Source: Ignavibacteriota bacterium
Lineage (GTDB): Bacteria; Bacteroidota; Ignavibacteria; UBA10030; SZUA-254
Assembly (NCBI GenBank): GCA_016212665.1
Contig: JACREZ010000006.1
Span: 62,001 to 126,000 of the forward strand
DNA length: 64,000 nucleotides
Direction of reading: 5' to 3'
Shown: piece after piece, positions 1 through 64,000 of the stretch
Layout: every line of letters begins with the position of its first letter
Numbering within the stretch: the stretch's first letter is position 1
Program-made: the position numbers and the translations under genes
The notes under the pieces: model-generated
What the model was told of the DNA's origin: nothing
Databases searched by the model: none
The model's input: only the letters and a program-made list of their open reading frames with translations

Positions 1-876
1 ATTGGAACTATCAATGTTGGACCAAAAATGTCGGGTAAAGTCTATTCACAAGAAGATATTGATTTGCTCTCGACTGTTGCAAGTCAGGCGGCGATAGCGA
101 TTGAAAACGGACGTCTTCATCTTTCTGAACTTGAAAAACAAAAAATGGAAGAGCAACTTGAAATCGCGAGAAAGATTCAGCAAAGTCTTCTTCCAAAACG
201 AAGCCCGAAAATCGAACGGCTCGATATTTCAGGACTTTCACTTCCGGCGCTTTCTGTCGGAGGCGATTACTTCGATTACATTCAACTCGGTCCGAAAAAA
301 CTTCTCGTTGTCGTTGCCGATGTTTCCGGCAAAGGAATGTCTGCCGCATTGTACATGTCAAAGATCCAAGGGATGATACAACTTGCATCGCACATGTACG
401 AGTCGCCGCGTGATATGCTCATTCATGTCAACCGACGGCTGTATGAAGGAATTGAGCGTAAATCGTTTATCACGATGGTGCTTGCATTGTTTGATTTGGA
501 AAACAACACCGTGCAAATTTGCCGCGCAGGACACAATAAGGCAATCATCGGCACAAACGGTAAGTTTGATTATCTCAGTTCCAAAGGAATCGGGCTTGGC
601 TTGGAACGAGGACCGATTTTCGAACAAAGTCTGGAAGAAGTGAAACGTCCGCTTGAGGCAGATTCATTGTTCTTCTTTTATTCCGACGGACTTTCTGAAG
701 CAATGAACGAACAACAAGTGTTGTTCGGTGAAGATACAATTTGTAACTTGGTAGAAACAAACCGCAAGCGCTCTGCCTCGGAACTTCAAGATGAGTTGAT
801 GCGTTCTGTTCAACACTTCCAAGGTTCGGCAGAACAGCACGATGATATTACGTTTGTAGTTGTAAAGTATAATTGA
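1..876 (+). CDS. GAF-linked PP2C-type (SpoIIE/RsbU) protein phosphatase, 5' end outside window
   Basis: The reading frame is open from base 1, so the start lies upstream of the window and 291 residues are visible. The first residues (…SQEDIDLLSTVASQAAIAIEN) are the typical end of a GAF sensor domain. A short coiled linker follows, then a PP2C/SpoIIE phosphatase domain with the metal-binding signatures GGDYFDY and VADVSGKGMSAAL, and near the end FFFYSDGLSEA and HDDITFVVVKY. Such proteins dephosphorylate Ser/Thr on anti-sigma-factor antagonists in partner-switching pathways. The signal sensed by the GAF domain and the partner cannot be told from here. The gene is followed 7 bp later by the haem lipoprotein. 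Confidence 0.9.
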   Translation: MGTINVGPKMSGKVYSQEDIDLLSTVASQAAIAIENGRLHLSELEKQKMEEQLEIARKIQQSLLPKRSPKIERLDISGLSLPALSVGGDYFDYIQLGPKKLLVVVADVSGKGMSAALYMSKIQGMIQLASHMYESPRDMLIHVNRRLYEGIERKSFITMVLALFDLENNTVQICRAGHNKAIIGTNGKFDYLSSKGIGLGLERGPIFEQSLEEVKRPLEADSLFFFYSDGLSEAMNEQQVLFGEDTICNLVETNRKRSASELQDELMRSVQHFQGSAEQHDDITFVVVKYN

Positions 877-883
877 TAAAAAA

Positions 884-1321
884 ATGAAACGTCTAATAGA
901 TATTTTTACTCAGGGAAAAATTACAAGTTTCCTTGCTCTTTCCCTTCTCTTTTCATGGAGTTTAATAAACCTCGCCTGTGAAGACGACACAACAGAAGAA
1001 AAAGTGAACGAGATTGTTTTCCCGGAAACAAACGTGAGTTATGGTAAGCATGTTCAGCCGTTATTTGACCGTGCTTGTGCCTTTGCCGGATGCCACGGAC
1101 CCGATACATTTCTTGACCGACAAGGTTTCAGTCTTGACTCATACCAAAACATGATGAACCGAATTGATATTGTCACTCCCGGCGACCCGGAAAACAGTAA
1201 ATTAATCTGGCGTGTTGAAGGAACGAACGGACAGCAAATGCCATTGTATCGTCAACCGTTGAACGATAACCAGAAGCGCGGGTTGCGAAGATGGATTGCG
1301 GAGGGGGCACATAATAATTAG
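884..1321 (+). CDS. Putative haem-binding (CX4CH) lipoprotein
   Basis: A 145-residue exported protein. A hydrophobic N-terminal segment (residues 14-31) ends in LINLAC, a loose lipobox with Cys32 as the possible lipidated residue. The mature part carries CAFAGCHG, a CX4CH haem-attachment-like motif, in the context 'QPLFDRAC…GCHG…DPENSKLIWRV…MP'. This layout is seen in cytochrome-c-like domains of Bacteroidetes and Planctomycetes lipoproteins. It is probably a periplasmic or outer-membrane electron-transfer or sensory subunit. No redox partner is next to it. CX4CH is non-canonical for c-type haem, so haem attachment is inferred. The start ATG lies 7 bp after the phosphatase stop, suggesting co-transcription. 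Confidence 0.7.
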   Translation: MKRLIDIFTQGKITSFLALSLLFSWSLINLACEDDTTEEKVNEIVFPETNVSYGKHVQPLFDRACAFAGCHGPDTFLDRQGFSLDSYQNMMNRIDIVTPGDPENSKLIWRVEGTNGQQMPLYRQPLNDNQKRGLRRWIAEGAHNN

Positions 1322-1414
1322 AACGCGATTATTTTTTTCATCCGGTGAATACTTTTATCTTAGAAACAGATTCAAAAAAAATGAATCAATGTAAAATTTC
1401 CATACAAAGGTGTA

Positions 1415-1651
1415 ATGAAAGCAATTGACATCAATACAACTCTCATTGACGGTTACTTGCGTTTGCTTGAAAACCTCAGTCCATCCAATAAACTTGAACT
1501 AATTTCTAAACTTACTCTTTCTGTCAAGAAATACAACAGAGATAGAAATACGATCTTCTATGAAGCCTATGGCGCTTGGGAATCAACAGAAACCGCCGAT
1601 GAAATCATCCATGAAATTCGGAATAGCAGAACTTTTAACAGGCAGGTATAA
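1415..1651 (+). CDS. Small antitoxin-like protein without visible toxin
   Basis: A 78-residue soluble protein. The first half is a helix-rich stretch (LIDGYLRLLENLSPSNKLEL). The second half, FYEAYGAWESTETADEIIHEIRNSRTF, resembles small antitoxins that sit immediately before PIN-domain (VapC) toxins. No toxin ORF follows: nuoF begins convergently 11 bp downstream. It is either an orphan antitoxin that lost its partner or an unrelated small protein. The family call rests on recalled sequence pattern only. Confidence 0.5.
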   Translation: MKAIDINTTLIDGYLRLLENLSPSNKLELISKLTLSVKKYNRDRNTIFYEAYGAWESTETADEIIHEIRNSRTFNRQV

Positions 1652-1662
1652 TTAACAAAACC

Positions 1663-2979
1663 CTAAACCGCAGTCACTTCCACCAAATGCGGCGGCTTCA
1701 CATATCGCGTAACGCTTGGTGATTTCTTCGCCCTCTTCTCAAACTCACCTCTGAATTTTTTAATCACACTTTGCACGGGCCATGCGGCGGCATCGCCGAG
1801 AGCGCAGATTGTATTTCCTTCAATGTTGTTCGCAACATCGAGAAGCAAATCAATATCCTGCAGAGTTCCTTCACCTGCGAGAAATCTCCTGAGAATTTTC
1901 TCCATCCACCCTGTTCCTTCGCGGCAGGGCGTACATTGTCCGCACGATTCATGGTGATAGAAATGTGCAATGCGTGTCAGAACTTTAATGACATCCGTAT
2001 CTTCATCCATCACAATCACACCTGCAGTTCCAATCGAAGTGCCGACTGCTTTGAGCGAGTCCGCATCCATCCGAACTCCTTCAAGTTCTTCGCCTCGCAA
2101 CCACATCGTTGATGAGCCGCCGGGAATAACTGCTTTGATGTTCTTTCCGTTTTTCACTCCACCGCAGTAATTGTAAATCAAATCTGTGAGAAGAACTCCG
2201 GTTGGCAACTCAAACACTCCCGGCTTATTCACGTGCCCACTAATTCCATACAATAACGGACCAGGATGTTTCGGTGCGCCAATCTTCGAGTACCATTCCC
2301 ACCCGCGATTGATAATCGCAGGAACGTTACTGATTGTTTCAATATTGTTGATGGTTGTCGGACAACCCCACATTCCTGATTGTGCAGGAAACGGCGGCTT
2401 CACTCGCGGGTAACCGCGACCACCTTCAACTGAATTCATCAGAGAAGATTCTTCGCCGCAAATGTACGCGCCTGCACCACGATAAACTTGTATATGAGTA
2501 GTGAATCCTGAACCGAGGATGTTCTGTCCGATGTATCCTTTCTGATACGCATCATCAATTGCAACCTGAAGCAGGTCAATCCACTTTTTATATTCGCCGC
2601 GGATGTAAACATACACCATTTGCGCGCCAATGGCATACGCCTCAATCAATGCGCCTTCGATAAACACATGTGGATTGTATTCGAAGATTTGTCTGTCCTT
2701 GAATGTTCCCGGTTCGCTTTCATCTCCGTTTGCGCAGAGATATTTTGGCTTCGAAGAAACTTTCGGCATGAACGACCACTTCAACCCGGCAGGAAAACAC
2801 GCGCCGCCCCGACCGCGCAGGTTTGATTTCTTCACTTCATCAATGACTGCATCGGGAGTCATTCCCAGCACTTTTCGGAGCGCGGAATATCCCCCGTGTT
2901 GTTCATAGACATCAATCTTGTGAAGATTGGGAATTTCAGTAAGGATTATTTTTTCAAATTCTGTCATGTTCATTTTCAT
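1663..2979 (-). CDS. nuoF: NADH-quinone oxidoreductase subunit F (NADH/FMN-binding)
   Basis: This 438-residue subunit oxidises NADH through FMN and passes electrons to cluster N3. The glycine-rich nucleotide-binding motif RGRGGACFPAG lies at residues 55-65. The N3 [4Fe-4S] ligands are in ESCGQCTPCREGTGW (from about 344), with the fourth Cys near 393 (NTICALGDAA). Length is normal. It is the last gene of nuo locus 1 (A-B-C-D-E-F), all on the minus strand. NuoG would normally follow but is not here. Several in-frame Met codons lie at the N-terminus (MKMNM), so the exact start is uncertain by a few residues. Confidence 0.96.
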   Translation of the reverse strand: MKMNMTEFEKIILTEIPNLHKIDVYEQHGGYSALRKVLGMTPDAVIDEVKKSNLRGRGGACFPAGLKWSFMPKVSSKPKYLCANGDESEPGTFKDRQIFEYNPHVFIEGALIEAYAIGAQMVYVYIRGEYKKWIDLLQVAIDDAYQKGYIGQNILGSGFTTHIQVYRGAGAYICGEESSLMNSVEGGRGYPRVKPPFPAQSGMWGCPTTINNIETISNVPAIINRGWEWYSKIGAPKHPGPLLYGISGHVNKPGVFELPTGVLLTDLIYNYCGGVKNGKNIKAVIPGGSSTMWLRGEELEGVRMDADSLKAVGTSIGTAGVIVMDEDTDVIKVLTRIAHFYHHESCGQCTPCREGTGWMEKILRRFLAGEGTLQDIDLLLDVANNIEGNTICALGDAAAWPVQSVIKKFRGEFEKRAKKSPSVTRYVKPPHLVEVTAV

Positions 2980-2990
2980 GTTGAGGAGAA

Positions 2991-3012
2991 ACAGACTGGA
3001 ATGTCTGTCCTA
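2991..3012. repeat. Short palindromic repeat (GTAGGACAGACATTCC family), copy 1
   Basis: The inverted repeat ACAGACTGGAATGTCTGT lies between nuoE and nuoF. On the minus strand it shares GTAGGACAGACATTCC with a second copy at the dnaK stop codon (15403-15425). It looks like a dispersed palindromic element and not a gene-specific terminator, because nuoF must be transcribed through it. Confidence 0.5.
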
Positions 3013-3060
3013 CCATTTTCATTATTTTTCAAAACACAAACCAGTAACCGCTAACCAGAT

Positions 3061-3525
3061 TCAATTTAGTTTCTCCAATAATTCATCTACCTGTTCAAGC
3101 GAAAGATTCTCGAAATAGTCATCATTCACTTGCATCATCGGAGCGGTGCCGCACGAACCGAGACATTCAACCTCCGTGACGGTAAAACGGTTGTCAGATG
3201 TTGTTTCCCCGAGTTTCACTCCAAGTCGTTTACAAACATGGTCACGCAACTCTCCTCCGCCGTTCAACATGCAGGAAACATTTGTGCAGACTTGTAAATG
3301 ATATTTCCCGACCGGCTTTTGGTTGTACATCGTGTAAAACGTAACCACGCCATAGACATGACTCACCGGCACATTTAACAACTGCGCAACATATTGCATC
3401 GCTTCGGAGGAAATCCAACCGTGTTGTTGTTGAATCATCCACAGGACGGGAAGTGTTAATGCTTGTGTCGTTTGAAACCGCGGTTTCAACGCTTCGATTT
3501 TTTTAAGATTTTCTTCGCTTAACAT
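3061..3525 (-). CDS. nuoE: NADH-quinone oxidoreductase subunit E ([2Fe-2S])
   Basis: A 154-residue thioredoxin-fold subunit carrying the N1a [2Fe-2S] cluster. The four ligands are visible as CTNVSC in the middle and ECLGSC near the C-terminus. An N-terminal helical part containing LPVLWMIQQQHGWIS is typical of the family. NuoE pairs with NuoF in the NADH-dehydrogenase arm. It lies between nuoD and nuoF in the same orientation, separated from each by short AT-rich degenerate repeats. Confidence 0.95.
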   Translation of the reverse strand: MLSEENLKKIEALKPRFQTTQALTLPVLWMIQQQHGWISSEAMQYVAQLLNVPVSHVYGVVTFYTMYNQKPVGKYHLQVCTNVSCMLNGGGELRDHVCKRLGVKLGETTSDNRFTVTEVECLGSCGTAPMMQVNDDYFENLSLEQVDELLEKLN

Positions 3526-3597
3526 AAATCAATTAAAAATTAAAAGTGAAAAATTAAAAGTGTTATTTTGTAACTTTTAATTTTGAACTTTTCACTA

Positions 3598-4848
3598 TCA
3601 CTTATCAGCCTCTCCCATCACCGGGTCAATGCTTCCGATGATTGCAACGACATCGGAGATGAGATGACCTTTGACGAGAAGCGGCATCGCTTGCAGATTA
3701 ACAAATGATGGAGAGCGGATTTTCAATCGCCACGGAACACCTTCTCCTTTGCTGACAATGTAAAATCCGAGTTCACCCTTCGAGGCTTCGATTGCATGAT
3801 AGACTTCTCCGACCGGAGGATTGATTCCGAAATTCACAATCATGAAATCATGAATCAGTTCTTCCATCTTGCCATAAATGTTTTCTTTTCTCGGAAGAAC
3901 TTTCTTCGGGTTCGATGCGTGAATCGGTCCTTGCGGCATTTTCTCCAAACACTGTTGGATGATTTTCACACTCTCGCGCATTTCCTGCAACCGAACATAG
4001 AAGCGGGCAAGCGTGTCTCCGTCATTATAAACAGGGACATGGAAATCAAGTTCGTTGTAAACGAGATACGGATTATCTCGACGCAGGTCATGGTCAACGC
4101 CGCTCCCACGAAGATTCGGTCCTGTCCACCCAAGACTTATTGCATCTTCTTTCGAAATAACGCCAATCCCTTCGCACCGCTGTATGAAGATGCGATTCTT
4201 GAGAACTAACTTCTCACACTCGATTAATTTCTCAGGAAACTGTTGGATGAAATCCTTAATCATCGAAAGCGAAGCATCGCTCATATCCTGAGCCAATCCG
4301 CCGACACGAGTAAAACTTGTTGTGAAGCGAACACCTGTCAGTTCATCCTGAATGTCCTGAATCTTCTCACGTTCGCGCCATGCCCAAAGCAAAATTGTCA
4401 CCGCCCCTGTATCCATCACCATCGTTCCGAGCGCTACGAGATGCGAAGTCAAGCGAGCAAGTTCAGCGCAGATAACACGAATGAATTGCGCGCGTCTCGG
4501 CGCTTCGATGCCTGCCAATTTTTCTACGGCAAGAACATACGCTACGTTATTTGCAAGCGTTGAAAGATAATCGAGCCGGTCTGTGTGAGGAATGAACTCG
4601 TGGAACGACATATTTTCCGCGAGTTTCTCGTAGCCGCGATGTAAGTAACCAAGTTCAGGAACTGCCGCAACGACAGTTTCTCCATCGAGCCGGATAATCA
4701 AACGAAGCACACCATGCGTTGCGGGATGTTGCGGTCCCATGTTCAACACCATATCCGATTCGAGCGGGTCGTCGAATGTTATTGTCGTGTCCTGATTCTC
4801 AAGCGCACGAAGAATTTTTAGTTGAGATTCGGTGATGGGGATGTTCAT
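3598..4848 (-). CDS. nuoD: NADH-quinone oxidoreductase subunit D, copy 1 (49-kDa)
   Basis: A 416-residue peripheral-arm subunit homologous to the hydrogenase large subunit, forming part of the quinone site with NuoB. The signature MVLNMGPQHPATHGVLR is near the N-terminus, followed by PELGYLHRGYEKLAE, and the C-terminus ends IGSIDPVMGEADK as in the family. A second, divergent nuoD lies at 48017-49177. This copy has about 30 extra N-terminal residues relative to copy 2. Start at 4848 chosen from MNIPITESQ, which is the only upstream ATG. Confidence 0.95.
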   Translation of the reverse strand: MNIPITESQLKILRALENQDTTITFDDPLESDMVLNMGPQHPATHGVLRLIIRLDGETVVAAVPELGYLHRGYEKLAENMSFHEFIPHTDRLDYLSTLANNVAYVLAVEKLAGIEAPRRAQFIRVICAELARLTSHLVALGTMVMDTGAVTILLWAWREREKIQDIQDELTGVRFTTSFTRVGGLAQDMSDASLSMIKDFIQQFPEKLIECEKLVLKNRIFIQRCEGIGVISKEDAISLGWTGPNLRGSGVDHDLRRDNPYLVYNELDFHVPVYNDGDTLARFYVRLQEMRESVKIIQQCLEKMPQGPIHASNPKKVLPRKENIYGKMEELIHDFMIVNFGINPPVGEVYHAIEASKGELGFYIVSKGEGVPWRLKIRSPSFVNLQAMPLLVKGHLISDVVAIIGSIDPVMGEADK

Positions 4849-5009
4849 TACTTATTGCTCTGTCTCGAAAAGAGTTTTTAGTTTCTTGTTTGTAGTTTTG
4901 GTTCGCGGTTACGGATTTGGGGTTTCAGGTTTGAAGGAGTTGCAATATGACTGATAATTATTGGCTATTGACAATTGACCATTCACTATTGACAATTAAT
5001 CCCCAGTAA

Positions 5010-5495
5010 TCAATTTTTTCTTGGTAACGGTAGTGACCCCGGAATTCCCATGAGCGGAAATTCTTTTCGAAGAGGATGATACTCAAATCCTTCGGGCATA
5101 TAAATGCGCCGTAAGTCGGGATGGTTATCGAAGATGATACCGAACATGTCGTACGCTTCGCGCTCTGCCCAGTCTGCCGATTGCCATACACACGTAACGC
5201 TTGGAACGTGTACGTTCTCTTCTTCTACGCGGACTTTGAGTCTCATGCGAAATTTATTTTTCAGCGAGTAGAGATTATAGACAACCTCGAACCGCCCTTC
5301 CGGACGGTAATAATCTGCGCCGCAGACATCACGAAGAGAATCGAATTTCAGTTCGTCATCATCACGAAGGAATTGACAGACCTTCACAATATCATTTTTC
5401 TTAATAACAATGGTAAGTTCTTCGCGAAACTCATTCACCGAAACAATCGAATCGGCAAAATGAGATTGTAGTTTTTCAACAATGCGTTGGTTCAT
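5010..5495 (-). CDS. nuoC: NADH-quinone oxidoreductase subunit C, copy 1 (30-kDa)
   Basis: A 161-residue peripheral-arm subunit. The 30-kDa signature is seen in WQSADWAEREAYDMFGI followed by HPDLRRIYMPEGFEYHPLRK. The start codon overlaps the nuoB stop in a TGATG arrangement, so translation is coupled. A second nuoC is at 49189-49668. The gap to nuoD (4849-5009) holds degenerate text-like repeats such as ATTGACAATTGACCATTCAC. Confidence 0.95.
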   Translation of the reverse strand: MNQRIVEKLQSHFADSIVSVNEFREELTIVIKKNDIVKVCQFLRDDDELKFDSLRDVCGADYYRPEGRFEVVYNLYSLKNKFRMRLKVRVEEENVHVPSVTCVWQSADWAEREAYDMFGIIFDNHPDLRRIYMPEGFEYHPLRKEFPLMGIPGSLPLPRKN

Positions 5496-5998
5496 CAGAC
5501 CTGAAACGTCTCCTCGATGTAAATCTTTTCTTTTTGTCCCGGCTTTTCGCCTCGTGCAATTTTCTTTTGAATTTCCATCAACCCTTTCAGCAAATTATCG
5601 GGGCGAGGCGGGCAACCTGCGACATACACATCAACCGGGATAAACTGGTCTATCCCCTGCACAACCGAGTATGAGCGATACATTCCGCCGGAAGATGTGC
5701 AAGCGCCCATTGCGATTACCCATTTCGGGTCGGGCATCTGGTCATAAATCTTTCGGACGACGTGCGACATTTTATACGTCACCGTTCCGGCGACAATCAT
5801 TAAATCACTTTGGCGGGGAGAAAAACGAAACGCTTCCGAACCGAAACGGGAAACATCGAATCGGGGTCCGGCGAATGCCATCATTTCAATTGCGCAACAG
5901 GAAATTCCCATCGGCATGGGCCACAGAGAATTCTTCCGTGCAAACTTGATGAGTTCATCAAGTTTTGTAAATACTAATAAATCAGAAAAGTCAGCCAT
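5495..5998 (-). CDS. nuoB: NADH-quinone oxidoreductase subunit B, copy 1 (N2 cluster)
   Basis: A 167-residue subunit carrying the terminal [4Fe-4S] cluster N2 that reduces quinone. Ligands are visible as the adjacent pair in ISCCAIEMM (Cys34/35), one in MGACTSSGG and one in [10 protein letters not shown]. It overlaps nuoC (TGATG) and starts 4 bp after nuoA. A second nuoB lies at 50239-50730 and has a different middle region (MGSCSNCGG). Confidence 0.96.
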
Positions 5999-6002
5999 GT
6001 TC

Positions 6003-6407
6003 TCAGAGAACTTTCTCGTTCAGGATTGCACTGTTATTTTTTGTCCGCTCACTTGTCCACTCAAGCGCCCCTTTTTTCCAGACATATAAAAAGCCCAACA
6101 TTAAAATCACGATAAACACAAGCATCTCGATAAACCCGAACAAACCGAGTTCACGGAAGTTGACAGCCCACGGATAGAGAAACACAACTTCAATATCAAA
6201 AATGATGAAGAGCATTGCGACCATGTAGAATTTCACTGAGATGCGTTCATGCGCCGAACGAACCGGCGGCATACCGCTTTCATACGTGGAGAGTTTTATT
6301 TCATTTGAATTTTTCGGACCGAACCATTCATTGACTTTTCCCATCACCAACCCGAAGGCGATGCCGATAAGTAACATGATTCCGATAGGGAGATATTGTT
6401 CGAGCAT
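6003..6407 (-). CDS. nuoA: NADH-quinone oxidoreductase subunit A, copy 1
   Basis: A 134-residue membrane subunit with three hydrophobic segments and the conserved stretch [31 protein letters not shown]…[11 protein letters not shown]. The open frame extends to 6551, but that extension would overlap tRNA-Ser and encode non-NuoA sequence. I therefore start at the internal ATG ([13 protein letters not shown]), which gives normal family length. It opens locus 1, directly downstream of the tRNA. Confidence 0.9.
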
Positions 6408-6507
6408 ATATTGAGGAATTTTCGGTACAAAATTACCCAAAAAGAGAGAGAAATACAAAAGTAGCAACGCCTCCGAGAATTTGATAAGGTAATGATTTGT
6501 TGTTGAG

Positions 6508-6594
6508 CGGAAAGAGAGAGATTCGAACTCTCGGTACCCGTTAAGGTACACCCGCTTTCCAGGCGAGCCAGTTAAACCGCTCCTGCATCTTTCC
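6508..6594 (-). tRNA. tRNA-Ser(GGA)
   Basis: On the minus strand the sequence folds as an 87-nt class II tRNA. The acceptor stem is GGAAAGA/TCTTTCC with discriminator G. The anticodon stem CTCGC/GCGGG encloses loop CTGGAAA (anticodon GGA). A long variable arm (TGTACC…GGGTACC region) and a T arm GAGAG-TTCGAAT-CTCTC follow. CCA is not encoded. It lies 100 bp upstream of nuoA on the same strand. Confidence 0.95.
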
Positions 6595-6665
6595 GTGGTG
6601 CATGTGAATGCGGCACAAGTTTAAGAAAAAAATCCGTCCTTTCCAAGATGTTACTTGACTTGTTT

Positions 6666-7097
6666 TTAGCCATGATATTCGAACCCATATTTTTTTATAA
6701 ATTCATCGAACTCATCACTAAAACTTGTTCGCTTATGATGCTCTTCTTGATTTCGTATATACCCCCGCACTTTCCCGACCATTGACTCACTAACGGAAAC
6801 TGCAAAATATTCAACCGCCCATTCTAATTTTCTCCTCATCAGTTGGTTCGTGTTCGCCCAATGAGAAGCTTCACCTTTGATGAGCTGTATCGCCTTAGCA
6901 ATTGACATATCTGCATTCAGCGAGATTAAACAATGAACATGTTCCATTTCACCATTGATCGTATCAACATAAATCTTCTTCTCGCTTGCATTCTTTCGGA
7001 TGTGCTGAAACAGTTGTTCGCGGATTTCTTTTGACAAAATGCGTTCACGGTTCTTCGTACCCCAAACAGCATGAATCCATATTTTAACGTATGACAT
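6666..7097 (-). CDS. Y1 (HUH) transposase, IS200/REP-associated type
   Basis: A 143-residue single-strand transposase. The HUH metal motif is His53-Val-His55 (EMEHVHCLI) and the nucleophile is probably Tyr113 in VRGYIRNQEEHH. No TnpB partner is present. The adjacent 1 kb (7121-8100) is a tandem array of hairpin-rich repeats. Hairpins are the substrates of this enzyme class, so the gene and repeats are likely linked as in RAYT/REP systems. Length and motifs are intact, so the protein could be active. Confidence 0.9.
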   Translation of the reverse strand: MSYVKIWIHAVWGTKNRERILSKEIREQLFQHIRKNASEKKIYVDTINGEMEHVHCLISLNADMSIAKAIQLIKGEASHWANTNQLMRRKLEWAVEYFAVSVSESMVGKVRGYIRNQEEHHKRTSFSDEFDEFIKKYGFEYHG

Positions 7098-7120
7098 ACA
7101 CTTTTATATTATAATGAGAT

Positions 7121-8100
7121 AACTAACCCCACATTCTATCATGAGGTTTGACAAACGAATGAACTATTAACCCCACAATTTATCGTGAGGTTAGACAAAT
7201 AAATAAACTACTAACCCCACGATTTATCGTGGGGGAAAACGCTAAACAAAAATCACTGTGGCTTTAGCCACCGGCTCGTGGGCTGAAGCCCGAGAACTGC
7301 GTTTGCGTTACACCCCATGCTGAAGCATGGGGTTACTAAAAATAATTCTTAAGCGAGATGATAATCGTCAATTCATTCACACGGTTTTCTTTATCCCTCG
7401 CTGAATCAACTTATGATTTGGATTCATCACACAGCGGGTCACAAGGTGATCCCTTTGGGAGACGCTGGGTGGAGTATGAACGGTGCGACTTTCGGAACAC
7501 ATGAATTGAACTAACCCCACAATTTATCGTGAGGTTAGACAAATAAATAAACTACTAACCCCACGATTTATCGTGGGGGGAAACGCTAAACAAAAATCAC
7601 TGTGGCTTTAGCCACCGGCTCGTGGGCTAAAGCCCGAGAACTGTGGGTGCGTTACACCCCATGCTGAAGCATGGGGTTACTACAAAAAATTTCTTGAGCA
7701 AGATGATAATCGCCAATTCATTCACACGGTTTTCATTATCCCTCGCTGAACCAACTTATGATTTGGGTTCATCACACAGCGGGTCACAAGGTGATCCCTT
7801 TGGGAGACGCTGGGTGGAGTATGAACGGTGCGATTTTCGGAACACATGAATTGAACTAACCCCACAATTTATCGTGAGGGTTGACAAATAAATAATCTAC
7901 TTCCCCCACGATTTATCGTGGGGGGAAACGCTAAACAAAAATCACTGTGGCTTTAGCCACCGGTTCGTGGGCTGAAGCCCAATAATTGTGGTTGCGTTAT
8001 ACCCCATGCTGAAGCATGGGGTTACTACAAAAAATATTCTTCAGCGAATTGATAATCGTCAATTCGTTCGCACGGTTTTCATTATCCCTCGCTGAACCAA
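7121..8100. repeat. Tandem 345-bp hairpin-rich repeat array (REP-like)
   Basis: Units begin with TAACCCCACAATTTATCGTGAGG at 7168, 7512 and 7857, giving periods of 344 and 345 bp. The third unit stops near 8100, and a degenerate partial leader lies at 7121-7167. Each unit holds hairpins CCCCACGAT-TT-ATCGTGGGG (7215-7234 in unit 1), GTGGCTTTAGCCAC, GGGCTGAAGCCC and CCCCATGCTGAAGCATGGGG, then a less structured stretch ending GGAACACATGAATTGAAC. Copies differ by scattered substitutions. No credible gene lies inside; the 68-residue ORF at 7643 is repeat sequence. Confidence 0.92.
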
Positions 8101-8114
8101 AGAACTATTTGAAT

Positions 8115-9176
8115 TTAGATTAGTTTTGATAATTCATGAATGATGTCTTTTTCCTTAGACAAAACAGTCGTTGAATAATACAAGTCTATTTTTGTTTGTT
8201 TGATTAAAGTTGCATAGTTGTCCTCGGTAAAATAGTATTGACAATAAGGAAGCGCCCAAGCTGTGTGCCCAATATCTTCTATATCGTTTTCTTTGAATCT
8301 TCGCGATTTATCATATCGATATTGTGCATGAATAGTTGCTTTAATATTGATGAAAGGAAGTTCTTTTCTAATTTTTCTTTTATCAAACGCTTTATAAATG
8401 AGGTCAGCTATCATCTTACCCCCTTTTAGTTTTCTAAGAATCTCCATAGAAATAGTTTCACCAGTATTAACCTCAAAATAATACATCAGCATTTTCTCAA
8501 AATCATTTTGGAGAACATCTAATATTCCAGCAATCTCGTGCATAAAAACTTCATGATAAGTACTCCAAGATTGATTTTCGTCTTTTCCTTTATTAACTTT
8601 TTCAATAAGTTCACTGCTACTTTTGTGTGGTAATCCGATGGAAAGTTTTTCAACAATATCTTTCAAAGAAATATCAGAGTAATATTCAAGAAACTTATTA
8701 CGGATTTGAACACTAAATTCAGATTCATTATCCCAAGTTGGAAACAATTCCCCTAAAATGAAAGGAACTTTTGTCCAAACGAAGTAAATATTTTCGTGCA
8801 GAGATTTTTGCTTAATTCTTGCCTGCTCATTTTGAATGAAAATAACAAGTTCTTGACCAACTATTTGTGTTGGAGAGATATAACAATACTGTTGACTGAA
8901 ATTGTCCATTATTTCTGCAGTTAGTAATCTTGATTCTCGGTCAGTTTGCTTAAAAAGCTCTCTAAAAGTATGATAACTTAAGGGACAAATTGCTTGCTTT
9001 TCTTTAACGAGGTAAGACAACAAAGAATAAATTTCCTGTTTTTCTTTTGAGGCAAAGCCTTGTGCTACTTGGCGCATGAATATCCAGAATTTTGTATCCA
9101 GATATATTCTTTTCCTGGATGTCATGAAGCGTCCTGCTTCCAGTCTCAATTTTTTAAAGAAATCTTCCGATTCCAT
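8115..9176 (-). CDS. Hypothetical protein with PIN-like features
   Basis: A 353-residue soluble protein that I cannot assign firmly. Near the N-terminus, RIYLDTKFWIFMRQ resembles the first acidic motif of PIN nucleases (…YLDTNxW…). Towards the C-terminus, NDIEDIGHTAWALPYCQYYFTEDN resembles the later acidic motifs (ND..D..H..LPYCD.F.TD). The middle is helical and charged. Metal-dependent RNase/DNase activity is therefore an inference. It ends 6 bp before the start side of the collapsed restriction gene on the same strand and lies next to the transposase repeats, so an accessory or defence role is plausible. Confidence 0.5.
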   Translation of the reverse strand: MESEDFFKKLRLEAGRFMTSRKRIYLDTKFWIFMRQVAQGFASKEKQEIYSLLSYLVKEKQAICPLSYHTFRELFKQTDRESRLLTAEIMDNFSQQYCYISPTQIVGQELVIFIQNEQARIKQKSLHENIYFVWTKVPFILGELFPTWDNESEFSVQIRNKFLEYYSDISLKDIVEKLSIGLPHKSSSELIEKVNKGKDENQSWSTYHEVFMHEIAGILDVLQNDFEKMLMYYFEVNTGETISMEILRKLKGGKMIADLIYKAFDKRKIRKELPFINIKATIHAQYRYDKSRRFKENDIEDIGHTAWALPYCQYYFTEDNYATLIKQTKIDLYYSTTVLSKEKDIIHELSKLI

Positions 9177-9182
9177 AACTTC

Positions 9183-9455
9183 TTAATCTTGATTGATATA
9201 ATCTTCCGTCACCCCATACAACCGATACACCAACTCATCAATCTCTCTATCCGTTGCTTTGATTTGATGCTCGAAGAGTTCTTGTGTTGATTCAATCCGC
9301 ACTTCATTCGGATTGCGGATTCCCCATCCAAGCGCCTCGAAGAACGGGTCAATGAACCGGAGACGGGTTTCGGCTTCGTTCATTTTGCTTACCGATTCTT
9401 TCCGGTACGTTTCGACTAAGGTCTTTATTTTCTCCTTGGAATGAATTCGATTCAT
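9183..9455 (-). pseudogene. Collapsed type IIG/Eco57I-like restriction-modification gene (N-terminus joined to C-terminus)
   Basis: The 90-residue ORF fuses two ends of a much larger enzyme. Residues from about 25 (MNEAETRLRFIDPFFEALGW…) match the usual N-terminus of large type IIG restriction-methyltransferases. The end (HQIKATDREIDELVYRLYG) matches their usual C-terminus. The roughly 900-residue nuclease/methylase/specificity core is missing. An in-frame internal deletion is the simplest explanation. No complete R-M gene remains in the window. Confidence 0.7.
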
Positions 9456-10073
9456 ACGGGGATGAATCTACGGAAATGGAAAATGATATGGAAATGGAGG
9501 GGAAGGAATTATCGGTACTCTGCATTTTTTTCATTCAAGTATCGCCAGCCGATAACCTATCCGGAATTCAATGGAGATGCGCTTCTGTGTTGAATGTGCT
9601 ACGTGAACAGTGCGGCTACGGCTTCTCATTGAATGAATCAACACACCCCTGTTACTATCCTTCGGTTACACTCAGGGAATGATTCCCTCTTATTTTGAAG
9701 TATTTTCAACAAAATCATTCATATGATGCCAAATCAATCAAATTTTCGACAAAAGACCGCCATCCTCGAACCGAAGACGGCAATCTTCTGTCTGAAGACG
9801 ACCATCTTCCTTGAGAAGATGGCAATCTTCTGTCTGAAGACGACCATCTTCTTTGAGAAGATAGCAATCTTCTGACTGAGGATGACCATCCTCTTTGAGA
9901 AGACGGTAATCTTCTGACTGAGGACGACCATCCTCCGTAAGAAGACGGAAAGGGGCCGACGTGCGGAACAATTATTCTCCCCTTGTGGTTAATTACCTTG
10001 TACGTAATGTCAACTCGTGGGTGCAGACATCATGGGGAGGCATAATCTGAGTACAGAAAGGTGGTGAAAAACT
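9456..10073. other. Intergenic stretch with a 21-bp repeat array
   Basis: No convincing gene. A 68-residue plus-strand ORF at 9476-9682 has no recognisable feature. The second half is the repeat array at 9752-9948. A purine-rich AAAGGTGGTGAAAAACT just before 10074 is the ribosome-binding region of the next gene. Confidence 0.6.
9752..9948. repeat. 21-bp quasi-palindromic tandem repeat (42-bp higher-order unit)
   Basis: About nine 21-bp units alternate between two types, for example GAAGACGGCAATCTTCTGTCT and GAAGACGACCATCTTCCTTG. Together they form 42-bp units repeated four times from 9773. Every unit contains GAAGA…TCTTC or its GAGGA…TCCTC variant, so each can fold on itself. Because 21 is a multiple of 3, minus-strand frames stay open. 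One would encode a 14-residue repeat of the type LLKEDGRLQTEDCH, but translation is unproven. Confidence 0.88.
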
Positions 10074-10448
10074 ATGGCGAAAAATGAAGTCAAGCGGTTA
10101 TCCCCGAAACAGCGCCAGCGCGATATTGATGCGTTCGAAGCAGTGAAAGGGATAAGCGGGTACTCCCCGAGCAAACCAACTGCACGCGTGGATGACATTC
10201 AGGCTGTTCATGATGCAATGAAAACGGCGCAAACGGAAGAAGTACAAGCGTACGGCGTTGCAGACGAGAAACGTGACATTGCAACAGCAAAAGAATGGGA
10301 ATTCCATAACGGGATGTTGGAAGTTGCAGAGCAAGTCATCGCTCAGTACGGGAGCGACTCCAACGAAATACAAAAGTTGGGGTACAAGAAAAAATCGGAG
10401 TATAAATCTCCGACTACCCGCACTACAACTACGCCAACAAACGGTTAA
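10074..10448 (+). CDS. Hypothetical charged protein
   Basis: A 124-residue hydrophilic protein of unknown function with no signal peptide or membrane segment. It begins KNEVKRLSPKQRQRDIDAF, is mostly helical in character, and ends in a Lys/Thr-rich tail (GYKKKSEYKSPTTRTTTTPT). A good Shine-Dalgarno (AAAGGTGGTG) sits just upstream of the ATG. It stands alone on the plus strand between the 21-bp repeats and the toxin-antitoxin genes, and is followed by a hairpin at 10472-10499. Confidence 0.7.
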   Translation: MAKNEVKRLSPKQRQRDIDAFEAVKGISGYSPSKPTARVDDIQAVHDAMKTAQTEEVQAYGVADEKRDIATAKEWEFHNGMLEVAEQVIAQYGSDSNEIQKLGYKKKSEYKSPTTRTTTTPTNG

Positions 10449-10471
10449 GGAAACACCTTAACAAAAGCGAA

Positions 10472-10499
10472 ATGGACTCCACTCGCAAGTGGAGTCCAT
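10472..10499 (+). terminator. Hairpin downstream of the hypothetical gene
   Basis: The perfect stem ATGGACTCCACT-CGCA-AGTGGAGTCCAT begins 24 bp after the stop. Only a weak T-tract follows (CTATGTTT), so termination is likely but not certain. Confidence 0.6.
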
Positions 10500-10545
10500 C
10501 TATGTTTGCACATTAATCCGCAAGGGATGGTATCATTGTAGAATT

Positions 10546-10809
10546 TCAATCAGGATAATTTGATAAACCCCGACGGTCTACGACTCGTAGACCTTCGGGG
10601 GTTCTCATTAGTTGCTTTCTAAGTCCTTCTCTCCTAAATTCGGGAACAACTCTTCCGCTCATTGGAAATTCATTAAGAGTTCTTGCTTTTCGAAGAATCT
10701 TCATCACCACTGATTGTGCATACGCTTCTGAATCAACTGCGATGTATTTGGATATTGAATCAAGGTCATCAACAGATTCCGGGGACCATACAACCTTTTT
10801 GTCGTTCAT
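10546..10809 (-). pseudogene. parE: ParE/RelE-family toxin with C-terminus replaced by a palindromic repeat
   Basis: Residues 1 to about 66 follow the ParE fold pattern (VVWSPESVDDLDSISKYIA…EFPMSGRVVPEFRREGLRK). The family then normally continues with 'ELIVGNYRIIYR…' strands. Here the frame runs into a perfect-looking palindrome (10566-10603) and ends …LRVVDRRGLSNYPD. The C-terminal strands needed by ParE toxins are gone, so the protein is probably inactive. It starts inside the stop of its antitoxin gene (ATGA overlap). Confidence 0.75.
10566..10603. repeat. Palindromic element inserted in the parE 3' end
   Basis: The sequence AACCCCGACGGTCTACGA / TCGTAGACCTTCGGGGGTT forms a near-perfect 38-bp inverted repeat. 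It lies inside the reading frame of the toxin and supplies its last residues, so it was probably acquired by insertion. Confidence 0.75.
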
Positions 10810-10982
10810 TGACCAAATCGTTGTTCAACTTCTTCTTGTCTAAACGTGCCTTCTGTTTCAGCGCGTTCAATCCCGCGTTGAATTTTTTCAACAACATAGA
10901 GATGGTACTGAATATCTTCCATCGTACAGTCCTCCGGTAGAGTATCTAACAATGAACGTACTTTATCTTTTACAGTTTCCAT
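10806..10982 (-). CDS. Small antitoxin partner of the ParE-like toxin
   Basis: A 58-residue protein that begins METVKDKVRSLLDTLPEDCT, continues MEDIQYHLYVVEKIQRGIER and ends …EEVEQRFGQ. The 'LP.D…DI.Y.LYV…KI..G…E' pattern is that of small antitoxins paired with ParE toxins. Its stop overlaps the toxin start by ATGA, the classic toxin-antitoxin arrangement. The gene looks intact although the toxin is damaged. Confidence 0.75.
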   Translation of the reverse strand: METVKDKVRSLLDTLPEDCTMEDIQYHLYVVEKIQRGIERAETEGTFRQEEVEQRFGQ

Positions 10983-11040
10983 GGATTCACCTTAATTTTG
11001 ATTCTATATTTTTGTTATTGACCAATCGTCGCTTCATTTC

Positions 11041-11119
11041 ATGTGCGACTCACTATCCCTTCTACAATCATCTGAACAGACAGATTTCTTTAAACTTGGA
11101 AAAAGAGTGCACCGCACAT
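11041..11119. repeat. 78-bp inverted-repeat element, copy A (degenerate)
   Basis: The left arm is ATGTGCGACTCACTATCCCTTCTAC and the right arm is a degraded GAGTGCACCGCACAT ending at 11119, next to the mntA stop codon. Left arm and length match copy B at 11863-11939. Confidence 0.65.
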
Positions 11120-11410
11120 TTATCTTCGATAGAAAACTTTCCCGATACGTTGTATGTGTTCAAGTAAATCCTTGTCGTTGATTTGCCGGTAAATAGAAAT
11201 ATCAACCTTGTATGGTATTGACGATTCACTGAATTTCCTGCTGATGTCGTTCACGACATGGAGATTCAAATTATCCCCCTTCAAAGTAACATCTATGTCT
11301 GAACCCTCTCTGTAATTTCCTTTTGCCCGTGAACCGTAGATGATTACTTCTTCAATTTGCGGAAACATCTCAAACACGGAAATGATTTGTGCCAATACTC
11401 TCTCGGTCAA
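11120..11410 (-). CDS. mntA: MNT-domain nucleotidyltransferase, antitoxin of HEPN/MNT pair
   Basis: A 96-residue minimal nucleotidyltransferase. The active-site pattern GS-X10-D-X-D is complete: GSRAKGNYREGSDID, with Gly26, Ser27, Asp38 and Asp40. In characterised HepT/MntA pairs this enzyme AMPylates the toxin tyrosine. It is encoded directly downstream of the HEPN gene, with a 26-bp gap. Its stop abuts the repeat element at 11119. Confidence 0.88.
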   Translation of the reverse strand: MTERVLAQIISVFEMFPQIEEVIIYGSRAKGNYREGSDIDVTLKGDNLNLHVVNDISRKFSESSIPYKVDISIYRQINDKDLLEHIQRIGKVFYRR

Positions 11411-11436
11411 TCCGAAATGAGAATTTGACGATTGAA

Positions 11437-11859
11437 TTATTTCTTCGCGCTGTTGCGTATGTTCTCCATCGTCTGTTGGAGTTCAACAAACAAATGATAG
11501 TATGTATGAAGAATTGCCTCTGCAATTTCATCTGCAGTTTCTTCATTATATGTGTGTGCCGATTTGATTCTGCTTTCTACCATGTCCAACCAGGCATCAC
11601 CGTTTGAAATCAATTTTCGACTGAACGCAAGACGAAAGGCATCTCTGCTTCCCTGAATTCCTTCGCTTCCCTGAAACTCATAATAATCCTTGATGACATT
11701 CCAGGAAAGTTCAAACGTATATTCGAACGCTTTTATTAATCCCTGCTTTTCAAGTTCATTCAGGTTTTCTTTGTCTATAAACTTTTGAAGTTGCAACAAT
11801 CCTTTCTTGAAATTGTTAAAGCGTTGCTGCCAACAGATGTCATTTTCGTTCATTGCCAT
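11437..11859 (-). CDS. hepT: HEPN-domain toxin (HI0074 / HepT family)
   Basis: A 140-residue all-helical protein of the 'nucleotidyltransferase substrate-binding' family. The HEPN RNase motif R-X4-H-X-Y is intact as Arg97, His102 and Tyr104 (ESRIKSAHTYN). The tyrosine is the residue modified by MntA in studied systems. It is transcribed first, with mntA second. The gene pair lies exactly between two copies of a roughly 78-bp inverted-repeat element. Confidence 0.88.
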   Translation of the reverse strand: MAMNENDICWQQRFNNFKKGLLQLQKFIDKENLNELEKQGLIKAFEYTFELSWNVIKDYYEFQGSEGIQGSRDAFRLAFSRKLISNGDAWLDMVESRIKSAHTYNEETADEIAEAILHTYYHLFVELQQTMENIRNSAKK

Positions 11860-11862
11860 CTT

Positions 11863-11939
11863 ATGTGCGACTCACTATCTTCTTCATTCGTTTGAAAGTC
11901 CGACTATTAATATCGTAGAAGATAAAGTGAGTCGCACAT
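11863..11939. repeat. 78-bp inverted-repeat element, copy B
   Basis: The left arm ATGTGCGACTCACTATCTTC and right arm GAAGATAAAGTGAGTCGCACAT pair over roughly 20 bp with a central 30-bp spacer. It lies between the aminotransferase stop and the HEPN start codon. Copy A is at 11041-11119. Confidence 0.85.
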
Positions 11940-11951
11940 TCTGTGTTAAAT

Positions 11952-13115
11952 TTACTTCAATACTTTTCGAATTCGTTCCAACGCCTGCTCAATATTCGGA
12001 ATCGAGTTTGCGTAAGAGAAGCGTAAATATCCTTCTCCGAATTTTCCAAACGCAGTTCCTGAAAGACAGGCGACGCCCGCTTCATTCAACAAGAATTCGG
12101 ACAGTTCTTTCGAACCGCGTCCCGTTCCGGTGATATTCGGAAAAACATAGAACGCACCGAGCGGCTTCAAACATTTGAAACCGGGAATTGAATTCAATCC
12201 GTCAACAATAACATCTCGGCGGCGTTTGAATTCTGCAACCATCTTTTCTGCTTCATCCTGATTTCCTGTCAACGCTTCGACTCCGGCAATCTGTGTAAAA
12301 CTTGCCGTGCAGGAGACGCTGTTGATTTGTAACTGTGTCACCAACTTTGCAAGTTCTTCCGGCATCACACCGTAGCCAAGCCGCCATCCGGTCATCGCGT
12401 ATGTTTTTGAAAATCCATCAAGCAACACCGTTCGTTCCTGCATTCCGGGAATCGAGGTAATGCTGAAATGCTGAAATCCATCATACACACTCCGACTGTA
12501 AATTTCATCAGACAAAACAAGAATGTCGTGCTTGATTGCAAGAGCGGCAATTTCCTGTATATCTTCCTTTGTCAGAATTCCACCTGTCGGATTCTCCGGC
12601 GAGTTGATAATCAACATCTTCGTTCTGTTGGTGATGAGCCGCTTCAAATCGTTGATGTCGAAACGGAAATCTTTTTCTTCTTTCAACTGCAACGGAACTG
12701 CTTTACCGCCGACGAACTCAATCGCCGATTCGTAAATCGGAAATCCCGGATTCGGGTAAATCACTTCATCACCTTCATCAATGCAAGCGAGGATGGTGAA
12801 GAACATGATTGGTTTTCCGCCGGGCGTGACAACAACTTGTTCCGGCTTCACTTCGATGCCGCGGGTTGTCGAGATGTAATTTGCAATCGTCGCACGAACA
12901 GGCGGCAATCCCGGTGCGGGACCGTAATGCGTGAACGACTCATCGAGCGCTTTCTTCGCCGCGTTGCGGATGTTGATGGGTGTGTCGAAATCCGGTTCAC
13001 CGATTTCGAGATGGATTATGTGTTTACCTTTGGCTTCTAACGCACGTGCTTTTGCGAGTACTTCAAACGCCGTCTCCGTGCCAAGACGACGCATTCTGTT
13101 TGCTATGGGAATCAT
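11952..13115 (-). CDS. Class I/II PLP-dependent aminotransferase (aspartate-type)
   Basis: A 387-residue fold-type I aminotransferase. The PLP lysine lies in DGFSKTYAMTGWRLGY. The substrate and cofactor motifs HLEIGEPDFDTP, NSPENPTGG and SDEIYSR are visible. It most resembles aspartate or broad amino-acid:2-oxoglutarate aminotransferases, but substrate is not decided by sequence. I start at the internal ATG (MIPIANRM) because AAGGAGAAATTG precedes it at ideal spacing. The open frame itself runs 12 codons further upstream. Confidence 0.9.
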   Translation of the reverse strand: MIPIANRMRRLGTETAFEVLAKARALEAKGKHIIHLEIGEPDFDTPINIRNAAKKALDESFTHYGPAPGLPPVRATIANYISTTRGIEVKPEQVVVTPGGKPIMFFTILACIDEGDEVIYPNPGFPIYESAIEFVGGKAVPLQLKEEKDFRFDINDLKRLITNRTKMLIINSPENPTGGILTKEDIQEIAALAIKHDILVLSDEIYSRSVYDGFQHFSITSIPGMQERTVLLDGFSKTYAMTGWRLGYGVMPEELAKLVTQLQINSVSCTASFTQIAGVEALTGNQDEAEKMVAEFKRRRDVIVDGLNSIPGFKCLKPLGAFYVFPNITGTGRGSKELSEFLLNEAGVACLSGTAFGKFGEGYLRFSYANSIPNIEQALERIRKVLK

Positions 13116-13293
13116 CAATTTCTCCTTGAAAAATTTTTGCAAATATACCAAGAATGCGCATGAATCTCAAAGATTTTGTCCCAATAATGGCTGAATAAAT
13201 GACAGTTACTGCACGATAAAAGACAGGATGTCAGTCGATTTCTTTCATGGTTTACGGACTGTTCAAAACAAACAAAAAATGAAAGTTCGTTCG

Positions 13294-13309
13294 TGGCACA
13301 CCGGTTGCA
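13294..13309 (+). promoter_or_regulatory. Sigma-54-type promoter upstream of dnaK
   Basis: TGGCAC-ACCGG-TTGCA matches the -24/-12 consensus TGGCAC-N5-TTGCW with exact GG-N10-GC spacing. A start site about 12 bp downstream would give a leader of roughly 150 nt. This is a match by eye to a 16-bp consensus. Confidence 0.65.
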
Positions 13310-13355
13310 GTTAAGGGTGCGTTAATAGTTTTAGAAAACTACGGTAAAAGTACAC

Positions 13356-13423
13356 CGTCACCCTGAACTTGTTTCAGGGTCTATGCGCACCTGTGTAGAT
13401 GCTGAAATAAATTCGGCATGACG
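13356..13423. repeat. Inverted-repeat (MITE-like) element in the dnaK leader
   Basis: The left arm CGTCACCCTGAACTTGTTTC and the right arm (complement CGTCATGCCGAATTTATTTC) pair over about 28 bp with a short centre. A related element with GTCATtCC termini lies at 25253-25323. Confidence 0.75.
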
Positions 13424-13470
13424 CTCCCTATAGTTTTCATATTTTTTTATCAACAAGGAGAGAACAAACA

Positions 13471-15405
13471 ATGTCAAACAAAATTATTGGAATTGATTTA
13501 GGCACGACCAACTCGGTTGTTGCCGTGATGGAAGGGAAAGACCCGGTCGTGATTGCGAACTCAGAAGGCGCACGAACGACTCCGTCTGTCGTCGGCTTTG
13601 CGAAAAGCGGAGAGCGGTTAGTCGGTCAGGCGGCGAAACGTCAGGCGGTGACTAACTCACAGAACACCGTTTTTTCGATTAAGCGATTTATGGGTCGCTT
13701 CCACAACGAAGTAACGGAAGAGATGAAACTTGTGCCGTACAATGTTACGCAGGGCGAGAACAACACCGCGCGTGTGAAGATTGGCGACCGTGTCTATTCA
13801 CCGCCGGAAATCAGCGCGATGATCTTACAGAAGATGAAACAAACGGCTGAAGATTATCTCGGCACGAAAATTTCAGAGGCGGTAATTACCGTCCCCGCGT
13901 ACTTCAACGATGCGCAACGTCAGGCAACGAAAGAAGCCGGAGAAATTGCCGGACTCAACGTTCGCCGAATCATCAACGAGCCGACTGCTGCCGCGCTCGC
14001 GTACGGCATGGACAAAAAACATAAAGATAGTAAAGTCGCTGTGTTCGATCTTGGCGGCGGTACGTTCGATATTTCCATTCTCGAACTCGGTGATGGTGTG
14101 TTTGAAGTGAAATCCACCAACGGCGACACGCACCTTGGTGGCGATAACTTCGACCAACGCGTGCTTGAGTTTATTGCTGATGAATTCAAAAAGCAGGAAG
14201 GAATTGATTTACGGAAAGACCCGATGGCGCTCCAGCGTTTGCGTGAAGCGGCTGAGAAAGCAAAAATGGAACTTTCGCAAATGCAACAGACGGAAATCAA
14301 TCTCCCGTTTATTACGGCAACAGCCGAAGGACCAAAGCACCTGAACCTGAATATTACCCGCGCAAAGTTTGAGCAGTTGGTGGAAGATTTGATTCAACGT
14401 TGTGTCCCTCCTGTTCAGAAAGCGATGCAGGATTCGGGCTTACGTGCTGACCAGATTGATGAAGTAATTCTCGTCGGCGGAATGACCCGCGTTCCCCGCG
14501 TGCAACAACTTGTGAAGGAAATTTTCGGAAAAGAAGGACATAAAGGCGTCAACCCGGATGAAGTCGTTGCAATCGGCGCGGCAATTCAGGGGGGCGTGCT
14601 TGCGGGCGAAGTCACCGATGTTCTTCTGCTTGATGTAACTCCGTTGACGCTCGGCATTGAAACGCTCGGCAACATCATGACTCCGATGATTCAGGCAAAC
14701 ACTACCATTCCCACACGCAAGAGCGAAATCTTTTCGACTGCGGCTGATAGTCAGCCATCGGTAGAGATACATATTTTGCAGGGCGAGCGACAGATGGCGT
14801 ACGATAACCGGACGCTCGGCAAGTTCCATCTCGATGGAATTCCACCGGCACCGCGCGGCGTTCCTCAAATCGAAGTCACATTTGATATTGATGCGAACGG
14901 AATGTTGCACGTCATGGCAAAAGACAAAGCCACGAACAAAGAGCAGAGCATTCGCATCACTTCATCGAGCGGCTTGAGCAAAGAAGAAGTTGATAAGATG
15001 AAGCGCGATGCAGAAGCGCATGCGGCGGAAGACAAAAAGAAACGCGAAGAAGTCGAAACGAAGAACATGGCGGACAGCAAAATCTTCCAGACACGCAAGC
15101 AGTTGAAAGAACTCGGTGACAAACTCGACTCGGCAACACGAGGTAAGTTAGAAACTGCAACCGATGAACTCGAAAACGCATTGAAGAGCGGGAACATCAA
15201 CGACATCAAAGCGAAGATGGAAGCGCACGATACCGTGTGGAACGAAGTCTCAGCTGAGTTATACAAACACGCAACCGCCGCGCAACAGCAACAAGCAGGA
15301 CAACAACCGCCTCCACCTCCTCACGGTTCACCAACCGGCGAAGCGCCAAGCGATGAGAAGAAGGTTGAGGATGCTTCGTTTGAGGTTGTGGATGAGAAGA
15401 AGTAG
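13471..15405 (+). CDS. dnaK: Chaperone DnaK (Hsp70)
   Basis: A 644-residue ATP-dependent chaperone. The ATPase phosphate-binding motifs [29 protein letters not shown] and [10 protein letters not shown] are present, followed by a substrate-binding domain and a Gln/Pro-rich linker with the conserved acidic C-terminus (FEVVDEKK). The strong Shine-Dalgarno AAGGAGAG precedes ATG. No dnaJ or grpE is adjacent; clpB follows 313 bp downstream. The stop codon TAG lies inside a short palindromic repeat. Confidence 0.98.
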
Positions 15406-15425
15406 GACAGACATTCCTGTCTGTC
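15403..15425. repeat. Short palindromic repeat (GTAGGACAGACATTCC family), copy 2
   Basis: GACAGACA-TTCC-TGTCTGTC directly follows, and its flank includes, the dnaK stop codon. It shares GTAGGACAGACATTCC with the element at 2991-3012 (opposite strand). It may act as an mRNA 3'-end hairpin. Confidence 0.6.
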
Positions 15426-15718
15426 ATGGGCAAGGGTGAAAGGGTGTAGAGAGCATAGGGGGAATATTCTCCCCTGCTCGCTACTCCTCCGCTCCCTTTC
15501 TTTTGTAGATAGTGATAAAGTAAATGAATAAAACAAGCCGCTTTGCATTGGTACTCTCTCCTACTTGTGTGGGGCGGCTTTTTGATTCACCACAGATGTC
15601 ACGGATGCTAACACAGATATTCACAGATATAACAACAATCAGTGTTATTCAGTGTCTGTTTCAGTGTTTTTCAGTGGTGAATTTGAACAACAGAAAACCG
15701 GAAACAGAAAACTAACAA
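15406..15718. other. dnaK-clpB intergenic region
   Basis: No gene. It contains the palindrome at the dnaK stop, a terminator-like structure (15535-15583), and a stretch (15585-15680) of degenerate 10-11 bp words such as CACAGAT / TCAGTG. These begin TTCACCAC and end GTGGTGAA, forming a loose inverted repeat. Confidence 0.55.
15535..15583 (+). terminator. Possible rho-independent terminator of dnaK
   Basis: AAGCCGC pairs with GCGGCTT (15574-15580) and is followed by TTTT. The loop is long (about 32 nt), so strength is uncertain. Confidence 0.5.
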
Positions 15719-18343
15719 ATGAACTTCAACAAATTCACAATCAAATCTCAGGAAGCCGTACAGAACGCGCAGGAGATTGCACAGAGTTACGGCAATCAGG
15801 CAATCGAGCCGGAACATGTGCTTGCCGCGCTTGTGCAGGATACCGAAGGATTGGTCGTTCCGATTCTTCGGAAACTCGGAGCGAATGTTGATTACATCAA
15901 GATTAAAATTGCAGAGGCGTTGGAGAAGTTACCGAAAGTAACAGGTTCCGGAGTCGGCAATCAATATCTTGGTCAATCGCTGAATGAATTGTTTGAGGCG
16001 GCGCTGAAGGAAACACAATCGCTGAAGGATGAATACGTCAGCACCGAACATTTATTGTTGGCGTTGGTTTCGGCAAAGAGCGCAGCAGGAAAACTGTTGC
16101 GTGACCAAGGTATCACGAAGGAAACGATTTACAAAGCATTGAAAGAAGTTCGCGGCACACAGCGCGTCACTGACCAAACACCGGAAGAAAAATATCAATC
16201 GCTCGAACGATTCGGACGAGACCTGAACGAACTTGCACGGCGCGGAAAACTTGACCCGGTCATCGGTCGTGATGAGGAAATACGTCGTGTGTTGCAAGTG
16301 CTATCACGTCGGACGAAAAATAACCCGGTTCTCATCGGAGAGCCGGGCGTCGGCAAAACTGCAATCGCTGAAGGACTCGCCCATCGGATTATTCAGGGAG
16401 ATGTTCCTGAAAATCTCAAGACAAAGCGAATCATAGCGCTCGATATGGGAAGCCTTGTCGCCGGCACAAGTTACCGCGGACAGTTTGAAGAACGGTTAAA
16501 AGCCGTTCTCAAAGAAGTAACGGAATCGGACGGTGAGATTATTCTTTTCATTGATGAGTTACATACGCTTGTCGGTGCAGGAGCGGCGCAAGGCGCTGTG
16601 GATGCGGCAAACATGCTCAAGCCCGCGCTTGCACGCGGCGACCTGCGCGCAATCGGCGCAACAACGATTGATGAATACCGAAAGCACATCGAAAAAGACT
16701 CTGCGTTAGAGCGTCGCTTCCAACCGGTATTGATTGATGAGCCGACAGTGGAAGATACAATCTCCATTCTTCGTGGATTGAAAGAGCGATATGAAGTTCA
16801 TCATGGCGTTCGCATTACCGATGGAGCGATAGTCGCGGCGGCACAGTTAAGTCATCGCTACATCAGCGACCGCTTCCTTCCTGACAAAGCAATTGATTTG
16901 GTTGATGAGTCTGCATCCAAGTTACGCATTGAAATTGATTCGATGCCGGAAGAATTGGATGAAGTTGAACGACGAATCAAGCAATTGGAAATCGAACGTG
17001 AAGCTGTGAAGCGTGAACAAGATGAAGCATCAAAAGAGCGATTGGAGAACATCAGCAAAGAACTTGCTGAACTCAATCAACAACGCTTAGGACTGAAAGC
17101 GCATTGGCAAAATGAAAAAGCCTTGATTCAGTCTATCAGGCAAATGAAAGAGGAAATCGAACATGCAAAAGCCGATGCAGAGAAGAAAGAACGTGAAGGA
17201 GATTTGGCAAAAGTCGCTGAGTTGCGTTACGGTGTAATTGCATCGCTTGAGAAGAACGTGAAAGAAGCGAGCGCATCCTTGACCGTCATCCAAAAAGATA
17301 AAAAGATGCTGAAGGAAGAAGTTGACGCTGAGGACATTGCAGAAGTTGTTGCAAAGTGGACAGGCATTCCTGTTAGCAGAATGTTGGAGAGCGAGCGAAC
17401 AAAGTTGTTGCATCTTGAAGACAGATTGCACGAGCGGGTGATTGGTCAGGAGGAAGCGGTGCGCGCAATTGCTGATGCGATTCGGAGAAGTCGCGCCGGT
17501 TTGCAGGATGAACGACGACCGATTGGCTCGTTCATTTTTCTCGGAAGCACGGGCGTTGGAAAGACTGAACTTGCCCGTGCGCTTGCTGAGTTTTTATTCA
17601 ATGATGAAAACGCTCTCGTGCGCATTGACATGAGCGAGTACATGGAAAAATTTTCTGTCTCCCGCTTGATTGGCGCTCCGCCCGGGTATGTCGGTTACGA
17701 AGAAGGCGGGCAACTGACAGAAGCGGTAAGACGAAAGCCGTATTCCGTCGTGTTGCTTGATGAGATTGAGAAAGCGCATCCTGAAGTGTTCAATGTGCTG
17801 TTGCAAGTTCTCGATGAAGGACGGCTCACCGATAGCAAAGGACGCACGGTCAACTTCAAGAATACAATTATCATCATGACATCGAATCTCGGCTCTCAAC
17901 TCATCATGCAGAAGTTGATGGAATATCAAGGCTTGGGGAATGATTCGCTTGCATCAATCTATGAAGAGTTGCGCGTGCACTTGTTCGAGATTCTTCGACA
18001 ATCCATCCGTCCGGAGTTTCTCAATCGCATTGATGAAATTATTCTCTTCAAACTTCTCGGCAGAGATGAACTGAGACTCATCGTTAACTTGCAACTCAAA
18101 CGAGTTCAAACCATGCTTGATGCAAAGAACATCAAACTTGAATTTACCGATGAAGCAAAAGATTGGCTTGCGAAGCTTGGCTACGACCCGACTCTTGGTG
18201 CACGTCCGCTAAAGCGCGTCATTCAAAATCATATCGTCAACAAACTTTCCGAACGATTGATTGCGGGTGAGTTTGGTGATGGGGATTCAATTTCAGTTGG
18301 ATTGGATAAACGCGGGTTGATTGAATTTTTCCGACGGCCATAG
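15719..18343 (+). CDS. clpB: Disaggregase ClpB (Hsp104)
   Basis: An 874-residue AAA+ chaperone with two ATPase rings. The N domain has two Clp repeats (about 1-145). NBD1 has Walker [11 protein letters not shown] long coiled-coil middle domain (about 405-525) distinguishes ClpB from ClpA/C. NBD2 has Walker [10 protein letters not shown] and arginine-finger region [11 protein letters not shown]. Works with DnaK to dissolve aggregates, consistent with its position after dnaK. Confidence 0.97.
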
Positions 18344-18497
18344 CATCAAATGTTATACTCACGTATTCGTCAATGATCATTTCTCCAATGACAACGGAAA
18401 ACTGTAATATGAAGCCGGCGATGCCTGAAAATTAGAGTTGGTTATCCCTCCTAATTTTCTTACCTTTTGGAGCAATTTTTGAAGATTTAGAACGAAT

Positions 18498-19406
18498 ATG
18501 ATTTCTCTGATTATCCACGGTGGTGCATGGGACATTCCTCATGATTTGTTAGATGCACATAAACTCGGTGTTCAAGAAGCCCTTTCCCTTGGCTGGCAAA
18601 TGCTTACGAAAGGAAGCAGCGCGGTTGATACCGTCGAACAAGTGGTAAAGAGTCTCGAAGACAACGGAACGTTTGATGCGGGACTCGGTTCTCATTTAAA
18701 TGCTGATGGTTTGATTGAACTCGATGCAAGTATCATGAACGGGAAGACACTAAGGTGCGGTGCGGTTGCCGCAGTCAGACACATCCGTAATCCGATTTCC
18801 CTCTCAAGAAAAATAATGGATGAAAGCGAACATATCCTTCTTGCCGGAAGCGGGGCAGAAGATTTTGCACTCGAACATGGAATGAATTTGTGTTCCTACA
18901 AAGAGATGGTTTCGCCGCGCGAACTGAACAAATGGAAAGCCTTTCAATCGGGCGGACACTTCAGCACAAAAGACGCATTCAAGAAGACACAGGCGGCAAG
19001 CGATACAGTCGGAGCGGTTGCAATGGATAACGATGGAAATATTTGTGTCGGAACTTCTACAGGGGGAACATTCAATAAACATCCGGGACGAGTCGGTGAC
19101 TCTCCGCTCATCGGTTGCGGAACGTATGCGGATAACGACATCGGCGGTGTCTCGACAACCGGTTGGGGCGAAGCGATGATTAAAATTGTCATGGCAAAAA
19201 CGGTGATTGACATGCTCGAACAAAATGGCGGCGATGTTTCCGATGCCGCAACACGAGGAATTGATTTGCTGAAACGAAAAGTTGACGGCTACGGCGGAGT
19301 CATCGTGATGAATAAGCGCGGAGAAGTCGGTGTTGCATACAACACGCCGCGCATGGCCCGCGGCTATATGACGGAACAAATGACCGAACCAATCATCACC
19401 GTATGA
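18498..19406 (+). CDS. iaaA: Isoaspartyl peptidase / L-asparaginase (Ntn hydrolase)
   Basis: A 302-residue plant-type asparaginase that would self-cleave before the Thr in SDTVGAVAMD, the catalytic nucleophile of the family. Supporting motifs are GGAWDIP at the N-terminus, GVSTTGWGE and the GTSTGG substrate loop. It hydrolyses isoaspartyl dipeptides and asparagine. No signal peptide. The stop overlaps the next start (ATGA), so it is coupled to the RNA methyltransferase. Confidence 0.93.
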   Translation: MISLIIHGGAWDIPHDLLDAHKLGVQEALSLGWQMLTKGSSAVDTVEQVVKSLEDNGTFDAGLGSHLNADGLIELDASIMNGKTLRCGAVAAVRHIRNPISLSRKIMDESEHILLAGSGAEDFALEHGMNLCSYKEMVSPRELNKWKAFQSGGHFSTKDAFKKTQAASDTVGAVAMDNDGNICVGTSTGGTFNKHPGRVGDSPLIGCGTYADNDIGGVSTTGWGEAMIKIVMAKTVIDMLEQNGGDVSDAATRGIDLLKRKVDGYGGVIVMNKRGEVGVAYNTPRMARGYMTEQMTEPIITV

Positions 19407-20737
19407 AACTTGCTTCCATCGTCGGACATATTTTAGAAGTCTGTGCACTTGCCGAAGCGAGTTCAAAACCTGTTGACCAAATTGTCTGGATTTTTTTCAA
19501 AGAACGGCATTACTTGGGAGCGCGTGACCGGTTCAGAATCCGTGCGTCTGTCTTCGGGATGCAACGGGATTGGCGGTATGTACATTTTCTGAGTCAATCG
19601 TTTTTTCAGAATCACTCCGGCGAGATTGTTCACCCATCAAATCATTTCAAGTATTTACCTTCGTATGTTGCTCATGCCCGAATCGTCTTCGAACATCCTG
19701 CGGACGACATGCTTATCGGACTTGAAGAACTTTGGCGAACGCATTATCCTTCTATTGATTTAGCATCGTACATCAAATTGTTGGAAGAACATGCAAACGA
19801 TGTTTTGAATATTCCCGACCAGGTTGAACGATTGGCAACACACTACTCGTTTCCTGATTGGATGGTGAAACGATTTCTCGAACAGTACGGTAATGAAACC
19901 GAAGTACTGTTGCAAGGATTGAATAAAAGCGCTCGTGCAACATTGCGCGTCAATCTTCTCAAAGTTTCGCGGGAAGAATGTCAACAACAATTACTTGATG
20001 AAACGATTGAAAGTTCTCCAACCCACTTCTCCCCTGTCGGATTGATTACGACGAAACGATTTAATCGTCAGGCTTCCCCCGCATTCAAGCAAGGTTTGTT
20101 TGAGTTTCAGGATGAAGGAAGTCAACTCATTTCTTTGCTCGCTGATGCAAAACCCGGGCAATTTGTAATTGATGCGTGTGCAGGCGGCGGCGGAAAAACG
20201 ATGCACATGGTTGAGATGATGAACGATAGCGGTGAACTCATCGCGATTGATATTGATGCAAAACGACTTGAAGGATTGGAAGTCAGGAAAACTCGTTCAC
20301 ATATTCGTAGCATTAAGTTGCTCACGGTTGATGCTATCAATAAAAACGAATTAACGAACAAAGCCGACCTCGTTCTTGTTGACGCACCGTGCAGCGGTGT
20401 CGGGCGCATACGTCGAAGCCCTGACATCAAGCGACATCTTACTGAAGCAATGGTGGATTCATATCCACAGAAGCAAAAAGAAATTCTGTTAAGCAATGCT
20501 GACTTTGTAAAACAAAACGGACGCTTGGTGTATGCTACATGTTCATTATTCAAAACAGAAAATGAAGATGTTGTGAACACATTTCTTGAAGAGCGAAAAG
20601 ATTTTCGGCTCGTTTCCCCGACAGAGCAATTGCAACAACTCGGCATCGAACCAAGTAACGATGATTTTGTCAGATTACTTCCCCATCGTTACCCGACCGA
20701 CGGATTTTTTATTGCAGTGATGGAACGAAACACCTGA
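19403..20737 (+). CDS. RsmB/NOP2-family 23S/16S rRNA (cytosine-C5) methyltransferase
   Basis: A 444-residue SAM-dependent RNA methyltransferase. The N-terminal half has a NusB-like/RsmB N-domain feel. The C-terminal Rossmann fold has the SAM loop DACAGGGGKTMHM and the two catalytic cysteines in DAPCSGVGRIRR and YATCSLFKTEN. The exact target base is not decided by sequence. The start ATG overlaps the iaaA stop. Confidence 0.9.
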   Translation: MKLASIVGHILEVCALAEASSKPVDQIVWIFFKERHYLGARDRFRIRASVFGMQRDWRYVHFLSQSFFQNHSGEIVHPSNHFKYLPSYVAHARIVFEHPADDMLIGLEELWRTHYPSIDLASYIKLLEEHANDVLNIPDQVERLATHYSFPDWMVKRFLEQYGNETEVLLQGLNKSARATLRVNLLKVSREECQQQLLDETIESSPTHFSPVGLITTKRFNRQASPAFKQGLFEFQDEGSQLISLLADAKPGQFVIDACAGGGGKTMHMVEMMNDSGELIAIDIDAKRLEGLEVRKTRSHIRSIKLLTVDAINKNELTNKADLVLVDAPCSGVGRIRRSPDIKRHLTEAMVDSYPQKQKEILLSNADFVKQNGRLVYATCSLFKTENEDVVNTFLEERKDFRLVSPTEQLQQLGIEPSNDDFVRLLPHRYPTDGFFIAVMERNT

Positions 20738-20806
20738 GTGTTTGGTTGTTAGTTCGTCGCTTTGTAATTTTAACCGATTTATAATCAAACACATTGAATA
20801 TACTCT

Positions 20807-21313
20807 ATGAAACAAAACCTTTTCTTTCTTTTTTCATTCATTGTTCTTTGGGGATGTTCACCTTCACCTGAAGCAACGTACAAAGAAGCCCGCACCGCAG
20901 AGGAACAGAAGAACTTCCCGCTCGCACTTGAACGGTACGAACAAATCGTGAACGATAATACTGAAACCGCGTATGCTGAAAGTTCTCAGTATCGCATTGC
21001 GTTGATTTATAACAACGAGTTACGGGAAATTGAAAAAGCCGCTCGCGCCTACCGGAAATTCTCAACGCTTTTTCCGAACAGCAAAGACGCTCCGACCTGC
21101 ATGTTCCTCGCTGCCTTCATCTACAATAATGACATGAAGAAACCGGACAGTGCAAAAGCAATCTATGAAGAATTCATGCAGAAGTTTCCGACTCACGAAC
21201 TTTATACGTCTGCAAAGTTTGAACTCCAAACGATGGGAAAAGACCCGGGCGAATTTCTTCACAGCGACACGACAACTCAGGTCGCGCAATCGGAAGAATC
21301 GAAAACAAAGTGA
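20807..21313 (+). CDS. TPR-containing lipoprotein
   Basis: A 168-residue lipoprotein with signal sequence and lipobox VLWGC (Cys17). The mature part holds tetratricopeptide-like repeats (SQYRIALIYNNELREIEKAARAYRKF…; FLAAFIYNNDMKKPDSAKAIYEEF…), similar to BamD or CpoB/YbgF but shorter than BamD. It may act as an envelope scaffold. The stop overlaps the GTG start of the DUF58 gene, so the two are translationally coupled. Confidence 0.8.
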   Translation: MKQNLFFLFSFIVLWGCSPSPEATYKEARTAEEQKNFPLALERYEQIVNDNTETAYAESSQYRIALIYNNELREIEKAARAYRKFSTLFPNSKDAPTCMFLAAFIYNNDMKKPDSAKAIYEEFMQKFPTHELYTSAKFELQTMGKDPGEFLHSDTTTQVAQSEESKTK

Positions 21314-22218
21314 CCGACACAAAGCAATCATATCGAAAATATTTACAGCCGGAAGTTGTCGCAAAACTTTCCAACATGGAACTTGTTGCGCGGCTCGTGG
21401 TCGAGGGATTCATCACGGGCTTGCATAAAAGTCCGTATCACGGTTTCAGCGTCGAGTTCGCCGAGCATCGTCAGTACATGCCGGGGGATGAAATCAAACA
21501 TATTGATTGGAAAATATTCGGACGGACTGACCGCTACTATATCAAACAGTTTGAGGAAGAGACGAATCTCAAAGCATATTTGATTCTTGATTCAAGTCGT
21601 TCGATGGCGTTCAAGTCGGAAGGCAACATGACGAAATTGGAATATGCGTCGTTCACAACTGCCGCGCTTGCTCAGTTGATGGTACAGCAACGAGATGCAG
21701 TCGGGTTAACCGTGTATGATGAAAAAGTGCAAACGCACATGCCGCCGCACGCGACGAAATCATATCTGAAACAAATCCTGAAACAATTGGAATTGATTCA
21801 ACCAAGCAACAAAACGAGTACGGCAGAATCGTTACACATAGTTGCAGAGCGAATCAAGCGGCGCGGGCTGGTAATTATTCTCAGTGATTTGTTTGATGAG
21901 CCAAGCCAGGTGATGAGCGCGCTCAAACATTTCCGGCACAAGAAAAACGAAGTCATCGTCATGCAGGTGCTTGACCCGTTGGAGCGAAGTTTCGCGTTCG
22001 GTCGCGATGCAGTCTTCAAAGATTTGGAAACGAACGAAGAACTGACAACGCAACCCTGGCACATTCAAAAAGCCTATCAGGAATCAATGAAAAATTTTCT
22101 TGAGACCTATAAGCGTGAGTGCCGTGAACACAACATTGACTATGTTCTGCTCGATACTTCGATGCCGTTTGATACTGCGTTGTTTTTATACCTGAACAAG
22201 CGAATGAAACTTGGATAG
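21310..22218 (+). CDS. DUF58 / vWA-like domain protein
   Basis: A 302-residue soluble protein with the DUF58 signature RQYMPGDEIKHIDWKIFGRT, followed by a von Willebrand A-like fold with a DxSxS-type metal site (LDSSRSMAF). In many bacteria DUF58 proteins are encoded next to MoxR AAA+ ATPases, but no MoxR is seen here. The start is GTG overlapping the upstream TGA (GTGA). Function is unknown beyond a probable role in envelope or complex maturation. Confidence 0.85.
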   Translation: MTDTKQSYRKYLQPEVVAKLSNMELVARLVVEGFITGLHKSPYHGFSVEFAEHRQYMPGDEIKHIDWKIFGRTDRYYIKQFEEETNLKAYLILDSSRSMAFKSEGNMTKLEYASFTTAALAQLMVQQRDAVGLTVYDEKVQTHMPPHATKSYLKQILKQLELIQPSNKTSTAESLHIVAERIKRRGLVIILSDLFDEPSQVMSALKHFRHKKNEVIVMQVLDPLERSFAFGRDAVFKDLETNEELTTQPWHIQKAYQESMKNFLETYKRECREHNIDYVLLDTSMPFDTALFLYLNKRMKLG

Positions 22219-22364
22219 TTCTCGTTCAATGAATTGCATCCATGATGTAGAGGGATTTACACAAAAACCGGTTGCACTTATTTCCCGTTTCGTAATCTCT
22301 CGTTTGAATTGAGTGTGAAGAATTAAATTTCTTCCACTCAATTTATCTTTCTATCTTCCTACCC

Positions 22365-25238
22365 ATGCAACAAAACAATCTCATCGTCAAAGGCGCACGC
22401 GTCCACAATCTTAAAAATATTGATGTGGAGATGCCGCGTGAAAAACTCGTCGTTATTACCGGCTTATCCGGTTCGGGCAAATCGAGTTTGGCGTTTGATA
22501 CAATTTATGCAGAAGGACAACGCCGCTACATGGAAACAATGTCGGCGTACGCGCGGCAATTCCTCGGTGGACTCGAACGACCCGATGTTGATTACATCGA
22601 AGGATTGAGTCCGTCCATTTCGATTGAACAGAAATCTATTTCTCACAATCCCCGCTCAACTGTCGGAACGGTGACAGAGATTTATGATTATCTCCGATTG
22701 TTGTTCGCTCGTGTCGGAACGCAGTTTTGTTACAATTGCAATCAACCGGTGCAAAAACAATCAGTTGACCAAATTATTGATTCTGTCATGGCGATGAAAT
22801 CGGGGACGAAGTTGCAAATACTCGCTCCCGTTGTTCGCGGAAGAAAAGGTCATTACAGGGAATTGTTTGAGGAGATTCTGAAAGATGGCTACCTGCGTGT
22901 TAGGGTTGATGGGGAAACGAAGGAAATCTCCGAAGGAATGCAAGTTCAGCGTTACAAAATCCATAACATCGAAGTTGTTGTTGATAGAATTGTTCTGGAG
23001 AAAGATTTACGTTCACGGGTTGCAGAGTCAATCGAAACCGCACTCGAACTTGGAGAAGGTTCCGTCATCGTGCATGACGGAAAGGATGAACAATTATATA
23101 GTAAACTTCTCGCTTGTGTTCGATGTGGCATTAGTTACGAAGAACTCGCACCGAATTCTTTCTCGTTCAATTCACCGTACGGCGCTTGTCCCGATTGTAA
23201 TGGCTTAGGTGAAAAACGGGAATTCGATATTAACCTGATTATTCCCGACTATTCACTCACGATTGCTGAAGGTGGAATCGAACCGCTCGGAAAACCGAGA
23301 GAGACATGGTTGTGGAGTCAACTTCGTGCCGTAGCAAAGCGGTTTAAGTTTGATTTCAACACACCCATCAAAAAGTTACCAAAGAAAATTCATGACATCA
23401 TTTTGTATGGCTCCGGTGATGAGAAGTTGGAAATCCTTTATACTTCATCAACCGGAAGAACGGTAACATACCGCCATCGGTACAACGGTTTGCTTGCGGG
23501 ACTTGAACGATATGTTGAAGAAGCAAGCACCACTACAATTCGTGAGTGGGTAGAATCATTCATGAGCAGAATTGCGTGTCCGGTTTGCAACGGTGCCCGG
23601 TTGAAAAAAGAACGATTGGCTGTGAAGTTGATTGATGCAAAGACTCATCAATCGGTGAATGTTCACCAAATAGTTACTAAATCAATTCAGAGAGCCAACA
23701 AGTTCTTCAAGGAATTGAAACTCACCGAGCGACAAATGGAAATCGCTCATCAAATCATTTATGAAATACAAACACGATTACAATTTTTACTGAATGTCGG
23801 ATTGGATTATTTGACGCTTGACCGTTCTGCCCGAACGCTTTCGGGAGGAGAGTCGCAGCGCATCCGGCTTGCAACTCAAATCGGCTCGCAATTGGTCGGC
23901 GTGTTGTACATTCTTGATGAACCAAGTATCGGACTTCATCAGCGTGATAATATCAAGCTAATAAATTCGCTCAAACAACTTCGCGATTTGGGAAACTCCG
24001 TCATCGTTGTCGAACATGACAAAGAGATGATTGAAAGCGCGGACTTCGTTATTGATTTGGGACCGGGTGCAGGAGAACATGGTGGATTATTAGTTGCCTC
24101 AGGGGACCAAAAACAATTCAAAAGCCAAAAATCAAAATTAAAAAAGAATGGAGATGGAAAAGATAATCTCTCATTAACGGCTCATTATTTATTCGGGAAA
24201 AAGAAAATTGAAATCCCTGCTACTCGAAGAAAAGGGAATGGAAAATATCTTCAACTCAAACAATGTTCAGGAAATAATCTTAAATCTGTTGATGTGAATT
24301 TTCCGTTGGGGACATTCATTTGCATTACCGGCGTAAGCGGTTCGGGAAAGTCATCGCTAATTACTGAAACGTTGTACAACATCCTTTCAAGAAAGTTTTA
24401 CAAATCGAAGAATGTGCCGTTGCCATATTCTTCAATTGATGGCATCAAACACATTGATAAAGTGATTGACATAGACCAGTCTCCGATTGGAAGAACGCCT
24501 CGTTCCAATCCTGCAACCTACACCGGATTGTTCACGCTTATCCGGGATTTGTACGCACAACTTCCTGAAGCAAAGATTCGCGGCTACAAAGTCGGACGGT
24601 TCAGCTTCAACGTAAAAGGCGGACGGTGTGAAGAATGTGAAGGCGATGGTCTGAGAAAAATCGAAATGAATTTTTTGCCTGATGTCTATGTGTTGTGTGA
24701 AGTCTGCAAAGGAAGGCGGTACAATCGGGAAACGCTTGAGGTGTTGTACAAAGGTAAATCAATTTCTGATGTGCTTGAAATGACCGTAACAGAAGCATTG
24801 GAATTTTTCAGTGAGATTCCGCGCATCAAACGAAAGCTGGAAACGTTGCACGATGTCGGTCTTGGTTACATTCGTCTCGGTCAGCAAGCAACCACAATTT
24901 CCGGTGGTGAAGCACAACGTGTGAAACTTTCAACCGAACTTTCGAAACTTGCAACCGGAAATACACTCTATATTCTTGATGAACCGACAACCGGCTTGCA
25001 CTTTGAAGACATCCGGATGTTACTTGCAGTATTAAATAAGTTAGTTGATAAAGGGAACACGGTCATCGTCATTGAACATAATCTCGATGTCATAAAAACT
25101 GCTGATTGGGTAATTGATTTGGGACCGGAGGGCGGTGATGCGGGAGGAAGAATTGTTGCAGTAGGAACGCCGGAAGAGATTGCCGGATGCAAAGAATCCT
25201 ATACAGGGTTTTATCTCAAGAAAGCATTGAAACTTTGA
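22365..25238 (+). CDS. uvrA: UvrABC excision nuclease subunit A
   Basis: A 957-residue DNA damage-recognition ATPase with two ABC modules. Walker A1 is [10 protein letters not shown] and A2 is [10 protein letters not shown]. Signature motifs are [11 protein letters not shown] and [11 protein letters not shown]. Zinc-finger cysteines are seen in CVRCGIS…CPDCNG and CEECEG…CEVCKG. An unusual Lys-rich insert (about residues 584-602, [18 protein letters not shown]) lies just before the conserved [11 protein letters not shown] region. At DNA level it is an A-rich repeat like those in intergenic gaps. Confidence 0.98.
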
Positions 25239-25252
25239 AACAAATTGGTAAT

Positions 25253-25323
25253 CGTCATTCCTGCGCCAGCAGGAATCCAATCACTATTTGCTAATTGGTT
25301 TCCGCATTAAATGCGGAATGACA
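25253..25323. repeat. Inverted-repeat (MITE-like) element between uvrA and mpg
   Basis: It begins CGTCATTCCTGC and ends GCGGAATGACA. Inner arms are CCTGCGCCAGCAGG and CCGCATTAAATGCGG. Its termini resemble those of the element in the dnaK leader. It may also serve as a bidirectional terminator for the two convergent genes. Confidence 0.7.
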
Positions 25324-25330
25324 AATTGTG

Positions 25331-25963
25331 TTACTTTTTTGAAACCCAAGGATCATCTTGCAAAAAAAATCTCCACAATTTATCTTTGCCGTTGGTGATT
25401 CCGATTCGCGAGGAAATTCTGACTTGTGAATTGTGGATGCTTTCCCCTTCGGTGATATAAATCTCGTTTCCTGATAAGTCTACTCCATTTTCTTTTCTGC
25501 CTAAAGAAAATGCCTGACAAATTTTTGCCGGACCGTTCGTTAGATTAAATCCGGTCAATCCGCGATTCTTTTCCATGATTTTAATTCCTTGAAGCGGTTC
25601 AATACCGCGAATGAGAACTGCCGCGCCGATTCCTTCTTGTTCAGTAACAACGTTCGCACAGAAGTGCATTCCGTACGTGAAATAAACGTAGAGATGTCCG
25701 CCCTTCAAAAACATCACCTCATTTCGTTTTGTCTGACCACGATATGAATGACTTGCAACATCGTCAGGAAGATACGCTTCAACCTCTACAATTTTTCCGA
25801 CAAGTTTTCCTTCCGGTAAAACACGAACGAAATATTTACCGAGTAAATCCTTTGCTACAGTTAGTGTTGGTCGAAGATAAAATGAACGTGACAGTTTTGT
25901 AGGGCGAAATTTATTTCGTCCACCGTGTCGAACTGAAGTTCGACCTACAAGCGATGCCAACAA
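25331..25963 (-). CDS. mpg: 3-methyladenine DNA glycosylase (Mpg/AAG family)
   Basis: A 210-residue base-excision repair glycosylase. The family body starts at about residue 24 (KLSRSFYLRPTLTVAKDLLGKYFVR) and includes EVEAYLPDDVASHSYRGQT and GMHFCANVV. The frame begins with TTG immediately after the stop of the upstream dehydrogenase gene. An in-frame 54-bp palindromic repeat (25897-25950) encodes 18 extra N-terminal residues. Removing it leaves MLASQ-LSRSFYLRP, a normal N-terminus. Confidence 0.9.
   Translation of the reverse strand: MLASLVGRTSVRHGGRNKFRPTKLSRSFYLRPTLTVAKDLLGKYFVRVLPEGKLVGKIVEVEAYLPDDVASHSYRGQTKRNEVMFLKGGHLYVYFTYGMHFCANVVTEQEGIGAAVLIRGIEPLQGIKIMEKNRGLTGFNLTNGPAKICQAFSLGRKENGVDLSGNEIYITEGESIHNSQVRISSRIGITNGKDKLWRFFLQDDPWVSKK
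25897..25950. repeat. 54-bp palindromic element inserted in frame in mpg
   Basis: It starts TTGTAGG and ends CCTACAA and contains two hairpins (GGCGAAATTTATTTCGTCC and GTCGAACTGAAGTTCGAC). Its length is 18 codons, so the reading frame is kept. A related end (TTGTAGGCGCAACC, read on the minus strand) occurs inside the element at 60358-60479. Confidence 0.8.
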
Positions 25964-27613
25964 TTATCTCTTTGAAAATTCTTTGATAATCCGGTCAACA
26001 TCTTCCTCCGAAATTCCACTGCCAAGTGTTCCACCTGATTGTGTCGTTGCGGTTACTACAGGTTGAGGTTTCGGTTGTTCTTTCTTCGCAGGAAGATTTC
26101 CTGCTTTCAATCGAATGCGTTCCTCAATCTCTTCCATCCAAGATTTGGATGAAGCATGAATTGGTGAAGAAACAACGGATTGAGGTTTTACAGTCGGTTT
26201 TGATTCTTTTTCTGTTTGAATCGGTTGAGTTTCTTTGTATTCAGTCGTGGCTGATGAATTGAGTGAGCGAGTTTCGAACGCCAAACGTTTGATGTTAATA
26301 AGATGCTTCGCAGAAACATTTTCCGAAATAATAGAGCCGCCGAATGTCCCGGGACCAAGCGTCATTGAGGGAAGCAACTCGTTCGTATAACCAACCGCTC
26401 CAAGCGCGCCGACCGTATTGACGAGAATTCTGTTCGCCGGTTTTTCCAACGCAAACTTCATGATGATGTCTTCGTCCATAGAGTGAATCACCATCGTGTG
26501 TCCCATTCCGCCGAACTCAAGCAACTCGATACACCGCTCGCATCCTTCGCGCCAGTTATCAACAGTGTAGAATGAAAGTACGGGTGAAAGTTTCTCACGC
26601 GAAAGCGGATATTCTCTTCCAACACCGATTTGTTCTGCAATCAGAACTTGTGTATCAGCAGGAACGGAGATACCCGCATTGTGTGCAATGTATGTTGCTG
26701 GTTTTCCAACCATCGCCGGGTTGATTGCTCCACGCGGGTCAAACATTGTGCGTGCTAATTTTTCTTTCTCATCACCTTCCACAAAATAGCATTTGTGTCG
26801 TTTGAATTCATCAATCACAAGTTGCTTGATGGAAGAATCAACAATCACCGATGCCTCTGTCGAACAAAGAACACCAAGGTCAAACACTTTTCCTGTAACA
26901 ATATCCGCTACTGCTTTTTTGATGTTTGCCGACTTCTCAATGTACGCCGGAACGTTTCCCGCGCCCACGCCATACGCCGGCTTGCCTGCACTGTATGCCT
27001 GCTTCACCATGTCGTTGCTTCCCGTCGCAAGAATGACAGAAACGAGTTTGTGTTTCATCAGCGCTTGTGTTGCTTCAAGAGTCGGAGTAGGGAGACACGC
27101 CATCAATCCTTGCGGCGCGCCTGCGGCAACTGCTGCCTGTGCAATAACATTCATCGCTTCGAGCGTACACTTCGTGGCTTTCGGGTGTGGACTTGCAACA
27201 ATCGCATTCCGTCCTTTAACCGAAATGATTGCTTTGAACATCACGGTTGATGTCGGGTTGGTCGAAGGAATTAGCGCGGCGACAACACCCATCGGTTCTG
27301 CAACTTCGATGATGCGCTTTTCCTTATCTTCACGAATGACACCGACAGTTTTCAAATCTTTGATGGATTCCCAAACGCGCCGCGTGCCGAATTCGTTTTT
27401 CTTTTTCTTGTCTTCCGGTTTCCCGAAACCGGTTTCTTCATGCGCAAGTCTGCCGAGTCGTTCCGCCGCTTCGAAGCCGGCATCAACCATTGCTTTCACG
27501 ATTCGGTCAACACGGGTTTGGTCGTACGCACGAAATTCGATTTGCGCCTGCTTTGCTTTTTGCACAAGTTCGCGCATTTCTTGGATGGATTGGAGGTCTT
27601 TATCTAACGGCAT
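25964..27613 (-). CDS. CoA-acylating aldehyde dehydrogenase with C-terminal encapsulation-like peptide
   Basis: A 549-residue enzyme of the PduP/EutE/AdhE-N type that converts aldehydes to acyl-CoA. The catalytic Cys lies in LGVLCSTEASVIV. The nucleotide-binding region has IPSTNPTSTVMFK and VGAGNVPAYI. After about residue 455 the normal core ends. A Gln/Lys/Pro-rich linker then leads to a short amphipathic helix ISEEDVDRIIKEFSKR, very like bacterial-microcompartment encapsulation peptides. The start at MPLDKDLQ is chosen because the longer frame would overlap the upstream gene. Confidence 0.88.
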   Translation of the reverse strand: MPLDKDLQSIQEMRELVQKAKQAQIEFRAYDQTRVDRIVKAMVDAGFEAAERLGRLAHEETGFGKPEDKKKKNEFGTRRVWESIKDLKTVGVIREDKEKRIIEVAEPMGVVAALIPSTNPTSTVMFKAIISVKGRNAIVASPHPKATKCTLEAMNVIAQAAVAAGAPQGLMACLPTPTLEATQALMKHKLVSVILATGSNDMVKQAYSAGKPAYGVGAGNVPAYIEKSANIKKAVADIVTGKVFDLGVLCSTEASVIVDSSIKQLVIDEFKRHKCYFVEGDEKEKLARTMFDPRGAINPAMVGKPATYIAHNAGISVPADTQVLIAEQIGVGREYPLSREKLSPVLSFYTVDNWREGCERCIELLEFGGMGHTMVIHSMDEDIIMKFALEKPANRILVNTVGALGAVGYTNELLPSMTLGPGTFGGSIISENVSAKHLINIKRLAFETRSLNSSATTEYKETQPIQTEKESKPTVKPQSVVSSPIHASSKSWMEEIEERIRLKAGNLPAKKEQPKPQPVVTATTQSGGTLGSGISEEDVDRIIKEFSKR

Positions 27614-27647
27614 AATTTTTCCATTTCTAAACAATCTACTAAAGTTT

Positions 27648-28070
27648 TCATGACTTCCATAAATACAACCCCGTCCCCTCATCAAACCCGCGTACCAATT
27701 CTTCTCCTTCAAACTCATCAATCGTTACTTCGCAGGCAAAGAGTTTTGTACCGGGAAGCAGATGTCCACCGAATACCTTTCCTTCTGCATCGCCGAGAAG
27801 AATGTGAACATGTACAAATGGTTTTCCATCACGGAGACTGACATTTCCGTTGAGACTGAGGATTTCCATTCCACCGGAGAATTCAAGCGGGTTATATTTC
27901 TTCGTGTGTTGGTCGTAGTAAGCAACAACAGCGTGAGTCGTTGCACCAATGCCGGAGATTCGACCGAGTCTGATACTTTCTCGCTGTACAATTTCAGTCA
28001 GGCTTTCATATAAGTCGGAGCCGTTGGGAAGTTGAAACTTGAGTGTTCTTATGGCTTTGTAATTGGTCAT
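27648..28070 (-). CDS. PPC-domain (DUF296) protein
   Basis: A 140-residue single-domain PPC protein. The family fold is shown by GRISGIGATTHAVV, HVHILLGDAEGKVFGGHL and a C-terminal EGEELVRGFDEGTGLYLWK. The plant homologues carry an added AT-hook DNA-binding segment, but the bacterial ones are small trimers of unknown function. The HVH…GGH histidines could bind metal. It lies between ruvB (10 bp) and the aldehyde dehydrogenase (34 bp), all co-oriented. Confidence 0.88.
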   Translation of the reverse strand: MTNYKAIRTLKFQLPNGSDLYESLTEIVQRESIRLGRISGIGATTHAVVAYYDQHTKKYNPLEFSGGMEILSLNGNVSLRDGKPFVHVHILLGDAEGKVFGGHLLPGTKLFACEVTIDEFEGEELVRGFDEGTGLYLWKS

Positions 28071-28080
28071 TTGTCAGTCG

Positions 28081-29142
28081 TCATTTGGAGAATAATTGTT
28101 CTTGGATCGAGGAAACGGTTTTCTTTGAGAGACTAAAATGTTTATACGCCATCTCCGTCACTTCCCTCCCTCTCGGTGTTCGTGTTAAAAATCCTTCCTG
28201 TATTAAATACGGCTCGTACACTTCTTCTATCGTTCCCGGTTCTTCACCGACTGCGACGGAGAGTGTGTTCAATCCAACCGGTCCGCCCTGATATTTTTCA
28301 ATCATGGTGATTAAAATTCGTTTGTCCATATCGTCTAAACCATGGTCGTCAACTTCAAGTTTTTGCAGAGCATAGTCGGCAACTTCTTTTGTGATGACAC
28401 CGTTGAAGTGAGCTAGTTTCACTTCGACCTGTGCAAAATCGCGGCAACGTTTCAACAGACGATTTGCAATACGCGGCGTACCACGCGAACGTCTCGAAAT
28501 TTCTGATGAACCTTCCTTTTCAATCTTTACGTTAAGAATATTTGCAGAGCGTTTGATAATCGTCGCAAGTTCTTCTGCCGGATAATAATCCAAGCGATTC
28601 GTCACCCCAAAACGGGAACGGAGTGGCGCGGTGAGCAAGCCCGCGCGTGTTGTTGCCCCGACAAGCGTAAATCGAGGGAGATTAAGTTGTACGCTTCTCG
28701 CATTCGGTCCGCTATCTATCACAATGTCAATCTTAAAATCCTCCATCGCCGAGTAAAGATATTCTTCAACAAGCGGATTGAGGCGATGGATTTCATCAAT
28801 GAATAATACATCGCCCTGACTGAGGTTGGTGAGAATGCCTGCAAGGTTATATGGTTTATCAAGCGCGGGACCGGATGTAACTTTGACATTCACACCCATT
28901 TCGTTTGCGATGATGTACGAAAGCGTTGTCTTTCCAAGCCCCGGTGGACCTGTAAGCAGAACGTGGTCAAGACTTTCACCTCGCTTCTTTGCCGCAGCGA
29001 TAAATATTTTGAGATTGTCAACAACCTTTCCCTGTCCGACAAAATCGGAGAATTGAATCGGACGAAGTTTCTGGTCAAACTCTACTTCGTTTTCTAATAG
29101 TTCGGGAGTTGTATGGTCGGATTTTCTTTTCATTTGCGTCAA
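28081..29142 (-). CDS. ruvB: Holliday junction branch-migration ATPase RuvB
   Basis: A 353-residue AAA+ helicase motor. Walker A is GPPGLGKTT, Walker [10 protein letters not shown], and sensor and signature are [18 protein letters not shown]. The C-terminal winged helix has [15 protein letters not shown]. It acts with RuvA and RuvC, which are encoded upstream on the same strand, but a 208-bp repeat-bearing gap separates it from ruvA. The first two Met (MTQMKRK) leave the start uncertain by three codons. Confidence 0.97.
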
Positions 29143-29184
29143 ATGTAAAGAGATTCAGGGTGATAAGCAATCAATCCCTTTTGT

Positions 29185-29275
29185 TGACTGTTGAAGGTTG
29201 GCGGTTGACGGTTCGAGGTTACCGGTTAGTGGTTCGAGGTTGCAGGTTACTGGTTACTGGTTTACATTCGCCTAA
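29185..29275. repeat. Degenerate GGTTNNNGGTT-type intergenic repeat
   Basis: The ruvA-ruvB gap holds a run of imperfect words such as GGTTGACGGTTCGAGGTTACC and GGTTACTGGTTACTGG. Similar text occurs at 62521-62545 and, on the other strand, near 3040. No coding or RNA feature was recognised. Confidence 0.55.
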
Positions 29276-29349
29276 GGCGTATTGGGTGTTTCAAGGATTC
29301 AGATATAGTCATTCACTAATCACTCATTAACGAATCACTAACTAACTAA

Positions 29350-29949
29350 TTAACCCGCAGTGCGAAGTGCGTGCTTGATTATTTCTTCTACTGAAAGATG
29401 TTGTTCGTGGAGTTCTTTCATTACCAGTGCAACAGATTTTTCGGCATTTGATTTTTGAAAGCCGAGCGACATCAGCGCATTCACGGCTTCATTCCGAATG
29501 TGTAATTGTCTCCCTGAAGGAATGACTGTCGAACTTGGCGCGGCTGATTTTGAAAGTTTGTCCCGTAATTCAATGACTATGCGTTCCGCTGTTTTTTTTC
29601 CCACACCGGAGATTGAAGTGAGTGAAGTGATGTTGCCATCAGTGATTGCAGAGCGGAGTTCCGAAGTGGACATTCCCGAAAGAATTCCTTGCGCCATCTT
29701 CGGTCCGATGCCGCTCACCGACATCAACAATCGAAAGAAATCACGTTCATCTTCTGTGGCAAATCCGTACAATTGCATGATGTCTTCACGGACATGCAGG
29801 TACGTTAACATTTCTACGGGCGAATTGTTCTCCGGAAGTTGTTCGAATGTTGAGAGAGGAATCAGAGCATGATAACCGACGCCGTTTACATCAACAATAA
29901 TTTCCGTGGGTGACTTTGATGCAAGTATTCCTTTGAGAAATGCAATCAT
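29350..29949 (-). CDS. ruvA: Holliday junction-binding protein RuvA
   Basis: A 199-residue protein that tetramerises on four-way junctions. It has the N-terminal OB fold (MIAFLKGILASKSPTEIIVDVNGVGYH), two helix-hairpin-helix motifs (LMSVSGIGPKMAQGILS and LTSISGVGKKTAERIV) and a C-terminal domain that binds RuvB. Its start overlaps the ruvC stop (ATGA). Confidence 0.97.
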   Translation of the reverse strand: MIAFLKGILASKSPTEIIVDVNGVGYHALIPLSTFEQLPENNSPVEMLTYLHVREDIMQLYGFATEDERDFFRLLMSVSGIGPKMAQGILSGMSTSELRSAITDGNITSLTSISGVGKKTAERIVIELRDKLSKSAAPSSTVIPSGRQLHIRNEAVNALMSLGFQKSNAEKSVALVMKELHEQHLSVEEIIKHALRTAG

Positions 29950-30503
29950 CGTTTTCTCATCTGCTGTGGTTGTGAAATTTTATCAGGGTGTTCAGTCAGG
30001 AATGATTTCCAACTTGTATATTTTTGTGTCGGTTGGAGAGAACGTTGGAGATGACACATCGCCACAGCAAGAGCATCAGTGGTATCGAACCCCTTGGGGA
30101 GTTTTTTCAAATTCAGGATTGATGTAATCATATAATGAACTTGCTGTTTTGATGCGTTACCATGCCCGACAAGCGCTTTCTTAATTTCTCTCGGAGAATA
30201 TTCATGTGTCGGAATATCTCGTTCTACTGCGGCAAGCATGATGACGCCACGCGCATGCCCGAGTTTCAACGCCGATTGTGCATTCTTTCCATAAAACGCT
30301 GTCTCGATTGCGACGATATCCGGTTCAAAGTCATCCATCACTTCTGAAAGAGTTTCAAAAATTCGTTTGAGACGTTGCGGCATCGGGTCGGTACTGTCAT
30401 TTTTTATCGCGTCGCACTTGATTACTTTTGTTGTACCTCTTGATATTTCAATCACTCCATACCCTGTTGTCAGTGTGCCGGGGTCAACACCGAGAATTGT
30501 CAT
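29946..30503 (-). CDS. ruvC: Holliday junction endonuclease RuvC
   Basis: A 185-residue RNase H-fold resolvase with N-terminal MTILGVDPGTLTTGYGVIE (catalytic Asp7), VAIETAFYGKNAQSALKLGHARG (catalytic Glu) and C-terminal acidic residues in DTTDALAVAMCH. Coupled to ruvA by ATGA. Confidence 0.97.
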   Translation of the reverse strand: MTILGVDPGTLTTGYGVIEISRGTTKVIKCDAIKNDSTDPMPQRLKRIFETLSEVMDDFEPDIVAIETAFYGKNAQSALKLGHARGVIMLAAVERDIPTHEYSPREIKKALVGHGNASKQQVHYMITSILNLKKLPKGFDTTDALAVAMCHLQRSLQPTQKYTSWKSFLTEHPDKISQPQQMRKR

Positions 30504-30643
30504 GGTTTTGTTAAATGGTGATTAGTTAATTAGTGAGTGGTGAGTGGTAACTTGTAAATAGTTGCAGTGTGTGTACTTCTTCATAGTAGAAAGTTGATAT
30601 TGTCTCGTCATGTTACAATCTCAAATCACTATTCACCAATTAA

Positions 30644-31393
30644 CTATTCACTAAGCGATGCCATCAGTTTTTCATCCATGTCAAAGTTAGCATAGACGTG
30701 TTGAACATCATCGTGGTCTTCAAGTGCATCCATAAGTTTGAGGACTTGTTCTGCCTCTTTTCCTTCCACCCTCACAGAGTTTTCAGGAATCAATTGCACT
30801 TCCCCTTCCTCAATTTTAATTCCTTTTGATTCAAGCGTTGAGCGTACTGTTTCAAATTGTTCCGGCGCTGTAACAATTTCATACGTCTCTTCATCCGTTC
30901 GCATGTCGTCGGCGCCTGCTTCGAGGATGATTCCAAGTAATTCGTCTTCGTTATATGTGGTTCGACCAACCCGAATAATTCCTTTTTTGTGAAACATCCA
31001 CCCCACTGCGTTCGCCGCGGCAAGTTTGCCATGATTCTTTTCAAGGATATGACGAAGGTCTGAGACAGTTCTGTTTTTATTGTCCGTAACCGATTCAATA
31101 ATTAGCGCTACACCGCCCGGACCGTATCCTTCGTACACACACTCTTCGTACGATTGTCCCGGAAGTTCTCCTGTGCCGCGCTGAATGGCGCGCTTGATAT
31201 TTTCCTGCGGCATATTCATACTCTGCGCTTTTTCAATCGCCATTCTCAACCGCGGGTTGCCGGTTGGATTTCCGCCGCCATCACGTGCGGCAATGGTGAT
31301 TTCTTTGATGAAGCGTGTGAACATTTTTCCCCGCTTCGCATCGTTCGCTCCCTTTTTTCGCTTTATCTTTGCCCATTTATTGTGACCCGACAT
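30644..31393 (-). CDS. yebC: YebC/TACO1-family translation/transcription factor
   Basis: A 249-residue three-domain protein starting MSGHNKWAKIKRKKGANDAK, the invariant family N-terminus. It contains RLRMAIEKAQSMNMP and YEGYGPGGVALIIE. The start at 31393 is used because it is the conserved Met and overlaps recJ in the usual close spacing; a TTG two codons earlier also reads in frame. Family members act on polyproline translation and/or as DNA-binding regulators. Conserved linkage to ruvC is seen here. Confidence 0.95.
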   Translation of the reverse strand: MSGHNKWAKIKRKKGANDAKRGKMFTRFIKEITIAARDGGGNPTGNPRLRMAIEKAQSMNMPQENIKRAIQRGTGELPGQSYEECVYEGYGPGGVALIIESVTDNKNRTVSDLRHILEKNHGKLAAANAVGWMFHKKGIIRVGRTTYNEDELLGIILEAGADDMRTDEETYEIVTAPEQFETVRSTLESKGIKIEEGEVQLIPENSVRVEGKEAEQVLKLMDALEDHDDVQHVYANFDMDEKLMASLSE

Positions 31394-31395
31394 TT

Positions 31396-33138
31396 TCAAC
31401 TCACTTCATGGTTGATTTTCAAATCTTTTATTTTTAATTGAGGAAATGTTTCGACCATTGTTGAATCGGAACCGGGAATAACTTTCTCATATTCATCTAC
31501 GGAGAAAACGATATCCAATCCGCTTCCGTTTCTCTTCACACTCTCCATCTTTGAACCTAAACCGAATCCGATTGTATCGAACACATGCTTGTCCTGTTTC
31601 ACACGGAAACGAAGATGTTCATTCCCGACAATCCTTGGTTCACCAGCCAAATTTACTTTGGAAGTATGAAAAATCGGTCTCATGTTTCCGGGTCCGAACG
31701 GAGCAAACTCTTTCAGTATTTTCAGGAAGCGTGGTGTAATATCTGTCAAAGCAATATTTGAATCAATCCTGATTTCCGGTGTACGGATTTCTTCCGGGAG
31801 TAACTCATTCACCGCTTCAGTAAATGCTTTACGGAATTCATCCACACGGTCGAGAGCAACAATCAAACCGGCGGCATATTTATGTCCGCCGAACTGAACA
31901 AGTTTATCTTCAACCTTCTTCAATGCCCGGTAAATATCGAACCCGACAATACTCCGAGCAGAACCTTTTGCAAAACCGTCAACAGTTGTCAACATAATAG
32001 TCGGACGATAATATTTTTCGACAAGTCGCGAAGCAACAATTCCGATAACTCCCGGATGCCATTCATTATGATGCAACACAATTACCGGGTCTTGATTTAC
32101 ATTATGAATTTGTTCGGCAAGAGTTTGCGCCTGCAGAAATGTGTCTTCATCCAACTTGCGGCGATTTCTGTTTTCTTCTTCCAACACGCGTGCAATTTGA
32201 ATTGCCTCGGCGGCATTTGTTGAAGTGAGTAGATTCACAGCACGGGTTGCATCCCCCATTCTTCCTACCGCATTGATTCGCGGCGCGAGGACAAACACAA
32301 TCTGCCCTGTATTGATTTTTCCAAGTTGTGTTCCTGAAGATTCTATCAGCGCCCGTATTCCGATTCTCGGGTTTTCATTCAGTTGTGTTAACCCGATTTT
32401 TGTCAGGATTCTGTTTTCACCGACCAACGGAACAATATCTGCGGCAGTTGCCAACGTAACAAAATCAAGATAGGAAAATGCAGCGTTCTCATTACCGCGC
32501 CGTTTGCAGATTGCCTGAATGACTTTGAACGCAACGCCTGCGCCGCACAAATGTTTGAACGGATATTGACAACTCGGCTTCAGAGGGTCTAGGACAGCCA
32601 CTGCGTTGGGAATTTGTTCAATCGGTTCATGATGGTCGCATATAATTACTTCGATTCCGAGCGAACCGGCATATTCAACTTGCTGTATTGCGGTAATGCC
32701 GCAATCAACGGCAATCATAAGCGTCACCGATTGCTGTGCGGCTTTATCAATTCCCAATTTTGAAATGCCATATCCTTCGACAATTCTATCAGGAATATGA
32801 TACGTCGTTTCAAGTCCGAGTTCACGAAGAAACAATGTCATCATCGAAGCGGCATTTGTTCCGTCAACGTCATAGTCTCCGAACACTAAAACTCGTTCTT
32901 TCTTCTCTACCGCTTTCAGTATTCTTTGAACAGCGGCTTCCATTCCATCCATTAAGAACGGGTCGTGGAGGTCTTCTATTTTCGGACGGAAAAATTCCCG
33001 TGCTTGCGCATAACTCGTTATGCCTCTGTTCATCAAAACAGAAGCAAGCGATTCAGGAATATTAATTTCCCTCGTTAGTTGTTCGATGATAGACGCATCT
33101 CCTGATGAGTGTAACCACCGGTATTCTTTTTTAATCAT
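31396..33138 (-). CDS. recJ: Single-stranded-DNA-specific exonuclease RecJ
   Basis: A 580-residue DHH-family 5'-3' exonuclease. The motifs VFGDYDVDGTNAASM, IAVDCGI, VIICDHHEP and the DHHA1 domain with FGGHKYAAGL are all visible. The C-terminal OB fold is present. Length is normal. It precedes yebC by 2 bp and lies downstream of rnpB on the same strand. Confidence 0.96.
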   Translation of the reverse strand: MIKKEYRWLHSSGDASIIEQLTREINIPESLASVLMNRGITSYAQAREFFRPKIEDLHDPFLMDGMEAAVQRILKAVEKKERVLVFGDYDVDGTNAASMMTLFLRELGLETTYHIPDRIVEGYGISKLGIDKAAQQSVTLMIAVDCGITAIQQVEYAGSLGIEVIICDHHEPIEQIPNAVAVLDPLKPSCQYPFKHLCGAGVAFKVIQAICKRRGNENAAFSYLDFVTLATAADIVPLVGENRILTKIGLTQLNENPRIGIRALIESSGTQLGKINTGQIVFVLAPRINAVGRMGDATRAVNLLTSTNAAEAIQIARVLEEENRNRRKLDEDTFLQAQTLAEQIHNVNQDPVIVLHHNEWHPGVIGIVASRLVEKYYRPTIMLTTVDGFAKGSARSIVGFDIYRALKKVEDKLVQFGGHKYAAGLIVALDRVDEFRKAFTEAVNELLPEEIRTPEIRIDSNIALTDITPRFLKILKEFAPFGPGNMRPIFHTSKVNLAGEPRIVGNEHLRFRVKQDKHVFDTIGFGLGSKMESVKRNGSGLDIVFSVDEYEKVIPGSDSTMVETFPQLKIKDLKINHEVS

Positions 33139-33237
33139 TCAGTTTTTTTCCTTGCCCTGTTCGGGCGTTTTCACATTCATTAGTATTAATTCAATCTGCT
33201 TTTCATCAACGACAAAAAGTAGATGAGATAAATTATT

Positions 33238-33658
33238 GCTTGCAATCTGTAAGCCGAATTCTGTTTCCCGATACCTGCAAAACAAGTATCGGGACTGCAA
33301 TCATTTCTCTTGTCCCGATTTCACAATCGGGATCTAGCAACCTACCCGCCGCATGGTCCCGATTTCTCAGGAACTGAAACAGGCAATTCAAACATGCGAC
33401 TTATTTGGTTTTGCTCCAAGTAGGGTTTGTCGCTCCAGACATTACTGCCGGGAAGGTGAGCTCTTACCTCGCCTTTTCACCCTTATCCCGTCGTGTTCCA
33501 AGAACATGACGGGACGGTATATTTTCTGTGACACTTTCCGTTACCCCGAACTTGCATTCGGGATACCCTTCTGTTAGGAGGTACTTTACCTTGTGGAGTT
33601 CGGACTTTCCTCCCCGCTCCGCCTTGTAGCGGGACGGGACGATTGCACGATTGCAAGC
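33238..33658 (-). ncRNA. rnpB: RNase P RNA (class A-like), palindrome-expanded
   Basis: On the minus strand the ends pair (GCTTGCAATC…GATTGCAAGC). The universally conserved 5' block GAGGAAAGTCCGAACTCC lies at 33612-33595 and the 3' block ACAGAATTCGGCTTA at 33264-33250. GGTAAGAGCTCACC and GGCGGGTAGGTTGCTAGA are also typical. At about 421 nt it is a little long. Four peripheral helices are built from TCCCGAt…aTCGGGA-type palindromes (33266-33294, 33313-33332, 33485-33514, 33544-33564). This palindrome type also occurs outside the gene. Confidence 0.95.
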
Positions 33659-33778
33659 ATAATTATTGTTCGTAGTAACTTCTTTTCAAAAAACGTTCTC
33701 TCGTCTCTACAATTTTATTTATTCAAAACGACTTCATGTTGAAACACCGAGCGTTGCATGAACGGTTTGTTGTTCTCC

Positions 33779-34510
33779 TCAGGCTAACAATGTACTTTTT
33801 TCTACAACATCATCAGAAACGATGATTCGCCCACAGTGTTCACACATGTAGATATAATTATTGTTGCGCAGTTCTAATATCTTCTGGGGAGGAACACGGT
33901 TAAAACATCCGCCACATGCGCTTCGTTTGATTGCAACAACTGCAGTTCCTTTCTTCGCTTTTTTGATTCGTTCGTATTTGTCAAAATCTTCTTTCTTAAT
34001 TTTGGAAAGAACTTTTTCGCGTTCATGGATAAGCCGGGTTTCCTCAATTTCATGTTCTTTGTTCACTTCGGCTAATTCCGCCTGTTTCTCGCTCAACTCG
34101 GCAGAAGTAATTTCGATTTCTTTGCCAAGGATTTCCATATCCGCTTGTGAAACCTGTATTTTCCCTTCGAAGGATTCCAAATTGCTCTTTGCTTGTTCGA
34201 TTTGCGATTCCATCGTTTCAATTTCTCTCGACAACGCATCGTACTGTTTATTGGATTTTACCTGAAGTTGTTGTTGTTTATATTTTTCAATTTTTTCCGT
34301 GCAACTTATTAATTCGACATCGGTATTGTCCCGTTCGATTTTCAGTTGTATCACAAGTTCCGTTAACTCTTTCAGTTTTTTCGATGAACCATCTAACGTG
34401 CCTTGCAATTCTGCTACGATGCGAGGAAGGTCACCTTTCAGTTCATGAATTTCCTGCAACTGAGAATCAACTTGTTGTAAAGCAAATAAGTGTGTTAATC
34501 GTGTTTCCAA
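33779..34510 (-). CDS. Coiled-coil zinc-ribbon protein (DUF164/CT398 type)
   Basis: A 243-residue protein with a long antiparallel coiled coil (about 1-180) and a C4 zinc ribbon (CGGCFNRVPPQKILELRNNN…MCEHCGR). The start is TTG at 34510, supported by AAGGAGAAATACG at ideal spacing. Homologues are encoded beside Nif3-family genes, as here. A role in protein secretion or nucleic-acid handling has been suggested for relatives but is not established from this sequence. Confidence 0.88.
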   Translation of the reverse strand: METRLTHLFALQQVDSQLQEIHELKGDLPRIVAELQGTLDGSSKKLKELTELVIQLKIERDNTDVELISCTEKIEKYKQQQLQVKSNKQYDALSREIETMESQIEQAKSNLESFEGKIQVSQADMEILGKEIEITSAELSEKQAELAEVNKEHEIEETRLIHEREKVLSKIKKEDFDKYERIKKAKKGTAVVAIKRSACGGCFNRVPPQKILELRNNNYIYMCEHCGRIIVSDDVVEKSTLLA

Positions 34511-34521
34511 CGTATTTCTCC

Positions 34522-35634
34522 TTAGGAATTATAATAATTGACCGGGTTGACGTTCGTCTTTGATATCGTCACCGGTAGTTGTTCGTTTCGTGTAAAACTT
34601 TTTTCTTTCAAATAAGCGGCAAGCGATTCTAATATCGGAGCCTCGGTTTCGTAATGTCCCGCATCAATCAAAGCAATCCGTTCTTCTGCTTCCTGAAATG
34701 TATGATACTTCACATCTGCGGTTACATACGCATCGGCGCCGGCGGCAATTGCACTAGAGACGAGTTGCGAACCGCTTCCACCGCATACGGCAACCCGCCG
34801 TATTATTGATTGTAAGTTTCCTGAATATCGTAATGCAGGAACATCTAATTCTTTCTGAACATGTTGCAGAAACTTTTCCAGCCTGAAAGGAACCTTTACA
34901 TCTCCAATCGCGCCTGTTCCAAAATATCGTGTCTCATTTTCAAGTGCATGAACATCATACGCGACTTCCTCATACGGATGCGTTGCTTTCATAGCCCGTA
35001 TCACCGATGCCACGTTCCAAGAATACGCTACCATTTCTACACGTAGTTCTTCAACACGTTCAGTTTTCCCCGTAGAACCGATAAACGGCTTCGACCCGTC
35101 AAGCCCTCGAAATGTTCCTGTCCCCTGTATCTGAAAAGAACAAGAATCATAATTTCCAATAGCGCCGGCGCCAGCATCCGACATCGCCCGAAAAACAGGC
35201 TCAACATGAGTTGCCGGAACGAACACCGTTATTTTTTTCAACACATCGTTCTGTGGAACTAATACCCTGATGTTTTCCAGTCCCAGTCGTTTCGCAAGCG
35301 CAATGCTTACACCGTTACTTGTAAAATCTAAATTTGTATGAACGGAAATGAGTGCAATATCTGCTTTCGCCAGCATCAGAACCAATTTTGAAGTTCGGTG
35401 TTCCGGTGTCAGGGATGTAAGGGGAGTAAAAATTAGCGGGTGATGACTGATAATAAGATTTGCCTGTTTCTTCTTCGCCTCGGCAATTACTTTTTCTGTG
35501 ACATCGAGTGTAAGAAGAATTTTCTTCACTTCCTGTTTCGGAGAACCAACTTGCAAGCCTACATTATCCCCTTGCCAGCATAATTCTTTTGGCGCCCGAT
35601 GTTCAAGTATTTGGTGGATTTCGCGTACTGTCAT
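34522..35634 (-). CDS. Nif3-like dinuclear-metal protein (GTP cyclohydrolase I type 2 / YqfO)
   Basis: A 370-residue member of the NIF3 family. Metal ligands are in ANLIISHHPLIF, VHTNLDF and the C-terminal GHYETE. The central CutA-like insertion (about 130-240) is the one found in the longer YqfO forms. Biochemical function is unresolved for the family. It overlaps closely (11 bp gap) with the zinc-ribbon gene and probably forms an operon with it. Confidence 0.9.
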   Translation of the reverse strand: MTVREIHQILEHRAPKELCWQGDNVGLQVGSPKQEVKKILLTLDVTEKVIAEAKKKQANLIISHHPLIFTPLTSLTPEHRTSKLVLMLAKADIALISVHTNLDFTSNGVSIALAKRLGLENIRVLVPQNDVLKKITVFVPATHVEPVFRAMSDAGAGAIGNYDSCSFQIQGTGTFRGLDGSKPFIGSTGKTERVEELRVEMVAYSWNVASVIRAMKATHPYEEVAYDVHALENETRYFGTGAIGDVKVPFRLEKFLQHVQKELDVPALRYSGNLQSIIRRVAVCGGSGSQLVSSAIAAGADAYVTADVKYHTFQEAEERIALIDAGHYETEAPILESLAAYLKEKSFTRNEQLPVTISKTNVNPVNYYNS

Positions 35635-35656
35635 GCCCTGTAGATAGAAAAAAAAT

Positions 35657-35675
35657 GTCCCGAAATTATCGGGAC
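35657..35675. repeat. GTCCCGA…TCGGGAC palindrome
   Basis: GTCCCGA-AATTA-TCGGGAC lies in the leader upstream of the nif3 gene. It is the same word type as the four hairpins in RNase P RNA, which points to a dispersed palindrome family. Confidence 0.65.
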
Positions 35676-35843
35676 GTACTTTAAAACCTTACTATTCACC
35701 CACTTCACCTTTAATCGTTTTTCGGACACCAACCATGAGAACGATGAAGTGAGTTGATATTTTCATACAGGCAAAATATAGAGAATCTTCAATAGATATG
35801 CAAAAGAACAAGGCATTGATGTACCGCAGGAAAAGAATACCGT

Positions 35844-36506
35844 TTACGGATTTTCGACTACATGACCTTCGATATTTACATCGCGCAACACCTTTAACCG
35901 TACTTCTAATTGTTGTACTTTCGCATTGAGTTTATCAATTAACGGTTGATTCATTTCCGGAAATTTTTGACGCTGTAAACTTGCCGTACTCATTTTTATG
36001 ATTGCTAACGGATTATTAAACTCATGACACATAGTCACCACAAGTTCACGAATCGCCTCTGCTTTCTTTAATGCAAGAAAATTCTGGTTTTCAATCTCTT
36101 CCCGTTGGCGTTTGATTTCCGCGCTTTCTAATACTTTCAAGATTGTTTTCGGAAGAGAAATCCCCATAGCAGAATCTTTGAGAAGATAATCTACTGCGCC
36201 GTATTTAAATGCTTCGACTGCCGTTCGATAATCCCTGCTTGACGTCAGAAAAATAATCGGTACGGTGATATTCTCTTCCCTGAACCGTTTGAGAATATCA
36301 ATGCCGGTATTTTCACCCAGTAAATAATCCATCAACACTAAATTGATGTTCGGATTCGCCTTCAACGTATTGAGGGCAGACTCTCCGTTACTTTCCGAAA
36401 GCACTTCGAACTGTTGCGCGTTGTACGACTCAAGCAAGTGTTTGATTAACACTCGAAAACTGCTGTCATCATCAACGACAAGGGCTGTTATTTTTCTTTC
36501 TTCCAT
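35844..36506 (-). CDS. Receiver domain fused to an orphan histidine-kinase DHp segment
   Basis: A 220-residue protein. Residues 1-125 form a complete receiver (acidic Asp12-14, phospho-acceptor Asp60 in LVLMDYLLG, Thr89, Lys110). A coiled linker leads to a HisKA-like H-box MCHEFNNPLAIIKMS with His161. The frame then stops at residue 220 without any ATP-binding (HATPase) domain. It may act as a phospho-relay protein between a separate kinase and another receiver. No partner kinase is next to it. Confidence 0.85.
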   Translation of the reverse strand: MEERKITALVVDDDSSFRVLIKHLLESYNAQQFEVLSESNGESALNTLKANPNINLVLMDYLLGENTGIDILKRFREENITVPIIFLTSSRDYRTAVEAFKYGAVDYLLKDSAMGISLPKTILKVLESAEIKRQREEIENQNFLALKKAEAIRELVVTMCHEFNNPLAIIKMSTASLQRQKFPEMNQPLIDKLNAKVQQLEVRLKVLRDVNIEGHVVENP

Positions 36507-36702
36507 TTCTTACTTTACGTGCCTAAGTATAGTGTAATTCTGGAAAAGTTGCAAGAGAAATCTGGAAAAAAATTGTGAAAAGTAACATTATTCACCATGC
36601 TTCAAATTTCTCATTTGATATCCTCGATTTTCCTGAAACTCAGTTGTCTTTCTCATTTTTCTTCTTTAATTTGACGCAAATTAATATCTACGATACAGAC
36701 AC

Positions 36703-37440
36703 TTGAACAATATTATTTTTCTCAATACAGTCGATTCAACGAACACGTATTTGAAATCCGTTATCAATGATGTGAACGAAGGAACAATTGTTCTCGCCGA
36801 AGAACAAACCGCCGGCAGGGGAAGATTCTCCCGCTCGTGGATTTCTCAAAAATACATGAACCTGACCTTCTCCCTCCTCTTGAAACCCAACTACGGCGCG
36901 GAGAAATTCGGTTTGCTTTCGCTTCTTTCAGGAATAGCGGTTGTCAGAGCAAGTAAATCGGTGACGGGATTGACGACAACCTGCAAGTGGCCCAACGATG
37001 TTCTCCTTGACGGGAAAAAAGTGTGCGGCATCCTTTCTGAACTTGTGAAAGACTCGAATGGAACATCGTGTGTGATTGTCGGAATCGGCATCAATGTCAA
37101 TCAAACGGAATTCCCGGAAGAACTGCAAACAACGGCTACATCGTTATCGCTTCATACGCACACAACAATTGACCGGCTTCATCTGCTTTCTGTCCTGTTT
37201 GAAGAATTGAAGAAAGGATATGAACAGTTTCAATCCGGAAATTATTCTGCCATCATACAGGATTGGAAAAAGAATAGCACAATGCTCGGACAACATATTT
37301 CCGTTCAACAAAACAACTCGACACTCACAGGCATTGCAACTGATATTGCTGATGATGGCGCGTTGGTCATTCGGACTGACAGTGGGTTGATGAAAGTTTA
37401 TGCGGGAGATGTAACAATTTCAAAGAAAGGTACACCATGA
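36703..37440 (+). CDS. birA: Biotin--[acetyl-CoA carboxylase] ligase
   Basis: A 245-residue biotin protein ligase without the N-terminal DNA-binding domain of E. coli BirA. Motifs are TVDSTNTYL, AGRGRFSRSW (adenylate-binding loop), CKWPNDVLLDGKK and VGIGINVNQ. The start is a TTG, as no ATG is available upstream of the first conserved motif. The stop overlaps coaX (ATGA), so the two cofactor genes are coupled. Confidence 0.93.
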   Translation: MNNIIFLNTVDSTNTYLKSVINDVNEGTIVLAEEQTAGRGRFSRSWISQKYMNLTFSLLLKPNYGAEKFGLLSLLSGIAVVRASKSVTGLTTTCKWPNDVLLDGKKVCGILSELVKDSNGTSCVIVGIGINVNQTEFPEELQTTATSLSLHTHTTIDRLHLLSVLFEELKKGYEQFQSGNYSAIIQDWKKNSTMLGQHISVQQNNSTLTGIATDIADDGALVIRTDSGLMKVYAGDVTISKKGTP

Positions 37441-38213
37441 TTTTTGTGCTGGATATTGGTAACTCGACCATCAAGTATGCGTTGTTCTCCGCTAAGGTAC
37501 TGGTGCATAAAATGGTTTTTGACACTTCACGGATAATTTCTAAACCAGAGGTAAATAATTCGATAACAGAATTCATTGATACGTGTGCAACGAACAATGT
37601 TACCATTGATGGGATTGCAATTGCTTCTGTCATCCCAAGTCTCACCAAACTCATTGTACCTCTTCTGACCAAAACATTCCGAACGCAACCGCTCGTCATT
37701 ACACCAACCCTCAATGTCGGCGTGATTATTAAGTATAACAATCCTGCTCTTTTAGGCGCAGATAGATTTTGTAATATCGTAGCCGCTATGGTAAAGTATA
37801 AACAAAAAACAATCGTCATTGATTGGGGAACTGCAACAAAATTCGAACTTGTGTCAACGACACAGGGATATCTCGGCGGAATAATTGCACCGGGGCTCGC
37901 CATGATGGCAGAAGGATTAAGCGAGAAAACCGCCCTTCTCCCGCTAATTAGATTAGAAAAGCCCCGCTCACTGTTGGGAAATGATACTGAAAGTTGTATG
38001 CAATCGGGAGTTGTCTTAGGAATGGTTGGGTTGAGCGTAGAACTTGCAAGACGCATTCGTATGGAATATTTAACGGTAAATAATATTATTACCACCGGCG
38101 GGTATGCCCCGTTGTTGACTCCTCTCTTTAACAAACATATCACCGCGATTCACGATCCGAATCTTGCGTTGGAAGGCGCTCGAATTATTTTTGAGCGGGT
38201 TCATTCACGGTAA
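37437..38213 (+). CDS. coaX: Type III pantothenate kinase
   Basis: A 258-residue ASKHA-fold kinase for the first step of CoA synthesis. It has VLDIGNSTIKYALF (phosphate-binding loop), NPALLGADRFCNIVAA and IDWGTATKFELV, the three signature blocks of the CoaX type. Length is typical. Confidence 0.95.
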   Translation: MIFVLDIGNSTIKYALFSAKVLVHKMVFDTSRIISKPEVNNSITEFIDTCATNNVTIDGIAIASVIPSLTKLIVPLLTKTFRTQPLVITPTLNVGVIIKYNNPALLGADRFCNIVAAMVKYKQKTIVIDWGTATKFELVSTTQGYLGGIIAPGLAMMAEGLSEKTALLPLIRLEKPRSLLGNDTESCMQSGVVLGMVGLSVELARRIRMEYLTVNNIITTGGYAPLLTPLFNKHITAIHDPNLALEGARIIFERVHSR

Positions 38214-38939
38214 TTATTCCTCCTTCACCATAAACCCTTCGCCGCGGATTGTGTAGATAATTCTCTTCGGATATCCTTTGTCGAGAATTTTCCGGAGATG
38301 CTTGATGTACGCGTCGATGATGTTTGATTCGGGAACAAAATCGTATCCCCACACATGTTTGGAAATATCAATGCGCGACATGACATGATTTTTATTCCGC
38401 ATTAAATATTCCAGCAGAAGAAATTCTTTTTCGGTAAGACGAATATTTTTGTTTGCTCTCCGCGCAATACGTGTAAATGTATCAAGTTCAACATCCGCCA
38501 CGCGGAGAATCGGTGAGAGGTCAATTTTATGACGGCGCAGCAACGCTTCAACCCGCGCATGAAGTTCAACAAACGCAAACGGCTTCATCATGAAATCATC
38601 GGCGCCTGCATGTAACGCCTCTACTCTATCTTCCACCATACTTTTTGAAGATAATACAAGAAGCATACAATCAATTTTGTGACGGCGTAAATCCCGGATA
38701 ATTGCCAAACCATCTTTTTTTGGTAACAAAATTCCAAGGATAACAATCGGATATTTTCTCGTGAGAGCGAGTTGGTATCCTTCTTCCCCGTCTTTTGAAA
38801 CATCAACAGAAAAACCGTGGGCGCTGAGACGACGCGCAATCGAATCAAGAAGATGTGAATCTTCCTGCACGACCAACACTTTCGTGCTGTGCGTGTGGTG
38901 CGAATGTTTTTCTGCTGGAGGTGGATTTCGTTTCGGCAT
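38214..38939 (-). CDS. OmpR-family response regulator with degenerate receiver
   Basis: A 241-residue regulator. The N-terminal receiver has the acidic pair Glu26-Asp27, Ser97/98 and Lys119. The phospho-acceptor position is Gly69 (YPIVILGILLPKKDG where the family has …LD…LP..DG). The C-terminal winged helix is intact (LTEKEFLLLEYLMRNK…IIYTIRGEGFMV). A His-rich start (KHSHHTHS) precedes the receiver. Loss of the Asp suggests a phosphorylation-independent or atypically controlled regulator. No kinase gene is adjacent. Confidence 0.9.
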   Translation of the reverse strand: MPKRNPPPAEKHSHHTHSTKVLVVQEDSHLLDSIARRLSAHGFSVDVSKDGEEGYQLALTRKYPIVILGILLPKKDGLAIIRDLRRHKIDCMLLVLSSKSMVEDRVEALHAGADDFMMKPFAFVELHARVEALLRRHKIDLSPILRVADVELDTFTRIARRANKNIRLTEKEFLLLEYLMRNKNHVMSRIDISKHVWGYDFVPESNIIDAYIKHLRKILDKGYPKRIIYTIRGEGFMVKEE

Positions 38940-39053
38940 TGTTAACTATTCGGGTTTTGACCCGCGCCAAAACTAAAAAATTTTTCTTAGAAGGTCAAGG
39001 AAAAAAAGGAAGATTTTTCTCTTTTTTTCTTCGATGTGATTTGAGATAAACTC

Positions 39054-40550
39054 TTAGTGTATGCCAAACATCTTCACAGATGCCTGTGCCACTTCAACCA
39101 ACGGAGTAAAGTAAATTCCCAATAAAACTGTCGGAATGAGCAAAATCATCAACATCGCAATCTGGAACGGGGAAAAATTGATAGGTTCTTTCGAGCCGGT
39201 GGATTCCCGGAGGAACATATTCCGCAGTACTTTTACATAGTAATAAAGCGAAACAACACTGTTGAGAACGCCAACGATGGCAAGCCAGAACCATTTTGCA
39301 TTGACAAGCGCGGCAAAGAGATATAACTTGCCAATGAATCCCGCTGTCGGCGGAATACCGGTTAATGAGAGAAGAAAAATTGTCAGCGCAATGCCAATCA
39401 ATGGAGTGCGATGACCGAGACCTTTGTAATCGTTCATGTCCTCGCTCCCGATTTTATCGGCAACGAGCATGATGGCATAAAAGGCTCCGAGGTTCATGAA
39501 GAGATAGATGACAAAGTAAATCATGATGGATGCGATGCCGTCACTGCTCATCACGACAACACCCATAAGCATATAGCCTGCGTGCGCGATGCTTGAGTAT
39601 GCAAGAAGTCGTTTAAGATTTGTCTGCCAGAGTGCAACAAGATTTCCGAGCGTCATCGTCAGCACGGAAAGAATTGCGACGAGTTTGTACCAATCAAATC
39701 CTTGCAATGCCTGCCATGTTCCGAGCGTAATGCTTCCGGTTGTTGCATCAAGGAATGCAACGGTGAAAAAGCGAATCATCATTGCAAAGCCCGCGGCTTT
39801 GGAAGCGACGGAAAGAAATGCAGTAATTGTAATCGGCGCGCCTTCGTACACATCTGGCGTCCAGAAGTGAAACGGTACTGCGGAAATTTTGTAACCGAAT
39901 CCGGCAAGCGTGAGAATTCCCGCAACGAAGAGAGCAACACTGCTCACTGTTCCGCCTTGCAATGCCTGATTAATTCCATACACATCAAGTGAACCGGTCA
40001 ATCCGTAAATCATCGAGATACCATACAACATCATCCCGGAAGAGAACGCACCATAAATGACATACTTGAGTGATGCTTCACTTGAATCATCCGCTTCTTT
40101 GGTAAAGCCGGAAAGAATATACGAACTGAGGCTTGTCAGTTCCAGTGCGAGATACATCATGATGAGATTGCTCGAACTCGCCATCAAAAACATTCCGAGC
40201 GTCATCGCAATCAACAAAGCATAGTATTCGCCAAGTCCACGTTTCGATTTCAGAAGTTCGCCCGATTGGAACGAAAAGAGTGTGATGAATAAACTGCTTC
40301 CGAGAATGATGAACTTGAAAAATGCGGCAAATCCATCGAGAGCGTACATGTTATGGAAGGTCGATGCCTCGCCCAAACAGGATTGTTTCACCAAGAACAA
40401 CGCAGTGATTGCAAGTCCGCAAAATGAAAATCCTCCGACGAGCGTTCCTTTTTTATCAAACAGAGTAACAAGCAACGCAACGCAGAACGTAACAGTGAGA
40501 GCAGTTTCCGCCTGAAATAATTTCGCGCTTTCGATAATTTGCTGAAGCAT
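39054..40550 (-). CDS. nuoN: NADH-quinone oxidoreductase subunit N
   Basis: A 498-residue antiporter-like membrane subunit with about 14 transmembrane segments. The family blocks LLAYSSIAHAGYMLMG and LTGIPPTAGFIGKLYLF are visible. It ends nuo locus 2 and its predicted role is proton translocation. Confidence 0.95.
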   Translation of the reverse strand: MLQQIIESAKLFQAETALTVTFCVALLVTLFDKKGTLVGGFSFCGLAITALFLVKQSCLGEASTFHNMYALDGFAAFFKFIILGSSLFITLFSFQSGELLKSKRGLGEYYALLIAMTLGMFLMASSSNLIMMYLALELTSLSSYILSGFTKEADDSSEASLKYVIYGAFSSGMMLYGISMIYGLTGSLDVYGINQALQGGTVSSVALFVAGILTLAGFGYKISAVPFHFWTPDVYEGAPITITAFLSVASKAAGFAMMIRFFTVAFLDATTGSITLGTWQALQGFDWYKLVAILSVLTMTLGNLVALWQTNLKRLLAYSSIAHAGYMLMGVVVMSSDGIASIMIYFVIYLFMNLGAFYAIMLVADKIGSEDMNDYKGLGHRTPLIGIALTIFLLSLTGIPPTAGFIGKLYLFAALVNAKWFWLAIVGVLNSVVSLYYYVKVLRNMFLRESTGSKEPINFSPFQIAMLMILLIPTVLLGIYFTPLVEVAQASVKMFGIH

Positions 40551-40585
40551 GTATCAATTAAAAATTCAAAATGAAAAATTAAAAA

Positions 40586-42190
40586 TTATTGTCCGAGCAT
40601 TGTCATGGTCGCTCCTCTATTGATAACATCAACGAGAGCGTTCACTGACGTGGACATTAAGTTTATCATCGGAGCAGGATAGATACCAAGGAAGATGACG
40701 ATGATTGCAAGCGGAATCAACGTGAATAATTCGCGCCCGTTAATATCGGGAAGCGTTTTCCATTTTTCCGGTATCGAACCGAGGAACAAGCGTTGTAATG
40801 TCCAGAGCATATACGCCGCGGTGAGAACAATTCCGACGGTCGAGATGATGGTAATCGTTCTGATTGATTCAGATTGAAATGCGCCGAGGAACGCAAATGC
40901 TTCGCTGATGAATCCGCTCAATCCAGGAAGTCCAAGTGCGGCAAAGAATGCAATCACCATTATACCGGAGTATTTTGGCATCTGATTCATCAAGCCGCCG
41001 AACTCATTCAAGCCGCGTGTATGCGCACGGTCGTAGAGAACGCCAACAATCAAGAAGAGCATCGCGGTAATCGTTCCGTGATTAAACATTTGCATCACTC
41101 CGCCAATAACGCCTTGCGTATTCAACGCCGCCATGCCGAGAATAACAATTCCCATGTGACTGATACTTGAATAGGCAATCAATTTTTTGAAATCTTCCTG
41201 CGCCATTGCGCAGAGCGCTCCATACACAATGTTAATGAATCCGAGAATCGCCAACGGTATTTGGAAGTATAATGCAGCGTCAGGAAAAATCGGGAAACTG
41301 ATTCGAAGAATTCCGTACGTTCCCATCTTCAACAATACGCCTGCAAGAATAACACTGATAGCAGTCGGCGCTTCGACGTGCGCATCGGGCAACCAAGTAT
41401 GGAACGGGAAAATGGGGACTTTGATTGCAAAACCGATGAACAACGCTACATAGGCGAGATACCGCGCAAACGTTCCAGCGCCTGCAAGAATTGAACCCGG
41501 TTCGAAATTGGCAGGATTCATCATTGCGAGCATGTTAAAGGTGTGAATCTTTTCGCCGGTTGCAGGGTCAATCATAGTGACACTGAAGAAGAGCGCCAAC
41601 ATTGCGAGCAACATCAACACGCTACCGAATAATGTATAAAGGAAAAACTTTATCGCCGCATATTCCCTCCTCGGTCCGCCCCAGACACCAATGAGGAAGT
41701 ACATCGGGAGAAGCATGATTTCCCAGAAAATGTAGAAGAGAAAGAAATCGAGCGACACAAACACGCCCATCATTCCTGTATCGAGGAGAAGCAAGAGCGC
41801 CATGTACCCTTTCACCGATTTTTCTATTCCCCACGAGGCAAACACAGCGACGAATGAAATGAGCGCCGTGAGTATCACCATCAACACGCTAATGCCATCA
41901 ATGCCGAGAAAATAATCAATGCTTACCCGACCAAACCATGAAACAGATTGAATGTCTATCCAATTTGCTTTCTCGACAAATTGAAATCCTTCCGGCGTAT
42001 TGACACCCGCCATGCTTCGATTGAACGTCATGTAGATAACGACGGCAAGAAGCACTTGCAATCCCGCGGCGAACGCGGCTGTCCAACGCATTGCATTTTT
42101 CTGTTCCTTCGGGAGAAGCAAGATGATAATCATGCCGACGACCGGCAAGAATGTTATCCAAGAAAGAATTCCTAAACCAAGTATTTGCAT
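40586..42190 (-). CDS. nuoM: NADH-quinone oxidoreductase subunit M
   Basis: A 534-residue antiporter-like membrane subunit. Key lysine and glutamate regions are in FKKLIAYSSISHMGIV, LPDAHVEAPTAISVILAGVLLKMGTYG and FWEIMLLPMYFLIG. Normal length. It lies between the inserted retropepsin-like gene and nuoN on the same strand. Confidence 0.96.
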   Translation of the reverse strand: MQILGLGILSWITFLPVVGMIIILLLPKEQKNAMRWTAAFAAGLQVLLAVVIYMTFNRSMAGVNTPEGFQFVEKANWIDIQSVSWFGRVSIDYFLGIDGISVLMVILTALISFVAVFASWGIEKSVKGYMALLLLLDTGMMGVFVSLDFFLFYIFWEIMLLPMYFLIGVWGGPRREYAAIKFFLYTLFGSVLMLLAMLALFFSVTMIDPATGEKIHTFNMLAMMNPANFEPGSILAGAGTFARYLAYVALFIGFAIKVPIFPFHTWLPDAHVEAPTAISVILAGVLLKMGTYGILRISFPIFPDAALYFQIPLAILGFINIVYGALCAMAQEDFKKLIAYSSISHMGIVILGMAALNTQGVIGGVMQMFNHGTITAMLFLIVGVLYDRAHTRGLNEFGGLMNQMPKYSGIMVIAFFAALGLPGLSGFISEAFAFLGAFQSESIRTITIISTVGIVLTAAYMLWTLQRLFLGSIPEKWKTLPDINGRELFTLIPLAIIVIFLGIYPAPMINLMSTSVNALVDVINRGATMTMLGQ

Positions 42191-42222
42191 GTTGACTTAT
42201 TTCCTGTTTGAATCAAAAATCA

Positions 42223-42621
42223 TTAACGAATACGCAGTGCCATCTTCAAAGCATTTTTTTGAATCAGCACTTTTCTATCTTTTAAGAGTAAATGTACATC
42301 ATAAATTTGCATGAAATCATGCCCGACAAGCACATCGTAATCGGGGTCAAGTGTTTCATCCGGAACTACGTAACAGAGGTGCGGGACCCAAAGATTGAGT
42401 AACTTGAACTCAACCTCAATCATATCGGTGGCTATAAAACTTCCGTTCCCGAAACCAAAAAACGCTCGCGGATGAGACAGTTCGCGTGTTCCGACGAGAT
42501 GCGACGCTATCGAATGTTTGACAAATGTCCGCGAAGAACCGGTATCGAAATAGCATCGAACATTTTTCGGTTTCTCCTCAGGATGAGAACGAATTTGATA
42601 TTTGATGATGATATCGCCCAT
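42223..42621 (-). CDS. Retropepsin-like aspartic protease domain protein inside the nuo operon
   Basis: A 132-residue soluble protein. Its N-terminal half has the retropepsin-type active-site motif CYFDTGSSRTFVKHSIA with Asp26-Thr27-Gly28. The second half has hydrophobic strands and DVLVGHDFMQIYDV, the 'LG.D.L' flap of such proteases. There is no signal peptide. It starts 1 nt after the nuoL stop and ends 32 bp before nuoM, so it is co-transcribed with complex I genes. A dimer would be needed for activity. A link to complex I is not known. Confidence 0.75.
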   Translation of the reverse strand: MGDIIIKYQIRSHPEEKPKNVRCYFDTGSSRTFVKHSIASHLVGTRELSHPRAFFGFGNGSFIATDMIEVEFKLLNLWVPHLCYVVPDETLDPDYDVLVGHDFMQIYDVHLLLKDRKVLIQKNALKMALRIR

Positions 42622-42622
42622 C

Positions 42623-44878
42623 TTATTTCATCATAAAAAATATTATTATCACACCAAGAAGAGCAAGCATGATATACGTTTGAACTTTTCCGGTTTGAGT
42701 TTTTCTCAACAAAATTCCTAAGAATCCGGAGAGGTATGCAACGCCATTCACCATTCCATCAACGACAAACTTATCAAATCCGCCGGCTCCACCCCAAAAC
42801 ATAAAGAGTGTAAGTAATCCTGCACATAATGCTCCAAGTCCGGACCAGACAGCATTCATAAATCCGGCATCAACCGGCATCAACCAGATGAACGAGTATG
42901 TTGCAACAACTGCCGAGACAAACAATCCGCCAAACATAAATACTTTCGCGTTGATTGGTTTTTCTTTCCAGTTTTGTTGGTACCCGAAGACGACTGCTTT
43001 TGTCCATGTCGCCGTACCATTGACCATTCCGTCCACGATTGTTTTGTCAAACCAGTTGAGGACTTTTGTAATGCCAAGTGTTCCACCAACGACGACGGAA
43101 CCGTACAACTCATCGAAATACCATTTGTTGTAGAGAAACTTGTGTAAGCCGGGCATTTTCGCGGCAACCGCATCTGCAGAAATTTTCTTTCGATAATATG
43201 TCAGATAGGAGGCATACATTCCGATAGCAGCGACGAGAAGCGATAATCCCATCGCAACATAATGCATGTGGTGCATCTCTTCTTCAAACTCATGCGGACC
43301 GATTGCTGCGGCTGATGCCGGAACAACTGATTCCGGTCGTTCAACTGCTTTTGCAAGCCAACCACTTGCTCCATCCAAAGGATTGAACGAAAAGAAAATC
43401 CAGAAACTCAGCGTTGCAAAAACGATTAACGGTATCGTCATCACTTTCGGTGATTCATGAATGTGTTCGATACGGTAACTATCCTGATGCTTTCCGAAGA
43501 ATGTCAGAAATATCATGCGCATCATATAAAACGCAGTCAGTCCTGCGACAAAGAACATCACGAATGGAATGAGCCAGTGACCCGTCGTCTTACCGAACGC
43601 TAGTGTTCCGGCAAGAATCATATCTTTGCTCAAAAATCCGGAGAACAAGGGAACGCCTGCAATTGCCGCAGTAAAAATTAGGAACACTTTGAACGTAATC
43701 GGCATCTTGTCTTTCAATCCACCCATGAAGCGCATGTCTTGCGGGTCGGTGTGGTGGTCGTGCATGTGGTGCGTGGCATGATGCATTGCATGGATGACGG
43801 AGCCGGAACCAAGAAACAATCCTGCTTTGAACATTGCGTGCGTTACAAGATGAAAGAATCCCGCTGTATATGCGCCGACTCCAAGTCCGACAACCATGAA
43901 GCCAAGTTGCGAAACAGTCGAGTACGCAAGAACTTTTTTGATGTCGTTCTGTGCGATAGCAATTGTTGCAGAGATGAACGCCGTAATCATGCCAACGTAT
44001 GCAATGACTGTAAGTGCATCGGCAGTCATCATCGGAAATGTTCGTGCGACGAGATAGACTCCTGCGGCGACCATCGTTGCGGCGTGGATAAGTGCGCTGA
44101 CCGGCGTCGGGCCTTCCATTGCATCAGGCAACCAAACATGTAACGGGAATTGTGCCGATTTTCCAATCGCACCGCAGAATATTAAAACACCTGCGGCAGT
44201 CAGCCATGCTTCACTCCCCATCGGAATTTGACCTGAACCGATTGCATCAAATATTTCTTTGAAGCCGAAGGTGTGGAATGTGTAGTATAAAATCATGATG
44301 CCGGTGAACATTCCGATGTCGCCGATACGGTTGACAACAAATGCCTTCTTTGCTGCATCCGATGCCGATTTCTTTTCGTACCAATGTCCAATCAACAAAT
44401 ACGAACTTAACCCGACGAGTTCCCAGCCGACATACATCAAAAAGAAGTTACTCGTGAGAACAATGATGAGCATCGAAAACGTGAAGATACTCAGATAGGC
44501 AAAATATCGTGAGTACCGGACATCTCCGTGCATGTAACCAGTGGAAAATAAATGCACGAGTGCGCTGACAAGCGTAACCACCACCAGCATAATCGCCGAC
44601 AGATTGTCAATCGTAAATCCGAGATTCATGGTGAGCGGACCGATGAGCGGTACGTTACCAAAATCAACCCATTGAAATGTCGTTACAATCGGTTCTTCGA
44701 TTTGTAGTTTGCCATAGAGAACGATAACCGAAAACAGAAGGCAAACAAACAGAACCGTTGTTCCGAATTTATCGCTGAGGAAAGATATTTTCTTTCCAAA
44801 GAAAATTTGGATGACAAAACTTGCAATCGGCAAGAGCAGAATCGCAAGTGAGAGATTGATTAATAAATGTTCGTTCAT
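42623..44878 (-). CDS. nuoL: NADH-quinone oxidoreductase subunit L
   Basis: A 751-residue proton-pumping subunit with about 16 transmembrane segments and the long lateral helix. Motifs: VGWELVGLSSYLLIGHWYEK, LPDAMEGPTPVSALIHAATMVAAGVYL and IKKVLAYSTVSQLGFM. It is longer than most bacterial NuoL (about 610-660). The extra length lies in the C-terminal third (about 455-640) with a second set of hydrophobic segments. Confidence 0.94.
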   Translation of the reverse strand: MNEHLLINLSLAILLLPIASFVIQIFFGKKISFLSDKFGTTVLFVCLLFSVIVLYGKLQIEEPIVTTFQWVDFGNVPLIGPLTMNLGFTIDNLSAIMLVVVTLVSALVHLFSTGYMHGDVRYSRYFAYLSIFTFSMLIIVLTSNFFLMYVGWELVGLSSYLLIGHWYEKKSASDAAKKAFVVNRIGDIGMFTGIMILYYTFHTFGFKEIFDAIGSGQIPMGSEAWLTAAGVLIFCGAIGKSAQFPLHVWLPDAMEGPTPVSALIHAATMVAAGVYLVARTFPMMTADALTVIAYVGMITAFISATIAIAQNDIKKVLAYSTVSQLGFMVVGLGVGAYTAGFFHLVTHAMFKAGLFLGSGSVIHAMHHATHHMHDHHTDPQDMRFMGGLKDKMPITFKVFLIFTAAIAGVPLFSGFLSKDMILAGTLAFGKTTGHWLIPFVMFFVAGLTAFYMMRMIFLTFFGKHQDSYRIEHIHESPKVMTIPLIVFATLSFWIFFSFNPLDGASGWLAKAVERPESVVPASAAAIGPHEFEEEMHHMHYVAMGLSLLVAAIGMYASYLTYYRKKISADAVAAKMPGLHKFLYNKWYFDELYGSVVVGGTLGITKVLNWFDKTIVDGMVNGTATWTKAVVFGYQQNWKEKPINAKVFMFGGLFVSAVVATYSFIWLMPVDAGFMNAVWSGLGALCAGLLTLFMFWGGAGGFDKFVVDGMVNGVAYLSGFLGILLRKTQTGKVQTYIMLALLGVIIIFFMMK

Positions 44879-44899
44879 GCTAATACAATCGGTTGAAAG

Positions 44900-45208
44900 T
44901 TATTCTTTCATCGTACTGATTTCATCAACGTTGACCGTTTTGAATCGTTGATAAATGTTCAGGACAATAGCGAGTGCAACGGCGGCTTCCGCGGCGGCAA
45001 GAATTATCACAAAAACTGCGGCGGCTTGTCCGTCCAATTTCATCCCGCCGTATTTTGAAAACGCTATGAAGTTGATGTTCGCCGAGTTCAAAATCAATTC
45101 GATACCCATGAGAACGAGGATTGCGTTCCGTCGCGTAATCACGCCGTACAATCCGAGCGAAAATAAAATCGCGCTGACGATGAGAAAATGTGTTAAGCCA
45201 ACTTGCAT
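44900..45208 (-). CDS. nuoK: NADH-quinone oxidoreductase subunit K
   Basis: A 102-residue membrane subunit with three transmembrane helices. The conserved acidic residues are in LVLMGIELILNSANINF and ILAAAEAAVALAIVLNIY. Normal size; it lies between nuoJ and nuoL. Confidence 0.95.
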   Translation of the reverse strand: MQVGLTHFLIVSAILFSLGLYGVITRRNAILVLMGIELILNSANINFIAFSKYGGMKLDGQAAAVFVIILAAAEAAVALAIVLNIYQRFKTVNVDEISTMKE

Positions 45209-45272
45209 TTCAATTCAAAGTGTTTTGAGTTTCGTGTTTTGAGTTTTGTGTTCTGTGCTTTGAGATTTATTA

Positions 45273-45770
45273 TTACACTGCCTTGTCTTTTCGGGCAATC
45301 ATCGCGGCACCAACGAGCGCAACTAAGAGAACAACTGAGGCAATTTCAAACGGCAACAGCCATGTTGTCATGAACATATTGCCAAGTTCGGCAGTTGTTG
45401 CATCAAATTCCATTGACGATGGGAGAACCCGCCAATCGGTAATGTAAAACACGCCACACAAGACTCCGGCAGTTGCGGCAACTATCATTGAAGCAGGAAC
45501 GGTTTGTAGCGTTCCGGTTTTCAGTTCTACATCAATAACTTTGTTTGTCAACATGACTCCGAACAACAATAGAACGAGAATGCCGCCAACGTAAATCAGC
45601 AACTGAGTTACAGCGAGAAAATCTGCATTGAGCAGAACATAAATTCCTGCAACGCCAAAAAACGTGAAGAGGAGCGAGAACGCCGAGTAAATAATGTTCT
45701 TCGAGAATACAACAATTGCGGCTGAACCAAGCGTAATGATTGCAAAGAAATAAAAAATCAGATCGTACAT
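45273..45770 (-). CDS. nuoJ: NADH-quinone oxidoreductase subunit J
   Basis: A 165-residue membrane subunit with five hydrophobic segments and the conserved FSLLFTFFGVAGIYVLLNADFLAVTQLLIYVGGILVLLLF core region that interacts with NuoK and NuoH. It starts 1 nt after the nuoI stop. A 64-bp simple-sequence gap precedes nuoK. Confidence 0.95.
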   Translation of the reverse strand: MYDLIFYFFAIITLGSAAIVVFSKNIIYSAFSLLFTFFGVAGIYVLLNADFLAVTQLLIYVGGILVLLLFGVMLTNKVIDVELKTGTLQTVPASMIVAATAGVLCGVFYITDWRVLPSSMEFDATTAELGNMFMTTWLLPFEIASVVLLVALVGAAMIARKDKAV

Positions 45771-45771
45771 G

Positions 45772-46455
45772 TTATGCTTTTGTCTCAGTTGGTTGAGGAG
45801 TTGGCGCTTCTGCTTTCACTTCGACAGGCGTTGGTACTGGAGTAGTCACAGGTTTCGGGGTGGCGGTTGCAACAGGAGTTGCAGGTTTTGCGGCAACGGG
45901 AGTTGCACCTGCTGGCGGAGCGGCTTTCGCGGCTGCAGCGGCGGCGGCTTTCTTTGCCGCGGCTTCTTTTTCCATCTCTGCTGCTTTTGCTTTCACATCG
46001 GCAATTTCACCTTGCGTGAGCGTTACGTAATTGTAAATCAAATCATGACGTTTGTATTCAGAAAACTCATACACGTCTGTCATCTTGATACATTCGGTCG
46101 GACATGGATACGTGCACAGCCCGCAGTAACAGCATTTGCCGATGTCAATAGTAAATTTCGTTACCCACAATTTTTTCTTCTGCCCGGTTGATGTCGTACC
46201 AAGGTCTTCTGTAGGAAGCGATTTTACTGTTTCGATGTCGAAGCAATTCACCGGGCAGGCGAGGTCGCATTGCAGACAGCCTATGCAATCATCCATGTTA
46301 ACATAGAGACGATTGCGCGAGCGTTCCGGAATTGGTCGGCGCACGTCAGGATATTGAATCGTTACCGTCGGTTTGAACATGTGCATGAACGTAATTTTCA
46401 TGCCTATCAAGATAGTCCAAACTGAAACGAAGATGTCGCGAAAATATTGTTGCAT
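45772..46455 (-). CDS. nuoI: NADH-quinone oxidoreductase subunit I (2x[4Fe-4S]) with Ala/Pro tail
   Basis: A 227-residue ferredoxin-like subunit. Two [4Fe-4S] motifs are CIGCLQCDLACPVNC and CCYCGLCTYPCPTEC. After about residue 155 it departs from the family and continues with an Ala/Lys coiled stretch, then a Pro/Thr/Val-rich low-complexity tail of roughly 50 residues. The tail has no counterpart in ordinary NuoI and may be a surface extension. Confidence 0.95.
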   Translation of the reverse strand: MQQYFRDIFVSVWTILIGMKITFMHMFKPTVTIQYPDVRRPIPERSRNRLYVNMDDCIGCLQCDLACPVNCFDIETVKSLPTEDLGTTSTGQKKKLWVTKFTIDIGKCCYCGLCTYPCPTECIKMTDVYEFSEYKRHDLIYNYVTLTQGEIADVKAKAAEMEKEAAAKKAAAAAAAKAAPPAGATPVAAKPATPVATATPKPVTTPVPTPVEVKAEAPTPQPTETKA

Positions 46456-46458
46456 ATA

Positions 46459-46719
46459 CTACTTTAACGGCTCAATAGATAATAATTCTTGGTCTTTCTT
46501 CAGTCGTTCCCAATTTTCGATTAACGCATTTCGATGTAACGAAGCCCATTCCGTTACAAGCCCAAGCACTCGTGGCGGAAGATTGCCTTCAATAACTGAG
46601 CAGTCTCGAATACCAATTTCTGCTGTATACTCACCGTACCTTGCATGAAAATGTGGTGGGTTATGGTCATCGTAATACATTGTTATAATTATTCCGAAAA
46701 ATCTAGAAATCTGTGGCAT
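46459..46719 (-). CDS. DUF4160 protein inside the nuo operon
   Basis: An 86-residue protein with the DUF4160 pattern [29 protein letters not shown]… and LGLVTEWASLHRNALIENW. DUF4160 is commonly encoded with DUF2442, as here (17-bp overlap). The pair behaves like a toxin-antitoxin or small regulatory module in gene-neighbourhood terms, but no function is established. It starts at 46719 and ends 4 bp before nuoI. Confidence 0.85.
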   Translation of the reverse strand: MPQISRFFGIIITMYYDDHNPPHFHARYGEYTAEIGIRDCSVIEGNLPPRVLGLVTEWASLHRNALIENWERLKKDQELLSIEPLK

Positions 46720-46999
46720 GAACTAATTGCACTTCTTTCCATTCTTCAAACGTCATCCCCTTTATTTTCAAGTAAAGAGAATTCGGACACAATTCCAAAG
46801 TTTCATTCCAAGCAATAGCATCTGTTTCTTTGTCAATATAGACGTTTTGAAAATCCACTTCTTTTTGCCATGCGTTAAAGACACCTTTCCCCGAAAGATG
46901 AGAAAGATTAACTTCACCTTGAGTTCCATCATCGTATGCTAACCAAATATAATAATTTGGCATTGCTCGAACTTGAAGTGGTCTTGGCATCTCGTTCAT
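46703..46999 (-). CDS. DUF2442 protein inside the nuo operon
   Basis: A 98-residue protein ([21 protein letters not shown]…) with the DUF2442 features LWLxFxDG-like and W…L…CPNSLYLK. I start at the ATG that overlaps the nuoH stop (ATGA), which gives normal family length. A longer open frame continues upstream inside nuoH. It overlaps the DUF4160 gene by 17 bp, so the two are coupled. Confidence 0.8.
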
Positions 47000-48015
47000 A
47001 GTAACGTCCACAATCCAACACCAACAACACAAACAAACGCCCAAGGGATTAACACTTTCCATGAGACGTACATCAGTTGGTCAACACGAAGCCGGGGCAA
47101 GGTCCATCGTAACCACATCTGAAGAAAAATAAAGAACATTCCTTTTGATAAAAACCAAAAGACGCCCCAAATCGGTCCGCCGAGAAAATCTCCGAACGGG
47201 CTGTTCCATCCGCCGAAGAATAATGTTGCGGCAATTGCCGAGACGGCAAACATGTTCGCATACTCAGCAAGGAAGAAGAGCGCGAACTTCATTCCGCTGT
47301 ATTCCGTGTGGTAACCGGCGACGAGTTCGGATTCCGCTTCGGGAATATCGAACGGCGTGCGGTTCGTTTCAGCAAGCGATGCGACAAAATAAATCAGGAA
47401 TGCGACAAACACGAACGGCGGATATTTAAAGACAAACCAATTCCAGAACCAGCCAGATTGTTGTTGATTGATTTCCTGCAGATTCAGTGAACCGGCAATC
47501 ATCACAACGACAAGAATTGCAATCGCCGTTGGAATTTCATAACTGATGATTTGCGCGGCTGAACGCATCGCACCGAACAGCGACCACTTGTTGTTCGATG
47601 ACCAACCCGCCATCAACAACCCTGCAACTACCACCGACGAAACTGCAATAACATAAAACAACCCGATGTTGATGTTGCTTCCAATGTAGGCACTGCTGAA
47701 AGGAATCGTCGCAAAAGCCGCATACGAACCGATGAAGACAACATACGGCGCGAGTAAATGCAACTTCTTATCAGCCGCCGCGGGAACGATGTCTTCTTTT
47801 TGAATGAGTTTCAGAATGTCGGCGATAGTTTGCGCCCATCCATGCCATCCTCCGGTGTACATCGGACCGAGACGGTCTTGCATGTGCGCTGAAACTTTTC
47901 GCTCAAGATAAACGGCAAAGAGCGCGTACGGAACAATCCACAACAACGGCACGAATGCCATGATTGTATAGACTAAAATTTCGTTGTCGAGAAAACTTTT
48001 TAAGAGTTGGTCCAT
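46996..48015 (-). CDS. nuoH: NADH-quinone oxidoreductase subunit H
   Basis: A 339-residue membrane subunit forming the quinone-cavity entrance. Conserved residues lie in [47 protein letters not shown] and [10 protein letters not shown]. The start at [12 protein letters not shown] (48015) is chosen, as it begins right after the nuoD stop. The open frame runs 21 codons further into nuoD. Confidence 0.95.
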
Positions 48016-48016
48016 G

Positions 48017-49177
48017 TTACCTGTCCACTTCTCCAAGTACAATATCAATGCTTCCGAGAATTGCCACAACATCGGCAATCATATAGCCGCGGCAAATTTC
48101 GGGGCAAACGCTGAGATTGACAAATGCCGGTGAACGCGCTTTCACACGATACGGAGTGCCGGAGCCATCGCTCACAAGATAAAAACCAATCTCACCACGC
48201 GGCGATTCTGTTCTCACATAACAATCGCCGGCATTCGGTCGGATACGCTTCGGAATTGCCGACATAACATCGCCTTCGGAAATTTGTTCAAGCGCTTGCT
48301 CGATAATCCTGACACTCTGTTCCATCTCTCTCATGCGAACGATATATCTATCCCAACAATCACCGATTGTTCCGACTTCGCCTTTGCCGACACACACATC
48401 CCACTGAAAACGATTGTAAATTCCATAGGGGTCATCACGTCTCAAATCGAAATCAACACCTGAACCGCGAAGCATCGGACCGGAACAGGCGTACGAAACT
48501 GCAACATCAGCAGGAAGAACACCGACGTTTGCTGTTCGCTTGATAAAAATTTCGTTATAGGTAAGAAGGTCGTTGTATTCTTTGATTTGCGGTTTGAAGT
48601 ACGTGCAGAATTCTTTTGTTTTTTGAATGAAGTTGGGGGGTAAATCGTGTGAGACACCGCCAACCCAAATATAATTGTAAAGCAATCTCGCTCCACATGT
48701 CATTTCAAACAAATCGAGAATTAACTCCCGGTCGCGGAACATGTACAGGAACGGTGTGAACGCTCCGATGTCCAGGCCGTATGTTCCAAGCGCAACTAAG
48801 TGTGAAGCGATACGTTGCAACTCCGCCATAATAACGCGAATATATTCCACTCGCTCCGGAACCTGGAGGTTCAGGAGTTTTTCTGCGGTTAGAGCGTACG
48901 CCCAATCCATATTCATTGAGGCGAGATAATCTAGCCGGTCACAATAGGGAATCACTTGCTGATAGTTGTTCATCGCTTCCGAATGTTTCTCGAAACAGCG
49001 ATGCAAATATCCGAGTTGGGGAATTACATCAACTACAATTTCTCCATCAACCACCAACTCAAGCCGTAGCACACCGTGCGTTGACGGGTGTTGCGGTCCC
49101 ATGTTGATAATCATTTCTTCCGAGCGAAGTGTTCGCCCGGTTGAAGTTTTCAGTATGTCGCTTCCGGTTTCAAACAT
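48017..49177 (-). CDS. nuoD: NADH-quinone oxidoreductase subunit D, copy 2
   Basis: A 386-residue second NuoD with [20 protein letters not shown] near the N-terminus and [13 protein letters not shown] at the end. It clearly diverges from copy 1 at 3598-4848, so it is an old paralogue or a separately acquired operon, not a recent duplication. The stop is followed 1 nt later by nuoH. Confidence 0.95.
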
Positions 49178-49188
49178 TTATTTCTCAA

Positions 49189-49668
49189 TCAGTATGGAAC
49201 TTTCATTCCTTGATAATACTCAGGTACTTTGTAATCTTTTCTGAGCGGATGTCCTTCCCAATCTGTCGGAAGAAGTATGCGGCGCAAATCGGGATGACCG
49301 GTAAATGTAATTCCAACCAGATCGTATGCTTCACGCTCGTGCCAGTTCGCCGTCTTCCAGACCGATTCAACCGATGGAACTTCTGCTTTGTCTCTTGGTA
49401 CTTCTACCTTGATTGTCATCTTGTGCTTTTTGTTCATCGAAGCAAGATTATATACAACTCCGAGATTGCCCTTCCCCAAATCAATGCCACTCAGGCACAT
49501 TAAAAAATCTAATTGCAAGTCTGTATCATCGCGAAGAAAAAGCGCCACATCTTTCATTGATTCCGCTTTGACTTTTACAAACGGCTCAACAACACCTTCT
49601 GCTTTCGCATCGGTGATGATTTCACCAAATGTTGATTTGAGTTTTTCTATAATTTCTTGAGGAGTCAT
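49189..49668 (-). CDS. nuoC: NADH-quinone oxidoreductase subunit C, copy 2
   Basis: A 159-residue 30-kDa-type subunit with VWKTANWHEREAYDLVGI and HPDLRRILLPTDWEGHPLRKDY. It diverges from copy 1 at 5010-5495. It lies after the hicBA cassette and before nuoD. Confidence 0.94.
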   Translation of the reverse strand: MTPQEIIEKLKSTFGEIITDAKAEGVVEPFVKVKAESMKDVALFLRDDTDLQLDFLMCLSGIDLGKGNLGVVYNLASMNKKHKMTIKVEVPRDKAEVPSVESVWKTANWHEREAYDLVGITFTGHPDLRRILLPTDWEGHPLRKDYKVPEYYQGMKVPY

Positions 49669-49679
49669 TTATATTTGTT

Positions 49680-49904
49680 TTAAATCAATTCACGAAATTC
49701 TATTTCATTAATGCCCATTTGTCTGAGCATTTCATAGAATGTTCCTTTTGGAATATCGCGATGTCCTTTATGGCTTACACGCACTTGAAGAATATCTCCA
49801 TTCTCGACAATTTTTTCCCACGTCTCATGTTTCTCGGAACGAATCATTTGAAATCCTGCTTTCCTGAGCGCTTTACGCAACTGCTTGTAATTGTATGTGG
49901 CCAT
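49680..49904 (-). CDS. hicA: HicA-family toxin (mRNA interferase) inside the nuo operon
   Basis: A 74-residue dsRBD-like protein: YNYKQLRKALRKAGFQMIRSEKHETWEKI…VRVSHKGHRDIPKGTFYEMLRQMGI. The family's catalytic His is plausibly in the KHETWEK block, where other HicA proteins have GSH. The start lies inside the end of hicB (32-nt overlap). Confidence 0.8.
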   Translation of the reverse strand: MATYNYKQLRKALRKAGFQMIRSEKHETWEKIVENGDILQVRVSHKGHRDIPKGTFYEMLRQMGINEIEFRELI

Positions 49905-50238
49905 ACTTTACGTTTACCATTTCGAGTAGATCCCATTTTGATTTGCATTTCGAGATTACATCAATGTAAGGAAGATGATGTGCACGATTCGGACTCGAAG
50001 AAAATACTTGCTTTCTTTTATTATAATCATTTGCATATTCAGAAATGACTTCTAACATTGCATCAAGGGCTTTTTCTTTATCGTCCATCTCGGTTATTAA
50101 ATCCAGTTCAGTACACTTAGCCATGAATCGGTTTTCATCTTGAAGAATATACACAGTAAGCAAAGGTGGAAAAATTCGTTCAATTCTTTTGAACGAATGT
50201 ATCGGGGTTTTCCCTTTTGCTCTCACGACCCTACTCAT
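49873..50238 (-). CDS. hicB: HicB-like antitoxin inside the nuo operon
   Basis: A 121-residue protein with a partial RNase-H-like HicB fold (TVYILQDENRFMAKCTELDLITEMDDKEKALDAMLEVISEY). A positively charged N-terminus precedes it. No clear C-terminal DNA-binding domain was recognised. Its start follows the nuoB stop directly (TAG-ATG), so it depends on nuo transcription. The order hicB then hicA is the less common one. Confidence 0.75.
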   Translation of the reverse strand: MSRVVRAKGKTPIHSFKRIERIFPPLLTVYILQDENRFMAKCTELDLITEMDDKEKALDAMLEVISEYANDYNKRKQVFSSSPNRAHHLPYIDVISKCKSKWDLLEMVNVKYGHIQLQAVA

Positions 50239-50730
50239 CTACGCACTCTTCTTTGCTAAACTTTCTTTTCGAATTTTTTCCTGAAGTTTCATCAATCCTT
50301 CAATTAAGGCTTCAGGTCGAGGCGGACAACCGGGAACATACACATCAACCGGAATAATTCTATCTACACCTTTTAAAACATGGTAACCATGTTCCCAATA
50401 CGGACCGCCACAGTTGGAACAACTTCCCATCGAAATTACATAGCGCGGCTCCGACATTTGGTCGTACAACCGTTTGATACGGCTTGCCATTTTCAATGTA
50501 ACAGTTCCGGCGACAATCATCACATCTGATTGGCGCGGGGTCCCACGAAAGAAAATTCCGAATCTGTCAAGGTCGTAGTGTGAAGCGCCTGTCGCCATCA
50601 TTTCAATAGCGCAACAGGCAAGACCGAATTGCATTCCCCAGAGAGAAGAAAGTCTTGCCCAGTTCAGCAAGCTGTCCATGGAAGTAATGATAACATTGCT
50701 GTCGTTGAATTGTTTATCTAATAAACCCAT
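50239..50730 (-). CDS. nuoB: NADH-quinone oxidoreductase subunit B, copy 2
   Basis: A 163-residue N2-cluster subunit with [39 protein letters not shown] and [15 protein letters not shown]. All four cluster cysteines are present. The middle motif differs from copy 1 (CSNCGG against CTSSGG), which supports two separate complex I variants. Confidence 0.95.
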
Positions 50731-50734
50731 AAAA

Positions 50735-51175
50735 TTAAGCGGTAACTTCTTCGGAAAATGAAACGATTGGTTGCTTAGTAAGTTGTTGTTTTGGAGAAGT
50801 TGGTATTTCAGGAACCGGTTTATCCCATTCTAAATCGCCTTTTCCCCAAACATAGGCGTACCCGACAATGAGTATTGACAGGAAAATCATCATTTCTACA
50901 AAGGCAAACATACCGAGGTTTTTATAAACAACTGCCCAAGGAAATAAAAACACGACTTCAACATCAAAAATTAAAAAGATAAGAGCGGTAACGTAGAAGC
51001 GAATGTTGAATTTCACCCATGGGCTACCAACGGCTTCTTCGCCACATTCATACGTTGTTAATTTGTTCGGATACCAACGATGAGGTCGGATAATCCAGGC
51101 AAACACAAGTCCACCTAAAACAAAGATAGCTCCGACAATAAAGAAAATAAAAACTCGTCCGAATTCTGTTAGCAT
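50735..51175 (-). CDS. nuoA: NADH-quinone oxidoreductase subunit A, copy 2
   Basis: A 146-residue three-helix membrane subunit with [26 protein letters not shown] and [15 protein letters not shown]. This first gene of locus 2 has a roughly 25-residue hydrophilic C-terminal extension. It belongs to the ECGE-type NuoA, whereas copy 1 has YESGMPP. Confidence 0.94.
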
Positions 51176-51324
51176 AATTGATGAGGAATTCTGGAGAAAA
51201 ATTGTGAGTACGTTTGGTCATTGTAACCAAGACGGATGCATGACTTCATAAATGCGGTTGCAAATATAGAAAGAATCAAATAGAAAACCAAAGCAATTTT
51301 TCATACAAATTACTCTTTATTAAA

Positions 51325-51366
51325 ATGAAAAAGCCATGCAACCCGTAAGTGTAAGTTGCATGGCTT
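51325..51366 (-). terminator. Rho-independent terminator of the pilus cluster
   Basis: On the minus strand the 11-bp stem AAGCCATGCAA/TTGCATGGCTT is followed by TTTTTCATTTT. It lies 25 bp after the last pilus gene and separates it from nuoA copy 2. Confidence 0.85.
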
Positions 51367-51390
51367 CGAAGGAGTATAGTTGTTTCTTAC

Positions 51391-52428
51391 TTATTCATAA
51401 TACCACCACACCACCTGGTAGGCTTGCATCTTTCCTATATACTTTGCCATCTCCAACGCTTCATAACTATAATACATTTGAGGAGTTCCCTTGAGTGTAA
51501 ACTTACTTCCGGTTGCGCCGCTCATAATTAAACCACCATAAAGCGATGGATTACCGGCAGAAGTTGAAACCGAAATTACAATATCACTTCCATAACAAAG
51601 CACAAGACCATAGATGTTGAATGTCCCGTTAAAATCCAATGAGCCATTAACAATTAAAACACCATACAATTTTCCGTTTCCACCCAACTTAACATTTCCT
51701 TTTGCATAGGCAATGATTGGCGCCGAAGGAGTACCATACGTTCCGTTGTTGCTACTTCCATCCGGGAAAACATAATCAGCCATGTTAATATATTCGCCCA
51801 CATACGATGATGGGTCGTCCGGAGGTTCTACTTTGATTTTGTATGGATCACCTTGTATGAATGGGGCATCGAATGCTACCGTTGCACTATCAGCCGAAGT
51901 CTTTGTTGCAATTCCATTAGTATCAAGCGCAGTATTTCCACGCGTACCATCCATGTTGTAATTCAAGCCTGAAATCGAATGTGGTTTGCCATCCGTTGCG
52001 TACACTATTCCGGCTGAAGCAAAACCAACACATGCGTTCACCATTGGAAATGGTTTAGGAGTTCTTCGTAATCGTAGTTTCATCCGATAAACACTATCCA
52101 TAAAAGTGGATTGACTTATCAAATCGAGTGTATCTCGTTTAAGCGATGCAGGAAGGGAAATTGTTACCGAAGATTGACCGTCCATCATTGCACGTTTGAT
52201 TGTTACTTGTTTTCCCTTTTCAAGAGGATTAATAACAGAAGTATCATTCCTGTCAAAAGCCCGAAGTGTCATATTCACTGCAGAGTGTGCAATATTCCGG
52301 GCGCTCGTGTATTTATGAAATCCTGCAACTCGAGAAATGACACTCATTTTCGAACCGTTAATTGTGTATCCAACCACGCCGACTGCAAGACCAACAGCCA
52401 TTACCATTAAGAGAGCAAGTTTACCCAT
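51391..52428 (-). CDS. Minor-pilin/PilX-like surface protein
   Basis: A 345-residue protein with an N-terminal hydrophobic helix (MGKLALLMVMAVGLAVGVVGYT) but no cleavable prepilin leader of normal type. A helical stem follows (AGFHKYTSARNIAHSAVNMTLRAF) and then a beta-rich C-terminal half with repeated Gly/Asn strands (KGNVKLGGNGKLYGVLIVNGSLDFNG…). It resembles PilX-type pilus components and is last in the cluster. Role in the pilus tip is an inference. Confidence 0.65.
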   Translation of the reverse strand: MGKLALLMVMAVGLAVGVVGYTINGSKMSVISRVAGFHKYTSARNIAHSAVNMTLRAFDRNDTSVINPLEKGKQVTIKRAMMDGQSSVTISLPASLKRDTLDLISQSTFMDSVYRMKLRLRRTPKPFPMVNACVGFASAGIVYATDGKPHSISGLNYNMDGTRGNTALDTNGIATKTSADSATVAFDAPFIQGDPYKIKVEPPDDPSSYVGEYINMADYVFPDGSSNNGTYGTPSAPIIAYAKGNVKLGGNGKLYGVLIVNGSLDFNGTFNIYGLVLCYGSDIVISVSTSAGNPSLYGGLIMSGATGSKFTLKGTPQMYYSYEALEMAKYIGKMQAYQVVWWYYE

Positions 52429-52465
52429 ACTGTATTCCTTTCAAAAAAACAATAATTTATCTTGA

Positions 52466-53029
52466 TCATAAATTTCTTGGATAAATCCATTTACTATAAA
52501 ATGCGCCGATAAACGTTGAGTCAAGTGCATCAAACGATTCCAGCGTTAAATACACTTTTACCGATTTGATACTATCTTTCCATGCACCTGAAACAGGAAC
52601 AGACAACTGTGAATCCTTCGAAGTGAAATACGATAAGGTAAATCTCAGTACGTTGTTGTTAATCGCGAGTGTATCATTGTTCACTTTGCGAATTAATCGC
52701 TTGTATATTGGTCCTTTTTCGGGCTTGAATTCAGGATCCGCTACTTTGTATTCGACAACATCCGTATCACCAGTTGCATCGAATAAATTTGCTCTGAATT
52801 TAAAACTTATAGAATCGGCATTTATTATTTTTTGTTTCCCGGAACGATATCCAACTTTATAAACATCAAATTCAATAATGCGTGCAAGTTGTATTGCTTC
52901 AAACTGAAGTTGCATTGTGTTGTTGGTTTTGTACGTTTCTTTCGTCAAGCCAATGTTCATCGTTGTAATCATTAACGTGATGATTCCCAACGCGATGACT
53001 GAGCCAATAATATCAAACATGGTGGACAT
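52466..53029 (-). CDS. Pilin-like protein (minor pseudopilin)
   Basis: A 187-residue protein beginning MSTMFDIIGSVIALGIITLMITTMN with one N-terminal membrane helix, followed by a helical alpha1C-like stem (LQFEAIQLARIIEFDVYKVGYR) and a beta-rich globular part. This resembles PilW/GspJ-type pseudopilins, but the Gly-Phe-Thr-Leu-Ile-Glu cleavage site is missing. It lies between two other pilus-like genes on the same strand. Confidence 0.65.
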   Translation of the reverse strand: MSTMFDIIGSVIALGIITLMITTMNIGLTKETYKTNNTMQLQFEAIQLARIIEFDVYKVGYRSGKQKIINADSISFKFRANLFDATGDTDVVEYKVADPEFKPEKGPIYKRLIRKVNNDTLAINNNVLRFTLSYFTSKDSQLSVPVSGAWKDSIKSVKVYLTLESFDALDSTFIGAFYSKWIYPRNL

Positions 53030-53086
53030 AGTTATCCCTTTCGACTTTCTCTTGTTTTTATGATTGCCTTTATTTTCATGATGAAT

Positions 53087-53623
53087 TTAGAAATACCGCC
53101 TGTACACAGATATATCCGATAAGTATAGAGACTTAGCAAGATTGAGGTGTGAAACACTCACAACAATTTTTTTATGAAATGTTGCATCCTTCGATAATTG
53201 GTCAGGATAAATTTCAGACACATAATATATATCAACAAGAAGGGTAAAATTTCCCATTTTAGGTGTAGAAACAATTCGACGATATCCATCATAATCGTCT
53301 ATGTCATTATAATACTTAATTGAGCGAAACGTGGGACCTACATCAGGTAACGGGACACTCTTCTTTTCCGTTTCGTTCGGACCAAGGCTCTCGGAGGATG
53401 TGAAATCACCGGCATTCACAACTTTCTTCGTAATTGTTGCCAAATCATAATTCTTTGTCATGATTTCATCAATGAGAGTTTGAGCAATCGAAATCGCATT
53501 TAAACTTGCTTCTGCCTCAAGCATCGTTTTTGTCTTGGAAATCATTAACGTGTTATTGGTTAAACTCACTACCCCTAACAGACAGAGAGCAACCAACACT
53601 GCTAACATTTGACCTGTATTCAT
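53087..53623 (-). CDS. Pilin-like protein (minor pseudopilin)
   Basis: A 178-residue protein with N-terminal helix MNTGQMLAVLVALCLLGVVSL and a stem containing EAEASLNAISIAQTLIDEIMTKNYD, similar to PilV/GspI-type pseudopilins. A beta-rich C-terminus follows. No canonical leader is present. It is separated from pilB by a strong palindrome (53779-53810). Confidence 0.65.
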   Translation of the reverse strand: MNTGQMLAVLVALCLLGVVSLTNNTLMISKTKTMLEAEASLNAISIAQTLIDEIMTKNYDLATITKKVVNAGDFTSSESLGPNETEKKSVPLPDVGPTFRSIKYYNDIDDYDGYRRIVSTPKMGNFTLLVDIYYVSEIYPDQLSKDATFHKKIVVSVSHLNLAKSLYLSDISVYRRYF

Positions 53624-53778
53624 AATAAACCTTTCATAAATTCTGCTACAGTATAATTGATTTAACTTTCAGTTTCAACACCCCCTGTGCTGAATATCAT
53701 GCTATTGATTGAATTTCAGTTTTCGTAGTGATAGCAGTCATCAATAATATAACTTCACCGAAAGAGAATCTCTTAAAT

Positions 53779-53810
53779 AACAAACCCTGATTTTTCAATC
53801 AGGGTTTGTT
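53779..53810 (-). terminator. Strong palindrome after the assembly ATPase gene
   Basis: The perfect stem AACAAACCCTGATT/AATCAGGGTTTGTT is followed on the minus strand by ATTTAAG. It probably terminates or attenuates between pilB and the minor pilin genes. Confidence 0.75.
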
Positions 53811-53831
53811 GAGTTCATTACATGAGTGCAG

Positions 53832-55616
53832 TTAATCTTCTTCAACTGTTGTTGCAATAACTTCTTCAAGTGTGGTCATCCCTTCCTTCATCCGTTCCAT
53901 ACCGGAACGACGGAGTGTCCACATTCCATCCTTTGCAGCCTGGTCCCGAATTTTATTCTCATCAACCTTTTCTCCGGCTTCAAGAATAATGTTCTTGATT
54001 TCTTTTGTAAAATAGAGAGCTTCATGAATAGCCGCTCTTCCCTTATATCCACCGTTACATTTCTCACAACCGACTGCTTCATAAAAAACATAATTTTTTA
54101 GATCTTCTTCTGTAAATCCAAATTTTAAAAATCCATCTTTATCACCTTCAGAGATTGGACGTTTACACAACTTACAAAGTGTACGAATTAATCGCTGTGC
54201 AACAATTATATTGATTGCATATGCAATGAGGAACGGTTCGATTCCCATTTTATAGAGACGGGCAACAGCGCTTGGTGCATCATTAGTGTGCAGTGTTGAG
54301 AAAACAAGATGTCCCGTGTTTGCGAGTTTAATTGCTGTTTCGGCTGTTACTTTATCGCGCATTTCACCAACAAGAACGATGTCCGGGTCATGTCGAAGAA
54401 TACCTCGAATAGATTGTTCGAATGACATTTTTGGACCAATTTTTAATTGGCGTGCGCCCCTGATAATGTATTCAACCGGCTCCTCAATTGTTAGAACATT
54501 CACGGTCGGGTCAATAACCTGATATAGTGCCGCAATCAATGTTGTTGATTTTCCCGAACCTGTTGGTCCTGTTAAAATAATAATTCCTTGCGGTTTGTTT
54601 ATAGCTTTATAGAAAAAGTCTCTTGCAGGACCTTGTAAACCAAGTTTGGTCAAATCGGTAATGACTTTTCTATCATCAAGAACTCGGATAACGACGCTTT
54701 CAAATTTGTGTTTGAATTCCGTCGTTACAATCGGCATGATAGAAACGCGAAAACGCATTTGGTGTCCGTCAATAACTCTTTGTATAAATCCGTCTTGCGA
54801 CATTTCGCGTTCGAACCGGTCAACACCCTTGGAACGGTCTTTTACGACTGCAAGAACTGCTTCGGGTAAGGTAGCATCCTGTGTATGCCAAACCTGTAAA
54901 TTACCATCTAATCGAAATAAGAAATGAGTTTTATTTCCTTCAGCTGGTACGATATGAATATCACTTGCTCCTTGTCGAACAGCCTCAACAATGCATCCTT
55001 CAATTAAATTAACAAGGGCACTCTTGTTAATTTCCGCTTCGAGTTCTTCTTCATCAATTGCCGCCTCTTCTTCGCCGGTGTTAATTTGAACATCCGCATT
55101 TTCTAACATTTTTAGAAATTCGTTCTGCGGTGGAACAACTTTCTCCATCAATCCTTGCAAGTCTTTTAATCTACAGAAACACACCTCATATTTTTTCACT
55201 CCAAAATTACGTGCAATAGATGGAATATTTCTGTCTGTCGGATCTGCCGAAACAATGACTAACTTATCGGGTTGTTTATCGTCAAACTTTAAGGGCATCA
55301 TCTTTGTCTGAATCAGCAAATCACGTTGCTGTTCAGGGAGGGCATCGACAAAACGTTTGATGAATTCAATTCGTTGGTCATCAATGATTTCATCTCCGAG
55401 ATATATTTCCCGAAAGGCATATAAGTTCGCTACCTCACGAAAAACCTGATCATGGTCTATACTGAAATCGGTTACAAGAATCTGACCGAGATTTCGGCGG
55501 TTCTTTTTATCCTCCGATTCTTTCACCTTCAACGATTTCTCAAGAGTCTCATAATCAATGATTCCTTTCTTGAGAAGCGTATAGCCGATTTTATCAGTTA
55601 TATCTATTTCAGGCAT
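53832..55616 (-). CDS. pilB: Type IV pilus/type II secretion assembly ATPase (PilB/GspE)
   Basis: A 594-residue assembly ATPase with N-terminal GspE-N domain (about 1-150), Walker A GPTGSGKSTT, Asp box, Walker B LVGEMRDKVTAE and His box FSTLHTNDAPSAVARL. The tetracysteine zinc-binding motif lies in LCKLCKRP…CEKCNGGYKG. This is the extension (PilB) class. No PilT retraction ATPase is in the window. Confidence 0.95.
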   Translation of the reverse strand: MPEIDITDKIGYTLLKKGIIDYETLEKSLKVKESEDKKNRRNLGQILVTDFSIDHDQVFREVANLYAFREIYLGDEIIDDQRIEFIKRFVDALPEQQRDLLIQTKMMPLKFDDKQPDKLVIVSADPTDRNIPSIARNFGVKKYEVCFCRLKDLQGLMEKVVPPQNEFLKMLENADVQINTGEEEAAIDEEELEAEINKSALVNLIEGCIVEAVRQGASDIHIVPAEGNKTHFLFRLDGNLQVWHTQDATLPEAVLAVVKDRSKGVDRFEREMSQDGFIQRVIDGHQMRFRVSIMPIVTTEFKHKFESVVIRVLDDRKVITDLTKLGLQGPARDFFYKAINKPQGIIILTGPTGSGKSTTLIAALYQVIDPTVNVLTIEEPVEYIIRGARQLKIGPKMSFEQSIRGILRHDPDIVLVGEMRDKVTAETAIKLANTGHLVFSTLHTNDAPSAVARLYKMGIEPFLIAYAINIIVAQRLIRTLCKLCKRPISEGDKDGFLKFGFTEEDLKNYVFYEAVGCEKCNGGYKGRAAIHEALYFTKEIKNIILEAGEKVDENKIRDQAAKDGMWTLRRSGMERMKEGMTTLEEVIATTVEED

Positions 55617-55652
55617 AGTGTACTTTCATAAAATTTGTTGCCAACTTCAGGA

Positions 55653-57020
55653 TTAATGTTTTCCGCCCGGCTGTGTCGGGTGGAATGTTGCTGTTTCTGT
55701 TGACACTAAGGTAAGCGCTAACAGTACAACCATGATAATTAAATTTATCCACAATTGGATAAAATCAATTGCGTTTCTAAGTTTGTAGGTCGTCTCTTTT
55801 TCATAATATTCAGCAAGTTGTTGAGCCGTGTTTTTCACTGTACCTGTTTCCGAGCCGGAATGGAACCGACTTAACGCTGTTTTTGTGAATACCCCGGTTG
55901 CTTCAAATGATTCAGTAATACCCGCTCCTTTTTCAATCATCATCGGAATTGCAACGTTTTTAATTTGATGTTCCATATACCGATTGCCGCATGCTTCAGC
56001 CGCCAATCGAATGACGTCAATATTTTCTCCGGAGCCGCTGTAGAGTGCATAAAATACACGACAGAAAATTTCAATACTTGTTTTGTGAAATAATGGACCA
56101 AGAACAGGAATTTTCAGCATGTACTTATTAAGAACGAATAAACCCCGTTCTGTGGTAAAATATCTGGCGAGTAATATCGTGGGGATAATTGTAGCGATTA
56201 AAATATAGAGATAGTTATCCTGCAAAAAATAACTCGCTTGAAGTGTTGCATATGTCCACGGAAATTGCTTTGCAAATTCTTCCTCACCGATCATCTTGAA
56301 AAACACTTCCGCCATTGATGGGAATATATATGCAACGTAATAAATTACCGCACCGGCAAGTGCAGTTAAAGTAACCATCGGCATGATGAGTGCACTTTTG
56401 AGATTTTTTTTGAACTCAGCCCTGCGTTCTAAAAATTTTGCCGTGCTATCATAAATCTCAGCCATGTTACCGCTTTTAGACGCAAGCCCCAGCATGTTTG
56501 CTGTAAACTTCCCTAAAACAGGTTCTTGTTTGATAAAAACTTTTTCACTGTCTTTCCCTTGTTTTAGTTCTGTATTTATCTCTTTGATTGCGTCACGAAG
56601 AACCGGATTTTGAATATCATTCACCATCAATTGGAGAATTTCGTTGTAGGGAAGTTTTTGCCTGAGTAGATCGGCGCTAACGCGAACAAACGATACAATA
56701 TCGGTTATTGGTGGTTTCATGAAACGGCTAATATCAATCAACTCTTTGTTGATAGAAATAACTTTGAAACCAAGTTTTGTGAGCGCTTCCTGTACTTCTT
56801 CTTTCGTGAAAGCGCGTTGCTCACCCTTAATGGGTTTCTCCCCTGCTTTCTGTACTTTATACAAAAATTTTACGCGAGGCAACACTTTCAAAAGTTTAAA
56901 TTTCCTTTGCATTGCCATCTGCTGCGCTTTTTGTTTTGCAGCAGTTAAATTTTCTGCTTCAAGGATTCCCTGGATAACTTTGCCGGCGGTACCAACACCT
57001 TCTATTCTAAACTCTGCCAC
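55653..57020 (-). CDS. pilC: Pilus/type II secretion inner-membrane platform protein (PilC/GspF)
   Basis: A 455-residue protein with two GspF domains (about 115-230 and 310-430). Hydrophobic segments lie near 212-232, 265-285 and 425-445. The second domain carries YALYSGSGENIDVIRLAAEACGNRYMEHQI. The N-terminal soluble region begins AEFRIEGVGTAGKVIQGILEAENLTAAKQKA, typical of PilC. It partners the ATPase in filament assembly. Confidence 0.92.
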   Translation of the reverse strand: MAEFRIEGVGTAGKVIQGILEAENLTAAKQKAQQMAMQRKFKLLKVLPRVKFLYKVQKAGEKPIKGEQRAFTKEEVQEALTKLGFKVISINKELIDISRFMKPPITDIVSFVRVSADLLRQKLPYNEILQLMVNDIQNPVLRDAIKEINTELKQGKDSEKVFIKQEPVLGKFTANMLGLASKSGNMAEIYDSTAKFLERRAEFKKNLKSALIMPMVTLTALAGAVIYYVAYIFPSMAEVFFKMIGEEEFAKQFPWTYATLQASYFLQDNYLYILIATIIPTILLARYFTTERGLFVLNKYMLKIPVLGPLFHKTSIEIFCRVFYALYSGSGENIDVIRLAAEACGNRYMEHQIKNVAIPMMIEKGAGITESFEATGVFTKTALSRFHSGSETGTVKNTAQQLAEYYEKETTYKLRNAIDFIQLWINLIIMVVLLALTLVSTETATFHPTQPGGKH

Positions 57021-57289
57021 TGTATATTCCTATATGTATATTAAATTATTTGTAAGGAAAGTTGATATAATTGGTTCTTGTTCATTATTTGTGAACAAAT
57101 GTATTGACTCCCAGACTAAAAAGCAAGTGTTTAATCGTGACCTAAAGCATTATTTTTTCTGAATATTCTCTTTGAATTCCAAAGGGATTTACCCGTTAGT
57201 TTAACACGGTGAGAGAATTTATTAAGGAAAATGATAGGATGAAAAATAATTAACACCCCCAAACGTACATCTAACCGTGCAAGATATTT

Positions 57290-57673
57290 TTAAAACTCAC
57301 CTGTAAAGACAAAATTTGTCAATACTCCTTTATCATTCATAACTGTTTGAACAGTTCCAAACCCATAACGAGAAGTAGCAGTAAAGGTAATTGATTTACC
57401 GCTACCATCAACTACCCATGTAATATCACCATTAGCATTCGATTTGATATCTTCATGAATATCAAAACCAACGTACGTTCCACTTCCTCCACCCATTATC
57501 TGCGCTCTGGAGTAGTAACCATACGCTAACGAAGAAATCTCGCTCAAATCATTCATTAGTCCATCTTTGTTCGATTGGATAGACCATGAGTTGTAAATTG
57601 TAATTCCCACAGCGATAGCGACTGCAACTATACACACACTGAGAATTATTAATAATAATTGCTGTTGCCCCAT
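57290..57673 (-). CDS. MGQQQ-type pilin-like protein, paralogue 1
   Basis: A 127-residue protein. The N-terminus MGQQQLLLIILSVCIVAVAIAVGI forms one hydrophobic helix, followed by a stem, the shared loop IMGGGSGTYVGFD and a beta-rich end (DGSGKSITFTATSRYGFG). It is homologous over the first 65 residues to the two following genes. There is no long leader: if a prepilin peptidase acts, it would cut after Gly2. It is the most diverged of the three. Confidence 0.75.
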   Translation of the reverse strand: MGQQQLLLIILSVCIVAVAIAVGITIYNSWSIQSNKDGLMNDLSEISSLAYGYYSRAQIMGGGSGTYVGFDIHEDIKSNANGDITWVVDGSGKSITFTATSRYGFGTVQTVMNDKGVLTNFVFTGEF

Positions 57674-57828
57674 ACTTCACCCATTTAATATTATCACTAT
57701 GTTCCATTTATATCGACAACGCGAAAAATTTGTATGAACAAATATTCTCTTACTTCCAAACAAAAACACTTTTGTGAAAATTGTCTGGCTCAATATAGAA
57801 AAAATATTTTTCAAACCCGTTTGATGTA

Positions 57829-58224
57829 TTAGTTAAAACCAACCATTGTAGGACCTGCTATAACTTTAAAATTTCCATTGTATGAAATATTGATGGTCGC
57901 ACCATCAATCTGACGAGAAGTTGCTTTCAGTTCCAACGTCGTATTTGTTTGTGTTATGATTTCATACGTCGCATTCGGATTTTCAATTCCCCAGGGACCA
58001 TTTACACTGATGATGTATCCTGCATATGTTCCATTTCCGCCCCCCATTATTGTTGGTCTGATTTTGAACTGATATACATCTGCCGCAAGATTGGTGAGGT
58101 CCATCAAAATTGCATCTTGATTTGCCTTCATGCTTTGACTGCTAAACATCATTATTCCAACTTGAATTGCAACGCCGACAATAATCACTCCCAATATTAT
58201 TAACAAAAGTTGTTGCTGACCCAT
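57829..58224 (-). CDS. MGQQQ-type pilin-like protein, paralogue 2
   Basis: A 131-residue paralogue with N-terminus MGQQQLLLIILGVIIVGVAI, then FSSQSMKANQDAILMDLTNLAADVYQFKIRP, the MGGGNGTYAGY loop and a diverged beta-rich end. It is very similar to the next gene in the first 65 residues and varies in the C-terminus, the pattern expected of pilins under surface diversification. Confidence 0.75.
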   Translation of the reverse strand: MGQQQLLLIILGVIIVGVAIQVGIMMFSSQSMKANQDAILMDLTNLAADVYQFKIRPTIMGGGNGTYAGYIISVNGPWGIENPNATYEIITQTNTTLELKATSRQIDGATINISYNGNFKVIAGPTMVGFN

Positions 58225-58251
58225 TTATTTTTCTTTCTCGCTTTCTAAAAA

Positions 58252-58295
58252 CTACATTGCCACTGGCGAAATTAGATTCACCAGTGGCAAAGTAG
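58252..58295 (-). terminator. Hairpin between pilin paralogues 3 and 2
   Basis: CTACATTGCCACTGG and CCAGTGGCAAAGTAG form a 15-bp stem with one mismatch. On the minus strand a T-containing run (GTAGTTTTTAG) follows. It probably ends or attenuates the transcript of the first pilin gene. Confidence 0.75.
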
Positions 58296-58319
58296 ATTAA
58301 GTTAAATTAAGTTCGGTTA

Positions 58320-58706
58320 TTAGAAACCGGACGGTGTCGGACCTGATGTTACTTTTCCATTACCATCATACGTAACAGTTACGGTTGCGGCATCAACTTG
58401 CTTTGATTCTGCTTTCAAAGTAAGAACAGTTGCAGTCTGTGTGGTAATTGAGTACGTTGCATTCGGATTGTCTGCACCCCAACTTGTACCAACTGAGTAT
58501 GCTGCATATGTTCCATTTCCACCACCCATGCTGGTGGGACGAATCTTATATTGGTATGCATCTGCCGCGAGATTTGCTAAATCAGAATAAATTGCATCCT
58601 GATTCGATTTCACACTCTGGCTGCTGAACATGGAAATGCCGACTGCGATTGCGACGCCAACGATAATGACGCCTAAGATGATGAGTAATAATTGTTGCTG
58701 ACCCAT
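58320..58706 (-). CDS. MGQQQ-type pilin-like protein, paralogue 3 (promoter-proximal, probable major subunit)
   Basis: A 128-residue protein with MGQQQLLLIILGVIIVGVAI followed by AVGISMFSSQSVKSNQDAIYSDLANLAADAYQYKIRP. The MGGGNGTYAAY loop and a small beta-rich C-terminus (TVTVTYDGNGKVTSG) complete it. It is first after the predicted promoter and is followed by a strong hairpin, which fits a highly expressed major pilin. Pilin identity is inferred from helix, size, paralogy and neighbouring pilB/pilC. Confidence 0.78.
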   Translation of the reverse strand: MGQQQLLLIILGVIIVGVAIAVGISMFSSQSVKSNQDAIYSDLANLAADAYQYKIRPTSMGGGNGTYAAYSVGTSWGADNPNATYSITTQTATVLTLKAESKQVDAATVTVTYDGNGKVTSGPTPSGF

Positions 58707-59039
58707 ATAATTAAACCTTTATATTATTGTGTAATTGTTTATGAATTTGTTATTTAATTTTGAAAAACTTGTTTCTTAATCTGGCTGTTATATTGTCAAC
58801 ATGCGTGCCAAGATTAAACTCTTTGATAATTAAGTTAAAACAAATTAATTCTGCACATACTGAAATAGTAATGGATAACATGCGGTAATTTTTACCACTA
58901 TCAGGTACAATTTTACCGTTCAGACAATATTATTCAGTTCATGAAGCGTTTTTTTGTCAAAACACGTGCTTTTATCTTGCCTCATTAATTAGTTTTCAGT
59001 AACTTCTCTACCATCATTTTTTTACATTGAATTATCATA
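58707..59039. other. Divergent promoter region between pilin and transporter genes
   Basis: No gene. AT-rich region between two divergently read genes. It contains the sigma-54-like site at 58796-58810 on the minus strand. Nothing else was recognised. Confidence 0.6.
58796..58810 (-). promoter_or_regulatory. Sigma-54-like promoter upstream of the pilin array
   Basis: On the minus strand TGGCACG-CATG-TTGAC matches TGGCACG-N4-TTGCW except for A in place of C at the -12 GC. A start site near 58784 would give a leader of about 78 nt before the first pilin ATG. Sigma-54 control of major pilins is common in other bacteria. Confidence 0.45.
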
Positions 59040-60332
59040 ATGAACTTACATCAACGCATAGACTCCCTTCGTCAAGGATTTACATCAACGTTTTGGATTG
59101 CTAATATTTTAGAGCTTTTCGAGAGACTTGCTTTTTATGGAACGAAAGCAATTCTCACTGTCTATTTAGCGACGAAAGTCGGATTAGCAGAAGATGCAGG
59201 AAAATTCTCAGGGTGGTTTACGAGTGCAATTTTTGCACTACCAATTCTTGCCGGTGTTTTTGTAGATAAATACGGTTTCAAGAAAACATTGATTGCTTGT
59301 TTTGCACTGTTTTCACTTGGATATTTTTTAATTGGTTTAGCAGGATTAGAAATTGGCCAGGAAATCGTTCAAGCAATAGGCATGAAAACATACGTCATTT
59401 CTGTCCTCATACTTACTGCTATTGGAGGTTCTCTCATCAAACCTTGCATCGTTGGGACGGTCGCTAAAACATCAAAAGAAGAAGTGAAGTCCCTTGGATT
59501 TTCTATTTACTATACACTGGTGAATGTCGGTGGTGCGATTGGTCCCATCATTGCAATGAATGTCCGCGAAGGTTATGGAATAGAATACGTTCTTGTCATG
59601 TCTTCAATTACTTCATTCCTCTTGTTAATAGGTACGTTAATCTTTTTCAAAGAACCCGTATTCTCGGATGAGAAAAAAAATGTGAAAACATTTGGTCAGG
59701 TCTTCAAAGATATGGCTTCTGTATTTCTTAACGTTCGGTTCATTGGATTCTTAGTAATATTTTCCGGTTTCTGGATTATGTTCTGGCAGATTTTTTATTC
59801 CTTCCCATTCTACGTTACCAACGTGTTAAACTTCTCCCGGTTTGAACTATTAGAAACAGTTGACGCATGGACAATTATTTTATTAAGTGTTCCTGTGACA
59901 GCATTAGTTAAACGCTGGTCTCCCATTACTGCCATGACAGTTGGCTTTTTCATCGCAAGCGGATGTTGGTTTATCATCGGGGCAATCCCGACTGTAACAG
60001 CTGCAATTATCGGTGTTGCACTCTTCGCACTTGGTGAAGCAACTCAATCACCAAGATTTTATGAATATGTCAGCGCTCTCGCTCCCAAAGAACAGGTCGG
60101 AACGTTTATGGGGTTTGCATTTCTTCCTGTTGCAATCGGCGCGTTCACCGCAGGCTACATGGCAGATTGGTTACGTTCAAATTATCTTTACGAAGTCAAA
60201 GACGCTGTTACTTCGACAACACAAATCGTTTATGACCCGATGATGTGGTACATCGTTGGAACAATCGGTATCGCATCTGCAATTCTCATGTTACTGTATA
60301 ATTTGTTCGCAGTAAAGAAGACAATACACTAA
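59040..60332 (+). CDS. POT/PTR2-like MFS peptide transporter
   Basis: A 430-residue, about 12-helix membrane transporter. The N-terminal helix has the ExxER proton-coupling motif of POT transporters (NILELFERLAFYGTK, Glu25-x-x-Glu28-Arg29). DKYGFKKTL is the MFS motif-A-like loop. Substrates are probably di/tripeptides, but the family also moves nitrate and other solutes, and the sequence is fairly short. No partner genes adjoin. Confidence 0.82.
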   Translation: MNLHQRIDSLRQGFTSTFWIANILELFERLAFYGTKAILTVYLATKVGLAEDAGKFSGWFTSAIFALPILAGVFVDKYGFKKTLIACFALFSLGYFLIGLAGLEIGQEIVQAIGMKTYVISVLILTAIGGSLIKPCIVGTVAKTSKEEVKSLGFSIYYTLVNVGGAIGPIIAMNVREGYGIEYVLVMSSITSFLLLIGTLIFFKEPVFSDEKKNVKTFGQVFKDMASVFLNVRFIGFLVIFSGFWIMFWQIFYSFPFYVTNVLNFSRFELLETVDAWTIILLSVPVTALVKRWSPITAMTVGFFIASGCWFIIGAIPTVTAAIIGVALFALGEATQSPRFYEYVSALAPKEQVGTFMGFAFLPVAIGAFTAGYMADWLRSNYLYEVKDAVTSTTQIVYDPMMWYIVGTIGIASAILMLLYNLFAVKKTIH

Positions 60333-60357
60333 TCACCCCTATCCTTAGAAACGCAAG

Positions 60358-60479
60358 AAGGGGCTGTCTCATAAGTCTGATAATGATGTAGCCGCAGACT
60401 TTACGTTTGCGTTTTTGATTGGGAAACGCAACCATAAAGGTTGCGCCTACAATTGATCTTACTTATGAGACAGCCCCTT
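60358..60479. mobile_element. 122-bp element with perfect 19-bp terminal inverted repeats
   Basis: Left end AAGGGGCTGTCTCATAAGT and right end ACTTATGAGACAGCCCCTT are exact complements. The GGGGCTGTCTCATAAGT end resembles ends of known insertion-sequence families. There is no ORF, so it is a MITE or IS remnant. An inner hairpin GCAACCATAAAGGTTGC followed by GCCTACAATT carries the TTGTAGG end seen in the mpg repeat. The right end plus TTTTTTT could also act as a terminator for the transporter gene. Confidence 0.85.
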
Positions 60480-60520
60480 TTTTTATGTTTTTGCTTGGAT
60501 TTCTCCATATCAAAACATAT

Positions 60521-60538
60521 ATTTAGGCAGACCTAAAT
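60521..60538 (+). promoter_or_regulatory. DtxR/MntR-type operator
   Basis: ATTTAGG-CAGA-CCTAAAT is a perfect palindrome lying 15 bp before the start codon of the DtxR-family gene. Its TTTAGG…CCTAAA form is typical of manganese/iron regulators, which suggests autoregulation and control of the downstream NRAMP gene. Confidence 0.75.
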
Positions 60539-60552
60539 TATAAATTTGATAT

Positions 60553-61209
60553 ATGACAAATTCTTCTACTGAAGATTACATTAAAAGCATCTATCGTTTA
60601 GAACGGGAAGATGAAACAGTGTTAACTACTTCTCTTGCAAAGCACCTCGGTGTCGGCGCCGGTTCTGTGACAGATATGATAAAAAAACTTTCTGACCGTC
60701 AACTCCTTCACTATGAACCATATCAGGGAGTGAAACTTACTGAAGACGGGAAGCGGCTCGCTCTGAAAATGGTTCGTCGGCATCGCTTGTGGGAAATGTT
60801 TCTTGTGACTTTTTTGAATTACACGTGGGATGAAGTTCACGACGAAGCAGAACGATTAGAACATGTCACCTCGGATGAATTAGAAAACCGTCTCGATAAA
60901 GCGCTCGGCTTTCCCAAAGTTGACCCGCACGGCGACCCGATTCCGACAGCAGATGGTGAACTCACTGAAATATCCTATACAATTCTTTCCAACTGCAACG
61001 TTGATGATGAGGGCGTTATCGTTCGAGTAAGCGACGACAGCCCGGAAGTGTTACAACTTCTTTCCAAATTAGGTTTAAGACTGAATACAAAAATTCTTGT
61101 CGCACAGAAGGTTCGTTTCGATGGCTCTGTCATCATCAAATTAAAGAACAGAGAAATTCCGCTGAGTCCCGTGATGGCGCGAAGTATCTTTATTCAGGTT
61201 TCGGAGTAA
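60553..61209 (+). CDS. DtxR/MntR-family metal-dependent repressor
   Basis: A 218-residue regulator: N-terminal winged helix (DYIKSIYRLEREDETVLTTSLAKHLGVGAGSVTDMIKKL), metal-binding dimerisation domain (RRHRLWEMFLVTFLNY…HDEAERLEHVTSDELENRLDKALGFP…DPHGDPIP) and a C-terminal FeoA-like SH3 domain. The palindrome at 60521 and the NRAMP gene 2 bp downstream point to manganese or iron control. Metal preference cannot be settled by eye. Confidence 0.92.
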   Translation: MTNSSTEDYIKSIYRLEREDETVLTTSLAKHLGVGAGSVTDMIKKLSDRQLLHYEPYQGVKLTEDGKRLALKMVRRHRLWEMFLVTFLNYTWDEVHDEAERLEHVTSDELENRLDKALGFPKVDPHGDPIPTADGELTEISYTILSNCNVDDEGVIVRVSDDSPEVLQLLSKLGLRLNTKILVAQKVRFDGSVIIKLKNREIPLSPVMARSIFIQVSE

Positions 61210-61211
61210 AC

Positions 61212-62513
61212 ATGTTCTTACAAACAATCGTTGCAGACACATCACTGCGAGTACGTAATTCAGTTACCTCAGTTCGGAAAGTAGTCAACCGTGATTTGAT
61301 TCGGTATCTCGGTCCTGCCTTTCTCGTGAGCGTCGGATACATGGACCCGGGAAATTGGGCAACAGATATTGAAGGGGGCGCACGATTCGGTTACAATTTG
61401 TTGTGGGTAATTTTCCTCAGCAACATGATGGCAATTCTCCTGCAAACTCTCTCTGCTAAACTCGGTATAGCTACAGGAAAAGATTTGGCACAAAATTGTC
61501 GCGATAATTTTTCCAAACCCACAAGTATCTTTCTTTGGTTCACCGCCGAACTTGCTATGATTGCTACCGACCTTGCAGAGTTTCTTGGTTCGGCAATTGC
61601 AATTTATCTTTTATTCAACATAGATTTGCTTACAGCAACAATCATTACCGGATTCGATGTTCTTTTGATTTTATCTCTTCAACGCTATGGCTTCCGACCT
61701 CTTGAATACATCATCATCACCTTCGTAGCAACTATCGGGCTTTGTTATGTTGTCGAATTATTTATCGCTCAGCCTGATTGGAGTTTGATACCATATCATA
61801 TTGTTGTCCCACATATCAACTCGGAAAGTATTCTCGTTGCGATCGGAATTCTTGGGGCAACAGTGATGCCGCACAATCTTTATCTGCATTCAAACATCAT
61901 TCAATCCAGACTTTCCAAACAACCATCAACTGAAGAAAAGAAAAAAGTACTTCGTAATGCTAAAATTGATTCTGTGATTGCTCTCAATGGCGCTTGGTTT
62001 ATCAACTCAGCGATTTTAATTATGTCGGCAGGTGCATTCTTCACACGTGGTCTTGAAGTTACATCAATTGAAGAAGCACACAAAACACTTGAGGTCTTGT
62101 TTGGTGGAATGTCGGCATTTGTGTTTGCTCTTGCATTGCTCGCTTCCGGAATTTCCTCTTCAACAACAGGAACGATGGCAGGTCAAATCGTGATGGAGGG
62201 ATTCCTCGAAATCAAAATCAAGCCATGGTTGAGAAGATTGATTATGCGATTGATCGTGATGGTTCCGGCAATCATCGCCATCGCAATGAACGTTGACCCG
62301 TTACAATTACTCGTGTTGAGTCAGGTCTGTCTGAGTTTTCAACTGCCGTTTGCAATTATTCCCCTCATCAAATTCACAAAGAATGAAAACATCATGGGTG
62401 AACTTGCGAATAAAAAGTTTACCACTTCACTTGCCGTCGTTTGTGCTGTGGTTATTATTTTTTTGAACGTGCTTCTATTATATAGGATATTCGGCGGGGA
62501 GTTTTCTTTCTGA
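61212..62513 (+). CDS. mntH: NRAMP-family Mn2+/Fe2+ transporter
   Basis: A 433-residue, about 11-helix proton-coupled divalent-metal importer. Metal-site motifs are present: DPGNWATDI in helix 1 (MDPGNWATDIEGGARFGY) and MPHNLYLHS in helix 6. It follows the DtxR-type regulator by 2 bp, so the two form an operon controlled by the operator at 60521. Symbol given for the family role. Confidence 0.92.
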   Translation: MFLQTIVADTSLRVRNSVTSVRKVVNRDLIRYLGPAFLVSVGYMDPGNWATDIEGGARFGYNLLWVIFLSNMMAILLQTLSAKLGIATGKDLAQNCRDNFSKPTSIFLWFTAELAMIATDLAEFLGSAIAIYLLFNIDLLTATIITGFDVLLILSLQRYGFRPLEYIIITFVATIGLCYVVELFIAQPDWSLIPYHIVVPHINSESILVAIGILGATVMPHNLYLHSNIIQSRLSKQPSTEEKKKVLRNAKIDSVIALNGAWFINSAILIMSAGAFFTRGLEVTSIEEAHKTLEVLFGGMSAFVFALALLASGISSSTTGTMAGQIVMEGFLEIKIKPWLRRLIMRLIVMVPAIIAIAMNVDPLQLLVLSQVCLSFQLPFAIIPLIKFTKNENIMGELANKKFTTSLAVVCAVVIIFLNVLLLYRIFGGEFSF

Positions 62514-62568
62514 CAATTACGGCTTGAGGTTACTGGTTCGAGGTTTGATGAGAACAGTTAGAGAATTG

Positions 62569-64000
62569 TCAGGTAAACAACATTTCAACATCTTCCCGCG
62601 TAATCAACTTCATCAGCCCTGCTTCCGCAGTGATGATGGAACGGACGAGTTCTTTCTTCTTCTCCTGAAGTTGTAGAATTTTTTCTTCAATCGAATCTTT
62701 GGTGATGAGTTTGTACGAGAAAACATTTTTGGTCTGACCAATTCGATGCGTCCGGTCGGTGGCTTGCGCTTCGACTGCGGGATTCCACCACGGGTCATAG
62801 TGAATCACATAATCAGCCGCAGTTAAATTCAATCCGGTTCCTCCCGCTTTCAAACTGATGAGAAACATCTTCACATTTTCATCTGATTGGAAACGTTGGA
62901 CACGTTCTTCCCTGTCCCTTGTCGCACCATCTAAATATTCATAATCCACTTCAAGTCCATCGCAATGAACCGAAAGTACTTTCAACATTTTTACAAATTG
63001 AGAGAAGACAAGCGCCTTATGATTTTCTGCAATCAAATCACCGACCATTTCCTTCCACGCTTCGAACTTCCCCGACGTTCCTTTGTACGATGGCTCGACA
63101 AGAAGCGGGTGACAACAAATCTGTCGCAACTTCATCAATCCCTCCAACACCTTAAACTTGGAATGTTGCATTCCGACCGAATCAATTGATTTGAGAATTG
63201 CCGTCCGGTAATAATCGCGCCAATAATTGTAGAGCGAGACTTGCGGTTTTTCCATCTCACAGTACACCACTGATTCCATCTTCGGCGGGAGTTCTTTTGC
63301 AACTACATCTTTCGTCCGTCGCAGAATAAACGGGTAAACAATTTTTCTCAACATCTCTGCGGCTGATTCATCTTTTTCCCGCTCTATGGGCTTGGCAAAT
63401 TGATTTTGAAATCCCGTGCGCGAGCCAAGCAAACCGGGATTCAAAAAATCAAACTGCGACCACAATTCCATCAAATTATTTTCCACAGGCGTTCCCGTCA
63501 ATGCAAGGCGGTGCTTCGACTGCAATACCTTCACCGCTTTCGTGTTTTGCGATGCAGGGTTTTTTATGTTCTGTGATTCATCAAGAATGACATAATGAAA
63601 CTCAACATCTTTCAGTGTTTTGATATCGCGCCGCAACACTCCGTACGTTGTGATGATGATTTGTTTCCCGTTGATTTCATCCAACGATTTCAGTCGCTGA
63701 TTGCCAGTGTGATTATAAAACTCCAATGTCGGTGCAAACCGATTCGCTTCATTCAGCCAATTGAACACAATCGAAGTCGGCACAACAATCAACGATGGCT
63801 TCACTGTTCCGTTCGAATATTCCCGTTGAAGCAACGCAAGCGTCTGAATCGTCTTTCCAAGTCCCATGTCATCCGCAAGACAGCCGTTAAATTGAAACTC
63901 GTTCAGAAAATTCAACCAATCATATCCCGCTTTTTGATAGGGGCGCAACGAGCCGCCAAACTCTTTATGCAGTCGTTTCAGTTTGATTGATTTGAATTGT
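62569..64000 (-). CDS. SNF2-family helicase, C-terminal part (5' end outside window)
   Basis: The frame is open to the window edge, so the start lies beyond 64000 and 477 residues are visible. Seen motifs: MGLGKTIQTLAL (Walker A), VILDESQNIKN (DEAH box variant), LTGTPVENNLMELW, LISLKAGGTGLNLT and HYDPWWNPAVEAQATDRTHRIGQ. These are the HepA/RapA-like SNF2 motor. The missing N-terminus may hold a SWIM zinc finger, common in bacterial relatives. It remodels protein-DNA or RNA polymerase complexes; target unknown. Confidence 0.93.
   Translation of the reverse strand, partial: QFKSIKLKRLHKEFGGSLRPYQKAGYDWLNFLNEFQFNGCLADDMGLGKTIQTLALLQREYSNGTVKPSLIVVPTSIVFNWLNEANRFAPTLEFYNHTGNQRLKSLDEINGKQIIITTYGVLRRDIKTLKDVEFHYVILDESQNIKNPASQNTKAVKVLQSKHRLALTGTPVENNLMELWSQFDFLNPGLLGSRTGFQNQFAKPIEREKDESAAEMLRKIVYPFILRRTKDVVAKELPPKMESVVYCEMEKPQVSLYNYWRDYYRTAILKSIDSVGMQHSKFKVLEGLMKLRQICCHPLLVEPSYKGTSGKFEAWKEMVGDLIAENHKALVFSQFVKMLKVLSVHCDGLEVDYEYLDGATRDREERVQRFQSDENVKMFLISLKAGGTGLNLTAADYVIHYDPWWNPAVEAQATDRTHRIGQTKNVFSYKLITKDSIEEKILQLQEKKKELVRSIITAEAGLMKLITREDVEMLFT

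Follow-up and report, generated by a model that had tools for sequence, protein, structure and literature searches.

Many Ignavibacteria appear to build retractile pili from leaderless subunits without a recognisable prepilin peptidase

The prepilin peptidase is thought to be essential for type IV filaments, and the locus described here raises the question of whether a pilus may be built from subunits that carry no leader to be removed. According to the available part of a survey of such systems, their subunits bear a class III signal peptide with a leader of 6–26 aa ending in Gly (PMC4471445), the peptidase being counted among the filament parts there and in the accessible text of a second paper (PMC4471445, PMC6668835). 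The joint presence of prepilins, peptidase, ATPase and platform protein was reported for 1656 species from the phyla listed there, the Nanoarchaeota being the exception in which no peptidase was detected (PMC4471445). Among openly available papers, judged by title and start of abstract, none was seen to describe a type IV pilus that lacks leaders or a peptidase. In one member of the Ignavibacteria, Melioribacter roseus, the genome paper of 2013 registers, in the sections available, pilT, pilQ, pilB and pilC but neither pilA nor pilD, and concludes that a complete pilus set is probably not present (PMC3534657).

Pilin-like genes that begin with the membrane helix

The window, i.e. the whole analysed stretch of 64,000 nucleotides, carries on its minus strand pilC and pilB together with three MGQQQ-type genes (MGQ1–MGQ3) and three genes resembling minor pilins (V, W and K), as the sequence-only reading of this DNA had described:

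58320–58706, minus strand: MGQ1, putative leaderless major pilin, 128 aa, MGQQQLLLIILG... (open reading frame and AlphaFold model)
57829–58224, minus strand: MGQ2, second putative leaderless major pilin paralogue, 131 aa (73% identity to MGQ1)
57290–57673, minus strand: MGQ3, third putative leaderless major pilin paralogue, 127 aa (37% identity to MGQ1)
55653–57020, minus strand: PilC-like platform protein of the inner membrane (T2SSF), listed with a GTG start (Pfam T2SSF, E 3.4e-30)
53832–55616, minus strand: PilB-like assembly ATPase (T2SSE; Pfam T2SSE, E 7.6e-99)
53087–53623, minus strand: minor V, putative leaderless minor pilin in PilV/GspI position, MNTGQMLAVL... (weak TIGR02523 PilV match)
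52466–53029, minus strand: minor W, putative leaderless PilW/GspJ-like minor pilin, MSTMFDIIGS... (AlphaFold GspJ fold)
51391–52428, minus strand: minor K, putative leaderless large minor pilin in PilX/GspK position, MGKLALLMVM... (conserved family)

The platform protein has PilC as its best NCBIfam model, with a score under the cut-off of that model. The ATPase reaches 432 bits with NCBIfam PilB (under the equivalog cut-off of 675.65), its nearest solved chain is the PilB structure 6olj (E 3.6e-89), and the PilB and GspE models, PilB above GspE, score far over those of TadA/CpaF type. None of the six pilin-like proteins matched a Pfam or NCBIfam family over its curated cut-off, and in all six the window's open reading frames place the membrane helix at the very start, as had been claimed. 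The claim that the window is devoid of PilD, secretin and PilT was also borne out, all three being encoded elsewhere in the same genome: PilD at C38, secretins at C38 and C1, and a PilT-type ATPase at C1 (G000:C1:28093–29325, corresponding to L118:9093–10325; 2ewv, E 1.7e-69). This PilD sits in a separate classical cluster. Since it is encoded, processing of pilins may occur in this particular organism.

Upstream of the annotated starts an in-frame stop was found at a distance of 4, 0, 1, 15, 19 and 4 codons for MGQ1, MGQ2, MGQ3, V, W and K, respectively, and no ATG, GTG or TTG codon lies between stop and start in any of the six genes; the open stretches of V and W contain just ATT/ATA codons. 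The same analysis was extended to 194 MGQ frames collected from relatives at a profile E ≤ 1e-8, of which 179 with the motif MG.QQ gave 135 unique proteins. The other 15 frames were excluded before counts on these 135 were made; 11 of them read GQQQ after GTG (4), TTG (5) or ATA (2) at the Met site, two start as MAQHQ from ATG and two have no N-terminus. The upstream stop is visible for 134 of the 135 genes, with a median of 4 codons to the start, and Shine-Dalgarno-like motifs precede 112 of these 134. Leaders further upstream, the finding of which would speak against a leaderless system, are thus absent from the window, and among relatives an in-frame ATG, GTG or TTG that could open one was registered in 4/134 MGQ, 3/22 V, 0/21 W and 0/12 K genes, one of the three V cases being an internal start wrongly chosen by ORF picking. 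Automatic ORF choice misplaced starts of V in L058 and L132 (internal) and of W in L112 (upstream). No class III signal peptide was recognised in the MGQ or V/W/K genes examined. For the MGQ family the possibility of a leader read from a non-ATG start was rejected on the basis of the upstream stops and the start-codon survey of the frames.

Conservation and predicted folds of the subunits

Homologues of the MGQQQ proteins were detected in 54 of 60 relatives (E ≤ 0.01), so that the features seen in the window are no matter of chance. The earlier impression of similar N-termini in other FCB genomes was correct, and many clusters hold several major paralogues. Among the 135 unique proteins not one has a charged residue (D, E, K or R) within residues 1–24, the first charge appearing at a median position of 36, and D or E is likewise missing from residues 1–10 (0/135), meaning that the major subunit has no Glu5. 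Conservation falls from 0.89 in residues 1–24 to 0.60 in residues 25–60 and 0.45 beyond, which is a pilin-like profile; even MGQ3, despite its low identity to MGQ1, retains the N-terminal block. Gln is near-totally conserved at Q3–Q5. Of the 192 frames that show residue 2, 190 have Gly there, while Gly2 of the 135 unique proteins is partly a matter of choice because they were selected by the MG.QQ motif.

Comparison of the family with Pfam, NCBIfam and PDB sequences gave nothing convincing, the weak leads (ComP_DUS in 5/72 members, best E 0.011; PilE_C in 1/72, E 0.0015; GspG in 1/72, E 0.021) sitting among many unrelated weak matches, and the profile touches geopilin (Geobacter PilA) at E 0.06 only. 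The structure alignment (A3) had 72 rows, namely 77 named-locus proteins of 100–175 aa reduced by similarity to 69, plus the window's three. MGQ1 was modelled by AlphaFold as a helix (residues 2–59) followed by four strands with pLDDT 88.1. Foldseek returned no significant match for this model (best pilin at E 0.27). In a second-look structural alignment the top 21 rows were all pilins; unrelated autotransporter chains reached Z 5.5, and therefore only rows well over this value count. The model of minor W (pLDDT 85.1) aligned with GspJ/XcpW and Thermus TTHA1219 at Z 14.4–10.7, the next unrelated row being at 4.2. Thus, in these two models the predicted fold of the major subunit is that of a pilin and the predicted fold of W is that of GspJ, and the prospect of a structure unlike pilins, which would have told against the sequence-only reading, did not materialise.

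For the minor proteins the direct matches are weak or sporadic. TIGR02523 (PilV) recognises V weakly (E 0.012), as it does 6 of its 16 aligned members, and the V profile picked up a single PDB entry, a ribosomal protein (E 0.74). The W profile gave no PDB match, and PRK10557 matched 3 of 13 members (best E 6.8e-05). In the K family MG is invariant in 8/8 aligned members and DUF7305 matched one of the eight (E 5.5e-07).

Linkage to the pilus machinery and distribution of PilD

Among 35 named loci with pilB, many of which end early, PilC was registered in 35, MGQ in 33, PilT in 27, PilMN in 26, PilO in 24 and a secretin in 18, and the position of MGQ ahead of pilC is conserved. PilM and PilN appear to be fused into one protein, whose PilN domain matches 3jc8 (E 7.3e-07) and whose PilM half was assigned by eye and position only; the PilO-like protein gives a weak match (E 0.0096), and the linked PilQ-type secretin matches Pfam Secretin at E 2.1e-24. 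A single stretch PilC-PilB-PilT-PilMN-PilO-PilQ is present in 6/6 single-contig PilD-negative genomes, which are six of the seven MGQ-positive single-contig genomes listed. In five of these stretches MGQ lies at most 1.4 kb from pilC; G151 (L143) has no MGQ gene beside pilC in the stretch examined, and in one of the six genomes pilC occupies two frames. Any of the minor genes V, W and K was seen beside pilB in 15 of the 35 named loci, and none in the six single-contig stretches. They are, therefore, not a constant part of the system, which slightly reduces our confidence in the interpretation given below.

In 293 genomes of the same class, each at least 90% complete, we searched for MGQ (E ≤ 1e-5), T2SSE (PilB/PilT-type ATPase, E ≤ 1e-10) and PilD (Peptidase_A24, PF01478, E ≤ 1e-3). 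MGQ was found in 160 and T2SSE in 161 genomes; 158 have both, 2 MGQ alone, 3 T2SSE alone and 130 neither. Peptidase_A24 was matched in 14 genomes, all within the 158, and consequently pilin and motor come with no PilD match in 144 of the 158. A similar disproportion was observed in the 60 relatives (MGQ 54, T2SSE 55, secretin 51, PilD 5, N_methyl prepilins 7), where MGQ, ATPase and secretin occur without PilD in 43, and in 30 genomes chosen behind named loci, some of which coincide with genomes in the larger sets, where PilD is missing from 23, including the record of Stygiobacter electus 09-Me 3. The full-genome search for pilD proposed by the sequence-only reading showed that the window's own genome has it, which counts against the reading, but that most relatives searched do not. 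An N_methyl match persisting in three PilD-negative relatives (G007, G024 and G045) also counts against. Calditrichaeota and KSB1 members (L102, L115) have PilD in their genomes and therefore give no support to a PilD-free system. It is unlikely that PilD was overlooked through genome incompleteness, because the 144 negative genomes are at least 90% complete, some of them single-contig, and because the same model does give matches, in 14 genomes of this class and in 12 of 14 controls; a peptidase that is divergent or of unrelated origin may escape PF01478, the only model used.

Alternative interpretations and a possible mechanism

The absence of leaders, the predicted folds and the co-occurrence with the motor support the earlier suggestion of a pilus made from leaderless or minimally processed subunits. 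Most probably the locus encodes that half of a type IVa-like, retractile pilus which contains the pilins, with subunits translated in mature or nearly mature form. In terms of sequence, leaders are absent, PilC, PilB, PilT, a putative PilMN fusion, a PilO-like protein and a secretin are linked, and most system-bearing genomes give no Peptidase_A24 match. With the type IVa pilus of Myxococcus and Pseudomonas the system shares PilB, PilT, PilC, a putative PilM-PilN pair (here fused), a weakly matching PilO-like protein, the secretin, the predicted pilin fold and, in the window, three minor genes that resemble PilV, PilW and PilX and follow one another in this order. It differs in having no leader, G|F site or Glu5 of the major subunit, in giving no Peptidase_A24 match in most genomes and in that no PilP was recognised in searches aimed at the other parts.

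A short periplasmic filament, i.e. a pseudopilus or piston driving type II-like secretion, would be equally leaderless and PilD-free, and we consider it rather unlikely. It is favoured by the linked secretin, by the V-W-K order, which parallels GspI-J-K, and by the GspJ/XcpW-like model of W. Of 21 W proteins 16 are acidic at position 6 (position 5 if Met1 is lost), which is the Glu5 site of GspJ. Against a pseudopilus are the PilT-type retraction ATPase linked in most named loci and all six single-contig stretches, the ATPase closer to PilB than to GspE, and the several major paralogues in many clusters; to our knowledge, type II secretion systems have no retraction ATPase. Pseudopilins (GspG-K) are PilD/GspO substrates, and here the leader is absent.

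Still less probable is a variant of the main reading in which MG serves as a two-residue leader cut by an unrecognised peptidase (or by PilD where present), leaving an N-terminal Gln, perhaps cyclised to pyroglutamate with cancellation of its charge. The almost invariant Gly2 and Q3–Q5 would suit a cleavage motif, and the window's genome does have PilD. However, most pilin- and motor-bearing genomes have no Peptidase_A24 match, the motif is not shared by V and W, and in the structural register it is residue 4 of MGQ1, rather than residue 3, that falls on the first mature residue of PAK pilin, although 6xxd aligns 1 on 1. Archaeal type IV pilins likewise open their hydrophobic helix with Gln, in motifs of the Q-x-S-x-E type; their leaders are cleaved by FlaK/EppA/PibD-type peptidases, whereas here there is none.

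That the MGQ proteins are membrane components of another kind, for instance sensors, merely adjoining pilB and pilC, seems very improbable. Of 80 named MGQ loci 42 have pilB or pilC, 18 break off less than 4 kb downstream of the MGQ match, and in 20 both genes are missing although the sequence runs on downstream for over 4 kb, so that orphan copies exist; G033 (99% complete, also without secretin) and G142 have MGQ without a T2SSE match. Thus, the occurrence of these genes apart from pilB/pilC, considered in advance as counter-evidence, is real at the level of loci, while at the level of genomes 158 of 160 co-occur with the ATPase, and this, together with the predicted pilin fold and the conserved place ahead of pilC, argues against an unrelated function. 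Finally, ordinary prepilins whose leaders escaped notice because of non-standard starts, frameshifts or faulty assembly are hardly credible, since the upstream stops refute this for MGQ, and the ATT/ATA codons ahead of V and W and the two MGQ frames seeming to begin at ATA are set against the short stop-to-start distances, the Shine-Dalgarno-like motifs and the lack of PilD in most genomes.

Returning to the retractile pilus, one can assume that major and minor subunits are made without a class III leader or G|F site, the major one also without Glu5, and would insert N-in via the uncharged helix. Methionine aminopeptidase may remove at most Met1, because residue 2 is Gly almost throughout MGQ and in 12/12 K proteins; in V it is Asn in 12/22, a poor substrate of this enzyme, which counts against. 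The short neutral overhang would not keep PilC/PilB from extracting the subunits, priming of the filament would fall to V, W and K where present, and PilT would retract it. The start codon would then take over the job of PilD. Many members of the Ignavibacteria appear to build pili in this way, and it is probable that a type IV pilus free of prepilin processing is spread over this class, with no PilD, PilD-dependent N-methylation or Glu5 and with PilB, PilT, PilC, PilMNO and PilQ kept.

If true, this would be the first class of type IV filaments for which independence from the prepilin peptidase has been demonstrated, and so widespread a system without leader or peptidase would mean that filament assembly does not inherently depend on processing. 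The roles of leader cleavage, N-methylation and Glu5 become testable, since all three seem to be lost together. Pilin finders keyed to leaders or N_methyl motifs have a blind spot here and would miss MGQ genes. Judged from relatives rather than from the M. roseus sequence, and from the available part of its genome paper (PMC3534657), the MGQQQ genes look like candidates for the missing pilA of Melioribacter, which would account for its apparent motors without a pilin.

Leaderless pilin-like proteins

According to the sequence-only reading, the window carries a pilus-like system whose six candidate pilins have no normal prepilin leader. In the ORF listing the locus is organized as follows:

51391-58706, minus strand: in order of transcription, MGQ1, MGQ2 and MGQ3 (leaderless major-pilin-like paralogues), pilC, pilB, and the minor-pilin-like genes V (PilV/GspI-position), W (PilW/GspJ-like) and K (PilX/GspK-position)

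PilB and PilC were plainly identified by Pfam, NCBIfam and PDB sequence matches, and none of the six pilin-like proteins matched a curated Pfam or NCBIfam family above the cut-off. All six begin with a few residues followed by a membrane helix. The nearest upstream in-frame stop lies 0 to 19 codons away, and no ATG, GTG or TTG was registered in frame between this stop and the start in any of the six genes, which confirms that leaders are missing. At 49680-50238 on the minus strand, two genes lie between nuoC-like and nuoB-like genes (the nuo names being assigned by eye): one for a HicA-like toxin (PF07927, E 3.1e-10), the other antitoxin-like (PF12910, E 6.5e-14).

Profile search revealed MGQ homologues in 54 of 60 relatives, the window's genome being counted among them. 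The loci examined contained 194 family frames, 179 of them with the MG.QQ motif, which gave 135 unique proteins; this set was chosen by the motif and leaves 15 other frames outside, where GTG, TTG or ATA occupies the exact Met position (11), the start is MAQHQ (2) or the N-terminus is missing (2). The N-terminus MGQQQLLL is common to 124 of the 135 proteins, and in all 135 residues 1-24 are free of D, E, K and R. An upstream stop was visible for 134 MGQ genes at a median distance of 4 codons; an in-frame ATG, GTG or TTG precedes the start in 4 of them and a Shine-Dalgarno-like motif in 112. For minor genes of relatives, upstream in-frame starts were found in 3/22 (V), 0/21 (W) and 0/12 (K). 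Judged by sequence, the MGQ family is real and leaderless, and the minor proteins are similar.

AlphaFold, supplied with an alignment of 72 sequences, predicted for MGQ1 a helix (residues 2-59) and four strands (pLDDT 88.1, pTM 0.71). Foldseek gave no significant match to this model; when its candidates were re-aligned to the model, the first 21 rows were type IV pilins (Z 10.5 to 5.6), followed by unrelated autotransporter chains (Z 5.5). Residue 1 of full-length PAK pilin (1oqw, Z 8.9) falls opposite model residue 4. For the model of minor protein W (pLDDT 85.1), alignments with GspJ/XcpW and Thermus TTHA1219 reached Z 14.4 to 10.7, the next unrelated row having Z 4.2, and residue 2 of W matches residue 1 of the Xcp filament model. 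Asp is present at position 6 of W in 16/21 proteins; after loss of Met1 we infer that it would become residue 5 and coincide with the conserved Glu5, which suggests that the start as encoded is already the mature one.

Prepilin peptidase across genomes

The prepilin peptidase PilD, searched as Peptidase_A24 (PF01478), was detected in 5/60 relatives and N_methyl prepilins in 7/60, with T2SSE ATPases (PilB/PilT-type) in 55/60 and secretins in 51/60. The same-class set comprised 293 genomes with a completeness of at least 90%, of which 160 have MGQ, 161 T2SSE and 14 PilD; 158 have both MGQ and T2SSE, 2 MGQ alone, 3 T2SSE alone and 130 neither. Since all 14 PilD genomes fall within the 158, 144 genomes combine pilin and motor without PilD. 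The Peptidase_A24 model matches 12/14 control genomes. PilD was not found in 23 of the 30 chosen genomes behind 80 named loci, one of these 23 being the Stygiobacter electus 09-Me 3 record, and is present in their Calditrichaeota and KSB1 members; these 30 overlap with the other genome sets and hence are not an independent sample. One 99% complete genome (G033, locus L020) has two MGQ genes, with no T2SSE ATPase match and no secretin match.

The window's genome encodes PilD on contig C38, together with a separate PilB, a secretin, genes judged by eye to be PilM/N/O-like, and prepilins of canonical type, for example GGFSLTELMVVL; this separate classical pilus or secretion cluster was fetched as L120 (C38, 60001-80000). 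PilD could therefore in principle act there on the subunits without leaders. Judged from the whole family, the peptidase would be dispensable for them.

Machine parts and gene order

In relatives, for instance G009, the order is MGQ, pilC, pilB, V, W, K, a ~410-aa ATPase, a ~530-aa protein, a ~294-aa protein and a ~420-aa secretin. The 35 named loci with pilB, many of which end early, contain PilC (35), MGQ (33), the ATPase (27), the 530-aa protein (26), the 294-aa protein (24), the secretin (18) and at least one of V, W and K (15). The ATPase is PilT (PDB 2ewv, E 1.7e-69), with GITGSGKS kept in 35/35 frames listed, some representing the same gene. The C-terminal domain of the 530-aa protein corresponds to PilN (E 7.3e-07 against M. 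xanthus PilN), so that the protein as a whole resembles a PilM-PilN fusion; the match of the 294-aa protein to PilO is weak (E 0.0096). The window's genome has this second half of the machine on contig C1 (28093-33123). Each of six single-contig PilD-negative genomes has the order PilC-PilB-PilT-PilMN-PilO-PilQ, one with pilC split into two frames; in five of them MGQ lies no more than 1.4 kb from pilC, and no V, W or K was detected in these gene stretches. A very large lipoprotein-like gene follows the secretin in L118 (14209-20000; at least 1930 codons, where the stretch ends), and one of at least 721 aa takes the same place in L121.

Among the 80 named loci, pilB or pilC was found in 42; a further 18 break off less than 4 kb downstream, and the remaining 20 carry MGQ genes without pilB or pilC (fetched stretches L045, L046, L047, L051 and L054 among them); some of these orphans may be extra filament subunits. 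A second cluster combines leaderless V- and W-like genes with PilB (L122:4929-9139, L131:6858-10743, L133:1-3971, L135:7357-11706), sometimes with a K-like or small MG-starting protein; PilC was recognised in 2/4, and the host genomes have no PilD match. A short ~420-aa T2SSE-type ATPase adjoins a CheY-like receiver (L119:203-1883, L124:7092-8730), with no pilin-like gene seen nearby; a similar ATPase adjoins an MGQ gene on contig C25 of G008.

A possible mechanism and its relation to type IV pili

The proposal that a pilus is built from leaderless or minimally processed subunits stands, with caveats. Subunits would insert with the uncharged start inside, losing at most Met1; PilC and PilB would pull them into the filament, with V, W and K, where they exist, as its primers, and PilT would dismantle it. 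The charge pairing between Glu5 and the N-terminal amine of classical pili would have to be replaced, perhaps by Gln3-Gln5.

The Melioribacter roseus genome report lists pilT, pilQ, pilB and pilC as found and pilA and pilD as not found, the set being taken as incomplete (PMC3534657). E-pilins passing the criteria of another study were noted in an Ignavibacteriales genome (PMC7399161), so canonical pilins occur in some members. MSH loci without a peptidase exist, according to PMC6668835, in genomes where another system has one, an arrangement not open to PilD-free genomes. PMC4471445 names a leader of 6-26 aa and a peptidase among the features that type IV filaments share. The likeness to the type IVa pilus lies in the mode of working, as read from genes and models, but the system falls short of two of its defining features, leader and peptidase, and is therefore set apart as a variant, not a member, of the type IVa pilus.
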